From: a virus | IMG/VR virus record: IMGVR_UViG_3300042922_001229 | Span: 1-40,456 of that record | DNA: 40,456 bases | Strand: one strand, 5' to 3' | Shown: piece by piece, positions 1-40,456 of the stretch | How the letters are laid out: every line of letters begins with the position of its first letter | How positions within the stretch are numbered: the first letter of the stretch is position 1 | Made by a program: the position numbers and the translations under genes | The notes under the pieces: model-generated | What the model was told of the DNA's origin: nothing | What the model saw: only the letters and a program-made list of their open reading frames with translations | Databases searched by the model: none

Positions 1-167
1 ATTTTATATCCAATCAAAATTTGCATACCGCAATTTATGATCAGTGCAATTATAGCTACAAGTATTTGTGGCGCATTTAAAAATTCTAAAGAAAGCTGTT
101 CAATGATGAAAATGATTTGCCACAGCACAAACAGGCCCAGAGGGTATAATATAAATTTAAGCCACAT
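1..167 (-). CDS. Membrane protein, N-terminal part, cut by window edge
   Basis: The minus strand is open from an ATG at 167 to the left edge (55 complete codons). The peptide is very hydrophobic: one membrane segment at about residues 5-22 and another at about 32-52, separated by a short polar stretch. An in-frame stop lies three codons upstream of the ATG, so the start is bounded, although no strong ribosome binding site is seen. The family is not recognised. It lies outside the integrase and is probably a host gene. A plus-strand reading frame over the same bases looks less protein-like. Confidence 0.5.
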   Translation of the reverse strand, partial: MWLKFILYPLGLFVLWQIIFIIEQLSLEFLNAPQILVAIIALIINCGMQILIGYK

Positions 168-318
168 AGTTTTTCATTTTCTTATAAAAATTTATATCGG
201 CATTCTATTGAATAACGAAGATAAAATAAATATTTTTTTCAAAAACTTAAACTACTCACGGGGGATTTGTATTATCCTTAACTTTTAAATTTAACTCGTT
301 ATTAAAGTGGATAATGTC

Positions 319-735
319 ATGAGAAAAATCATTTTTTTAGGGTTAGTTTTGAGTTTAATTGGGTGTTCAACAGCCCCAGTTGTTTCAAATACAGCAAAAC
401 CAATACCTAATGAGAGAGTGTACAATCAGAACTATTTAAAGAAACAGACTCCTGAACAAGCAAAAGTTACTTTTTTAAGAGATAAAGGTTTTCTAGGATC
501 TGGCTGTACTCATGATATTTATGTAAATAACGAAAAAGCATTCTCAATTCGTTCAAACGAAATAGCTACCATTTATCTTGAGCCTAAATATTATATCTTT
601 AGATTAGAAACTGGTGGGGGAATGTGCCCTAATATCGCAACTTCACAAGAAACAGAAGTCAAACCAGGAGCAGAGATAGAATATCGAATTTTACTTCCAT
701 CTGACTTTAATTTAAGACTAACTCGAATGAAATAA
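319..735 (+). CDS. Small outer-membrane-type lipoprotein
   Basis: This 138-residue protein has a lipoprotein signal peptide: MRK, a hydrophobic core, then the lipobox LSLIGC, so the mature protein would begin at Cys16. The rest contains beta-strand-like stretches and two further cysteines (in GSGCTHD and GGGMCPN). It resembles the small DUF2846-type lipoproteins in general build, but that is only an impression. I prefer the ATG at 319 over a GTG at 307 because it gives a normal signal peptide. It is probably a host gene flanking the prophage. The exact role is unknown. Confidence 0.75.
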   Translation: MRKIIFLGLVLSLIGCSTAPVVSNTAKPIPNERVYNQNYLKKQTPEQAKVTFLRDKGFLGSGCTHDIYVNNEKAFSIRSNEIATIYLEPKYYIFRLETGGGMCPNIATSQETEVKPGAEIEYRILLPSDFNLRLTRMK

Positions 736-1329
736 AAGTATAAGCGCCTGTGTTTAAGGCAGACGAATAATATTAAATTTTAATTAAACCTAGTCATTAT
801 TAAGTGGTTTTTTAATACGCATAAAAATACTAATGACAGCTAAGAAAATATTTATCAAATTATTTTAAAAAATATATTATTTAATTATCTTTATTAAATA
901 ATATAGAAATATTAATTTAATTTACTCAACAATTAATAAGTTTTATAAAATAATAATGATTTTTAAATAGTTGGATTTTACCAATTTATCAATATAAGTG
1001 TTTGTATTTTATTATTATTTTAAAATTTAAATAAATTACATTGTTTTTAAATATTTTAGTGATATTTTATTTTTAAGCTCATTTACCTATTACCAAGCAA
1101 AGATATTGTGATTTTTGTCATTTTAGGTTCGGGATAACCTAAATATCTTTTGGTAATTTTATTGAACCTAATATTTATTCTTTAGGGAGAAATTATATCT
1201 AGCATTTATTTTAAACTCATTGATTTTAATAAATTTTATTATATTTTTTATTTTAATTATTATAGAACTTTTCGAACATATAGAATTATTAGAAAACAAT
1301 AACTTAAGAAAGGGTTTTGCAACCCAATC
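736..1329. other. AT-rich intergenic region, expected to hold attL
   Basis: These 594 bases lie between the last host-like gene and the end of the integrase gene. They are very AT-rich and I see no convincing coding sequence or tRNA. Because lambda-type integrase genes normally sit next to the attachment site, attL is expected here, but the core cannot be identified without the right end of the prophage. The only clear structure is the nested inverted repeat at 1090-1156. Confidence 0.5.
1090..1156. repeat. Nested inverted repeat near the integrase end
   Basis: The outer arms are TTACCAAGCAAAGATATT (1090-1107) and AATATCTTTTGGTAA (1142-1156). They are complementary over 15 bp apart from a three-base bulge. 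Inside lies a second inverted repeat, TAGGTT-cgggat-AACCTA (1124-1141). The pair could form a cruciform or a structured RNA, or be protein-binding sites in the attachment region. No T-run follows directly, so it is not a standard terminator. Confidence 0.55.
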
Positions 1330-2460
1330 TTATGTCACTTCGGCAAATGGTAATTTAATACCTACGTCCACATCATTCCAAATAATTTCATGTCCAGCTT
1401 CATAATGTTCAGTCATTTTCTTACTCGTATGTCCAGCTAATGCCTGAGCAGATTTACCCGCTTTTTTATGCAAGAAAATAGCGAGTGCTCTAATTTCGTG
1501 GAAGGTTGGTAATTGTCTTCCTGTTAAATTTGGATATGCCTTTGACTTCTTAACTGCTTTTAAAAAGCTAGATGATAAATACTGATTATCAACTTGGGTC
1601 CAATGTTCTTTTTCATATTTTCTCTTTTTACCTTCTTTCACAGGAACACGGTGAATAATGAAAGGACTATCAATTTTATCCTTACAGCGATTTAAAACTT
1701 GCTGCAGTTCATTATCAATTTTAATCCTTACATAACCGGCACCTTCAGAAATCTCAAACTCATCTTCAGGGTTATCAGTGGTTTTCTCCTGAGCAACATG
1801 CAAGTAGCCATCTAGAATATCGGTCCACTTCATTTTCAGGATATCGACTCGTCTCTGTGTGGTTAGCAAGGCCAAATCAATCGCATTTTGAAGCCAGGTA
1901 GGAGAGTGCTTACGAACAAGCTCTAAACCTTCCAATGTGTGTCTTCTACGTTGCCGTTTTATATGCTTAGGCATCGTTGCTTCAATAGGATTATCTGGAC
2001 ATAATCCTTTGCTGACGGCGACATTAAACAAGTCAATTAAAACTCCACGACAACCGTTGCTGGAAGAGGCTGTCATATCATCTAGAAGTTGATTGGCCAT
2101 AAACAGGGTGATCTGGTCTATGCGCAGATCACCCCATTTAAGTTTGCATCTTTCCAGATAAGATCTATAACTTTCAATTGTTGTGCTGGCTACTGGTTTA
2201 CCATCTTTACGTCGTTTATTCGCTAAGTACTCATCTGCGAATTCACCAAAAAAAACTCCACCCATGACTTTACCAATCAGGTCATCAGACGGGATGAGTA
2301 ATTCATTGAGTTTCCGAGCTGCTGTAATCGCTTTTGATTTATCAGAACCCATCGAATGAAACTTACCTGTTACTGGGTGGCGGTAGCGCCATGCACTGCC
2401 GTCACCGCGATAAAGGTTAGTTGGTAAATCTTTGTTCTTTGTATTACGAGGCCTTGCCAT
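1330..2460 (-). CDS. int: Tyrosine recombinase (phage integrase)
   Basis: This 376-residue integrase catalyses site-specific recombination between attP and attB. Residues 1-55 resemble the arm-binding domain of lambda Int (DLPTNLY, then W-R-Y-R-x-P-x-T-G-K). A SAM-like core-binding domain follows at about 70-165 and the catalytic domain at about 175-365. Catalytic residues visible are Arg203 in TTQRRVDIL, Lys226, the HEIR box (His321, Arg324), His344 in AGHT and the nucleophile Tyr353. Length is normal and nothing is missing. It starts one base past the end of the upstream excisionase-like gene, so the two are probably co-transcribed from the leftward operon. The arm-binding domain implies an attP with arm sites. 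Confidence 0.95.
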   Translation of the reverse strand: MARPRNTKNKDLPTNLYRGDGSAWRYRHPVTGKFHSMGSDKSKAITAARKLNELLIPSDDLIGKVMGGVFFGEFADEYLANKRRKDGKPVASTTIESYRSYLERCKLKWGDLRIDQITLFMANQLLDDMTASSSNGCRGVLIDLFNVAVSKGLCPDNPIEATMPKHIKRQRRRHTLEGLELVRKHSPTWLQNAIDLALLTTQRRVDILKMKWTDILDGYLHVAQEKTTDNPEDEFEISEGAGYVRIKIDNELQQVLNRCKDKIDSPFIIHRVPVKEGKKRKYEKEHWTQVDNQYLSSSFLKAVKKSKAYPNLTGRQLPTFHEIRALAIFLHKKAGKSAQALAGHTSKKMTEHYEAGHEIIWNDVDVGIKLPFAEVT

Positions 2461-2461
2461 C

Positions 2462-2668
2462 TCAACCTCTTAAAACACGGTCAACAAGTTCATTACCGGT
2501 ACGCTTTCGGTAAATTTCCCAATCTATATACCAGATCTTGCCAATTTGTTCAGCCGGTAGCTCACCGCGTCGGCAACTACGGGTAATGGTTTGCGGGGCT
2601 GGAGGGGTTGCATCCTTGTCGCCATAAACCCGTTTAATAAACTCAGATACTTTGATTAGACAAGCCAT
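2462..2668 (-). CDS. xis: Excisionase-like winged-helix DNA-binding protein
   Basis: This 68-residue basic protein lies directly upstream of the integrase. The region VSEFIKRVYGDKDATP followed by TITRSCRRGELPAEQIGKIW fits the Xis/MerR-like winged-helix fold: a helix-turn-helix, then a wing ending in the typical W-Y-I-D-W. Such proteins bend attachment-site DNA and direct integrase towards excision. The start has a good ribosome binding site (AAGGAAG, 5 bases before ATG). An AlpA-like regulator is the alternative, but size and position favour excisionase. Confidence 0.75.
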   Translation of the reverse strand: MACLIKVSEFIKRVYGDKDATPPAPQTITRSCRRGELPAEQIGKIWYIDWEIYRKRTGNELVDRVLRG

Positions 2669-2677
2669 AGGTCTTCC

Positions 2678-2821
2678 TTACTTTCTCCAAGTCGCTTCTT
2701 TAAATTTCGCCTCATCAATCAAGTTGTCGATTTGAGACGGGTTTACATTGTCGTAGTAATGGTTCATCAGGTTGCCGAACACAATCAGAGTTCGGGCTGA
2801 CGATGAGTAACGGAAGCACAT
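2678..2821 (-). CDS. Small phage protein of 47 residues, unknown function
   Basis: The ATG at 2821 shares its A with the stop codon of the upstream ATPase gene (TAATG overlap), and GGAGAA lies a suitable distance before it, so translational coupling is likely. The peptide begins MCFRYSSSARTL and ends EAKFKEATWRK. It is polar, with one short hydrophobic stretch (residues 11-18), and has no recognised domain. Its stop lies just before the ribosome binding site of the excisionase-like gene, so it fills what would otherwise be a gap in a tightly packed operon. Confidence 0.55.
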   Translation of the reverse strand: MCFRYSSSARTLIVFGNLMNHYYDNVNPSQIDNLIDEAKFKEATWRK

Positions 2822-3939
2822 TAGGCAATTTCTCCCTTAGCAAGCTTTTCAATTTCAACTTGAACGGCTGGTAGTTTCGCCACATCAATTTGCATGAGTG
2901 AATCTATTCCTAAGTATTCACATACGGTTTTAACGTCTAAACCACGCTCATCTATAAAAGCTTGTAATTGATCACGTTGCTTATCACTAATCCCATTAAA
3001 CTCAGGTGGACTAATCCATGAGTTCCTTTCTTTGTCATATTGGCAGTTCAAGGCCTTAGCACGCATTAACATTGTTTGACGCATGTTCTGGTAGTACATG
3101 TGTTCTTTATCTAAAGATTCAGTTAATTGATTTAGATCACCTGCATGTTCAGCTTCTTCACAGCTTTGTTTCCAGTTTTCTAGCTCTTCTTGGGCTTTTG
3201 CGGCTGCAAGTTGTGCCGGTGTTAAAGTGTTGATGTGGTCCTTTGCTTGAGTAATAAGATCAGCTAAGAAAGTTGGATTAGATTTAAGATCAGGAACCCA
3301 TACTTCGCCAGTTTCACCACCTAATGCACCTGAGTTTTTCGCATGGTGAGTAGGAGAAGGTTTGAAACTAATGACACGGGCATTTTTACCTTCACCTGTA
3401 GTAACAGTTGTTAGATAACCCATGATGTCGGCAATACGGTAAAGCTCATTACGGTTTTTACCGCCTAGATCTGGACGATAAATTATTTGATCACCGTTTT
3501 GATCTTCAGAAGCATGAGCAATGAATACAACGTCTTTGCCAAGACTGATTAATGTGTTGATATATTGTTTAAATGTTTGGTTAGCCAAGCCTTGAGCTTT
3601 TAATTTTAAAGAGCCATCTTTTTGACGGTTATTAGCAGTTAGCAATAGATGGGTTTTAATGCATTCAAGCATTGCTCCAACGGTATCAATGATTACAGTT
3701 TTATAAGGTGCTAAGTCCTGAGGATTAAGGTTTGCTACATCACTCCATTGTTGAACTTGTACAACCGCGCCACGACGTAATTCACCAGTACGGTGAGCAC
3801 CACGGTCAAAGTCAAAAGAAATTGCTTTTTCCGCAGTAAAGCCCATTGATGATTTACCTAACCCCGGATCAGCGTATAGATACACAATTATTGCTTGTAC
3901 TAATAAAGTTTGGTCAGCAGTAATAATAGGTAGAGCCAT
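2821..3939 (-). CDS. Sak4-type RecA-like phage ATPase
   Basis: This 372-residue protein has a Walker A motif (ADPGLGKSS, residues 23-31) and a Walker B-like strand, KTVIIDTVG. It also has FIAHASEDQ after a predicted strand, matching the AAA_24/Sak4 group of phage nucleotide-binding proteins. Family members assist single-strand annealing and homologous recombination with a phage SSB. A C-terminal extension (about 235-372) is helical and charged. The ATG at 3939 has AAGGATAAG upstream. It is the central gene of the leftward early operon, which suggests a recombination module. No SSB or exonuclease gene is seen next to it. Confidence 0.75.
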   Translation of the reverse strand: MALPIITADQTLLVQAIIVYLYADPGLGKSSMGFTAEKAISFDFDRGAHRTGELRRGAVVQVQQWSDVANLNPQDLAPYKTVIIDTVGAMLECIKTHLLLTANNRQKDGSLKLKAQGLANQTFKQYINTLISLGKDVVFIAHASEDQNGDQIIYRPDLGGKNRNELYRIADIMGYLTTVTTGEGKNARVISFKPSPTHHAKNSGALGGETGEVWVPDLKSNPTFLADLITQAKDHINTLTPAQLAAAKAQEELENWKQSCEEAEHAGDLNQLTESLDKEHMYYQNMRQTMLMRAKALNCQYDKERNSWISPPEFNGISDKQRDQLQAFIDERGLDVKTVCEYLGIDSLMQIDVAKLPAVQVEIEKLAKGEIA

Positions 3940-3950
3940 TTTTCTTATCC

Positions 3951-4280
3951 TTATTTAGAGCCAGTAAAGCCGCGCTTCTTTTTATAAGCTTTGCGGTCAT
4001 ATGAAGGGATATTGCTAAGTGCAAGGGCAGTTGCTAATGCTTTTTTGCGCTGGAAGCTAATCTCATTCATTAAGGATGCGTAAACCTTAGGGCGCTTCGC
4101 CTTAAACTCTTCAACATTTAAAGGAGTCTTTACTTCACCTTTAACGGTGTACAGCACACTGCCATTTGCATTAGCTGCGTAAACAGTCCAACCGATACGC
4201 ACAGAGTAGAGACCTGTTAAGCGGTCATGGCCCATATAGGCTTTTATGCCATCAGGATGTGGCTTGAATTGAGCATTCAT
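3951..4280 (-). CDS. Phage early protein, unknown function
   Basis: This 109-residue protein starts MNAQFKPHPDGIK. It contains a compact beta-rich part (GLYSVRIGWTVYAANANGSVLYTVKGEV) and a strongly basic C-terminus (RKAYKKKRGFTGSK). I chose the ATG at 4280 over an upstream start at 4328 because it has GGGAGG just before it and avoids overlap with the preceding membrane-protein gene. The family is not recognised. It sits in the leftward early operon just upstream of the Sak4-type ATPase, so a link to recombination or DNA binding is possible but unproven. Confidence 0.65.
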   Translation of the reverse strand: MNAQFKPHPDGIKAYMGHDRLTGLYSVRIGWTVYAANANGSVLYTVKGEVKTPLNVEEFKAKRPKVYASLMNEISFQRKKALATALALSNIPSYDRKAYKKKRGFTGSK

Positions 4281-4282
4281 GA

Positions 4283-4471
4283 TTAGCCTCCCATCATCCA
4301 AGATGCTGCAGATACAGCAATCACCCAAAGGATGAATGAAAGGGCAATAAACTTAATGAAGTCGATTGCGTTGGCTTTGATGGTGGCGAAACGGGAAGGG
4401 CGCTGTTCTTCAACAGTTGGGTGTTGATATAGGCGTGGAGTCGTTTGACTAGGAATAGGGTTTTGTTTCAT
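4283..4471 (-). CDS. Small single-pass membrane protein of leftward operon
   Basis: This 62-residue protein has a polar N-terminal half rich in Pro, Gln and Thr and one membrane segment at about residues 36-57 (IDFIKFIALSFILWVIAVSA). It is the first gene after the leftward promoter, with AGATAAG before its ATG. Small membrane proteins expressed early can act in host takeover or superinfection exclusion, but nothing in the sequence settles this. No family is recognised. Confidence 0.6.
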   Translation of the reverse strand: MKQNPIPSQTTPRLYQHPTVEEQRPSRFATIKANAIDFIKFIALSFILWVIAVSAASWMMGG

Positions 4472-4492
4472 ACTTATCTCGCATTAAGTTGT

Positions 4493-4530
4493 AAAAGCAC
4501 ATCGGAAGGTAAGAGAGTCGATGTGCTTTT
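4493..4530. terminator. 12-bp perfect hairpin in the leftward leader
   Basis: AAAAGCACATCG (4493-4504) and CGATGTGCTTTT (4519-4530) are perfectly complementary around a 14-base loop. On the plus strand the stem runs into TTTTTATT, and on the minus strand into TTTTAC, so it may terminate in both directions. It lies between the leftward promoter and the first leftward gene, where an attenuator or antitermination target would sit. Confidence 0.6.
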
Positions 4531-4531
4531 T

Positions 4532-4559
4532 ATTATATGGCGATAATCAATTTAGCAAA
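4532..4559 (-). promoter_or_regulatory. Leftward early promoter (PL-like)
   Basis: On the minus strand a perfect -10 box TATAAT (4537-4532) is preceded, after a 16-base spacer, by TTTGCT (4559-4554) as a -35 box. The -35 lies inside the first repressor operator, so binding there should block RNA polymerase. It would drive the leftward genes 4471 to 1330. Confidence 0.6.
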
Positions 4560-4590
4560 TGCTAATTTAATTATCAATAGCAAATGCTAA
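4552..4590. promoter_or_regulatory. Left operators for the phage repressor
   Basis: Two sites of the form TTAGCA-N2-TGCTAA lie 25 bp apart: TTAGCAAATGCTAA at 4552-4565 and ATAGCAAATGCTAA at 4577-4590. The first is identical to a site at 15210-15223 in the cI-cro intergenic region about 10.6 kb away. A shared dyad at both early promoters is the arrangement of lambda OL and OR, so the CI-like protein is the likely ligand. Confidence 0.75.
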
Positions 4591-4761
4591 ATTTTATTAA
4601 AGGGGTTTTAATAGATAATTTAATCAAGATGAAGCGACAAATTAAGACGTTTAAATTTATTTTTATTGTATTGATAAATAAAAAGAAAATTGAAATATTT
4701 TATTTTAATAACTTTAATTTAAAGTGAATGAACAAAAAATCGTCTAAAAACTAACATTAGA

Positions 4762-4808
4762 ACTGGTATAATTCACCAGTCCTTTTTATAACTGGTAACT
4801 TTCACCAG
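4762..4808. promoter_or_regulatory. Tandem palindromes and promoter of the DUF4007 operon
   Basis: Two copies of ACTGGT-N7-ACCAG(T) occur at 4762-4780 and 4791-4808, 29 bp apart, ending eight bases before the ATG of the DUF4007 gene. A perfect TATAAT (4767-4772) is embedded in the first copy and is the likely -10 box. Protein binding to the palindromes would cover the promoter and the ribosome binding region. The sites differ from the CI operators, so the operon seems to have its own regulator. Confidence 0.65.
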
Positions 4809-4816
4809 CGAGCAAT

Positions 4817-5758
4817 ATGATTCAATTACCTTCAGATATAAAGCTCATATTTTCTGGCCATGAAACTTTTGCACTTCGACAATTATGGCTGAAGAAAGCT
4901 TATTCACAAGTAGAAATTTATCAAAACACTTCTGAACTAGTGTGCTCAAAATCTGTATTTTCATCAAACGATGCGGTTGAACGCTTTGGTGTAGGTAAAA
5001 ATATGGTAGCCTCGATTAAGCATTGGGCATTGGCTACAGATGTAATTAGAGAGAGTAATGATACCAATGGATTCATTCTTGGTGAGATTGGGAAATTTCT
5101 TTTTGATAAAAATGAGGGAGTAGATAACTTTTTGGAGCACGAATCATCTTTTTGGCTAATACATTGGTATTTAGCAGGAAAAAGTATTCGTTCAACTAGT
5201 TGGTACATTCTTTTTAATTATCTGAATAGTAATACTTTCTCACAAGATGAAGTGGTTAATTTAACGATTGAACTTGTGCTAGAGTCAGAAAATGCTAGAT
5301 CGAGAAAGACTTTAGAGAATGATATTGATACATGTATCAAAAGTTATGTTTCGGATAATGAAACCGAAGATGGTATTGAGTCTCTTTTGGCCAAGTTAGG
5401 TCTAATAAAAAAAATAAATAAAAACTTATATCAATTTAACTATGCCTATCATGAATCTTTATCTAACTCCTTATTTTGTTTTACCATTCTAGATTATTGG
5501 GAAAATTTAGAGAAAAAACACGAGTCTTCACAGTCGACTCTTTCTTTTCAAAATATAACCTATGACTATGGTTCTCCTGGCCGAGTATTTAAATTAACGG
5601 AATATTCCATTAATGAACGATTGTCTAGAATTGAAGAGATTTCAAATGGTTACTTGGGGTGGACGGATAGCTCTGGTTTGAAGCAAATAACAAAGCTAAA
5701 AAATATAGCTATCAGTGAGATCAAAATGAATTTGTTGAGATCAGCATATGAGCGTTAA
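4817..5758 (+). CDS. DUF4007 family protein, first gene of cargo operon
   Basis: This 313-residue protein carries the DUF4007 hallmark near its N-terminus, FSGHETFALRQLWLKKAY (residues 12-29). A helix-turn-helix-like stretch follows (AVERFGVGKNMVASIKHWALAT, about 53-74). DUF4007 proteins are known as companions of large ATPases and PAPS-reductase-like proteins in defence loci; their biochemical role is not established. The gene overlaps the following ATPase gene by 11 bases, pointing to coupled translation. Its promoter contains two palindromes, so autoregulation through the helix-turn-helix is plausible. Codon use is AT-rich compared with the phage structural genes, which suggests separate acquisition. 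Confidence 0.85.
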   Translation: MIQLPSDIKLIFSGHETFALRQLWLKKAYSQVEIYQNTSELVCSKSVFSSNDAVERFGVGKNMVASIKHWALATDVIRESNDTNGFILGEIGKFLFDKNEGVDNFLEHESSFWLIHWYLAGKSIRSTSWYILFNYLNSNTFSQDEVVNLTIELVLESENARSRKTLENDIDTCIKSYVSDNETEDGIESLLAKLGLIKKINKNLYQFNYAYHESLSNSLFCFTILDYWENLEKKHESSQSTLSFQNITYDYGSPGRVFKLTEYSINERLSRIEEISNGYLGWTDSSGLKQITKLKNIAISEIKMNLLRSAYER

Positions 5759-8700
5759 TCAAACTCTAAGCGATGTAATTACTATTAATAGAAACTTTAT
5801 AAAATCTATCAATATTGAGTTGGATTTCTATAATTTTGATTCAATAAAGGAATATATAGTTCAACCTTCTGCTCTTAATGTTTTAGACATTATGGCAAAT
5901 CAAATTTCTAACACTAAACAACGGGCATTTACATGGACTGGTCCATATGGTAGTGGTAAGTCATCTTTAGCCTTGGTTTTGGGAAGTTTAGCTAGTGGTA
6001 AGGATGAAGTTCGAGAACAAATAAATAGGAAAATAAGCTTAGATTCCGTAACTTCTGTTTTTTACTCCAATAAACCTTGGTTAGTTACTCCTATTACAGG
6101 GAGAAGAGCTTCAATTGAAGAAGTATTCTTACCAATTTTAAAAGAGCTCACTAATAAACAAGATTTAAAAGTAAAAAGTCGTTCAGACTTGATAGATTTA
6201 TATATTAATTATATTGAAGAGCAGAGCGAAATTGAAGGTAGTATTCTCATTATTGATGAATTAGGTAAGTTCTTAGAGTACGATGCTTATCACAGTCAAG
6301 ATATCGGGTTTTATCAAGAATTATCTGAAAAAACGGCAAGATCAAAAAAGAAAATAGTCGTTATTGGGATTTTACATCAAGCATTTGGTGAGTATGCAAG
6401 ACATCTCGGTTTAGTAAAACAACAGGAGTGGGTTAAAGTCCAAGGACGATATAGTGACTTGCCATTAGTTAGTAGCGTAGATGAAAATATAAATTTAATT
6501 AGTAAAGCCATTTTAAGTACTTATAGACCTAACCATACCTTAAACGTAACGCAAAGCTACATAGCAGCTTATAATGATAGTCACATAACCAAATTAGAAA
6601 ATAAAGCTAAAATTCTTGAAGAATGCTGGCCTCTACACCCAATAACAGTTAATTTGCTAAGCTCGCTTTCAAGAAAACAATTTGGCCAAAATGAGCGAAG
6701 TATATTTAGTTTTTTATCATCTTATGAAAAGTTTGGCTTTCGTGACGTTTTGCAAACTCTACAAGTAGCTGAAGACAGTTATTATTCTCCAGATATACTT
6801 TGGGATTATTTACAAGCGAATTTAGAGCCGATGATTTTTTCCTCATCAGATGGACATAAATGGGCACTAAATATTAATGCGATTGAAAGAGCACAGTCAC
6901 AATTTTCACCAGATCATGTAAAAGTAGTAAAAATAGTAGCTGTTATAGGGCTATTAAAAGATGGTGTTCATTTACTATCTACACAAGCAATTATAGAAAC
7001 TTGCTTTCCTCAATATTCAAGTGATTCAATTTTAGAAATATTAAAGGCGCTAGAGTCTGCTTCTATATTAATTTTTAGGCGCCATTTAAATACATGGGGA
7101 ATTTATGCGGGAAGCGACTTCAATATTGATGATGAAATAAACAAAGTATTAGCTATTCAAGGAGATATTAGTTCCTTAGAGTTGCAGTCTTTATTAGATA
7201 CTGTACCTGTAATTGCCTCACGTCACTATTGGCAGACAGGAACAATGCGATGGATGAATAAAAATATTGTTTTTGAGAATAATCTAAAAGAATTTAGGGG
7301 AAGAAATGATTTAAAAAATAAAAAAGAAGGTAGCTTTATCTTAGTTCTACCCAATAAGTATTATACTTCTGCGCAATCATTGAAGTTAGCAAAAAAACTG
7401 TCTCAAGAAGAGCGAGAAGATAACTTAATTGCGGTAGCTAAATTTGAAAGTCAAACAATTGATTTAATTAAAGAATTGAAGGCTTTAGAGTGGTTGAAAA
7501 AAAATAAGCTAGAACTTCAATCGGATAGTATTGCTTTAAGAGAGGTTGATGCTAGGTTGAGCTCATTAAGAAATTTGTTATCAAACAAATTCAAGAATGA
7601 GTTTAATGACAGTATTTGGTTCGATGGTAATTCTAATAAATATACTGGAAATTTATCTAAATTAGCATCGGATGTTGTTGATAAAGTTTATGCATACGCT
7701 CCTGTGGTTCATAGTGAAATAGTAAATCGTGATGCTTATTCTGTACCGGCTAGTAAAGCAATAAAAGATTTGATGAAAGCAATGTTGTTTTCAAATGATA
7801 TTGAAAATCTTGGTTTGGATGGTACATCTGCATCAGCTAGTTTGTATAAAACAGTTATTAAGAGACAGAAAATTCATACAGATGAGTATGGATCTTGGAA
7901 ATTCGTTGTGCCAAGAGTAGAAGATAATCCATCTATTTTTTATCTTTGGGGTAGAACGATAGAGTTGTTGAGAAGCTCTGATCAGGCAATCTCGGTCGAA
8001 GAGATTTATAATTTATGGAAATTGCCACCATTTGGAATCAAGAAAGGGCTTCTATCAATTTTTAGTTTAGCCTTTTTCCTAACATATAATGATAAACTTG
8101 CATTATACCATGAAGGTATGTTTATAACTGAACTGGATGAAGTTTTAGTAGAGGAATGGATCAGACAACCAAAATTATTTGCATTGCGATTTGTTGAGCT
8201 AAACAATCAGCAGTACGAGCTTATTAAACTAATTTCAAAAGATTTTTCTGAAAATATTGATTCTCAGGAACAAGAGTTAAATCCGCTTGATTGTGCTAAA
8301 CAGCTAGTAACCAAGGTTTTCTCTTTACACCCTTTTGTGAGAAAGACAAATAATTTAGAAATATTAACTAAGAAACTGAGGATAGTATTACTTGCAGCTA
8401 AAGATCCATACGATTTGCTATTTATTGATATTCCTAAATCTTTTGCAATTGAAGATAGTCTAGCAATTTCTAAATTATTAAAAGACGGTTTTAATGAGTT
8501 AGAAAATTTTTGGCCTAAAAAAATTCAAGAGATTAGGACAGAGTTGTTAAAAAGTCTGGACCATTTTGGGGATTTGAATAATCTTAGAGTAAGGGCACAA
8601 TCTCTTCTGAAGATTAATGTTGATCCTAAATTAAAAATTTTCATTAAACGTCTATCGGAGTATCAAGGTACTCAACGAGAGATTGAATATTTAATTAGTT

Positions 8701-9053
8701 TAGCAAGTAAAAAACAAAGTAAAGATTGGATCGATCAAGATATAGAGTTAGCTATTTTACAGTTAAGATCTTGGAGCGAGGCATTTAGGCGTTATGAAAC
8801 TCTTACTTTTACAGAGAATCAAAATAATGGTCGATATGCAATTTCGATGTCTTTTGCCTCACAAGATGGACAGACTATATCTGGTATTGTAGATTTCTCA
8901 AAAGCCGATATAAATCATATTGATAATATCGTTAAAGAGATGAATAAACAATTTTCAAAAAGTAGTTTAAAAAAAGAGATATTACTTGCAGCTATTAGTA
9001 AAATTGGTAGCGAACTACTAAAGGAAGTAAAACAAAATGAAGAGGTAGTCTAA
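5748..9053 (+). CDS. Large P-loop ATPase, core of putative defence operon
   Basis: This 1101-residue protein has a Walker A motif GPYGSGKSS at residues 65-73 and a Walker B ILIIDELGKF at 166-175, followed by a sensor-like strand KIVVIGILHQAF. The first 450 residues or so look like a STAND/AAA-type ATPase module. The remainder is long and mostly helical, without a domain I can name, and ends in acidic and basic helices. In size and build it recalls the large ATPases of BREX-like and Dnd-associated loci, but I cannot assign it to BrxC, DndD or DndH. It overlaps the DUF4007 gene and lies three bases before the PP-loop gene, so the three are one operon. It probably couples ATP hydrolysis to target sensing or complex assembly. 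Confidence 0.8.
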   Translation: MSVNQTLSDVITINRNFIKSINIELDFYNFDSIKEYIVQPSALNVLDIMANQISNTKQRAFTWTGPYGSGKSSLALVLGSLASGKDEVREQINRKISLDSVTSVFYSNKPWLVTPITGRRASIEEVFLPILKELTNKQDLKVKSRSDLIDLYINYIEEQSEIEGSILIIDELGKFLEYDAYHSQDIGFYQELSEKTARSKKKIVVIGILHQAFGEYARHLGLVKQQEWVKVQGRYSDLPLVSSVDENINLISKAILSTYRPNHTLNVTQSYIAAYNDSHITKLENKAKILEECWPLHPITVNLLSSLSRKQFGQNERSIFSFLSSYEKFGFRDVLQTLQVAEDSYYSPDILWDYLQANLEPMIFSSSDGHKWALNINAIERAQSQFSPDHVKVVKIVAVIGLLKDGVHLLSTQAIIETCFPQYSSDSILEILKALESASILIFRRHLNTWGIYAGSDFNIDDEINKVLAIQGDISSLELQSLLDTVPVIASRHYWQTGTMRWMNKNIVFENNLKEFRGRNDLKNKKEGSFILVLPNKYYTSAQSLKLAKKLSQEEREDNLIAVAKFESQTIDLIKELKALEWLKKNKLELQSDSIALREVDARLSSLRNLLSNKFKNEFNDSIWFDGNSNKYTGNLSKLASDVVDKVYAYAPVVHSEIVNRDAYSVPASKAIKDLMKAMLFSNDIENLGLDGTSASASLYKTVIKRQKIHTDEYGSWKFVVPRVEDNPSIFYLWGRTIELLRSSDQAISVEEIYNLWKLPPFGIKKGLLSIFSLAFFLTYNDKLALYHEGMFITELDEVLVEEWIRQPKLFALRFVELNNQQYELIKLISKDFSENIDSQEQELNPLDCAKQLVTKVFSLHPFVRKTNNLEILTKKLRIVLLAAKDPYDLLFIDIPKSFAIEDSLAISKLLKDGFNELENFWPKKIQEIRTELLKSLDHFGDLNNLRVRAQSLLKINVDPKLKIFIKRLSEYQGTQREIEYLISLASKKQSKDWIDQDIELAILQLRSWSEAFRRYETLTFTENQNNGRYAISMSFASQDGQTISGIVDFSKADINHIDNIVKEMNKQFSKSSLKKEILLAAISKIGSELLKEVKQNEEVV

Positions 9054-9056
9054 ATA

Positions 9057-9899
9057 ATGGCTGAATATCATGTTTTAGGTTTATCGGGTGGTAAAGATAG
9101 TGCAGCTTTAGCTGTCTATATGAGTCAATTTCATCCTGAAATAGCTCTTCGTTATTTTTTTACGGATACTGGCAAAGAATTACCTGAAGTATATGCTTTT
9201 TTAGATCGTTTGGAAGGAGTTTTAGGGCAGGAAATTGAATTCATTAATGGTGACCGAGATTTTGATTTTTGGCTAAAACAATATAATCATTATTTACCAA
9301 GTGCTCAAACTCGATGGTGTACTCGTCAATTAAAACTAACTCCATTTAAAAAATGGATTAAACCTTGGTTAGACAATGGAGATATAGTTTATAGCTATGT
9401 TGCAATTAGAGCAGATGAAGAGCATCGAACAGGTCTTATTTCCGACCATAAAAATTTAAAGGTTATTTTACCATTTAGAGAAGATGGTATAGATAAGCCA
9501 AGTGTAATTGAAATCCTTGAAAATGTTGGATTAGGATTACCTGAATATTATTCTTGGCGCTCTAGGAGTGGATGTACGTTTTGTTTTTTTCAACAAAAAA
9601 TCGAATGGGTACGATTGCGGGAAATACATCCAGCAGCTTTTGAAGAGGCAAAAGCATATGAAAAATTGGCTATAGAATCAGGTTCTCCATTTACTTGGAC
9701 GCAAGGGGAATCTTTGAGCGATTTAGAGAAACCTGAACGTATTGCTGGGATTAAAGCTGAATTTGAAAAAAGACAGGCAAGAATGCAGAAGAAAAAGAAA
9801 GTTAACCCGTTACGTCCACAACTCATAGATATAGTTGATATCGATGAGCTTTATTTGGAAGATGAAGGTGGTGGGGCCTGTCTAGTTTGTCATAAGTAA
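9057..9899 (+). CDS. PP-loop PAPS-reductase/DndC-like protein
   Basis: This 280-residue protein starts with the PP-loop SGGKDS (residues 10-15) of adenine nucleotide alpha-hydrolases, followed by FFTDTGKELPEVY. Cysteines occur in RWCT (Cys88), GCTFC (Cys173, Cys176) and ACLVC at the C-terminus (Cys275, Cys278), a pattern compatible with an iron-sulfur cluster or a zinc site. DndC of DNA phosphorothioation and BrxP of type 4 BREX belong to the same superfamily. The other DndABDE genes are absent, so a full phosphorothioation pathway is not encoded here. It is the last gene of the operon and is followed by a terminator. A role in sulfur transfer or adenylation of a substrate is inference. Confidence 0.82.
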   Translation: MAEYHVLGLSGGKDSAALAVYMSQFHPEIALRYFFTDTGKELPEVYAFLDRLEGVLGQEIEFINGDRDFDFWLKQYNHYLPSAQTRWCTRQLKLTPFKKWIKPWLDNGDIVYSYVAIRADEEHRTGLISDHKNLKVILPFREDGIDKPSVIEILENVGLGLPEYYSWRSRSGCTFCFFQQKIEWVRLREIHPAAFEEAKAYEKLAIESGSPFTWTQGESLSDLEKPERIAGIKAEFEKRQARMQKKKKVNPLRPQLIDIVDIDELYLEDEGGGACLVCHK

Positions 9900-9901
9900 A
9901 A

Positions 9902-9932
9902 TTATAGGTAGAAGCTAATATTCTACCTATAA
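9902..9932. terminator. Bidirectional terminator between convergent cargo operons
   Basis: TTATAGGTAGAA (9902-9913) pairs perfectly with TTCTACCTATAA (9921-9932) around a 7-base loop. It starts two bases after the stop of the PP-loop gene and ends 26 bases before the end of the convergent response-regulator gene, so it can serve both operons. The flanking T-runs are weak. Confidence 0.6.
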
Positions 9933-9958
9933 AAGATAGTTAATTTATTATTAAATTT

Positions 9959-11824
9959 TTAACCTTGTGTATTAATACCAATAACTAAAGTATGTTTTTT
10001 TGTATTACACTTTGGTAAAGGTGAATCTATATTTTGGAAGAAGATGTCAATTCCTTTTAAATTCATTTTACCTGAAATTTTATTTGCTTGAATAATTTGA
10101 TCTAAAAGTTCCTTAGGTGTAAGTTCTAGTTCGGGGATATTACTTTTTAACCAAATAGTTAAATCAATACTCAGTTTGTCTGATAATCTGTATTTATCTG
10201 ATGCAATCGCAGTAACCTCCGAAAAATCCTTCTGATCTGAGAAATTTAAATTCTCATTATCTTTTTTAATAAGAGTAATCTTATATTTACATGAGCCTAA
10301 TCTGCTTATACGAGTTTGGGCTGGTTTCAGAATTGTTACAGCTGTATCTTGTTGGAGAGAGATAACATGTTCATGGCGCATACGACCTATTATTTTTAAT
10401 GGTTCTTTTTTTAGAAGATCAATAAAGTCTCCAACAGAAACACTTAATAAATGTTTTGAGTTTGGTTCGATATCTAAAAATTCTACAATATTTGAAGCCT
10501 TCTTTCTATGTAAAATAGATACCAAAGTTTTATCATCATAGGGGATATATTTAGAGTTGCTCTTTTTAGATATATTTGCTTTTATAAATAATAATGAATT
10601 TAAGGAGTTCTTTTCTGATCTAGAAATACCCGTTAAATTACATTGTTGAGTAATATTTATTAAAATCGTATTGTTTTTTATATTATATAAAATACTACCG
10701 AATGGTAAAATAGAAAGTAAGTTCTCAGTGAAATAAGATACTAGCCTTTTTTTATCTTTTGTTTTTCCACTAGGATATTTACAATACTTAGATAATAAAT
10801 CTATTTCTTCACTATTTCCACCAACATAAAAGTGATGAGAAAGGAGCATTCGATGGGCATTTACATCTAACTCGTATGCAAGACTTTTATTCGTATATTT
10901 TTTAAAAGACTCTTCTAGAAGTTTTACAGAATTTTCTAAATTACGAGATTCTTCAATATTCCATAATAACTCTTTTGCTAAAAAATTATTAATCATATCA
11001 CTGAATGCTACTTTATCATCATTAGAATCATTATATATTTGCTGCATTATAGTAGCATCAAGTTTCCATAACATTTTAGAAAACTCTTTTTTTGCACTAT
11101 CAAGCAAAGCTTCCCAAGTTTTGATTAAATTTTTAGTGTTATTTGATATTTCTCTTTGTGATATTAGTTGGTCAGCTAAAAGTCTTAGTTTAATCTTTCC
11201 GGTATCTGGTGCTTTTAGCTCTATTTTAGGTAAAAGTGTTAATCCGGTAGCGCTGATATATGTCTCTCCAAAATAATCACTTAATTTTCCTGTTTCAGTA
11301 TTAAAGTGAGATGAAATTAAAATTATAGGAGGAAGATTCTCTTCTTTTGAAATATCTTGTAGAAAACTCTTAGAGTCATCTTTTCCAATTTTAAGATCTA
11401 TAATAATTAACTCAAATTGAGATAAATTTAAGTTTTTTATAGGAGAGGGTAAAATCTCATAAAAAGAATGGGAGTATTCTGTTAGTGGGAATGCTTCATT
11501 TATAACTTTTTTAACTTTAAGTAATGATTCATGAGTACTGTATATTGTACTGAGGGGCTCTAATAAAATTTTTGGAGCATTAATCATAAAGTATTCATGC
11601 GAAAAAAAATTATTGAAGAGTTCTTTGGGACTCATCTGAATTAATTCATCTATAGAAACTTGTTTAAAATATTCTGAATTACTATTTATGAATGAAAGTA
11701 ATACCTTTGTTTCATCTTGATATTCATCGTTAAGATTGAGAAAGAAATCCTCAGCAAGTTCTCCATACATTTCAGGACGTAAACCATGAATTTCATCATC
11801 AATAACTAAAATTTTCTTTTTCAC
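9959..11824 (-). CDS. Receiver-domain response-regulator-like protein
   Basis: This 621-residue protein begins ILVIDDE (residues 5-11), the acidic pocket of a receiver domain. It later has FELIIIDLKIG with candidate phosphoacceptor Asp143 and PPIILISS (about 165-172), matching strands 3 and 4. About 120 residues separate strand 1 from the phospho-Asp strand, where a normal receiver has about 40, so the domain carries a large helical insertion. The remaining 400 residues are not recognised and show no familiar DNA-binding or nuclease motif. Translation probably starts at GTG 11824, 17 bases after the kinase-like gene. The pair looks like a two-component system adapted to sensing, with this protein as the output partner. 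Confidence 0.7.
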   Translation of the reverse strand: MKKKILVIDDEIHGLRPEMYGELAEDFFLNLNDEYQDETKVLLSFINSNSEYFKQVSIDELIQMSPKELFNNFFSHEYFMINAPKILLEPLSTIYSTHESLLKVKKVINEAFPLTEYSHSFYEILPSPIKNLNLSQFELIIIDLKIGKDDSKSFLQDISKEENLPPIILISSHFNTETGKLSDYFGETYISATGLTLLPKIELKAPDTGKIKLRLLADQLISQREISNNTKNLIKTWEALLDSAKKEFSKMLWKLDATIMQQIYNDSNDDKVAFSDMINNFLAKELLWNIEESRNLENSVKLLEESFKKYTNKSLAYELDVNAHRMLLSHHFYVGGNSEEIDLLSKYCKYPSGKTKDKKRLVSYFTENLLSILPFGSILYNIKNNTILINITQQCNLTGISRSEKNSLNSLLFIKANISKKSNSKYIPYDDKTLVSILHRKKASNIVEFLDIEPNSKHLLSVSVGDFIDLLKKEPLKIIGRMRHEHVISLQQDTAVTILKPAQTRISRLGSCKYKITLIKKDNENLNFSDQKDFSEVTAIASDKYRLSDKLSIDLTIWLKSNIPELELTPKELLDQIIQANKISGKMNLKGIDIFFQNIDSPLPKCNTKKHTLVIGINTQG

Positions 11825-11841
11825 AATAAATACTCTACTGA

Positions 11842-14232
11842 TTAATCTTTAGGTAATTCAAGAATAAAAGTGCGTAAACGACCATCCTCTTCAGCTTCAT
11901 CATCTAGATAAATTTTTGAATGATGAAATTTTGCGATTTCAGAGGCGATATATAGTCCTAAACCTTTACCATTTTTCTTATTTGAAAAATAAGGTTGAAA
12001 AATATCATATTTATAATTTGGATCAATACCTGGACCATTATCGCTGATAAATATCACACGAGATTTACTATCGATATCAATTATAATTTTAGGTTGAATT
12101 TCGCCAGGTTTAAGGCCTTGTTGTAACCAATAAACTGAATTAACTAAGAGGTTTTCAAGGATTTGTGCAACTAGACCTCTTACCATTCTTACATGTATAG
12201 GTAGATAATTTTTTTCACCATCTACATATAAAGTAGCTTCAATATTATGACGTTTGAATTTAGGTTGGTAGCCTTCAATAATAGTATTAAGTTGTGCACA
12301 TATATCAAACTCTTCATTAGTTTGTTTGCTTGCAGGACTAAGTATATCAATACTTTTGATACGCTTATTTGTTGCATCAATCTGTTTCTTTAGTTCTTTT
12401 ATAATATGTTCGACTTGAGATGGATTATTCTCAGTATTATTTAATCTGATAAGTAATTCTGCTGTATTTTCAGTTATTCTTGATAATTCATGAGCTATTA
12501 TATCTGCCATCTGCCCGAGATTAGCTAATTCAATAATCTCAGTACTTTTTTCAGATAAACTATGAACTCTAGTATTTAAATCACCTATAATCTCATGTTG
12601 ATTTTTAATTAGTTGTTGTATTTCTTCAATTTGTTGGTTATCTTCTTCATTAAGTTTTCTTGATATCTTTGATAGGTTTTGTTCAGCTTTACGAATAGAA
12701 ATACCAGAAGAATCAATTCTATTATCGATATCCTCTTGTAAAACTATCTCTTGTACTGTTTTATAGGCATGAATATGCTTCAACAAATCTTGTCGAACAG
12801 TTTCCCCTAATAATTTTTTCAAAATTTGAAATTCTTTTGTTTCAGTTAAACTTTGCCGATTAGCTGTGTCCTGTAGTTTAGGGTTTTCAATTTTTGAGAT
12901 TTCAAGTGCACCAATAGTTTGATACCTGTTTAAGGTATATCCTTGCCCACGTAAAGCTTTATTATCCCACTCCAACCAATCATCATTTAATCCTCCAGTA
13001 AAACCAATTCTGAAATTATCTCTATAAATACTAATACCACCAACCCATTTATCTAATTCTTTACGTATTGCTCGTAGTGTTCTTTCTGGTGTTGATTTAA
13101 GATCTTTTCTATTAAACCAGTACAGAGTTACTTTAAACTTACCTAATGATTTTAAGTCATTTTCAAAATTTAGATTGTCTTCTTCTTTTAATATATTAAT
13201 TAAATCTTTTTTAAACCATGTCCTAGATTCTGATGATGTATTTCCTTGCCATCTTACTTTACCTGTTAGCCATAAATCATTGTTTTCATCACTAGGGTTA
13301 AATATATACTGTGCTTTAAAATTTGATTGCTCAACCAGCCAATTAGGAATATTGGTTAATCTCTGCCTTTTTCCATTTTGATAAATATTAATAGGAAATC
13401 TTCTTTCATCACTATTGAAAGGATTCTTTAAGCGACGTATATATTCTTCTACGAATGACTCAGTTTTTTTGATATCCCATTCTGATAATAAATCTTTAAT
13501 AACGATTTTTGTTCCCATCTTAAAATCACAAAGTAGACTTATTGAATTAAGTGTAATATCAGTTAATTCAATATCTGGATCATCAAATTCGCCCCAATTG
13601 AAAATTATACTATTTCCATTTTTCTCGTTAGCGGTCTTAGTTATTACTTGAGCAATATTTCCAAGCTTCATCATAGAAAGACGGCCAATACCTTTTTCTC
13701 CTAATAATATCCTCCCATCTTCTATTTGCTTATGTAATTTATTGGGAGTTCCAATGACCAAAAAAACCTCCTCTAATTCTTTACTTGTCATTCCTTTTCC
13801 AGTATCTATTACTTGAATAAAATAATATTTATCTTTTATTTTTTTTATTTCCTTATCAATAAATTTTAAAAAGTCATCTTCTAATTCATAATTATCGAAT
13901 TGATCTAAAGTGTTATTAATATCTTCAATAAAAGGTGTTTCTAAAAATTCCTCGTTGCTTTTCAAATCTACAGTTGTATATTTTTGCATATTAGCTTGGA
14001 TCAAATTAAAGATTTTTTTTCTATCTAAATTTTCTTTTCGATAGTTTTCTATTAATATTTTTTCTAATAGATTTAAGTTCATTGGGAAGTTGATGTCAAT
14101 TTCTACGCTTTCCGAACCAGCATCAAATGAATTTTTCATTAGCTCATTTAGAGCCATTTCTTCTGAGGTAATAAGTTCAGCTCCAAGATGTCTAAGAGTT
14201 CTTGCAGCTATTTTAAAGGTTGTTGTAAACAT
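11842..14232 (-). CDS. Protein with two GHKL ATPase modules and a histidine-kinase core
   Basis: This 796-residue protein has an N-terminal Hsp90/MutL-like ATPase (N-box ELMKNSFDA with Asn34; DTGKGM at 143-148; GEKGIGR at 178-184), then a middle region to about 490. A coiled coil (505-565) leads to a HisKA-like helix with His581 in AHELSRI, and a second ATPase domain follows (ENLLVN 693-698, DNGPGI 731-736, GKGLGL 755-760). The C-terminal half is a complete histidine kinase; the N-terminal half resembles Hsp90- or MORC-like ATPases of defence systems. No membrane segment is seen, so it is cytoplasmic. It lies downstream of the cI-like gene in the same direction and upstream of its presumed receiver partner. 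It could sense an infection state and phosphorylate that partner. Confidence 0.8.
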   Translation of the reverse strand: MFTTTFKIAARTLRHLGAELITSEEMALNELMKNSFDAGSESVEIDINFPMNLNLLEKILIENYRKENLDRKKIFNLIQANMQKYTTVDLKSNEEFLETPFIEDINNTLDQFDNYELEDDFLKFIDKEIKKIKDKYYFIQVIDTGKGMTSKELEEVFLVIGTPNKLHKQIEDGRILLGEKGIGRLSMMKLGNIAQVITKTANEKNGNSIIFNWGEFDDPDIELTDITLNSISLLCDFKMGTKIVIKDLLSEWDIKKTESFVEEYIRRLKNPFNSDERRFPINIYQNGKRQRLTNIPNWLVEQSNFKAQYIFNPSDENNDLWLTGKVRWQGNTSSESRTWFKKDLINILKEEDNLNFENDLKSLGKFKVTLYWFNRKDLKSTPERTLRAIRKELDKWVGGISIYRDNFRIGFTGGLNDDWLEWDNKALRGQGYTLNRYQTIGALEISKIENPKLQDTANRQSLTETKEFQILKKLLGETVRQDLLKHIHAYKTVQEIVLQEDIDNRIDSSGISIRKAEQNLSKISRKLNEEDNQQIEEIQQLIKNQHEIIGDLNTRVHSLSEKSTEIIELANLGQMADIIAHELSRITENTAELLIRLNNTENNPSQVEHIIKELKKQIDATNKRIKSIDILSPASKQTNEEFDICAQLNTIIEGYQPKFKRHNIEATLYVDGEKNYLPIHVRMVRGLVAQILENLLVNSVYWLQQGLKPGEIQPKIIIDIDSKSRVIFISDNGPGIDPNYKYDIFQPYFSNKKNGKGLGLYIASEIAKFHHSKIYLDDEAEEDGRLRTFILELPKD

Positions 14233-14438
14233 ATAATTTATCTCAGTTTAGGGTGAGCTTATAAGATATTAATATTAATTTGCATTTGAAATCAATAATT
14301 TATTTTTCCAAGCCTTTGATTTTCTAAATAATTATAGATGAATTAAATGATCACTTAATGTGAGTTTCTATAATTTTCTCTAAATTCTAATAGGCTTGAA
14401 TTTAAATATTGAAGTAAATTGTGTTAACAATATATAAA

Positions 14439-15116
14439 TTAAATTTTTCTATACATTCCAACGACTTTTCCAACTAAACGGCAATCAGGAGTAAGTTTAA
14501 TTACTTTTTCTTCCCAATTAGGGTTAAGCGGTTGTAAATATTTAGTTGTACCTTCAATTACTAATTGCTTAAAAGTTGCCTCTGTGTCTCCTGAACAGGC
14601 AATGATTACTAAATCTCCAGTTTTTAGGTCATTTACAGAAAAGTCTGGGTTTACATAAATTCTGTCTTCAGGCTCAAATCTAGGAGACATAGAGTATCCA
14701 GTTACTATAAGTCCGTAACCATTTTTACCAGCATCATTATTGTGAGGAAGCCACTCATTTACTTCTGTATCTTTTAAAACAGTTTCAACATTAGAAAAAG
14801 AACCGGCTGCTACCCATGAAATCACTGGAATTAAATCACCCTTTAAAAGAATTTTCTGAGATAAGTTTACGTTGTTATCTAATTGTTTTATATTAATACT
14901 TTGATCTAATACACCTACTTTAAGTCCCATTTTCTTTTCTAAATTTCTGGCTGATCTCTCTCCAATATTCCTATGACCATTTACTAATTGAGAAATATAG
15001 CTAGGTTCTAAATCATTCTTTTTGCAATATTCAGCATCATTTTTTGCTAAACCTTTTGATATTGCATTATCAATAATCCGTCGAAGGTTTTGTTTTCTAA
15101 TTTCAGAAATATCCAT
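14439..15116 (-). CDS. cI: CI-like repressor with S24 autocleavage domain
   Basis: This 225-residue protein has an N-terminal Xre-type helix-turn-helix (DLEPSYISQLVNGHRNIGER, about 35-54) and a C-terminal LexA/S24 peptidase domain. The self-cleavage site is Ala104-Gly105 in WVAAGSF, with catalytic Ser142 (GYSMSPRF) and Lys183 (ATFKQLV). It should keep the prophage silent and be inactivated through RecA after DNA damage. There is no clear ribosome binding site before the ATG at 15116, so a leaderless transcript as in lambda PRM is possible. Likely operators lie at 4552-4590 and 15161-15223. Confidence 0.93.
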   Translation of the reverse strand: MDISEIRKQNLRRIIDNAISKGLAKNDAEYCKKNDLEPSYISQLVNGHRNIGERSARNLEKKMGLKVGVLDQSINIKQLDNNVNLSQKILLKGDLIPVISWVAAGSFSNVETVLKDTEVNEWLPHNNDAGKNGYGLIVTGYSMSPRFEPEDRIYVNPDFSVNDLKTGDLVIIACSGDTEATFKQLVIEGTTKYLQPLNPNWEEKVIKLTPDCRLVGKVVGMYRKI

Positions 15117-15160
15117 AATAACTACACAATATTAATAAGCGCTAATTAATTCTGAGGGAA

Positions 15161-15223
15161 TTTAGCAATATGTAAATTACATATTGCTAAATTTTTATTG
15201 CTAAAATATTTAGCAAATGCTAA
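15161..15223. promoter_or_regulatory. Right operator region between cI and cro
   Basis: Positions 15161-15191 form a perfect palindrome of two 15-bp arms around one base; each arm begins or ends with the half-site TTTAGCAA/TTGCTAAA. TTAGCAAATGCTAA follows at 15210-15223, and further TTGCTAA half-sites lie at 15198 and 15237. The TTAGCA/TGCTAA dyad matches the left operators. The large palindrome probably accommodates cooperative binding of the repressor or of the Cro-like protein. Confidence 0.75.
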
Positions 15224-15226
15224 TGT
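15198..15226 (+). promoter_or_regulatory. Rightward early promoter (PR-like)
   Basis: TTGCTA (15198-15203) and TAATGT (15221-15226) are separated by 17 bases and precede the cro-like gene by about 33 bases. Both boxes overlap TTAGCA/TGCTAA half-sites, so the repressor should occlude them. The boxes are imperfect matches and the assignment is inference. Confidence 0.45.
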
Positions 15227-15258
15227 ATTTCGACTGTTGCTAATAAGGAGCAATTCAA

Positions 15259-15498
15259 TTGGACACCTCAAAACTAAGATCTTTCTATTATGGGTTGTCA
15301 ACAAAAGCACGAGCCGATTTTGCACTTAAATGTGATACATCAGATGGGCAAATCAAACAAATTATTTCTAAACATAGAACTTGTAGTCCAGTTCTAGCAG
15401 TTGAGTTTGATAAGGCAAGTGACGGTTTTATCCGTTGTGATGAGTTATGCCCACAAGTCGATTTTGAATATGTACGGACACAACAGCTTATTGCGTAA
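15259..15498 (+). CDS. Cro/YdaS-like DNA-binding protein
   Basis: This 79-residue protein is divergent from the cI-like gene. The segment STKARADFALKCDTSDGQIKQII followed by SPVLAVEFDKASDGFIRCDELCP is typical of YdaS/Cro-type regulators: a helix-turn-helix, then a short arm with R-C-D-E-L-x-P. The start is TTG at 15259, chosen because AAGGAG sits eight bases before it and no ATG fits. It probably represses the cI promoter during lytic growth. Confidence 0.85.
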   Translation: MDTSKLRSFYYGLSTKARADFALKCDTSDGQIKQIISKHRTCSPVLAVEFDKASDGFIRCDELCPQVDFEYVRTQQLIA

Positions 15499-15528
15499 TT
15501 TTTATCAAGCAAGGGAGCTGCTCTTTTC

Positions 15529-15813
15529 ATGAGAACCGATGAAATGAATGAAGCAAGAGAGTTGGGCTTTCTAGGTGGAAAGCTCGATAACCCTGTAACG
15601 GTCAAATTTAACGACTTGACCGATGAATCCATCGAAGGCGTGGCAAATGCCAGTGACATGACGAAAGCGGACTGGATACGAGAAGCCTGCATAGAAAAAC
15701 TCTTGGTTGAAAGACGCAAGTTCAATCGTATGCGAAAGGTGTGGGGTCATCCTAAGGAAACAAGAGATGCCAGAGGATGCCATGAGAATACAGAGTCAAA
15801 TTTAGGGCATTAA
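15529..15813 (+). CDS. Ribbon-helix-helix-like early regulator
   Basis: This 94-residue protein has a central region (VTVKFNDLTDESIEGVANASDMTKADWIREACIEKLL) that fits a ribbon-helix-helix fold: a short strand, then two helices. Such proteins are usually DNA-binding dimers. The tail is basic and polar. The ATG at 15529 is preceded by GGGAG; a second ATG at 15544 is also possible. Its place after cro suggests a CII-like or early-regulatory role, but no specific family is recognised. Confidence 0.65.
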   Translation: MRTDEMNEARELGFLGGKLDNPVTVKFNDLTDESIEGVANASDMTKADWIREACIEKLLVERRKFNRMRKVWGHPKETRDARGCHENTESNLGH

Positions 15814-15815
15814 AA

Positions 15816-15840
15816 AAGCCTGATCTCGGAAATCAGGCTT
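15816..15840. terminator. Hairpin after the RHH-like gene, T-run on minus strand
   Basis: AAGCCTGAT (15816-15824) pairs with ATCAGGCTT (15832-15840) around a 7-base loop. Six A residues precede it on the plus strand, so a full terminator with a U-run exists only for minus-strand transcription; on the plus strand it is followed by ATAGGC. It could be an attenuator for the early operon or block antisense reading towards cI. Confidence 0.5.
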
Positions 15841-15866
15841 ATAGGCATTCAATTGAGGTGAATCAA

Positions 15867-16139
15867 ATGAACACAAACAATTTATCAGATCAACCAATCG
15901 AACTCAACTCAGAAGAATTTGTAGTGGGCGACATGGTGGTTGTTAATGAGTTGGATCATAACGAAATTTTTGAAGTGTTTGGGTTTTACTACAGCACACC
16001 TAAACAACTTTTTGTTAAGTCAGCATGCGGTAAGCAATTAACTTTACCAGTTCAATTCTTTAGATCGGCATCAATTGTTGAGTTAGAAGCAGAACGTCGA
16101 TTAACTACAGAAGAATTAGCACGGGCGGAGGTGTCATGA
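15867..16139 (+). CDS. Early operon protein of 90 residues, unknown function
   Basis: The protein is acidic at its start (NSEEFVVGDMVVVNELDHNEIFEVFGF) with a small beta-barrel-like region (residues 15-60), then a helical C-terminus. The GDMVVV-N12-EVFGF pattern recalls short SH3-like or KOW-like folds, but that is only a resemblance. The ATG at 15867 is preferred over GTG 15858 because GAGG lies eight bases before it. Its stop overlaps the start of the next gene (ATGA), so the two are translationally coupled. Confidence 0.6.
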   Translation: MNTNNLSDQPIELNSEEFVVGDMVVVNELDHNEIFEVFGFYYSTPKQLFVKSACGKQLTLPVQFFRSASIVELEAERRLTTEELARAEVS

Positions 16140-16429
16140 ATCAACAATTTAAACACCTTCCAGTACATAAGCAGAGAGAAGGTATTCAGTCATGGTATGA
16201 GCCTGCTCTTAATCTTCTAAACAAAATGCTTGAACGAAACAAAGCAAATCTCCGTAAGCGTGGATACAACGAAAAGAATGCAGCCATTACACGGGAAGAG
16301 TTTAGACAGGAACTAGCTCGCTGTGGCCGCATTACTTTGTATTTGGCCGGGGAAATTGAAACGAGTTTGTATAAGGCTCAAAAGATTGAATACATGGGCG
16401 GATATGTAAAGCCTAAGGCTGGTGAGTAA
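16136..16429 (+). CDS. Early operon protein of 97 residues, unknown function
   Basis: This is a mostly helical, basic protein (ALNLLNKMLERNKANLRKRGYNEKNAAITREEFRQEL). It has no recognised motif and no membrane segment. Both ends overlap neighbouring genes by a few bases and GGAGG precedes the ATG, so it is a genuine member of the early operon. Its position directly upstream of the O-like replication gene suggests a DNA-metabolism role, which is not shown by sequence. Confidence 0.65.
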   Translation: MNQQFKHLPVHKQREGIQSWYEPALNLLNKMLERNKANLRKRGYNEKNAAITREEFRQELARCGRITLYLAGEIETSLYKAQKIEYMGGYVKPKAGE

Positions 16430-16923
16430 TGAGTCTGGACGCAACCATTTGGGCTTGGAAAACACGTCAAAAACAAAAGGCGGGTGGTGCATTAAAACCA
16501 CTCAAAAAATTAGTTCTTCTTTCGCTAGCCGATCGGGCTGGTGAAACACATGAATGCTATCCAAGTATTGCTCGTTTAGTTGATGACACAGAGATGGACC
16601 GCAAGACCGTTTTAAAAATCATTGATGAGCTAATTGAAGACGGATTTATTATCGATACTGGGAAGCGCGAAGGTAAAACTAAGCAGGTTAAAGTGTATCT
16701 TTTGATCGGAGTTAAGGGCCGTGAAACAGTCCCAACAACGGTACACTTTGATACGGGAAATGATGATTTAACAGTACCAACAATGGAACAGTTCCAACAA
16801 CGGAACAGTTCCAACAATTCCATGAAACAGTCCCAACAATTCCGTCAAACAGTCCCAACGTTGGGACACGGAATCTACCAAAGAATCTTTCAGAAGAATC
16901 TAAAAATAAAAAAACATGGTTGA
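16429..16923 (+). CDS. O-like replication initiator, N-terminal part of split gene
   Basis: The first 95 residues or so form a winged-helix domain of the HTH_36 type used by phage O-like initiators (KPLKKLVLLSLADRAG, CYPSIARLVDDTEMDRKTV). From about residue 105 the reading enters an iteron array and ends in a low-complexity Gln/Asn/Ser tail, followed by a short basic tail unlike a normal C-terminus. The next gene's frame is open back to 16767 and continues the expected protein. Removing one 17-bp repeat unit (16801-16817) fuses both into one 313-residue frame. This gene is therefore probably truncated by a tandem duplication. It would bind the iterons and recruit the host helicase. Confidence 0.75.
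   Translation: MSLDATIWAWKTRQKQKAGGALKPLKKLVLLSLADRAGETHECYPSIARLVDDTEMDRKTVLKIIDELIEDGFIIDTGKREGKTKQVKVYLLIGVKGRETVPTTVHFDTGNDDLTVPTMEQFQQRNSSNNSMKQSQQFRQTVPTLGHGIYQRIFQKNLKIKKHG
16726..16867. repeat. Iteron array and palindrome, putative phage origin
   Basis: Six copies of ACAGTNCCAACAA-type iterons start at 16726, 16771, 16788, 16805, 16827 and 16849; the last ends in CGT. Spacings are 45, 17, 17, 22 and 22 bp. The last copy runs into a 16-bp perfect palindrome, GTCCCAACGTTGGGAC (16852-16867). Spacings of 17 and 22 shift the reading frame, so conservation acts on DNA rather than protein. Lambda likewise places its origin iterons inside gene O. Confidence 0.75.
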
Positions 16924-17387
16924 GTTTGAAAAAACTTGGTGAAGAAATTCGTTTGGCAACTGATCAGGAAACTTACGAGCAAATCAAAAACGCAACTTGG
17001 TTCGATCGAGAGTTACGAGCTTTTGAACTCTACAACGCAGAGAAGAATCTTTGTGATGAACTCATGAATTACCACTTTGCAGATTGGTTAATCAACGCAT
17101 GTGGCAAATACCAAGCACGTGAACAGACAGGTTTCCGAAATTCAGGATCGCAGGTTCGGTGCTCGCCGAGCGCACCGCACCTGTTGAGCGATAAACAAGT
17201 TCATACCTTCGCTCAAAAACTCTCTGAACATCCTGAGTTCGCAAGCCAGTTTGCAGCTGCAGGGGAAAGCTACGATCAACTCGCAGCACGTATCGCTGTA
17301 AAACTTAGCGATCCAGTTCAGGCCAAACAATGGGAACCATATCTCAAGCAAGTTGGGTTCAAAGGCACATTGCAGGGGGCAGCATGA
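16920..17387 (+). CDS. O-like replication protein, C-terminal part of split gene
   Basis: Read from TTG at 16920 this gives 155 residues. The frame is open further upstream through the iteron array (to 16767), reading NLPKNLSEESKNKKTW just before SLKKLGEEIRLATD. No good ribosome binding site precedes the TTG, which overlaps the previous stop. The sequence is helical and soluble with a small low-complexity linker (SGSQVRCSPSAPHLL). This fits the C-terminal half of an O-like replication protein separated from its helix-turn-helix half by a frameshift. It may still be made by coupling or by copies of the gene with a different repeat number. An independent P-like protein is the alternative. Confidence 0.65.
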   Translation: MSLKKLGEEIRLATDQETYEQIKNATWFDRELRAFELYNAEKNLCDELMNYHFADWLINACGKYQAREQTGFRNSGSQVRCSPSAPHLLSDKQVHTFAQKLSEHPEFASQFAAAGESYDQLAARIAVKLSDPVQAKQWEPYLKQVGFKGTLQGAA

Positions 17388-17800
17388 CATCAATGAGCCT
17401 TGCTGAATACCGTGAATTATTTCCAGTGAAGACAAAGAAACGCCGTTCAGCAAAGCAAGGAACCAGACAGCCAAGTGAAGGCGAAACGGTACTGGCAACG
17501 CACTTAAGAGCATGCAAGATCAGTTTTGAGCAGGAATATAAATTCCATCCTAAACGCAAATGGAGAGCAGATTTTCTGATTATCGGTACAAAGATTTTGG
17601 TTGAAGTGGAAGGCGGGATCTGGAGTGGTGGACGTCACACAAGAGGTAAAGGTTACATCGGGGATATGGAGAAATATAACTCGGCGGCAATGATGGGTTT
17701 TACAGTTTTACGGTTCAGTACAGAGCAAGTGAAGTCAGGTTTAGCGGTTCAGCAGATAGAGAAAATGGTTGGGGGAATGAATGACACTAATGATCGATAA
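17384..17800 (+). CDS. DUF559/VSR-like nuclease in early operon
   Basis: This 138-residue protein has a basic N-terminus followed by a PD-(D/E)xK-like core. Glu residues lie in SEGETVL, Asp63 in KWRADFLI, and Glu74 and Glu76 in ILVEVEGG, with a conserved-looking GGRHTRGKGYIGDMEKYN loop. The order matches the DUF559/very-short-patch-repair fold. The ATG at 17384 overlaps the previous stop (ATGA) and has GGGGG just before it. The position between replication and the Q-like gene suits a recombination or branch-resolving nuclease, comparable in place to RusA or NinB. A second relative lies at 25723-26160. Confidence 0.75.
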   Translation: MTSMSLAEYRELFPVKTKKRRSAKQGTRQPSEGETVLATHLRACKISFEQEYKFHPKRKWRADFLIIGTKILVEVEGGIWSGGRHTRGKGYIGDMEKYNSAAMMGFTVLRFSTEQVKSGLAVQQIEKMVGGMNDTNDR

Positions 17801-18290
17801 GAAGCATGTAATGCACTCAGTGGACTGGTCTAGGTTCGATCTGGAAGGCTGGTTATATCAGTTCGGTGCATGGCTTGATCAAAAGAGTTTTACTGGTATT
17901 CCTTCTGGTGCATATAGCAATCCGATTGCCTCAGCAATGGTAGAGGCTGAAAAGCAACGCCGTTTAAAACGGTTAGGTAAGAAGAAACAAAGAGAGATTA
18001 TCGCCAATTACTTTGTGAGTGAATCAGATCCATTCCGTAAAACCAAATCTAAAACTCAGTGCCAAATTGATGATAATGAAGCACGCGCAGTACAACGCTT
18101 GATTTTAGACTTAATGGGGCAGAGTGAAGTCATGGACGAATGGATGGATGCGATTATTGACCGTTACTTCCGTGGACAGTCATGGCCTGAGATGATCAGA
18201 GAAGATCGTTCACAGTCAGATGCACGTAGCGATGTGAAATGCGGGTTAGCGGTGTTGCATTGTCGGTATGGGTTTATTGGGTATAATTAA
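17781..18290 (+). CDS. Q-like antitermination protein candidate
   Basis: This 169-residue protein overlaps the preceding nuclease gene by 20 bases and closes the early right operon. It contains basic segments (EKQRRLKRLGKKKQREIIANYF) and a helical C-terminus with WPEMIREDRSQSDARSDVKCGLAVLHCRYGF, similar to the sigma70-like helix-turn-helix of phage late regulators. The assignment as a Q-type antiterminator rests on position and overall character. An alternative is a late-gene activator. If correct it would act on a late promoter between 18290 and the packaging genes. Confidence 0.55.
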   Translation: MTLMIDKKHVMHSVDWSRFDLEGWLYQFGAWLDQKSFTGIPSGAYSNPIASAMVEAEKQRRLKRLGKKKQREIIANYFVSESDPFRKTKSKTQCQIDDNEARAVQRLILDLMGQSEVMDEWMDAIIDRYFRGQSWPEMIREDRSQSDARSDVKCGLAVLHCRYGFIGYN

Positions 18291-18324
18291 CAGAATTTCA
18301 TGTACTTAAATTAAGAATACTAAG

Positions 18325-19872
18325 ATGGATGCAAGCGGGTTATTCACTGTTTTGGGAATTTTTGTAGCAATTATCACATTAATATCTGAAGAGAAAAGAC
18401 AAGATTTTTTCTTAAGAGCATCTCTGGGATATTGGTTATTTTTTCTTGCATTAAATCTACTTGCATTAGGGGTTATTTATTCTAATGTGATAACTACAGT
18501 CACAAAGTTAAAGCCTATTAATTATTTTTGGGGATTTGACGAAAAAACTGCAGTTTTGACCAGTGTCATTATAATGAGTTTTCTTTTTATTTATAAGCTG
18601 TTAGGTAAGAAACTGCCACGATTGCAGTATAATAAATGGAGTAATATCTCCTACCGTTTATTAAGGGAAAAAAAGTACCATATCCTAAGTTTTTTACTTG
18701 AGAAATATATTGATCAATTTTTAAAGATTGTCAATAAAAATACAACATATGAGAAATTTTATAACTATGTTTCAAGAAACTCTAGAGATAGTATTGAAGA
18801 AATTTTGAGCTTCCCACCAGTTCAAATTTCTCGTATTCGTAAAATAAAAAGATTTATATTTACAAAAATTTTATCATTCTTGCCAACCGAAATTGGTTGT
18901 AAACCTCTACTTTATCAATCTATTGAAAAACTATTAAAGTCATCAGGTTTTCTAAGCTATTTAGTTGAAACACATCCACTAATTCCAGTTAAGCTAACTT
19001 CTAGTCCTTCATTTTTACAGATAGATGAGTTTACTGATAACTTTTTTAAATACTTAATTTCTAATAAAAATAGTCTTTTATATAGAGAAATTAAAGATAA
19101 TCAACATTTTATGTATTCAACCGGATATCGTATTCAACCGGAAAATTTTATTCTAAGTCACTATTTTTCAGATCCAAATGTAGCAATTAACGCTAACATT
19201 TGGAAACCGATAGGGGATTATATTTGCAAATATATTAAAGAGCAGAATGGAAAAGATAATTTTTATAATAGTTATTGTGAATCATTCAGTTACACTGAAG
19301 AGCCGTGGGAATGTCCTATTTTTGTTGGTATACAGTTTTTTGATATTATGGTTAAGACTACTATATATAAGAAAATAAATGATCATATGTGGCTGATGTA
19401 TTATGAATATTTTCTCAATGGAATTCTTGATAATATTGATAGAAGCAAAAACTCTGAGATATGGCAAGAATTTCCTTTAAAATTTGACTATTTAATTTAT
19501 TGTTTAGTCTCGAATTGTTCGGAGTGGGTTGTTGCTGCAAACTATTTATATGAAGGTAATTCAAAAATTTTGCCTATTGAACGAGCAAGCTACTGTCTAG
19601 GAGGGTTGTTAAGAAAAATTCTCTTATCAACAAATATAGCTGTCCGTCAAAAGATTTACCACTTGGAAATTCTCTTAAAGACTATGAGAGATCTAGATCT
19701 TAAAGCGCAAAATCATTTATCGCAGCAAATATTCCATACTTTAGTGAGAGAATATCAGGATGGGCCAAAAGATCTAGACTTAACATGGTTAAAAAATACT
19801 TACTTAATGGTTGACCATGTTTTGAGAATCTCAGGATCTACATTTGATAATGAAATCAAAAAAGCACCTTAA
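18325..19872 (+). CDS. Membrane-anchored protein of 515 residues, accessory cargo
   Basis: Three membrane segments lie near the N-terminus (about residues 5-20, 35-58 and 75-93), followed by a soluble region of about 420 residues rich in aromatic and basic residues. No catalytic motif or family is recognised. It is a single gene convergent with the three-gene group to its right and shares a palindromic terminator with it, so it is a separate cargo unit. The AT-rich codon use differs from the adjacent early genes, which suggests lateral acquisition. Membrane proteins in this place are often lysogenic conversion or exclusion factors, but that is inference. Confidence 0.7.
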   Translation: MDASGLFTVLGIFVAIITLISEEKRQDFFLRASLGYWLFFLALNLLALGVIYSNVITTVTKLKPINYFWGFDEKTAVLTSVIIMSFLFIYKLLGKKLPRLQYNKWSNISYRLLREKKYHILSFLLEKYIDQFLKIVNKNTTYEKFYNYVSRNSRDSIEEILSFPPVQISRIRKIKRFIFTKILSFLPTEIGCKPLLYQSIEKLLKSSGFLSYLVETHPLIPVKLTSSPSFLQIDEFTDNFFKYLISNKNSLLYREIKDNQHFMYSTGYRIQPENFILSHYFSDPNVAINANIWKPIGDYICKYIKEQNGKDNFYNSYCESFSYTEEPWECPIFVGIQFFDIMVKTTIYKKINDHMWLMYYEYFLNGILDNIDRSKNSEIWQEFPLKFDYLIYCLVSNCSEWVVAANYLYEGNSKILPIERASYCLGGLLRKILLSTNIAVRQKIYHLEILLKTMRDLDLKAQNHLSQQIFHTLVREYQDGPKDLDLTWLKNTYLMVDHVLRISGSTFDNEIKKAP

Positions 19873-19883
19873 GGTGCTTTTTT
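19858..19883. terminator. Perfect palindromic bidirectional terminator over both stop codons
   Basis: AAAAAAGCACCTT (19858-19870) is followed directly by its reverse complement (19871-19883), giving a 26-bp perfect palindrome with A- and T-runs on both sides. It contains the stop codons of both convergent genes. Both proteins therefore end in the same residues KKAP. Confidence 0.9.
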
Positions 19884-20546
19884 AAACTTAGATACATCGA
19901 TTGGTTTTGTGTATTCTTCGGGAAGATATACTATTGCTTCTTGTTTATAGGGGCTAATTCCATAACATTTGTTGTTGCCACACAAGATTGGCTGAATCAA
20001 AGTTTTTTTACCATTTCGAGTGATGTATCCAAGATTAGGGGGTGGTTGTGTTGAAGCTAGAAGAATAGATACTTCTTTTTGAACTTCTTTAACTCCTTGA
20101 GAATATTGATATAAAATTAAGCCTAAAGTCAAAATTAGCATACATAGGTAGAAAACGCTCAGTCCCCAAAAGCTGTTTAAAAAATCTTTTATTTCATTTT
20201 TAATTTTTGAAGATCTTGATTTTATAAAATCTTCTATTTTACCTATAAATTCTTTAAAAGTTACTTTCTCGTTTTTATATTTTAGATGCCAAACAAATAT
20301 AAGAGCTAAAAACAAAAATATAAGTAATCCTCCACCTATCTTTATTAATTTTGATAATGTTTCTAAAACAAGTAAAGCAGTATTTAAGTAGCCAAATAAC
20401 ATTACCTCTGGATAGTTCAGGCTTAAAGAAAATATTTCAATCTCTAATGGTTCACAATATCCTGCATAACGGGCGAATTGACAGGCATATACTAATGCGG
20501 GTAAGTAGATAAGAAAAAAAGATATACGTTTTAAAAACTGTTCCAT
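19869..20546 (-). CDS. Polytopic membrane protein of accessory three-gene group
   Basis: This 225-residue protein has about four membrane segments (near 8-22, 48-62, 70-87 and 127-147) and a charged loop between the third and fourth. A C-terminal soluble part of about 70 residues carries a cysteine pair (ILCGNNKCYG, Cys189 and Cys194). No family is recognised. It is the last gene of a minus-strand group with the degenerate-HNH membrane protein and the McrB-N/HNH nuclease. Small gaps between the genes suggest one transcript. It may be a membrane effector or partner of those proteins. Confidence 0.65.
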   Translation of the reverse strand: MEQFLKRISFFLIYLPALVYACQFARYAGYCEPLEIEIFSLSLNYPEVMLFGYLNTALLVLETLSKLIKIGGGLLIFLFLALIFVWHLKYKNEKVTFKEFIGKIEDFIKSRSSKIKNEIKDFLNSFWGLSVFYLCMLILTLGLILYQYSQGVKEVQKEVSILLASTQPPPNLGYITRNGKKTLIQPILCGNNKCYGISPYKQEAIVYLPEEYTKPIDVSKFKKAP

Positions 20547-20583
20547 TATTTATCCATTATATTTTCTATGAAATGAGTATGTT

Positions 20584-21522
20584 TTAAGAGTGGGATTGTA
20601 AATTTCTTTTCTTTAATAAAAGCTTTTCCCGATCTGCCTCAGCATTCACAACATGCATTTTCTTATAGCAATTTGAGCAAAGTGAAATAGTCTTCTCTAC
20701 TGTATCTGTTTCACTTGGAGAAAGTTTTTTAATACTATAAATTTCGAAATAGGGACTACTATTTTTATCTCTAAATGGAGCGGGTTTTTTACAGAGTTGA
20801 CATACATTTGTATTCTTATTTTTTCTTTTAGATCGAAGGGGATTATACTTTTTAATAAATGATTTAAATGAAAAATTATACTGTTTCACCTGCAACTTAT
20901 TTAATTTTTTTAATATTTTAATTGTATTGTTATATTTTTGAGAATGTATTATTGAGAAAACTGCACAGCAAGTCGTTGTTATAGCTAGTGTTAGTAATAA
21001 TACTATAGTCATTAATCTTAGATCTAATGGAAGCGGGGATATGTATTTTTCATAAATTAGAATTAAAGCAAAATTCAACATTCCTAATATGAAGTAAAAT
21101 AGTAAAAATATAATCATTTTCAATCGTAAAAATCTTACTCTACTAATTAATTCTTCTCTATTGTTTTCTTTAATGAGGGTGAAATACTCCTGGTTGGTTT
21201 TTATTAAACTAAGGAAATAGTAAAATTGATCAGGAAAATTTTTAATAAAGAAATCTGTAAATTCAGAAGGAATCCCAATATTCTCTGTTAATTCATCACT
21301 GTCAATCTTTTTTGTAAATGTATTTATTTTATAAGATGGTGGTTTATTAATATATTTTTCAAAATATTCAGATGCTTTTTCTCGTCTATTTTTCTTTTTC
21401 TCAAATTGTTTAAGTGTAAGGAGATAGGAACCTCTTGTGTAATAAAAAGCAGCAAAGGCAATAATAATAGAAACAATTGTAAGGAAAATGGTTGCAAAAA
21501 AAGTAAAATCTATATTGTTCAT
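20584..21522 (-). CDS. Membrane protein with degenerate HNH domain
   Basis: This 312-residue protein has membrane segments at about 6-28, 136-157 and 169-192 and a C-terminal zinc-finger-like domain. CQLCKKPAPF (Cys241, Cys244) and LCSNCYKKMH (Cys282, Cys285, His290) match the HNH nuclease layout C-x2-C ... C-x2-C-x4-H. The expected catalytic EVHHI is replaced by EIYSI (Tyr262, Ser263), so the nuclease centre seems lost while the zinc scaffold is kept. I start at ATG 21522 rather than TTG 21537. The neighbour upstream is an intact HNH nuclease. A membrane-bound sensor or effector, rather than an enzyme, is the likeliest reading. Confidence 0.7.
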   Translation of the reverse strand: MNNIDFTFFATIFLTIVSIIIAFAAFYYTRGSYLLTLKQFEKKKNRREKASEYFEKYINKPPSYKINTFTKKIDSDELTENIGIPSEFTDFFIKNFPDQFYYFLSLIKTNQEYFTLIKENNREELISRVRFLRLKMIIFLLFYFILGMLNFALILIYEKYISPLPLDLRLMTIVLLLTLAITTTCCAVFSIIHSQKYNNTIKILKKLNKLQVKQYNFSFKSFIKKYNPLRSKRKNKNTNVCQLCKKPAPFRDKNSSPYFEIYSIKKLSPSETDTVEKTISLCSNCYKKMHVVNAEADREKLLLKKRNLQSHS

Positions 21523-21538
21523 ATTAAAAAATCTCAAT

Positions 21539-22627
21539 CTAATCGTATTGTTGATATAAACCAGTCTTAAGGTAAATATTCTGCAATTCTTTAAGTGTTA
21601 AATGAATTCCTTGCTTGATCAGACGGGAATTACGTAATTCAAATAAAATTTGAAGCTTTTCTTTAATAACTCCTTTATCGCCGTAATGTAGGGCTCTATG
21701 ACAGTTTGGGCATAAGCAAACGATATTTGAAGTAACATCTAGAGAGACATTGAAATTTAGTTGCTGGCTCATGGGTATTAGGTGATGTCCCTCAACATAA
21801 AGCCTCTTATTTTTTGTTATAAATGTCATATGAGATGGATCAATTTCGCATTGAAAGTTAGCAAGTTTTAAGGCCTTTCTGCTTTTGTCTTTTGAAACCT
21901 TAAATTTAGTCTGCTGTATGGATAAAGTACCAGGTACAGTCTCTTTAACTTCAATAAGCTGTGTGATATCAACTTGCTCTTCATGACTTTGTAATAAAGC
22001 CTGGTATGAGTGATCTGATACTGGAACTAAATTAGCAAGATTTTTATTTGCATTAGCATATAGTGTTTCATAATCTTTGATTAGAATTTTGAATTGATCT
22101 TCGATAATTTGGTCATCTATAGTTTTTAATAAATCTTTTTTGTATTCAAAATTTTTAATAGCGTATTTTTGATATTTTTTACCTAAGGTTCTAGTCGCTT
22201 TTAAGTCAAAACTACCTAATTTTAGATTTGAGTAAGGAGAGTTTGAGCCTACGTATTCTAATGCAAGAGAAGCGAAATCTACTAAATCATCTTGATTTGC
22301 ATCTGTCACTCCTTGCAATAGCCCCATGAAGCATGAGCTCATATCAGCTGAAAACAATATACCCAGGTAATAACCACGTTGCGCCGAGTTAGTTATATCT
22401 GTATTTGTACATAAAACCCAAGGTATCTCTGCCCAATTACCTTTTCCATGTGACCAGCTTACTTCATAGCTAATAGAAGAGTCAGAATACTTATCAAGCC
22501 AGGTTTTAACTGTACTTGTGATGTCCTTAGACAGGGCTTGATAATGCCCCTGTAATTTGTTGGTATTATATGGCTGTTGTTTTGCATATAGATAATGATC
22601 AAGAACATTTAAGAAATGTTTTTTCAT
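21539..22627 (-). CDS. McrB-N (DUF3578)-HNH restriction endonuclease
   Basis: This 362-residue protein joins an N-terminal McrB-N/DUF3578 domain (SHGKGNWAEIPWVL, then SAQRGYYLGILFSADM, about residues 59-96) to a C-terminal HNH nuclease. The HNH part has Cys260, the catalytic pair VEGHHLIPM (His281, His282) and CLCPNCHRALHYG (Cys306, Cys309). Such proteins act as modification-dependent (type IV-like) restriction enzymes that read altered bases through the N-terminal domain and cut with HNH. It heads a minus-strand group with two membrane proteins. I start at ATG 22627; a TTG at 22642 is possible. As cargo of a prophage it would restrict phages with modified DNA. Confidence 0.85.
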   Translation of the reverse strand: MKKHFLNVLDHYLYAKQQPYNTNKLQGHYQALSKDITSTVKTWLDKYSDSSISYEVSWSHGKGNWAEIPWVLCTNTDITNSAQRGYYLGILFSADMSSCFMGLLQGVTDANQDDLVDFASLALEYVGSNSPYSNLKLGSFDLKATRTLGKKYQKYAIKNFEYKKDLLKTIDDQIIEDQFKILIKDYETLYANANKNLANLVPVSDHSYQALLQSHEEQVDITQLIEVKETVPGTLSIQQTKFKVSKDKSRKALKLANFQCEIDPSHMTFITKNKRLYVEGHHLIPMSQQLNFNVSLDVTSNIVCLCPNCHRALHYGDKGVIKEKLQILFELRNSRLIKQGIHLTLKELQNIYLKTGLYQQYD

Positions 22628-22781
22628 TTTTGATAAAATCAAGTATTTGAAAATTATTGCTTATTATATAGTCTTGATCAGAGAATATCATTATAAGTAA
22701 TAAGTAAAGTTGCGTGTTTTACTTCTAATTGGATAGATTAGCCTATAAAATTTAGCATATCTTTAATTTTCAAAGGAAACC

Positions 22782-23012
22782 ATGTTGAAGGCAAATAAAC
22801 TTAATTGGTCTAATCAAGCAATAGAAATTTTATCAGATAAGTACTTTCAATATTTAGAAGAAAGTAAATTAGAAAATAATTTTGATAATTGCTATACCTT
22901 TTTAGGTAAGACTATAAGTCCTTCAGAAGTAAAATCATATTATGGATTAAGCAGCACAGTAAAATTAGCTGAATATCTGTCGGGGGATAATGCTGGGACC
23001 TTTAGCCTTTAA
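22782..23012 (+). CDS. Small soluble protein, unknown function
   Basis: This 76-residue protein starts MLKANKLNWSNQAIEIL and is mildly acidic, helical at first (AIEILSDKYFQYLEESKLE) and with a repeat-free C-terminus. AAGGAAA precedes the ATG. It is divergent from the McrB-N/HNH gene, so the 150-base gap (22628-22781) must hold two promoters, and close to the next gene (26 bases). No family is recognised. Confidence 0.55.
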   Translation: MLKANKLNWSNQAIEILSDKYFQYLEESKLENNFDNCYTFLGKTISPSEVKSYYGLSSTVKLAEYLSGDNAGTFSL

Positions 23013-23038
23013 ATAATTAAAAATTTTATGGATAAATA

Positions 23039-23386
23039 ATGATAAAAAAATATTTAGTAAGTGGGCTATTTGCTATAAGTCTCAGCATGAATATCCATGC
23101 AAATGAGGAGACTCTAAGTACTCAAATCACTAAACCAGGACTAACAGATTTAACGGCAGAGGCACGTATAAAATTATATAAAAATGGTTCGTTCGAGGTA
23201 GCTCTTACAAAGAGTAGTGGTGATCCGGAGCAAGATGAAAAAATTTTAAAATCAATAAGAGCTGCGGATTTTAAGATATTTCAAGAAAAGTTGAACCTTA
23301 GATATAAGAACCTTGATTATCCGGTTTATTTCAGTCAGCCATTTGTCATTACGCCTACTACAAAAAAAGTCAAAACCGAAGAATAA
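23039..23386 (+). CDS. Periplasmic protein with TonB-C-like domain
   Basis: This 115-residue protein has a Sec signal peptide (MIKKYLVSGLFAISLSMNIHA, cleaved after about residue 21). The mature part reads like a TonB C-terminal domain: ARIKLYKNGSFEVALTKSSGDPEQDEKILKSI then KNLDYPVYFSQPFVI. Isolated TonB-C-like domains occur in small periplasmic proteins whose partners are often unknown. It lacks the membrane anchor and Pro-rich linker of true TonB. As a prophage moron it might interfere with TonB-dependent receptors and so block adsorption of other phages. That is speculation. Confidence 0.6.
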   Translation: MIKKYLVSGLFAISLSMNIHANEETLSTQITKPGLTDLTAEARIKLYKNGSFEVALTKSSGDPEQDEKILKSIRAADFKIFQEKLNLRYKNLDYPVYFSQPFVITPTTKKVKTEE

Positions 23387-23414
23387 CTATTATTTATCTT
23401 TGGTTGAAAACTTG

Positions 23415-23428
23415 ACCCTGTACAGGGT
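23415..23428. repeat. 14-bp perfect palindrome ACCCTGTACAGGGT
   Basis: A perfect palindrome lies in the gap after the TonB-C-like gene, 70 bases before a terminator. It has no T-run and is therefore more likely a protein-binding site than a terminator. The binder is unknown. Confidence 0.4.
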
Positions 23429-23486
23429 AAATGCTATTTTTGCGTTATAGTGGTCGAAGTGTAAATGAAGATCACGTTAGATATTT

Positions 23487-23514
23487 AAAAGCTCATCGAA
23501 AGATGGGCTTTTTT
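23487..23514 (+). terminator. Rho-independent terminator
   Basis: AAAAGCTCATC (23487-23497) and GATGGGCTTTT (23502-23512), with one G-U pair and a GAAA loop, are followed by more T residues. It closes the 22782-23386 pair. Confidence 0.75.
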
Positions 23515-23582
23515 GTTTTAAATATTGAAAAATTAAGGTGTAGGGTTATATTAAAGACTTTAAAATAAGATGGAACATAAAA

Positions 23583-23777
23583 ATGTTTATTATGTACGAC
23601 GATATCTACATAAATACAGATAATATCAACTATGCCAAGATTTTAAATGAAACCTCACAGGTAATTTTTTACTTCGGACCAACAAAGGACAATGAGGAAG
23701 GGACGAGTGTTACTTTGCAGTTTGGTGATATTTATCAAATTACGGAATTTTTAGAATCCTTTAATCAAAATACTTAG
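23583..23777 (+). CDS. Small soluble protein of 64 residues, unknown function
   Basis: The sequence MFIMYDDIYINTDNINYAKI begins a compact acidic protein with alternating beta-like strands (VIFYFGPTKDNEEGTSVTLQFGD) and a short C-terminal helix. It starts at ATG 23583, with GGAAC about eight bases upstream; ATG 23592 is also possible. It is isolated between terminator-containing gaps, as expected of a moron gene. No family is recognised. The following gap to 23981 (204 bases) shows no gene. Confidence 0.5.
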   Translation: MFIMYDDIYINTDNINYAKILNETSQVIFYFGPTKDNEEGTSVTLQFGDIYQITEFLESFNQNT

Positions 23778-23981
23778 CCTTTTCTAAAGGTTCTTTAATG
23801 GATATCTTTATGACCCTTAAAGCTGATTTCTACCGCTCCCCGTTGTAAAGATACTCCATTACCGAAAGCTAAACGAGTTTAGTTAGGAGTAAAGGAAAAA
23901 CCAAAAGAATAAGATACGAAGCAATAGATTTTTTATTAAAGTTATATAAAATTTACGTATTCCAATATTTGTAATGAGCAC

Positions 23982-24419
23982 ATGAATTTTATGGGCAGAA
24001 TATTATTATTTTTTATAAGTTCATTGATTATTAGCCCAGTGTACAGTGCTGATGATTTTTTCGAAAAAAAACCTTCTATCTTAATTGCTAAGGATGAAGG
24101 GATCCAAAATAATAACAGTCGTGAGAAAGTTGATTTTTTTGAGTTATCAAATCAACAAAAAATAGATCGTACAAATCAAGTTTTTAAAAGGGCAGAGCGA
24201 GCTAATGACATTCTATTCCAAACGGCGAATATGACTGATTATGATAAATCACAATATTACAGGGAAAATAAGTTTGCTAATAATAGGGGTTATTCACCAT
24301 ATATTGAATCTACACTTAACAGAAAAGTAATTTCAGAAGAAGAATATCAACAGGAACTTGAGCAAAAAAGAAAAGAGAGAAAAGTTGATCGAACCCTTAT
24401 GTACCTATTAGACAAGTAA
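23982..24419 (+). CDS. Secreted protein with signal peptide, unknown function
   Basis: This 145-residue protein has a clear signal peptide (residues 1-22, ending SPVYSA) and a mature part rich in Lys, Glu, Asn and Arg. The C-terminus is a charged helix (EEEYQQELEQKRKERKVDRTLMYLLDK). There are no cysteines, so it is not a lipoprotein. It lies 29 bases before the acidic mini-protein and the two may form one transcript ending at the terminators near 24766-24874. A periplasmic moron protein is the likely description. Confidence 0.6.
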   Translation: MNFMGRILLFFISSLIISPVYSADDFFEKKPSILIAKDEGIQNNNSREKVDFFELSNQQKIDRTNQVFKRAERANDILFQTANMTDYDKSQYYRENKFANNRGYSPYIESTLNRKVISEEEYQQELEQKRKERKVDRTLMYLLDK

Positions 24420-24448
24420 TCTCAATTAAATTTTATTGGCTTAAATTT

Positions 24449-24640
24449 ATGAAAAATCAAAATGATCCAATTGAAAATATAGAGCAATTAGATGCTGATA
24501 GTGAGCAAAAGCAGGAAAACTCGGTACTTAATTCTGTGAATCCTGATCCTGTTGAAGTAACAGATTTAATTGTAGAAATCGGGAAAGATATAGCTGATTT
24601 TGCATCATCTATTCTAGACAATATTGATATAAATTTTTAA
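24449..24640 (+). CDS. Highly acidic mini-protein of 63 residues
   Basis: The protein has 15 Asp/Glu against 3 Lys and no Arg, a net charge of about -12, with Asn/Gln-rich stretches and a helical C-terminus (TDLIVEIGKDIADFASSIL). Small acidic phage proteins sometimes mimic DNA and block nucleases or CRISPR complexes, but no specific family can be named. It is short, and its start has no strong ribosome binding site, so coding status is moderately uncertain. Confidence 0.45.
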   Translation: MKNQNDPIENIEQLDADSEQKQENSVLNSVNPDPVEVTDLIVEIGKDIADFASSILDNIDINF

Positions 24641-24765
24641 TTTAATAGTTCCTCAAATAGGAGCATTTTCATAGAAATTTTAAATATGAATTTGTAGTTG
24701 CATATATATGAATATCCATATATGATTCATATCAAATACTGCGCTGAAAGTTTTTATTTTTTGTG

Positions 24766-24797
24766 GCCCATTTCTCTTTTGGAGGGATGGGCTTTTT
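24766..24797 (+). terminator. Terminator-like hairpin after the acidic mini-protein
   Basis: GCCCAT (24766-24771) and ATGGGC (24787-24792) form a stem with a 15-base loop followed by TTTTT. It lies downstream of the 23982-24640 pair. Confidence 0.55.
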
Positions 24798-24838
24798 AAT
24801 GTCAGTTTTTAACTTGCCGAACGGATTACGGCACAAAT

Positions 24839-24874
24839 AGCCCCGCTAAGTATCGATTATTGGCGGGGCTTTTT
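24839..24874 (+). terminator. Second terminator before the convergent gene
   Basis: AGCCCCGC (24839-24846) pairs with GCGGGGCT (24863-24870) around a 16-base loop, followed by TTTTT. It is GC-rich and strong, and insulates the convergent minus-strand gene starting at 25230. Confidence 0.75.
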
Positions 24875-24894
24875 AGTTTTAATAGATAGGTTAG

Positions 24895-25230
24895 TTAACT
24901 CTCATTTTGTGAATATTGTGGCTGTATCTGATCCAAGCTATCTTCTGGATTCTTTTCACGAGTATGAGAGACTTGAGTATTTTCGATATGAACAATTCGG
25001 TCATACTCAACATCTTTTAGATGCTCTGGTGCCAATTCTGGATATGACTTATAAAAATGCATTTTAATATTTAGAGCATGATCAAGTAGAAAAGCGGATT
25101 CAATACTGTAGTACTGATCATTATCAAAATACTCATAAGTCGATTCTAATAATTCTTTGATTGAGTCATCAAGATTTTTAAGTTTTTCATTTATGAGATT
25201 TAAATCATTTGCAGATGGTTGTTTTTTCAT
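24895..25230 (-). CDS. Acidic helical protein, unknown function
   Basis: This 111-residue protein starts MKKQPSANDLNLINEKLKNL and is rich in Asp, Glu, Tyr and Gln, with a long N-terminal helix (residues 8-30) and a polar tail. No domain is recognised. It follows the 85-residue secreted protein on the same strand with 69 bases between. Its leader carries AATGCGAGATAAG just before the ATG, the same 13 bases that precede the leftward membrane-protein gene at 4471. Confidence 0.55.
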   Translation of the reverse strand: MKKQPSANDLNLINEKLKNLDDSIKELLESTYEYFDNDQYYSIESAFLLDHALNIKMHFYKSYPELAPEHLKDVEYDRIVHIENTQVSHTREKNPEDSLDQIQPQYSQNES

Positions 25231-25299
25231 TTCTTATCTCGCATTTATGAAAGATTTTGTACTGAAGTTTCCAGTACAAAATCTTAAAGGTCTATGGAA

Positions 25300-25557
25300 T
25301 TATGGTAAAACAAAAATACCCGAACTGCGGCAACGATCAAAAGCAGCTTGACACTTCCAAGTTTCCTTAAGGCCTTGGAATGCACCTACACCATTTCGGC
25401 AATTTTCATACTGTAAGCGGCAGTATTCATAATCACCAGCGGCTGGCTGAAGTATTTCTAAGAGACTTTTGGGTTGTTGTTTTTCCTCACTAGCAGTTGT
25501 CCCGAGGGATAAAGTTGCAAGGGTTATTGTTACTAAAAAAATTAATTTTTTCTTCAT
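25300..25557 (-). CDS. Small secreted cysteine-containing protein
   Basis: This 85-residue protein has a signal peptide (MKKKLIFLVTITLATLSLGTTA) and a mature part of about 62 residues. Four cysteines sit in CRLQYENC and CQAAFDRC, a CX6C ... CX6C arrangement that could form two disulfides across a helical hairpin. It is the first gene of a short minus-strand unit. No family is named, but the cysteine spacing suggests a stable periplasmic or secreted fold. Confidence 0.65.
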   Translation of the reverse strand: MKKKLIFLVTITLATLSLGTTASEEKQQPKSLLEILQPAAGDYEYCRLQYENCRNGVGAFQGLKETWKCQAAFDRCRSSGIFVLP

Positions 25558-25722
25558 GTTAGATACTCTTTTAGTTAATTTTATAAATACCGAATGGATA
25601 TTTTTACCATTTGGTAAATTTTTTATAATAGAAAATTATTAAGTATTAAAGAATATATATAAATATGTTGTAACTTAATCTTTAAATGTAAATGCATAAT
25701 ATATTTGTTTTGAGATTGAAGG

Positions 25723-26160
25723 ATGGAAGTTAAAGAGTACTTTTGGCTTACAAGAAAAAAAAAGCCCAAAACTAAACCTAAAAGTAGACCTCTGCCCAAA
25801 GCTAAACAAAATTATTTAGAAGCTGAAGAAGTCTTATTTCAGGAACTAGAAGAACATCGAATAGGATATCGCCGAAAATTTCAGTTCGAATCAACCAAAA
25901 ATTGGCGTTTCGATTTTTATATTGTGAAGTTGAATCTTCTTATAGAAATTGCTGGCAGTCCTTGGTCAGTTGGTCGAGGTGGGCGAAAAATTGCAAATGC
26001 AATGGGTAAATATGATCTTGCTTTGGATAAGGGGTATAAATTCGAACGTCTAGGGCCCCACCAAATTGAATCAGGTTACGCAATTAACTGGATTAAAGGC
26101 GAATTAGCGAGAATTGAAGATGGAACAGATCAGACCATTTCCTCAACAGGAGTTGATTGA
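25723..26160 (+). CDS. DUF559/VSR-like nuclease-fold protein next to packaging genes
   Basis: This 145-residue protein is a relative of the early nuclease at 17384-17800. The core reads NWRFDFYIVKLNLLIEIAGSPWSVGRGGRK, with Asp64 and Glu75 kept. The second acidic position of the EVE motif is replaced by Ala77 (EIA), so catalysis may be weakened or use another residue. The N-terminus is strongly basic and could bind DNA. It lies just upstream of the metallopeptidase and terminase genes, the place where many phages keep an HNH nuclease that helps packaging. The end overlaps the next gene by 41 bases. Confidence 0.7.
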   Translation: MEVKEYFWLTRKKKPKTKPKSRPLPKAKQNYLEAEEVLFQELEEHRIGYRRKFQFESTKNWRFDFYIVKLNLLIEIAGSPWSVGRGGRKIANAMGKYDLALDKGYKFERLGPHQIESGYAINWIKGELARIEDGTDQTISSTGVD

Positions 26161-26761
26161 TAAAGCCGAAGAGGATGAAGCAATTAGATTGGCTCCCGCA
26201 CCTGACTTAATGAATTGGGTGATCACAAACTTTTTAACCATTGGTGGACCACTCCATAATCCCGATCACGATCATATTGCTGAGTTACTTCATGACAACG
26301 AAGAGTTCTTAGCGTTTGCATGGGCTTCATCCGCTTGTGTAGCTAAAAAGCGCATGGTACTAGGCCAATGCGAAAAGGTGATGTTCAACCAAGGCGGGTG
26401 GAAGAAAGCTCGACAAGAACAGCAAATGCGCGATTGGTTTGGTTATGTGCCAACTTATCTCATCACTATAGACGCAAGTTATAGCGACCAAGCTACAGAC
26501 CGAGACTTTTGCGCTTTAATCGAACATGAGCTTTATCATATTGGCGTTGAGCGTGATCAAGATGGTGAGCCTCTTTACAGTGATATGACTGGTTTGCCAA
26601 AACATTATTTGGCAGGTCATGACGTTGAAGAGTTTGTTGGCGTAGTAAAAAGATGGGGAGCGGATGAAAGCGTAAAGCGCCTACTAGAAGTGGCGAAGCA
26701 AGCGCCGTTTGTATCAGATGTGAATATTTCAAAGTGCTGTGGGACATGTTTAATAAGTTGA
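26120..26761 (+). CDS. Putative phage metallopeptidase
   Basis: This 213-residue protein has the zinc-binding motif HELYH (His136, Glu137, His140) followed by GHDVEEF (His167, Glu170), the pattern of the putative phage metallopeptidase family found near terminase genes. The rest is mixed alpha/beta with a terminal cysteine cluster (CCGTC). The ATG at 26120 is preferred to TTG 26114. It overlaps the upstream nuclease gene and ends in a terminator hairpin. The substrate is unknown; a role in packaging or capsid maturation is only positional. Confidence 0.8.
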   Translation: MEQIRPFPQQELIDKAEEDEAIRLAPAPDLMNWVITNFLTIGGPLHNPDHDHIAELLHDNEEFLAFAWASSACVAKKRMVLGQCEKVMFNQGGWKKARQEQQMRDWFGYVPTYLITIDASYSDQATDRDFCALIEHELYHIGVERDQDGEPLYSDMTGLPKHYLAGHDVEEFVGVVKRWGADESVKRLLEVAKQAPFVSDVNISKCCGTCLIS

Positions 26762-26782
26762 GCCTAAGGGCTCATTTTTTTT
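26759..26782 (+). terminator. Terminator after the metallopeptidase gene
   Basis: TGAGCC-taag-GGCTCA (26759-26774) followed by eight T residues overlaps the stop codon. It separates the nuclease/metallopeptidase pair from the terminase genes. Confidence 0.7.
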
Positions 26783-26820
26783 GCCATGTTTCCTTGACGT
26801 ACCTTGACGGATAGAGAGAA

Positions 26821-27375
26821 ATGGCGACATTAAACAAAAAGCAGAAACTCTTTATTGTACAATCGCTTGCTGTGTTTAATACCCCTCAAGAAACAGTAAG
26901 TCTCGTCAAGGAAGAATTTGACATTGACGTTTCGAGACAGCAGGTAGAGTCATACGACCCTACAAAGTTTGCTGGTAGAGACTTAAGTAAGGAGCTCAAA
27001 GAATTTTTTGAAAAAACTCGGGAAGAGTATTTGAGTCAACCACTAAATAAAATTAGTGGAGCAAATGACATTGTTCAGTTGAAGATTTTAAGTGATTTGC
27101 TTTGGACTAAAAAAAACAATGTGACCATGACAATTAAGATTGTGGATCAAATACAAAAGATCATGAAGGGGTTTTATGACAAGAAGGTGGAACAAGCTAA
27201 TAAAGGTAATCCTGAAGCAAGCCAGACTAAAGCTGAAGTAGAACTCGAGATCAAAAAGCTTGAACTCCAAAAGCTACAGCGTGAAGTGAACCCTCCTGAG
27301 TATCGACCACCTGAAGAGGATTACAAGCTTGTGCTGAATCCTGATGAGGAGATACCAAATGAGCCAATTCTTTAA
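26821..27375 (+). CDS. terS: Terminase small subunit (DUF2280)
   Basis: This 184-residue protein is a DUF2280-type small terminase. The N-terminus (NKKQKLFIVQSLAVFNTPQETVSLVKEEFDIDVSRQQVESYDP) is a helix-turn-helix DNA-binding domain. A central helical part and a charged oligomerisation helix follow (EVELEIKKLELQKLQREV, about 138-155), ending in a Pro/Glu-rich tail. It recognises phage DNA for packaging. GAGAGA precedes the ATG. The stop overlaps the large subunit start by 17 bases, giving coupled translation. No pac or cos site can be identified by eye. Confidence 0.85.
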   Translation: MATLNKKQKLFIVQSLAVFNTPQETVSLVKEEFDIDVSRQQVESYDPTKFAGRDLSKELKEFFEKTREEYLSQPLNKISGANDIVQLKILSDLLWTKKNNVTMTIKIVDQIQKIMKGFYDKKVEQANKGNPEASQTKAEVELEIKKLELQKLQREVNPPEYRPPEEDYKLVLNPDEEIPNEPIL

Positions 27376-28675
27376 TCCTCCTGAAGGTTCGGTTCAACTA
27401 ACCCCTAAACAGGCAAATATCTATTTATGGGGCTGGCAAAAAGAAGCCCGATTCCGTGATGCTGTTTGTGGACGCCGTTTTGGAAAGACCTTCTTGGCCA
27501 AAGCGGAAATGCGCAGAGCCGCAAGACTGGCAGCTAAATGGAATGTTTCTGTTGAGGATGAAATTTGGTATGCAGCGCCTACCTTTAAGCAAGCAAAGCG
27601 GGTTTTCTGGAAGAGATTAAAGCAGGCAATTCCAGCATCGTGGCGAGCTGGAAAGCCGAATGAGACTGAATGTTCAATCACATTAAGAAGTGGTCATGTT
27701 ATTCGAGTAGTAGGTCTAGATAATTATGATGACCTTCGTGGATCTGGCTTATTTTTCCTTATTATTGATGAATGGGCAGATTGTAAGTGGGCTGCATGGG
27801 AAGAAGTACTTCGCCCGATGCTTTCAACTTGTAAATATGTGGTAAATGGAGAACAACGTGTTGGTGGACATGTTTTAAGGATTGGAACACCCAAAGGCTT
27901 TAACCATTGTTATGACACGTTCATGGATGGGCAGCCAGGGCATGAACCGGATTGTAAAAGCTTTTCTTATACATCCCTACAAGGGGGAAATATTCCTGAG
28001 TCTGAAATCATTGTTGCTAAACGCAAGATGGATCCGAAGACATTTAGCCAGGAATATGAAGCAAGCTTTGAAAGTTACCAAGGCGTTATCTTCTATTGCT
28101 TTAATCGCTTATTAAGTGCATCAACTGAAACCGTTCAAGCTAATGATGTGCTTCATATTGGCATGGACTTCAACGTAACCAAAATGGCTGCTGTCGTATA
28201 TGTTCGCCGTGGTGAGCAGATGCATGCTGTTGATGAGTTCGTGAATCTTTTTGATACCCCAGCAATGATTGAAGCTATTCAGGAGCGTTATTCTGATCAT
28301 GAAATAGCTGTATATCCTGATGCTTCAGGTGAGAATCGGAAGTCGAGCAATGCAAGTGAAACGGATCTAGCTTTGCTTAGAAAAGCTGGATTTAAAGTTC
28401 ATGTGAACAATAGAAACCCTGCAGTTAAAGATCGCATCAACTCAATGAATGGGATGCTTTGCAATACTTTCTCAGAGCGCAGGTTGTTTGTGAACGTCAC
28501 GAAGTGCCCGCACTTTGCTAAATGCTTAGAGCGACAAATTTATGATGATCACGGTCAGCCTGATAAAAAATCAGGTTTTGATCATATGAATGATGCAGGA
28601 ACCTATCCAATCGCTTATCTATTTCCGATTGATAAAAAATCAATGGGAATGCGAAGGATTCGCGGGATGTCTTAA
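27359..28675 (+). CDS. terL: Terminase large subunit
   Basis: This 438-residue protein has a Walker A motif GRRFGKT (residues 38-44), Walker B LIIDE (134-138) and a C-terminal RNase H-like nuclease with GMDFNVTK and YPDASGENRKSS acidic centres. It packages DNA into the prohead by ATP hydrolysis and cuts the concatemer. The ATG at 27359 has GAGGAG before it; an upstream ATG at 27344 would extend further into the small subunit gene. All motifs are intact and the length fits headful-type terminases. Confidence 0.95.
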   Translation: MSQFFNPPEGSVQLTPKQANIYLWGWQKEARFRDAVCGRRFGKTFLAKAEMRRAARLAAKWNVSVEDEIWYAAPTFKQAKRVFWKRLKQAIPASWRAGKPNETECSITLRSGHVIRVVGLDNYDDLRGSGLFFLIIDEWADCKWAAWEEVLRPMLSTCKYVVNGEQRVGGHVLRIGTPKGFNHCYDTFMDGQPGHEPDCKSFSYTSLQGGNIPESEIIVAKRKMDPKTFSQEYEASFESYQGVIFYCFNRLLSASTETVQANDVLHIGMDFNVTKMAAVVYVRRGEQMHAVDEFVNLFDTPAMIEAIQERYSDHEIAVYPDASGENRKSSNASETDLALLRKAGFKVHVNNRNPAVKDRINSMNGMLCNTFSERRLFVNVTKCPHFAKCLERQIYDDHGQPDKKSGFDHMNDAGTYPIAYLFPIDKKSMGMRRIRGMS

Positions 28676-28680
28676 ACAAC

Positions 28681-28702
28681 GCACCTATTAAGGTGCTTTT
28701 TT
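28681..28702 (+). terminator. Terminator between terminase and portal genes
   Basis: GCACCT-atta-AGGTGC (28681-28696) followed by six T residues lies five bases after the terminase stop. Within a late operon it would need antitermination to be passed, in line with a Q-type regulator. Confidence 0.75.
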
Positions 28703-28714
28703 ATTGGTGTTTTT

Positions 28715-30061
28715 ATGGCAGTTACTGATAAACATCCGCAGTATATTGCTGCACAAAAAAGCTGGTTGGTTATGCGCGACGCCGTTGCCGGTGAAGAGCA
28801 GATTAAACAGGCACAAACCAAGTATCTTCCTAAGTCGGCTGGAATGATTGAGGCTGAAAAGCAAGGCGATAAGACTGGAGAGATTTATAAAGCTTATCTC
28901 AGTCGTGCTCAGTATCCATTATGGGTTCAAGATTCTCTTCGTACGATGATTGGTCTGGTTTCTAAGCTTGAACCTAACATCGTAATTGAAAGTACTTTAT
29001 TACAAGGGCTTATAGAGAATGCTACCAATGACGGATTTGGGTTAAAACAGCTTTTTATCCGTATTTGCCTAGAGTTACTGGAATATGGCCGTTGTGGTTT
29101 GCTGGTAGATGTAGATGCTAAAGGCGTGCCTTATTTCGCCCTATATGATGCTTTATCCATTATTAACTGGAAGGAAAACAGTATTGGTGGCCGTAAGGAT
29201 CTAAAACTATTAGTGCTCGAGGAGCAGTTTGATAATAGTGAAGATGAGTTTGGCCACGATACTAAAACGGTTCACCGCGTTTTAGCTATGCAGGAAGGTG
29301 CTTTAACTGTCCGCTTGTTTGATGGCTCTAGTGAAGAAGATAAAACTCCAGATCTTGGAGGTAATCAGCTTTCATTCACACCATTTGTATTCTGTGGTGC
29401 CACGGATAATTCCCCAAATGTTGGAACTATTCCGCTTTTAACTATGGCGAAAGCAGCACTTAAGAGTTACCAACTCAGTGCGGATTACTTTCAGTCACTC
29501 CATCACACAGCTCATCCTCAACCTTGGATTAATGGTATCGACAATGATGATGAACCAGATATTAGTGTTACAGGTGTGATGGCAGTATGGAGCCTTCCTG
29601 GTGAATCTCAATGCGGTTACTTAGAAATTTCAGGTAATGGTATTGAACTTACCAAGAGTGAAATGGATGCCCAGAAAAATGCAGCATTAGAAGCAGGTGC
29701 AAAGGTTGTTGATACGAATACACAGGAATCAGGTGAAGCACGCCGTGCACGTCAGGATGACCAGCATGCAAGCTTACACAGTATTGTCATGTGTGCAGCT
29801 GCTGCTATTGAGCAATCTATTAAGTATGCAGCCCAATGGTTAAAGCTGGATGCATCCAAATACGCATTTACGGTAGAGCCTGAATTTATTGTTCAGCAAT
29901 ACGATATCAATCTTGCTAAACAACTTTATGAAGGTGCTATTGCTGGAAAGAACTCATTCCAGACATATTGGGAATATATCGCTACTGGAAAGTTACCAGC
30001 TCATGATTATGTGGATGAAATGGTACGCGTGGAAGGTGAGCGGGATAGTATGCCGTTGTAG
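28715..30061 (+). CDS. Portal protein (DUF4055 family)
   Basis: This 448-residue protein matches the DUF4055 portal group. The start (AQKSWLVMRDAVAGEEQIKQAQTKYLPK) and the central stretch WVQDSLRTMIGLVSKLEP are typical, and the C-terminal half includes SGEARRARQDDQHASL before the crown-like helices. It forms the dodecameric ring at the capsid vertex through which DNA enters and leaves. Direct position after the terminase and before the head morphogenesis gene supports the call. Length is normal. Confidence 0.88.
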   Translation: MAVTDKHPQYIAAQKSWLVMRDAVAGEEQIKQAQTKYLPKSAGMIEAEKQGDKTGEIYKAYLSRAQYPLWVQDSLRTMIGLVSKLEPNIVIESTLLQGLIENATNDGFGLKQLFIRICLELLEYGRCGLLVDVDAKGVPYFALYDALSIINWKENSIGGRKDLKLLVLEEQFDNSEDEFGHDTKTVHRVLAMQEGALTVRLFDGSSEEDKTPDLGGNQLSFTPFVFCGATDNSPNVGTIPLLTMAKAALKSYQLSADYFQSLHHTAHPQPWINGIDNDDEPDISVTGVMAVWSLPGESQCGYLEISGNGIELTKSEMDAQKNAALEAGAKVVDTNTQESGEARRARQDDQHASLHSIVMCAAAAIEQSIKYAAQWLKLDASKYAFTVEPEFIVQQYDINLAKQLYEGAIAGKNSFQTYWEYIATGKLPAHDYVDEMVRVEGERDSMPL

Positions 30062-30070
30062 AGGTGATAA

Positions 30071-31162
30071 ATGGCTTCAAAAGATAAAACGCTGATCGAA
30101 GTACTTACTCAACATCAGGCGTACTTATATCGCGCTTCTTCTTATACAGTGAATGAGTTATTAAAGATTTTTAATGATGAGTCGGCTTTGATGTTGGCAA
30201 AGCTTCGGGACTTGCTTGAGGAGCTAAATGATTCTGAAAAATTAGCGCTTGCTGGTGGCCAGTACACCACGGCTAATCTTAAAGAAATTCGTGATCTTAT
30301 TGCTCAATGGTTTACGACCATAAACACTTCATTGCCAGAAGCCTTCGCCGTTTCAGCTACTGCTTTAGCTGTTTATGAAGCTAGTTACACAGCTAAGCTA
30401 TACCGTGGCAAGATTAAAAAGCCAAACGGTGAAAAGCTATATTCAGCAGCTAGAAAGGTTCCTTTAGTGGGCGGAGCATTAGTTGATGATCTACTTTCCA
30501 AGATTGCTGAAACAGCTCGCCAGAAAGTTGAATATGCTATTCGTGATGGAATTAGCTCAGGTAAAACGAATCAGGAGATTGTTCAGCGTATTCGTGGTAC
30601 CAAACGGCTTAATTACAAGGATGGTCTATTAACCAGTTCTAAGTCTGATATTGATCGGACTGTAAGGACAGTCCGCAGTCATATGGCCAATCAAGCTTAT
30701 CTGAATAGCTTCACCCAGATTGGCTTTGAATATGTTCGATTGGTTGCAACGCTGGATGGAAGAACATCAAAACTATGTGCATCTTTAGATGGCACTGTAT
30801 GGGAAATTAACGATCCAGCAAAGCGTGTACCGCCGTTGCACCCGAATTGTCGCAGTATTCTGGTTGGAGTGGGCAAAGATGGGCAATTAGTCGGTGAACG
30901 CCCGTTTGTTATGGATGAGCGAAGAGTTAAAGACATCCCCAAAGAGGAGAGTAGCCAACTCATCGGCCAACTGGATGCCAACACAACATTCAGAGAGTTC
31001 TTCAAAAAGACAGATGATTTCTTCCAGAAAGAATGGCTAGGACCAAAGCGGTACAAGCTTTATAAAGAAGGAAAGTTTGATTTTGATAAGTTCTTTGATC
31101 CGGAAGGGCGAGTTTATACATTGGATGAGTTAAGAAAGCTGGACGAGAGGGCTTTTAGCTGA
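30071..31162 (+). CDS. Minor head/head morphogenesis protein (SPP1 gp7 / Mu F-like)
   Basis: This 363-residue protein carries the phage Mu F/SPP1 gp7 module: RTVRSHMANQAYLNSF, then ATLDGRTSKLCASLDGTVW and VPPLHPNCRSILVGVGKD with the characteristic C...H-x2-C pattern. The N-terminal half is helical. Such proteins associate with the portal and help start head assembly or protect ejected DNA. GAGGTG precedes the ATG. The C-terminus (DKFFDPEGRVYTLDELRK) is charged. It ends just before the first moron cassette of the late operon. Confidence 0.88.
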   Translation: MASKDKTLIEVLTQHQAYLYRASSYTVNELLKIFNDESALMLAKLRDLLEELNDSEKLALAGGQYTTANLKEIRDLIAQWFTTINTSLPEAFAVSATALAVYEASYTAKLYRGKIKKPNGEKLYSAARKVPLVGGALVDDLLSKIAETARQKVEYAIRDGISSGKTNQEIVQRIRGTKRLNYKDGLLTSSKSDIDRTVRTVRSHMANQAYLNSFTQIGFEYVRLVATLDGRTSKLCASLDGTVWEINDPAKRVPPLHPNCRSILVGVGKDGQLVGERPFVMDERRVKDIPKEESSQLIGQLDANTTFREFFKKTDDFFQKEWLGPKRYKLYKEGKFDFDKFFDPEGRVYTLDELRKLDERAFS

Positions 31163-31176
31163 CATTTTTAAAGAGA

Positions 31177-31182
31177 TATAAT
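31177..31182 (+). promoter_or_regulatory. -10 box before tandem moron genes
   Basis: A perfect TATAAT at 31177-31182 lies 33 bases before the first moron gene; the -35 is weak (TTTTAG, 31153-31158). It suggests that the two secreted proteins can be expressed independently of the late operon. Confidence 0.45.
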
Positions 31183-31214
31183 GCTAGGGCATTTGTTACT
31201 TTAGGAAAATTATA

Positions 31215-31610
31215 ATGAAATTATTAAGCTTTATACTTAGTCTTGCTTTTGCTAGCAGTTGTTATGCTTTAAGTAGTGAGGAGTTCGAAAAAAAATACCA
31301 ACAATTAACTAATGATCTTATTAAAGCTATCATGAATAATGCTGCTGATTCTAGAGATTATAATGATGATAAAATACCAGAGTCTGAAAAGATTAAATCT
31401 AAAAGTAGTTGGTGTAAATTAACTAAGTCGAGAACAAACCAACTAGATCTGGTGGTTAATAATTTTTCGGAATATAAAGCCTTAATGAAGAAAAATAATG
31501 TTGAGGACGACTCAAAATTAGAAGATATAAAGAAATTTCATGATAAGCAGCAAGAATCATATTTACGGATGAAGGATCTATTGAAAGACACAGACTATCC
31601 GTGTAATTAA
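31215..31610 (+). CDS. Secreted moron protein A of tandem paralogues
   Basis: This 131-residue protein has a Sec signal peptide (residues 1-19, ending SCYA). The mature part starts LSSEEFEKKYQQL and contains DDKIPESEKIKSKSSWCKL and a C-terminal Cys in YPCN. The same layout occurs in the next gene. The mature protein is helical and polar. It is inserted between the head morphogenesis and scaffold genes, where structural genes normally run without a break. A periplasmic role during lysogeny is likely. The function is unknown. Confidence 0.65.
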   Translation: MKLLSFILSLAFASSCYALSSEEFEKKYQQLTNDLIKAIMNNAADSRDYNDDKIPESEKIKSKSSWCKLTKSRTNQLDLVVNNFSEYKALMKKNNVEDDSKLEDIKKFHDKQQESYLRMKDLLKDTDYPCN

Positions 31611-31641
31611 GAGTTTTCTAAAATTATAAGCTGGAATAAGA

Positions 31642-32016
31642 ATGAAACGAATTTTATTAACATGTAGTCTAATTTTTTCAAGCCATATTTTTGCAGGTCA
31701 AAATGATAGCTTTGAAAAGGAATATTTAAAGATTATGGAAGAGAGCAATATTGCTCAGTATAAAGAGTATAAATTTAACGAATCACATAAAGATAAAGAA
31801 TTGAATGAGGCGGAAAAATTAGAAGCTAAACAGCTTAAATGCGCATCCCTAAAGAGTGAACAACGATTCTATGAGTTAATTCTTAAAGGATCACATGAGT
31901 ATGTTAGCTATATGGAAAAACAGGGTTTAAAAATTCATTTCGATCCAGTGAAATCTAATATTGAGTTAAACGTGGTTAAACAAAAAATTAGTTTTAATGG
32001 ATGTGGTGAAGAATAA
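31642..32016 (+). CDS. Secreted moron protein B of tandem paralogues
   Basis: This 124-residue protein has a signal peptide (MKRILLTCSLIFSSHIFAG). The mature part starts NDSFEKEYLKI and contains DKELNEAEKLEAKQLKCASL with the Cys and helix in the same order as the preceding gene, and a C-terminal Cys in NGCGEE. The two are probably diverged duplicates. They are separated by 31 bases and followed by two terminator hairpins. The family is not recognised. Confidence 0.65.
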   Translation: MKRILLTCSLIFSSHIFAGQNDSFEKEYLKIMEESNIAQYKEYKFNESHKDKELNEAEKLEAKQLKCASLKSEQRFYELILKGSHEYVSYMEKQGLKIHFDPVKSNIELNVVKQKISFNGCGEE

Positions 32017-32045
32017 GCCAAAACTACATGTTTAATCAGAAAGAG

Positions 32046-32066
32046 AGCAGCCTAAGGCTGCTTCTT
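32046..32066 (+). terminator. Terminator after the tandem secreted genes
   Basis: AGCAGCC-taa-GGCTGCT (32046-32062) followed by TCTT. The T-run is weak, so confidence is moderate. Confidence 0.5.
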
Positions 32067-32131
32067 CATTTCCAAAATATAAAATACAAATTAAATTTTG
32101 TTCCAAAGAATTGAGATGTACTTAATAGCAC

Positions 32132-32153
32132 ACCACCAAGAGGTGGTTTTTTT
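32132..32153 (+). terminator. Terminator with CCACC stem
   Basis: ACCACC (32132-32137), AAGA loop, GGTGGT (32142-32147), then a run of T residues. A nearly identical element lies at 38601-38623, also after a moron gene. Confidence 0.75.
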
Positions 32154-32209
32154 ATATCTAAATCAAAGGTAGATGGGAAAATGAAAAAGGTGCTGACCGT
32201 GCAGGACTA

Positions 32210-32281
32210 ATGCAGTCAATTACCAATTTGGGCTTAGCCTTAGGAATCATTGTTATCGCGATTATTTTGGCACTGAAATAA
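32210..32281 (+). CDS. Short membrane protein, possibly 5'-truncated
   Basis: The frame starting at ATG 32210 gives 23 residues, almost all hydrophobic (ITNLGLALGIIVIAIILALK). The same frame is open upstream and would read ENEKGADRAGL before it. An ATG at 32172-32174 would give a 35-residue protein if one G of GGG at 32175-32177 were missing. It may be a small gene broken at its start, or translated from the internal ATG. A terminator with a UUCG loop follows at once. Confidence 0.4.
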   Translation: MQSITNLGLALGIIVIAIILALK

Positions 32282-32298
32282 TCGCACTCTTACAACGT

Positions 32299-32320
32299 AC
32301 CGCCTTCGGGCGGTTTTTTA
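32299..32320 (+). terminator. Terminator with TTCG tetraloop before scaffold gene
   Basis: ACCGCC-ttcg-GGCGGT (32299-32314) followed by a T-run is a strong intrinsic terminator. It precedes the scaffold/capsid genes. Confidence 0.85.
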
Positions 32321-32365
32321 TTGCCTTGAGATAAGGCTCAACTTAAACAAACGAGAGGTTTGAAC

Positions 32366-33157
32366 ATGTCACTGCCATTTATTGTTGATTCACTGGACGA
32401 TGTTAAAGAAGAACATCGTGGTCTATATGTCGAGGAAGAAGGGAAGTTTCGCCTTGATCTGGATGGCTACGAAGATCCGAAGGGCCTTAAAACTGCACTT
32501 CAAAGTGAGCGTGATGCCGCCAAGACAGCAAAGCAGGAACTCCAGAAGCTTCAAAAACAATATGAAGGTATTGATCCTGAAACAGTAAAAAAACTGTTTG
32601 CCCAACTGGAACAGGATGAGGACGCAAAATTAATTGCTGAAGGTAAGGTGAGTGAGGTCATCCAGAAGCGTACCGAAAAGATGCGTGAACAGCATGACAA
32701 GTTACTTAATGCCGAAAAAGAACGGGCCGATAAAGCAGAAGCCTATGCCAACAAGTTCAAGCAATCGGTTGTTCAGAGTCAGATTGTACAGGCTGCCCTT
32801 GAACTGGAGGCTTTACCAGAAGCAACGGCTGATATTGCCTTCCTTGCCCAATCCAAATTTGTACTCGATGAAAACGGTAAGGCCGTAGCAGTCGACGCAC
32901 AAGGTGAAGTGATCATTGGTAAAGACGGTAAGACACCGTTATCACCAAAAGAATGGGTGGAAACCTTACGTGAGCAAAAGCCTTATTTCTGGCCTAAAGC
33001 AAATGGTACAGGTTCACCCGGTAGCACCAATACAAAAGGACAGGTTGATATTACCAAGCCAGACGGTTCGGTGAACCTGACCAAACTTGCCCAATTACGA
33101 AATGAAAATCCGCAGCTGGCGAAAGAGCTGGCTGCAAAACACGGTATTAATCTTTAA
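32366..33157 (+). CDS. Capsid scaffold-like protein
   Basis: This 263-residue protein lies just before the major capsid gene. It has the usual features of a scaffold: a short N-terminal domain (VDSLDDVKEEHRGLY), a long charged coiled coil at about residues 40-125, and a C-terminal part ending in a basic helical tail (NENPQLAKELAAKHGINL). Scaffolds guide coat assembly and leave the prohead. ATG 32366 is chosen over TTG 32360 because AGAGG precedes it at a good distance. No protease motif is seen within it. Confidence 0.8.
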   Translation: MSLPFIVDSLDDVKEEHRGLYVEEEGKFRLDLDGYEDPKGLKTALQSERDAAKTAKQELQKLQKQYEGIDPETVKKLFAQLEQDEDAKLIAEGKVSEVIQKRTEKMREQHDKLLNAEKERADKAEAYANKFKQSVVQSQIVQAALELEALPEATADIAFLAQSKFVLDENGKAVAVDAQGEVIIGKDGKTPLSPKEWVETLREQKPYFWPKANGTGSPGSTNTKGQVDITKPDGSVNLTKLAQLRNENPQLAKELAAKHGINL

Positions 33158-33170
33158 GGAGTAAAGCCTA

Positions 33171-34121
33171 ATGGCTGAGACAAAAATTGCTGATGTAATC
33201 GTACCCGAGTTATTCACTCAGTACGTTTTAAATAAAACTGCCAAGAAATCTGCTTTATGGCAGTCTGGAATTGTAGGGGAGCTAGATGTTGAAGTTGCAT
33301 TTGGCACACAAGGTGGATCTACCGTAAATATCCCGTTCTGGAACGATTTAGACGGGGAATCTGAAGTACTTTCAGATGCAACACCTCTAACCGTAAACAA
33401 CATTGCTGCAGGTCAGGATATTGCTATTTTGCATGCACGTGGTAAGGCATGGGGTGCCAATGACCTTGCTAAAGCTTTATCTGGTGATGATCCACTTGGT
33501 GCAGTTGGTGATCTGGTCGCTGATTACTGGGCACGTGAATTCCAAGGCTTTACTGTGAATACTCTTAAAGGTGTGTTCGGTTCAGCAAGTATGGCAAGCA
33601 ATACACATGACATCTCTGCTGGTACTGGCTCAGCTGCTGTAATTGATGGTGTTTCATTTATTGATGCCTCATACAAGCTTGGGGATGCCGTCGATAAATT
33701 AACAGCTATTGCGATGCATTCTGCAACCATGGCTGCACTAGCCAAACAGGGCTTGATTGAAACCGTACGTGATGCAGATGGTGTGGTGCTCTACAAAACC
33801 TTCATGGATCGCCGTGTGATTGTCGATGATGGTATGCCAGTTGATGGTGATGTATTCACATCATTCCTGTTCGGACAAGGTGCTATCGGCTTTCAGGATA
33901 TCGGTGCACCCGTAGGAGTTGAGACTGACCGAGACAGTCTCGCGGGCTCTGACATCCTCATTAACCGCCGTCACTTTGTCTTGCATCCTCGTGGTATCAA
34001 GTGGGCTGGTGCAATGGGTGTCGCACCGAATAATGCAGGTCTTTCAACTAATACCAACTGGGAACGCGTCTACGATCCAAAGCAGATCCGTATTGTGGCG
34101 TTCAAGCACAAAGTTAAATAA
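33171..34121 (+). CDS. Major capsid protein
   Basis: This 316-residue protein follows the scaffold by 13 bases with GGAG before its ATG. It begins AETKIADVIVPELFTQYVLN and contains GGSTVNIPFWNDLDGESEVLSD, a stretch found in HK97-fold coat proteins of many gamma-proteobacterial siphophages. The C-terminus (GVAPNNAGLSTNTNWERVYDPKQIRIVAFKH) is also typical. It forms the icosahedral shell. Codon use is even and GC-richer than that of the accessory genes, as expected for a core phage gene. Confidence 0.9.
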   Translation: MAETKIADVIVPELFTQYVLNKTAKKSALWQSGIVGELDVEVAFGTQGGSTVNIPFWNDLDGESEVLSDATPLTVNNIAAGQDIAILHARGKAWGANDLAKALSGDDPLGAVGDLVADYWAREFQGFTVNTLKGVFGSASMASNTHDISAGTGSAAVIDGVSFIDASYKLGDAVDKLTAIAMHSATMAALAKQGLIETVRDADGVVLYKTFMDRRVIVDDGMPVDGDVFTSFLFGQGAIGFQDIGAPVGVETDRDSLAGSDILINRRHFVLHPRGIKWAGAMGVAPNNAGLSTNTNWERVYDPKQIRIVAFKHKVK

Positions 34122-34163
34122 AGACGGGCGGAATTATCCGCCTTTTCTTTTGGAGATGAATCA

Positions 34164-34490
34164 ATGGGCCTATCCGCATTTAACCGCATGAGAGAACGTC
34201 AAATGACACAAGCAAAAGTAACTGAACTCGAAGAACAATTGGCAACGTTGAAAGGCGAATTTATTGCTTTTCAGAATAATCCTGAAGCAATGAAAACACG
34301 TATTGCTGAGCTTGAATTGGGTGAAGGAAACCAAACTCCGGAAGGTGATCAAACACCAAATGAAGTTCAACCAATTAACTACGCAGGGCTTAAAGTTGAT
34401 GAGCTAAAGGCTGTATTAACTGAAAAGGGCATTGCATTTGAATCAGGTGCTAAAAAAGAAGAACTTTTAGCATTAATTCCAAAGGAATAA
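34164..34490 (+). CDS. HeH/LEM-domain protein after capsid gene
   Basis: This 108-residue protein has a coiled coil (about residues 14-50) and a C-terminal HeH/LEM-like helix-extension-helix, YAGLKVDELKAVLTEKGIAF followed by KKEELLALI (about 72-105). Such domains bind DNA or proteins. Small proteins of this kind often sit between the capsid and connector genes in phages. GGAG precedes the ATG. A role in head stabilisation or DNA contact is inferred. Confidence 0.75.
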   Translation: MGLSAFNRMRERQMTQAKVTELEEQLATLKGEFIAFQNNPEAMKTRIAELELGEGNQTPEGDQTPNEVQPINYAGLKVDELKAVLTEKGIAFESGAKKEELLALIPKE

Positions 34491-34493
34491 ACC

Positions 34494-34874
34494 ATGAGCT
34501 TTATCACTGAACAAGAAGCGATAGAACATGTTGAAGGCTTTAATGCTTTATCTGCCAGTGATAAGGCTCAATACCTTCAGATGTCAGAAGCTTATCTATT
34601 AGCACGTAATGTTAAACCTTATGAAGATGCCACTCTGGTTCCTGAGCCCCTAAAAACTGCCTCATATCAAATCATCAAGGGCATTATTAAAGGTGATTTA
34701 TATCAAGGTCAGGAACAGACATTAAAGCGTAAGAAAGTAAAGGCTGATACGGTTGAGACCGAAAGGGAATATCAGGACGGATCAGTAAAACTTAGTGCGA
34801 TCGAGCAATTCATTCTCGATTTGATCAAGCCATATAGCAAAAGAAAATCCGTATTTTTTGTCAGGAAAATCTAA
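34494..34874 (+). CDS. Head-tail connector (gp6-like adaptor)
   Basis: This 126-residue helical protein resembles the HK97 gp6-like adaptor group: FITEQEAIEHVEGFN at the start, then SEAYLLARNVKPY and PEPLKTASYQIIKGIIKGD. Automated annotation often calls such proteins DnaT-like ssDNA-binding. Position after the capsid and the one-base overlap with the next gene support a connector. It would bind the portal and complete the head-tail interface. Confidence 0.7.
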   Translation: MSFITEQEAIEHVEGFNALSASDKAQYLQMSEAYLLARNVKPYEDATLVPEPLKTASYQIIKGIIKGDLYQGQEQTLKRKKVKADTVETEREYQDGSVKLSAIEQFILDLIKPYSKRKSVFFVRKI

Positions 34875-35242
34875 TGGGCCTACGTGAAGAATTACAAGCT
34901 GATATTGCTGAAGCATTTAATGAAGATTTGGCGGACGCCGTTCATACTTTTACGTGTGAGCGAGTCACTAAATCAAAGTGGGACCCTAAGACAGAAACTT
35001 ATGTTGAAGTTAAAGAAAACTATTCTGGTCGTGGCGTACTATTCGGCTCATACAGTCAATATGAAATACAAACGCTTGGAGTACTGGCCACAGATAAGAA
35101 AGCAACTGTGCTTCAAAATGAAGTGACCATGGCCCCAAAGATTGATGATGAATGGGTAACAGCCTTAGGCTCATTTAGAGTTATTCATATTCAACAGGAT
35201 CCAGCAGAAACTATTTGGAAATGCCAGTTGAGGAAAATATAG
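34874..35242 (+). CDS. Head closure/stopper-like protein
   Basis: This 122-residue protein is beta-rich, with GRGVLFGSYSQYEIQTLGVLATDKKATVLQNEV in the centre. It fits the small head-closure (gp16/gpFII-like) class. It overlaps the upstream adaptor by one base (TAATG) and shares its style. The expected role is to close the head after packaging. The neighbouring gene downstream is a moron lipoprotein, so the structural order is interrupted here. Confidence 0.65.
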   Translation: MGLREELQADIAEAFNEDLADAVHTFTCERVTKSKWDPKTETYVEVKENYSGRGVLFGSYSQYEIQTLGVLATDKKATVLQNEVTMAPKIDDEWVTALGSFRVIHIQQDPAETIWKCQLRKI

Positions 35243-35283
35243 GAAAGATTCTATATAATTAGGCTCGAAATATAGGAGTTCTT

Positions 35284-35880
35284 ATGAATAGGAAATTTTT
35301 AATATGGAGTATAATTTTATTATCAGGTTGTTCATCTGTTAATAATCCAGTGAAGCAAGAATTAACTCCCACTAATATTTCAGATGCGTATAAAGAAATT
35401 TCTGAAATCAAGGATTACAAATCTCGCTTATTTTTAAATTATGCAAAAGAAATAAAAACAAAATACCCAGAGATGAAGACGTCAACTTATGGTCGTCCAA
35501 TGTCTATAAGATTTAATCCTGTAAGTTCAGATTACTATTATGAGCATAAAAATGACAAAAAATGGTTAAATTTTTATCTATCACAGAGTTTTGATGAAAA
35601 AATATGGAGAGATCTTTATGTATATTCAAAACATTCAGGAAATTATCAAGCATCTAAAGATGAAGCTATTAAATATTGTAAAGAAATTACTTCACTTATC
35701 TCTCCAAGCTTCAGCATTGTAATAGATAAATTAAGTCGTGATTTAGAATTAAAAGAGAAGAAAGGATCTGTACGAGCACTCAGTACTTTTAGTGGAAGTT
35801 TTAATATCTTGTTAAATGGCGAGGAGTTTGATGAAGGTGGGCCCTTTATATGTAATATTACTCAGTTTGAAGATAGTTAG
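35284..35880 (+). CDS. Moron lipoprotein
   Basis: This 198-residue protein has a lipoprotein signal peptide with lipobox LLSGC (Cys16). The mature part is polar and Tyr/Lys-rich, with DYYYEHKNDKKWLNFYL in the centre, and no known domain. A TATAAT at 35254-35259 and a good ribosome binding site (AGGAG) precede it, and the gene lies within the head-tail operon, so it is likely expressed in the lysogen. Lipoprotein morons often alter the cell surface or block superinfection. The function here is not known. Confidence 0.7.
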   Translation: MNRKFLIWSIILLSGCSSVNNPVKQELTPTNISDAYKEISEIKDYKSRLFLNYAKEIKTKYPEMKTSTYGRPMSIRFNPVSSDYYYEHKNDKKWLNFYLSQSFDEKIWRDLYVYSKHSGNYQASKDEAIKYCKEITSLISPSFSIVIDKLSRDLELKEKKGSVRALSTFSGSFNILLNGEEFDEGGPFICNITQFEDS

Positions 35881-35956
35881 ACTACTGAAAAAAGATAGCT
35901 GAATTGATTAATTTTCTATTAATTAAAATATCCATTTATAAATTTAATGAAATTCT

Positions 35957-36424
35957 ATGACAACAACTACCCATAGCACACTTTATATTTCTCGTACAAG
36001 CAATTACGAGGGCGATGGAACTGACGATAAAGAAGAATTTATTGAGACATGTAATATTCATTTTAAAGATCTATTTAAAGATCAAAAAGCCATCTCTACG
36101 CTTTCTGAAACTGAAAAAAAATACTTTGATAAATGTGTTTCAGCTTCAAATGATAAATATGCTGCTGAAGAGGTTATTTATGATCTTGGAGTTGGTTTTG
36201 CGATACTAATTGTGTTGCTGGGTATAGGGTGGGGATTCTATGAGGCGAAAAAATCTTTAAATACCCCAATGATACTTAATCCCAAGGAAAATCCTGAGAA
36301 TGATGCCAATAGAGATTATATTTCTGACGGGATTATCATAGTCTTTATTTCCGTAATTATTGCTGCATTTATTTATCTAATATTTAGTTTTGTTTCCGGT
36401 ATATGGATATCGATTAAATATTGA
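35957..36424 (+). CDS. Moron membrane protein with two TM segments
   Basis: This 155-residue protein has a soluble, charged N-terminal part of about 75 residues and two membrane segments, near residues 77-97 (GVGFAILIVLLGIGWGFYEA) and 124-150. It follows the lipoprotein and precedes a strong terminator at 36502-36524. Its start has a weak ribosome binding site. No family is recognised. Topology suggests an inner-membrane protein with its N-terminal domain on one side and a short central loop. Confidence 0.6.
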   Translation: MTTTTHSTLYISRTSNYEGDGTDDKEEFIETCNIHFKDLFKDQKAISTLSETEKKYFDKCVSASNDKYAAEEVIYDLGVGFAILIVLLGIGWGFYEAKKSLNTPMILNPKENPENDANRDYISDGIIIVFISVIIAAFIYLIFSFVSGIWISIKY

Positions 36425-36501
36425 AGTTTCGAGCAAGGCGGATACGGAACCAAAATGTATTAGGAAACTAAATTGTAGTATTAATTTATGGATATAAGCT
36501 T

Positions 36502-36524
36502 AAACCCACTTCGGTGGGTTTTTT
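36502..36524 (+). terminator. Terminator with TTCG loop
   Basis: AAACCCAC-ttcg-GTGGGTTT (36502-36521) is followed by further T residues. It ends the lipoprotein/membrane moron pair and precedes the resumed structural genes. Confidence 0.85.
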
Positions 36525-36548
36525 AATGGGTGCAAGTTAGGAGTTTAG

Positions 36549-36956
36549 ATGATAAGTACAGATTACATTCCCTTATGGCGCATCTCACCATTTCAACATG
36601 TTCAATACACGCTTGCTAGAAATCAGCTACACATGGATCTGCTTTTTGATGACATGAATCATGTTGATCAGTTCCTTTCCATAGAAAGCGCAGCAGCTCA
36701 AGTTGATTACTATTTTGATGGCGCTTATGCAATTGTTCAGCTTGGCGATACCTCAGAAAGAAAACCGATTGAAGTTTATGGGCTGCTTTTGCATGAAGCT
36801 GTCCACGTATGGCAAAAAATCAGAAAACTAATGGGTGAAAAAGAGCCTAGCTCAGAATTTGAAGCTTACTCAATTCAAGCAATCGCTCAAGACCTTTTCG
36901 AAATGTATGAAGAAAGTGAGATAAAGCATGGGGTGGAAGGGGAAAAAGCCGACTAG
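36549..36956 (+). CDS. HExxH metallopeptidase-like protein in the neck region
   Basis: This 135-residue protein contains the zinc motif HEAVH (His82, Glu83, His86) with a candidate third ligand at Glu105 (EFEAYS). GGAG precedes the ATG, and the gene overlaps the following gp10-like gene by 29 bases. The pattern recalls small M-zincin-like phage proteins near the neck genes. Whether it is an active protease is unclear because the protein is short and no other family motif is seen. It is the second HExxH protein of the window. Confidence 0.65.
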   Translation: MISTDYIPLWRISPFQHVQYTLARNQLHMDLLFDDMNHVDQFLSIESAAAQVDYYFDGAYAIVQLGDTSERKPIEVYGLLLHEAVHVWQKIRKLMGEKEPSSEFEAYSIQAIAQDLFEMYEESEIKHGVEGEKAD

Positions 36957-37296
36957 TTTTAGTCTTGATGTCTCTAAAGCAGCAGAAGATCAGGTAAAGA
37001 AAATCACGATGGATACAGTGCAATCCTTGGTTGTTTCAAGTCCAGTCGATACAGGTGCTTATCGTGCATCGCATATTATTTCGATTGGATCTGGTGATTT
37101 TGGTGTACGAGGTCCTGAAACAAACGCCGTTCAAGATGCAGCGATTCAAGCTGTGAAGTTTAAGCTGGGTAATTTGATCTATATTCAAAATAACCAGCCT
37201 TATGCCGAACGTTTGGAAAATGGTTGGTCAGATCAAGCGCCGCAAGGTATCTATAGCACTACATTTACATATATTACTCAAAAGTATGGTGGTTAA
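36928..37296 (+). CDS. HK97 gp10-like tail completion protein
   Basis: This 122-residue protein contains the usual gp10-like core: SLVVSSPVDTGAYRASHIISIG near the start and IYIQNNQPYAERLENGWSDQAP near the end, matching the P-V-D-T-G-x-L/Y-R motif and the Y-A-x-x-x-E-x-G loop. These proteins act in head-tail joining or tail completion. It overlaps the preceding gene and is followed after one base by the tail terminator gene. Confidence 0.85.
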   Translation: MGWKGKKPTSFSLDVSKAAEDQVKKITMDTVQSLVVSSPVDTGAYRASHIISIGSGDFGVRGPETNAVQDAAIQAVKFKLGNLIYIQNNQPYAERLENGWSDQAPQGIYSTTFTYITQKYGG

Positions 37297-37297
37297 G

Positions 37298-37696
37298 ATG
37301 GCAATGACTTTAGAGCAAACAAGGCAAGCTATTATCGAACGCATGCAAAGCTTTACAGGTATTGCCCAAGACAGAATTCAGTATCCAAATGCACCAGACT
37401 TTAAGGTCCCAAAGGAAGGTTTGTGGTGTCGCTTAACCAATACAGGTGGACCCAGCTATTTATCTGGTATTGCTGATAATCCGTGTACACGCCGTACCGG
37501 TAATATTATGGTGCAATGCTTTGCTCGGCATCATACCGGAGAGAAAGGTTTAACTGAGCTCAGTGACTCTTTACTGCAGCATTTCGAATATTACTCAACC
37601 GATCATCTAGAATGTTTACAGGGACAATCAATTTTTATCGGTCAAGACGCTGACTTCATTCAGTATAATGTAAGTATTGGGTACAAGGTGAATTGA
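37298..37696 (+). CDS. Tail terminator-like protein
   Basis: This 132-residue protein reads MAMTLEQTRQAIIERMQSFTG, then PKEGLWCRLTNTGGPSYLSG and RRTGNIMVQCFARHHTGEKGL, the pattern of DUF4128-type tail terminators (gpU-like). These form a ring that ends tail growth and joins the tail to the head. The ATG at 37298 is chosen because GGTGG lies upstream; an upstream in-frame ATG at 37202 would overlap the preceding gene far too much. It fits its place between gp10-like and tail genes. Confidence 0.8.
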   Translation: MAMTLEQTRQAIIERMQSFTGIAQDRIQYPNAPDFKVPKEGLWCRLTNTGGPSYLSGIADNPCTRRTGNIMVQCFARHHTGEKGLTELSDSLLQHFEYYSTDHLECLQGQSIFIGQDADFIQYNVSIGYKVN

Positions 37697-37697
37697 T

Positions 37698-37910
37698 ATG
37701 TCATGTATGCTGACTTTAGAAGAAATCGAAATTAAACGGCAAGAACTGGAACGACATCTTGAAGATGTTATGTCTGTAGAGCTGAGCAAATGGCAAAGTG
37801 AAAATAGGCTATGTGTTTCTGATGTGAATATACGTTTAGCCAACGTTCATAGTCTTGGTGGGACAAAACATAACGTTGTTACTGGAGTAAGTGTTGATTT
37901 AGATAATTAG
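37698..37910 (+). CDS. Small protein after tail terminator, unknown function
   Basis: This 70-residue protein starts MSCMLTLEEIEIKRQELERHLEDVM and has a helical N-terminus followed by beta-like DVNIRLANVHSLGG and NVVTGVSVDLDN. AAGGTG precedes the ATG one base after the terminator gene, so it belongs to the same operon. No family is recognised, though its size fits a small tail assembly or accessory protein. Confidence 0.6.
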   Translation: MSCMLTLEEIEIKRQELERHLEDVMSVELSKWQSENRLCVSDVNIRLANVHSLGGTKHNVVTGVSVDLDN

Positions 37911-38023
37911 CTTTGTGTTCAAGAAAGAACTACTGGAAGTTGGTTATTTTTAATGACTTAGCATATTATCATTTGTGATTACATTCTGTTACAGTAATAG
38001 AAATTTATAACAAATGGTAAAAC

Positions 38024-38545
38024 ATGAAAAAATCTACTTTAGGCTGGGGTGCCGCTGGATTATTTGCTTTAGGGATTTTTAGTTCTGGAAATGACAATAC
38101 TTCAAGAAACAATTCAAACTCTGAGGAAGCACAAAATTCAGTTGAAGAGGTTATAGAATCCAAATATATCAATACCAATACACTTAATATTAGAGATAAG
38201 CCTAATGGTAGTGTTGTAGCAAAACTTGGACGTGGTGAAAAAGTTGATATTTATGAGAAAAAAGGAAACTGGGTACGTATCTCATTAAGTTCCTCGTCAC
38301 CTCAGTGGGTATCAACAAAACTATTATGTGAAACGGATGGTTGTTTTAAGCAAAAGTCTCGATCAACTACATCAAATAATTATCAGGCATTAAAATCTAA
38401 TCCTCATCATACTGAAAGAAAACAGAAAAAAACCTATTACGACAGTGATTGTTCATGTGCTGTAGTGGATTATTGCGTGGGTCCAAGAGGTGGGCACTAC
38501 TGTATTACAAGTGGAGGAAACAAGAGGTATAAGCCTAGATATTAG
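38024..38545 (+). CDS. SH3b-domain moron protein with cysteine-rich tail
   Basis: This 173-residue protein has an N-terminal hydrophobic segment (residues 6-20), an Asn/Ser-rich linker, and a bacterial SH3 domain at about 46-98 (NTNTLNIRDKPNGSVVAKLGRGEKVDIYEKKGNWVRI). A C-terminal cysteine-rich motif, CSCAVVDYCVGPRGGHYCI, follows. SH3b domains commonly bind cell-wall peptides. The C-terminal CSC...YC..PRGGHYCI pattern resembles small secreted motifs seen next to SH3b domains. It interrupts the tail genes and is followed by two terminators. It is probably anchored in or exported across the membrane. The function is not known. Confidence 0.7.
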   Translation: MKKSTLGWGAAGLFALGIFSSGNDNTSRNNSNSEEAQNSVEEVIESKYINTNTLNIRDKPNGSVVAKLGRGEKVDIYEKKGNWVRISLSSSSPQWVSTKLLCETDGCFKQKSRSTTSNNYQALKSNPHHTERKQKKTYYDSDCSCAVVDYCVGPRGGHYCITSGGNKRYKPRY

Positions 38546-38560
38546 CTATTTTGAATTATG

Positions 38561-38587
38561 AAACCTCCATTTTGAGAGGTTTTTTTA
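38561..38587 (+). terminator. Terminator after the SH3b gene
   Basis: AAACCTC (38561-38567) and GAGGTTT (38576-38582) with an 8-base loop are followed by a T-run. Confidence 0.75.
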
Positions 38588-38600
38588 TGTCTTATTCACT

Positions 38601-38623
38601 ACCACCTCATCGGTGGTTTTTTT
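38601..38623 (+). terminator. Second terminator, CCACC type
   Basis: ACCACC (38601-38606) and GGTGGT (38612-38617) with a 5-base loop and a T-run. It resembles the element at 32132-32153, another junction between a moron and structural genes. Confidence 0.75.
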
Positions 38624-38642
38624 ATATCAATAGGAATCACTT

Positions 38643-38996
38643 ATGAGCAATTTTGTTTTTAAACGTGGTGACACATTCAACTTAAATTTGCAGCTCGTTG
38701 ATATGGATGAATCCCTGCAATATCCTGCCGATGATGTACGTCGGGCAATTAATCTAACAGGTTATACCTTTACATCACAAGTTAAGGCTTTAGATACAGG
38801 TGCAGCAGTGGCCACTTTAACTTGTTCGCTTTTAAACCAGACATCACAAAAAGGCTGGCTTAACGTGAAGTCAGGTGCAAGTACCAGTGCATGGCCATTG
38901 GGCTTGGTACAGATGGATATTAAAGGGGTTGTCAATGGTGTAACTCAACACACCGAAACTTTGACTTTTCAGGTAGTTGATGGGGTAACAGCATAA
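38643..38996 (+). CDS. Tail or baseplate-associated protein, BppU-like
   Basis: This 117-residue beta-rich protein starts MSNFVFKRGDTFNLNLQLVDMD and resembles the N-terminal domain of BppU-type upper baseplate proteins (R-G-D-T-F, then alternating strands). It lies immediately before the fibre-like gene, sharing TAATG with it, which suggests that they assemble together. AGGA precedes the ATG. The assignment is from pattern and context. Confidence 0.6.
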   Translation: MSNFVFKRGDTFNLNLQLVDMDESLQYPADDVRRAINLTGYTFTSQVKALDTGAAVATLTCSLLNQTSQKGWLNVKSGASTSAWPLGLVQMDIKGVVNGVTQHTETLTFQVVDGVTA

Positions 38997-40300
38997 TGGC
39001 AAATCTAGTATTCAAGTTTAATTGGGATCATCGGCCTTATCCATTTAATTCCTCACAAGGCAAAATGCAGTTTATGTTGCCTTTTGCATCTGGAATTCCA
39101 AATTTAAATCCTCAGCTGTCTCAAGTTCAGGGAGCGGGAACAGCAGCTGGAGGGACACTTACTACATCTTATTCAGATGATACGATTGGTCGCGTTCTTA
39201 GAGTGGGAGATTTTGGTTTAGGTAAACCACTTCGAAATACGGATGCTGGTGGAACTAATTTAAATGATCTGACTACAGTTGGTTTCTATGGTAATGATAC
39301 ATTCGCTAGCGCAACCATGGCTCTAAACTTTCCAGAAACTAGTACAGTGGGCACTCTGATTGTTACAAGTATTGCAGGATCAAACACTTACCGAAATCAA
39401 CTTTATATTTCTGCTTCGAGCGGCCGTATCTGGTATCGATCCACTTCAGATTTAGCAACGTGGACACCATGGAAGCGGTTAATTGATTCTAGCTCAGGGG
39501 ATTACCAGCGTTTACTAAATAATGGTTTCGCAACAAGTAAATTATTAACAGCTTCTCCTTTAGCAGACAATGATAGTGGTGGAACATACATAGGTTTACA
39601 AAGTGTTGGGGCTAATGCTCAGGCAGCAGGCGATTACCCTGTAAATATTGCTCAATTTATTATCGGTATGAATACTGGTAATGCGAGTGAGCATACTGCA
39701 AATATTAGTATCGGAACTTCTGCTAATTACTTCGGATTCAGAAGAAAGACTTATCAAGGCGCTTACTCACAGTGGTATGCATTACGTGGTGAACATAACA
39801 CCACGGTTGATGGATCAGGATTCATCAAAGCCGCGTCTCCAGTTGTAAAACTATTCAGTGATTATATTGAACTGAATACTGATGCCGAAAAACAGCCAAT
39901 TACTTTCGAAAAGCATGGAATTGGTGATTACCTGATTAAAGGCTCACTAGGGTTTGCACAGGAAGGTTGGTATGTCGAAGTACCGAAAGATGCCAATGGC
40001 AATACGGTTGTCGCCGTTGTCTATGAAACGCTAGAGAATGGTGATATTTCCATTAAAACCTACAAACGTAAGTTTGATCTGGAACAGGCTGCAATTGTGG
40101 CTGATCTGGAAAACCCTATGGATATTCCTTTCTCTCGCTGGATCGATATCCGTTTACATGAGGAACCAGAGTCAGAACCGGAAGAACCCTTAAGTGAAAC
40201 ACCTGCTGAGTTCCAGCCCACTAACTTATCTCAAGCTGTAGCTGCTGCAATGGAAGGTATTGAACCACCAGAAATACAGGACACAAACGAAACACTTTAA
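38996..40300 (+). CDS. Fibre-like protein with pyocin-knob-type repeats
   Basis: This 434-residue protein has two knob-like segments. The first (about residues 88-160) holds TTVGFYGNDTF and IWYRSTSDLATWTPWKRL; the second (about 175-265) holds GTYIGLQSVG and FRRKTYQGAYSQWYAL. Both resemble the pyocin knob of phage tail fibres. The C-terminal part, with EEGWYVEVPKDANGNTVVAV-type text and SRWIDIRLHEE, is found in phage tail proteins and ends in an acidic tail. A receptor-binding or baseplate role is likely. It precedes the tail tube gene, unusually early for a fibre. Confidence 0.7.
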   Translation: MANLVFKFNWDHRPYPFNSSQGKMQFMLPFASGIPNLNPQLSQVQGAGTAAGGTLTTSYSDDTIGRVLRVGDFGLGKPLRNTDAGGTNLNDLTTVGFYGNDTFASATMALNFPETSTVGTLIVTSIAGSNTYRNQLYISASSGRIWYRSTSDLATWTPWKRLIDSSSGDYQRLLNNGFATSKLLTASPLADNDSGGTYIGLQSVGANAQAAGDYPVNIAQFIIGMNTGNASEHTANISIGTSANYFGFRRKTYQGAYSQWYALRGEHNTTVDGSGFIKAASPVVKLFSDYIELNTDAEKQPITFEKHGIGDYLIKGSLGFAQEGWYVEVPKDANGNTVVAVVYETLENGDISIKTYKRKFDLEQAAIVADLENPMDIPFSRWIDIRLHEEPESEPEEPLSETPAEFQPTNLSQAVAAAMEGIEPPEIQDTNETL

Positions 40301-40301
40301 T

Positions 40302-40326
40302 AACCCGCTAACTCAGCGGGTTTTTT
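40302..40326 (+). terminator. Terminator before the tail tube gene
   Basis: AACCCGCT (40302-40309), loop AACTC, AGCGGGTT (40315-40322), then T residues. It starts two bases after the fibre-like gene's stop codon. Confidence 0.85.
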
Positions 40327-40352
40327 ATTGCCTAAATTTTGGAGAACTATAA

Positions 40353-40456
40353 ATGAGTTCAGGCGCAAAAATTCGATTATATGCTTGTGAAGAAGCAGTA
40401 TTAGGGACAACTCCAGCAAATCCAGTCTGGTACACCGTTCGCCGTGTTACTGATAG
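40353..40456 (+). CDS. Tail tube protein, N-terminal part, cut by window edge
   Basis: The ATG at 40353 with GGAG upstream starts MSSGAKIRLYACEEAVLGTT and runs open to the right edge (34 complete codons). The sequence fits the N-terminus of a phage tail tube protein, and the place after the tail terminator and fibre-like genes agrees. The gene is incomplete here, so its length and C-terminus cannot be judged. Confidence 0.7.
   Translation, partial: MSSGAKIRLYACEEAVLGTTPANPVWYTVRRVTD

What the first reader, a model, noticed from the sequence alone, without database searches (positions are those of the whole stretch)
4817..14232. Five-gene convergent cargo block that may be a new or poorly described defence system
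Seen: a DUF4007 protein, a 1101-aa P-loop ATPase and a PP-loop PAPS-reductase-like protein form one operon that converges, across a shared terminator, on a dual-GHKL kinase plus receiver-protein pair. Known: DUF4007, large ATPases and PAPS-reductase-like proteins recur in Dnd- and BREX-like loci, and prophages carry defence genes between early promoters. Inference: these five genes are one or two anti-phage modules. I cannot match the set to a named system; it lacks DndABDE, PglZ, BrxL and a recognisable nuclease.
Basis: partly seen in the sequence, partly recalled or inferred. Interest (0 to 1): 0.78.

Follow-up and report, generated by a model that had tools for sequence, protein, structure and literature searches.

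The report
DNA-sulfur mark system with kinase switch
A virus dormant in an Acinetobacter-type bacterium carries the known genes that mark DNA with sulfur (SspBCD) next to a two-gene kinase-and-receiver switch; relatives of that switch in other bacteria almost always sit beside the same sulfur-marking genes, so it is probably the missing partner of many 'orphan' sulfur-marking systems.

Summary
The plus-strand operon is sspB-sspC-sspD of the described ssDNA-phosphorothioation (Ssp) system, with no SspA, SspE or SspFGH nearby. The minus-strand pair is a soluble histidine kinase whose input half is a MORC/Hsp90-type GHKL ATPase, plus a receiver protein (REC) with an unrecognised output domain. 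PADLOC does not know the pair. Relatives form one clade (55 sequences, support 1.0): 49 have SspBCD in the flanks, against 0 of 105 sequences outside it. The clade reaches Pseudomonadota, Acidobacteriota, Verrucomicrobiota, Planctomycetota, Chloroflexota and Patescibacteria. The pair often sits directly downstream of sspD, three times between sspC and sspD; SspE was never found with it. Both ATP sites, the phospho-accepting His, and the receiver's Asp-Asp/Asp/Ser/Lys signature are invariant. Most likely it is an Ssp-dedicated DNA-sensing phosphorelay that replaces or controls the restriction component; the defence role and the output are inferred. Known before: R-M-linked relatives (HEF_HK/Response_reg_2, 2021) and two passing notes of a histidine kinase near Acinetobacter ssp genes (2020, 2025). 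New: the Ssp-dedicated clade, its breadth, modularity and anatomy. A new variant of a known kind.

The parts
4817..5758 (+). sspB (DUF4007; three-wHTH DNA-binding, nickase of the Ssp system)
   Evidence: PADLOC SspB E=1.8e-98; Pfam DUF4007 E=6e-78; solved SspB 6juf/6lb9 E=4e-22
5748..9053 (+). sspC (ORC/Cdc6-type AAA+ ATPase, BrxC homologue)
   Evidence: PADLOC SspC E=0, 1116 bits; BrxC weaker, 1e-89; Walker A 'GPYGSGKS' in the sequence
9057..9899 (+). sspD (PP-loop ATP pyrophosphatase, PAPS-reductase-like, sulfur insertion)
   Evidence: PADLOC SspD E=4.9e-134; Pfam PAPS_reduct; PP-loop 'SGGKDS'
9902..9932 (.). shared bidirectional terminator: 12-bp perfect stem, 7-nt loop, T-rich on both sides
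9959..11824 (-). receiver protein: N-terminal REC with D9 D10, D143, S171, K200 and a ~90-aa insertion before the phospho-acceptor Asp; helical linker; novel C-terminal output domain with C[D/N]L motif (CNL at 395-397 here)
   Evidence: REC residues invariant in 40 relatives; AlphaFold2 pLDDT 75.6; best PDB folds are response regulators, none below E=0.001; no Pfam output domain shared by the 40 members
11842..14232 (-). soluble histidine kinase with MORC/Hsp90-type GHKL ATPase as input half (E30/N34/D37, D143xGxG, K180/G183) and HisKA-like H581 plus HATPase_c (N694/N698, D731xGxG, G757/G759)
   Evidence: folds match MORC2 with DNA (9cdh/9cdj), Hsp90/TRAP1 and HK853; profile matches Endoplasmin and LvrB/HK853 sequences
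14439..15116 (-). prophage CI-type repressor flanking the cargo (context, not part of the system)
4283..4471 (-). small phage gene that borders the cargo slot on the left (context)
   Evidence: flank matches Acinetobacter phage MD-2021a up to 4483, where a different cassette follows

Best explanation
The block is one bipartite Ssp-type system carried as prophage cargo. Module 1, SspBCD (with a host cysteine desulfurase such as IscS, since no SspA is encoded), marks DNA with single-strand phosphorothioates. Module 2 is a dedicated two-protein phosphorelay. The MORC-like ATPase clamp of the 796-aa kinase engages DNA and senses its state (foreign, unmodified or replicating DNA versus PT-marked DNA). 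ATP-driven clamp dimerisation switches autophosphorylation of H581. The phosphoryl group passes to D143 of the receiver protein, whose output domain then executes or licenses the response. In this locus, and in most relatives, module 2 occupies the place of the restriction partner (SspE or SspFGH); where SspFGH is also present it would act as its trigger or brake, or as a second effector. Shown here: identity of SspBCD, domain anatomy, invariant catalytic residues, strict co-inheritance of the two relay genes, exclusive linkage of the clade to SspBCD. Inferred: phosphotransfer, DNA sensing, discrimination by PT marks, the biochemical output, anti-phage function.
For: SspB/C/D profile matches. 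Same five-gene convergent layout in A. baumannii CP040048 (38-53% identity in SspC and kinase), Polaromonas and Ensifer. All 16 plasmid records with a near-full-length kinase relative also carry SspC. Among 80 genome loci, 42 family members carry REC in 40/42 (in the other two the kinase gene ends at the end of the stretch held) and SspB/C/D within 10 kb in 36/42; the 38 related kinases outside the family have 0 and 0. For 3 of the 6 exceptions SspD is elsewhere in the genome, twice just beyond the flank. Tree: one clade of 55, support 1.0; 49 with SspBCD inside, 0 of 105 outside. Pair between sspC and sspD in L004, L049 and L054. No SspE in any family locus, and no other recurrent unassigned neighbour beyond 7 of 55 loci. 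Mantel r: kinase-REC 0.94, SspB-SspC 0.96, between modules 0.30-0.42. All catalytic residues invariant. MORC2+DNA and HK853 folds. 2,211 of 2,678 sspBCD loci were reported without SspE or SspFGH, so missing partners are expected (PMC8092258).
Against: No experiment. 19 of 55 family loci also hold SspF, G or H genes, so the pair is not always the sole partner and could be only a regulator. The output domain has no recognisable catalytic fold and no nuclease was found. Between-module tree correlation is modest and partly reflects shared taxonomy. In an independent SspD-based sample only 3 of 27 loci carry the pair, so it is a minority companion. One genome has the pair and no SspD (L055).
Confidence: 0.6

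Rival explanations
1. The pair is an ordinary two-component transcriptional regulator of the ssp genes (or of sspFGH/sspE), tuning expression and PT levels, with no effector role. Speculation of this kind was published for Acinetobacter (PMC7464106).
For: Conserved His-Asp relay residues; linkage to ssp operons; co-occurrence with SspF, G or H genes in 19 of 55 loci; published speculation that the histidine kinase regulates SspE.
Against: No DNA-binding output domain shared by the 40 receiver proteins, and structure searches are led by receiver-domain matches. The pair most often lies co-directionally downstream of sspD rather than divergent like a regulator. SspE was never found beside the pair, so it is unlikely to be SspE's regulator in these loci.
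Confidence: 0.2
2. SspBCD here serves modification only: the prophage marks its own DNA to evade resident Ssp/PT-dependent restriction, or the marks have an epigenetic role, and the pair supports this rather than restriction.
For: The carrier is a prophage. PMC12421847 suggests that an A. baumannii prophage carries sspD for self-marking and that the SspE-less Ssp could be epigenetic.
Against: A complete SspBCD plus a dedicated two-protein relay is more than self-marking needs. The same five genes lie outside phages, on plasmids and chromosomes. In a related prophage the slot holds an alternative cassette with a methyltransferase gene.
Confidence: 0.12
3. Two unrelated cargo modules that merely share a prophage slot.
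For: They are on opposite strands; the modules have partly independent histories (Mantel 0.30-0.42).
Against: 49 of 55 clade members have SspBCD beside them versus 0 of 105 outside. The pair is embedded between sspC and sspD in three loci and co-directional downstream in most.
Confidence: 0.03
4. The block is a variant of BREX type 4 or Dnd.
For: SspC matches BrxC (1e-89), SspD matches BrxP (2.5e-9) and DndC weakly (6e-6).
Against: SspB/C/D models score far higher; no PglZ, BrxL, DndB, DndD or DndE among the block genes.
Confidence: 0.02

Closest known systems
SspABCD-SspE / SspABCD-SspFGH phosphorothioation defence systems (PMC8092258)
   Same: SspB, SspC and SspD as a three-gene operon; modification module paired with a separate, exchangeable partner module; missing SspA can be replaced by IscS as in Vibrio anguillarum FF-93.
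   Different: No SspE or SspFGH here; the partner is a kinase/receiver pair. SspF, G or H genes co-occur with the pair in only about a third of relatives, SspE in none.
HEF_HK (PF19191) / Response_reg_2 (PF19192) two-component-like elements with paraMORC ATPase, linked to type II R-M and C5-methylases (PMC8011034)
   Same: Same architecture: HATPase_c_3 + DHp + HATPase_c soluble kinase, adjacent gene with divergent REC and no known output domain; linked to a DNA-modification system. 15 of 38 family kinases match HEF_HK at E<=0.01, best 3e-6; 2 of 40 receivers match Response_reg_2 weakly.
   Different: The window kinase does not reach the HEF_HK cut-off (E=0.064). The Ssp family is a separate, fully supported clade. 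Its neighbours are SspBCD, with no C5-methylase-like ORF by a crude motif test (0 of 42, against 15 of 38 outside). That paper does not mention Ssp, PAPS or DUF4007.
A. baumannii global clone 2 Ssp region (PMC12421847)
   Same: SspBCD without sspE, in a region with a two-component histidine kinase; [quoted passage not shown] The A. baumannii block in L002 has the same five genes in the same convergent order.
   Different: The window block is only 38-53% identical to L002 in SspC and the kinase and about 30% in REC and sits in a prophage. I could not verify that L002 is the clone 2 locus itself.
Detocs (three-gene phosphorelay defence; from memory)
   Same: Would work alike in logic: His-Asp phosphorelay controlling a defence effector.
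   Different: Two genes, no TPR sensor found, MORC-like input, tied to a DNA-modification system.
MORC/MutL-type GHKL ATPases of R-M systems (PMC2292703, title and abstract seen) and eukaryotic MORC2
   Same: Input half has the GHKL clamp fold; Foldseek hits MORC2-DNA structures.
   Different: Here fused to a complete histidine kinase and paired with a receiver.

Membership tests
Ssp modification module (SspBCD) | SspB (DUF4007), SspC (large AAA+ ATPase) and SspD (PP-loop) encoded as one operon | tested here: met
   PADLOC E=1.8e-98, 0, 4.9e-134; overlapping or near-abutting genes
Ssp modification module (SspBCD) | Cysteine desulfurase SspA, or host IscS in its place | tested here: inconclusive
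   No SspA-like gene in the window by own profile; the host genome is not held; IscS substitution is documented (PMC8092258)
Ssp modification module (SspBCD) | PT marks in DNA, e.g. d(CpsC), detected by LC-MS/MS | not testable with these tools
   needs DNA from the host
SspABCD-SspE system | SspE (DUF262-type) NTPase/nickase beside SspBCD | tested here: not met
   No SspE match for the block and adjacent genes, nor by an SspE profile search over the whole window and all family loci
SspABCD-SspFGH system | SspF, SspG and SspH cassette | tested here: not met
   None in the window by own profiles
BREX type 4 | PglZ and BrxL with BrxC, BrxP | tested here: not met
   No PglZ or BrxL among the block genes; Ssp models score best
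Dnd | DndC, DndD, DndE (DndB) | tested here: not met
   Only a weak DndC cross-match of SspD, E=6e-6
HEF_HK / Response_reg_2 two-component-like elements | HATPase_c_3 + HEF_HK + HATPase_c kinase | tested here: inconclusive
   Both ATPase domains met in 38/38; HEF_HK at E<=0.01 in 15/38, but the window protein is below the cut-off
HEF_HK / Response_reg_2 two-component-like elements | Adjacent gene with Response_reg_2 REC | tested here: inconclusive
   Adjacent REC with full signature residues, but Response_reg_2 matches only 2 of 40 weakly
HEF_HK / Response_reg_2 two-component-like elements | Association with type II R-M / C5-methylase | tested here: not met
   0 of 42 family loci with a C5-methylase-like motif ORF versus 15 of 38 related kinases outside (crude regex)
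His-Asp phosphorelay | DHp His, N/G1/F/G2 boxes; REC DD, D, S/T, K | tested here: met
   H581, N694, N698, D731, G733, G735, F745, G757, G759 in 38/38; D9, D10, D143, S171, K200 in 40/40. Residues only; phosphotransfer itself not testable here
Detocs | TPR-sensor kinase plus two REC proteins, one with effector (from memory) | tested here: not met
   No TPR among families matched by the 38 kinases; only one REC gene in the block

The most novel reading that the evidence does not exclude
The kinase/receiver pair is itself the restriction effector of a third kind of Ssp defence: a MORC-type clamp reads phosphorothioate marks or their absence on DNA and, by a His-Asp phosphorelay, activates a new toxic or nucleolytic output domain. 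That would be a DNA-modification defence run by two-component signalling rather than by a PT-sensing nuclease.
Probability: 0.35. Interest if true: 0.85.

Novelty: new variant of a known kind. Interest (0 to 1): 0.66.

Why it matters
2,211 of 2,678 sspBCD loci were reported without a known restriction partner (PMC8092258), and the Ssp system of A. baumannii global clone 2, the most frequent defence system in that species' genomes, has no known effector (PMC12421847). A compact, conserved, two-gene candidate partner with pinpointed catalytic residues makes both questions directly testable. If the mechanism holds, it links MORC-type DNA clamps, two-component phosphorelays and DNA sulfur marks in one system.

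Tried and rejected
(1) Single-sequence scans with the window kinase (genome contigs) and receiver (viral contigs) found nothing; an alignment query was needed. (2) BREX/Dnd assignment rejected. (3) Output domain of the receiver: Pfam on 40 members, PDB profile search, Foldseek against PDB and viral models gave only receiver-domain or insignificant matches. A PemK/MazF-like barrel was suspected from the 'FGDxL...TPxCDL' pattern, but hhalign gave probability 1%. (4) Idea that SspE sits near the pair in other species: none found. (5) Idea that another conserved nuclease accompanies the pair: clustering of unassigned neighbours gave nothing beyond integrases in 7 of 55 loci. (6) SspC and SspD have no solved relatives by phmmer.
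Full report
OBSERVATION. The plus-strand genes overlap or nearly abut. They meet the minus-strand pair across a 12-bp perfect inverted repeat (9902-9932) with T-rich sides; such a stem arises in 1 of 5000 shuffles of the 60-bp gap, while the region as a whole has no excess of terminator-like sites. The whole record is a 40.5-kb IMG/VR viral contig with integrase, Sak4, CI-type repressor, terminase, portal, head and tail genes. Its nearest DNA relatives are Acinetobacter prophages.

WHAT THE PLUS-STRAND OPERON IS. Against PADLOC the three proteins are SspB (E=1.8e-98), SspC (E=0, 1116 bits) and SspD (E=4.9e-134); BrxC, BrxP and DndC match much more weakly. SspB also matches the solved SspB structures 6juf/6lb9. 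This is the modification half of the ssDNA phosphorothioation system. No SspA is present. IscS is known to substitute (PMC8092258), but the host is not held, so this is an assumption. SspE and SspFGH, the two tested restriction partners, are absent from the window.

WHAT THE MINUS-STRAND PAIR IS. The 796-aa protein carries an N-terminal HATPase_c_3 and a C-terminal HATPase_c. Its AlphaFold2 model (pLDDT 81.5) matches human MORC2 with DNA, Hsp90/TRAP1 and histidine kinase HK853; a profile search finds Endoplasmin for the N half and LvrB/HK853 for the C half. In 38 aligned sequences (relatives 27-42% identical) the key residues of both ATP sites and the phospho-accepting H581 are invariant. The 621-aa protein begins with a receiver domain: D9, D10, D143, S171 and K200 are invariant in 40 sequences, the relatives only 11-26% identical, and response regulators lead the structural hits, though none reaches E=0.001. 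An insertion of about 90 residues precedes D143, which may explain why Pfam barely sees it (E=0.0014). Its C-terminal half, with a CDL motif (CNL in the window), matches nothing recognisable in Pfam, PDB sequences, PDB folds or viral folds. No DNA-binding output domain was found.

THE PAIR BELONGS TO SSPBCD. Among 72,556 plasmid records, all 16 with a near-full-length relative of the kinase (H8-H23) also carry SspC, and the eleven examined all show SspB, C and D nearby. A genome scan with the kinase alignment returned 80 loci. By my own profiles 42 fall in the kinase family proper (bits >=469), and 38 do not (bits <=389). REC is present in 40 of the 42; in the other two (L046, L053) the kinase gene ends at the end of the stretch held. 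SspB/C/D lie within 10 kb in 36 of 42, and in 0 of 38 of the rest. Of the six exceptions, L023 and L024 have SspD just beyond the flank, L018 has it on another contig of the same MAG, and L026, L044 and L055 show none beyond weak cross-matches. On a tree of 160 kinases the family is one clade of 55 with support 1.0: 49 with SspBCD in the flanks, against 0 of 105 outside. By record titles the clade includes alpha-, beta- and gammaproteobacteria, Acidobacteria, an Akkermansia, Planctomycetes, Chloroflexota and Ca. Magasanikbacteria.

GEOMETRY AND MODULARITY. In 31 of 48 classifiable loci the pair follows ssp in the same direction, in 12 it converges on it as in the window, in 3 it lies between sspC and sspD, and in 2 it precedes ssp. 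SspF, G or H genes also occur in 19 of 55 family loci, within limited flanks; SspE in none. Clustering of unassigned neighbours gave no other recurrent gene beyond integrases in 7 loci. Distance-matrix correlations are 0.94 for kinase-REC, 0.96 for SspB-SspC, 0.79-0.81 for SspD with SspB or SspC, and 0.30-0.42 between the two modules; all exceed 2000 permutations, though shared taxonomy contributes. So there are two tightly held modules that are recombined with each other, as is known for SspBCD with SspE or SspFGH. In an independent SspD-based sample of 27 species-level loci (seed genomes excluded), 3 carry the pair, 6 SspFGH-like genes and 1 SspE. One of the three (L194) appears to be the same genome as L017.

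MECHANISM. Most likely, with 0.6 confidence for the whole statement: an Ssp-dedicated DNA-sensing phosphorelay. Shown: domain anatomy, catalytic-residue integrity, dedicated linkage. Inferred: that the MORC-like clamp reads DNA state, that H581 donates to D143, that the output domain is an effector or licenses one, and that the result is phage restriction. The main rival is a plain regulator of ssp expression; against it are the lack of a DNA-binding output domain and the frequent position downstream of sspD. The rival that the prophage merely marks its own DNA is not excluded.

PRIOR KNOWLEDGE. Bellieny-Rabelo et al. [quoted passage not shown] The pair here is plainly related (HEF_HK at E<=0.01 in 15 of 38) but forms its own clade with a different DNA-modification partner; C5-methylase-like ORFs occur in 0 of 42 family loci and in 15 of 38 outside loci by a crude motif test. 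That paper does not mention Ssp. A histidine kinase near ssp in Acinetobacter was noted in 2020 (PMC7464106) and in A. baumannii global clone 2 in 2025, where 5,518 of 5,530 Ssp loci lack sspE (PMC12421847). A 2024 study of PT machinery and a 2026 study of BREX diversity, searched here by keyword, do not describe it. My literature access is limited to open-licence PMC papers.

CONTEXT. The same slot, between a small early gene and the repressor, holds a different cassette (DGQHR-domain protein, methyltransferase) in the related Acinetobacter phage MD-2021a, so it is a variable cargo site. Searches of 50,697 phage records found no close SspC or kinase relative; one other viral contig, L096, carries SspBCD plus the kinase.

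VERDICT. Observation confirmed; interpretation partly supported; new variant of a known kind; interest 0.66.

Noticed in passing
window 19872-22642 (-): Second cargo block: a 367-aa MrcB_N + HNH protein (Pfam E=8e-26 and 7e-6) beside a 317-aa protein with a related C-terminus and a 225-aa unknown; PADLOC sees type IV modification-dependent restriction. It lies in the same prophage as SspBCD.
   Followed up: partly
L195, L201, L202, L206, L209 and L010, near or directly downstream of sspD: A different recurrent Ssp companion: a helicase-like or similar-sized protein (PbeA-like helicase in L202, E=2e-26), a ~600-660-aa MORC-type GHKL ATPase (MzaB-like in L202) and a PLD-type protein, with a DndB-like gene in L202. 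It looks like another undescribed restriction partner of orphan SspBCD.
   Followed up: partly
L014:22243-24660, L015:11288-13702, L034:12455-14905, L045:7424-9862, L032:2-2074, L207:10346-12784: An ~805-817 aa protein with a MORC-like N-box (e.g. 'NQQASPIPALVEKITNGIDA') recurs near Ssp loci; no Pfam or PADLOC match where tested.
   Followed up: partly
Acinetobacter phage MD-2021a, L176:7958-10753: The slot equivalent to the window's Ssp cargo holds a DGQHR-domain gene and an RsrI-type methyltransferase gene: a variable cargo site next to the CI repressor.
   Followed up: partly
L096 (IMG/VR 3300025014_000154): A second viral contig with sspB-C-D followed by the kinase, cut at the contig end; not checked whether it is phage DNA or flanking host DNA.
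   Followed up: no
L055:10007-14345: Kinase/receiver pair with no Ssp genes within 10 kb and no true SspD in the genome: orphan pair or incomplete MAG.
   Followed up: partly
window REC residues 395-397: The otherwise 97% conserved CDL motif of the output domain reads CNL in the window protein: possible divergence or loss of an active site in this copy.
   Followed up: no
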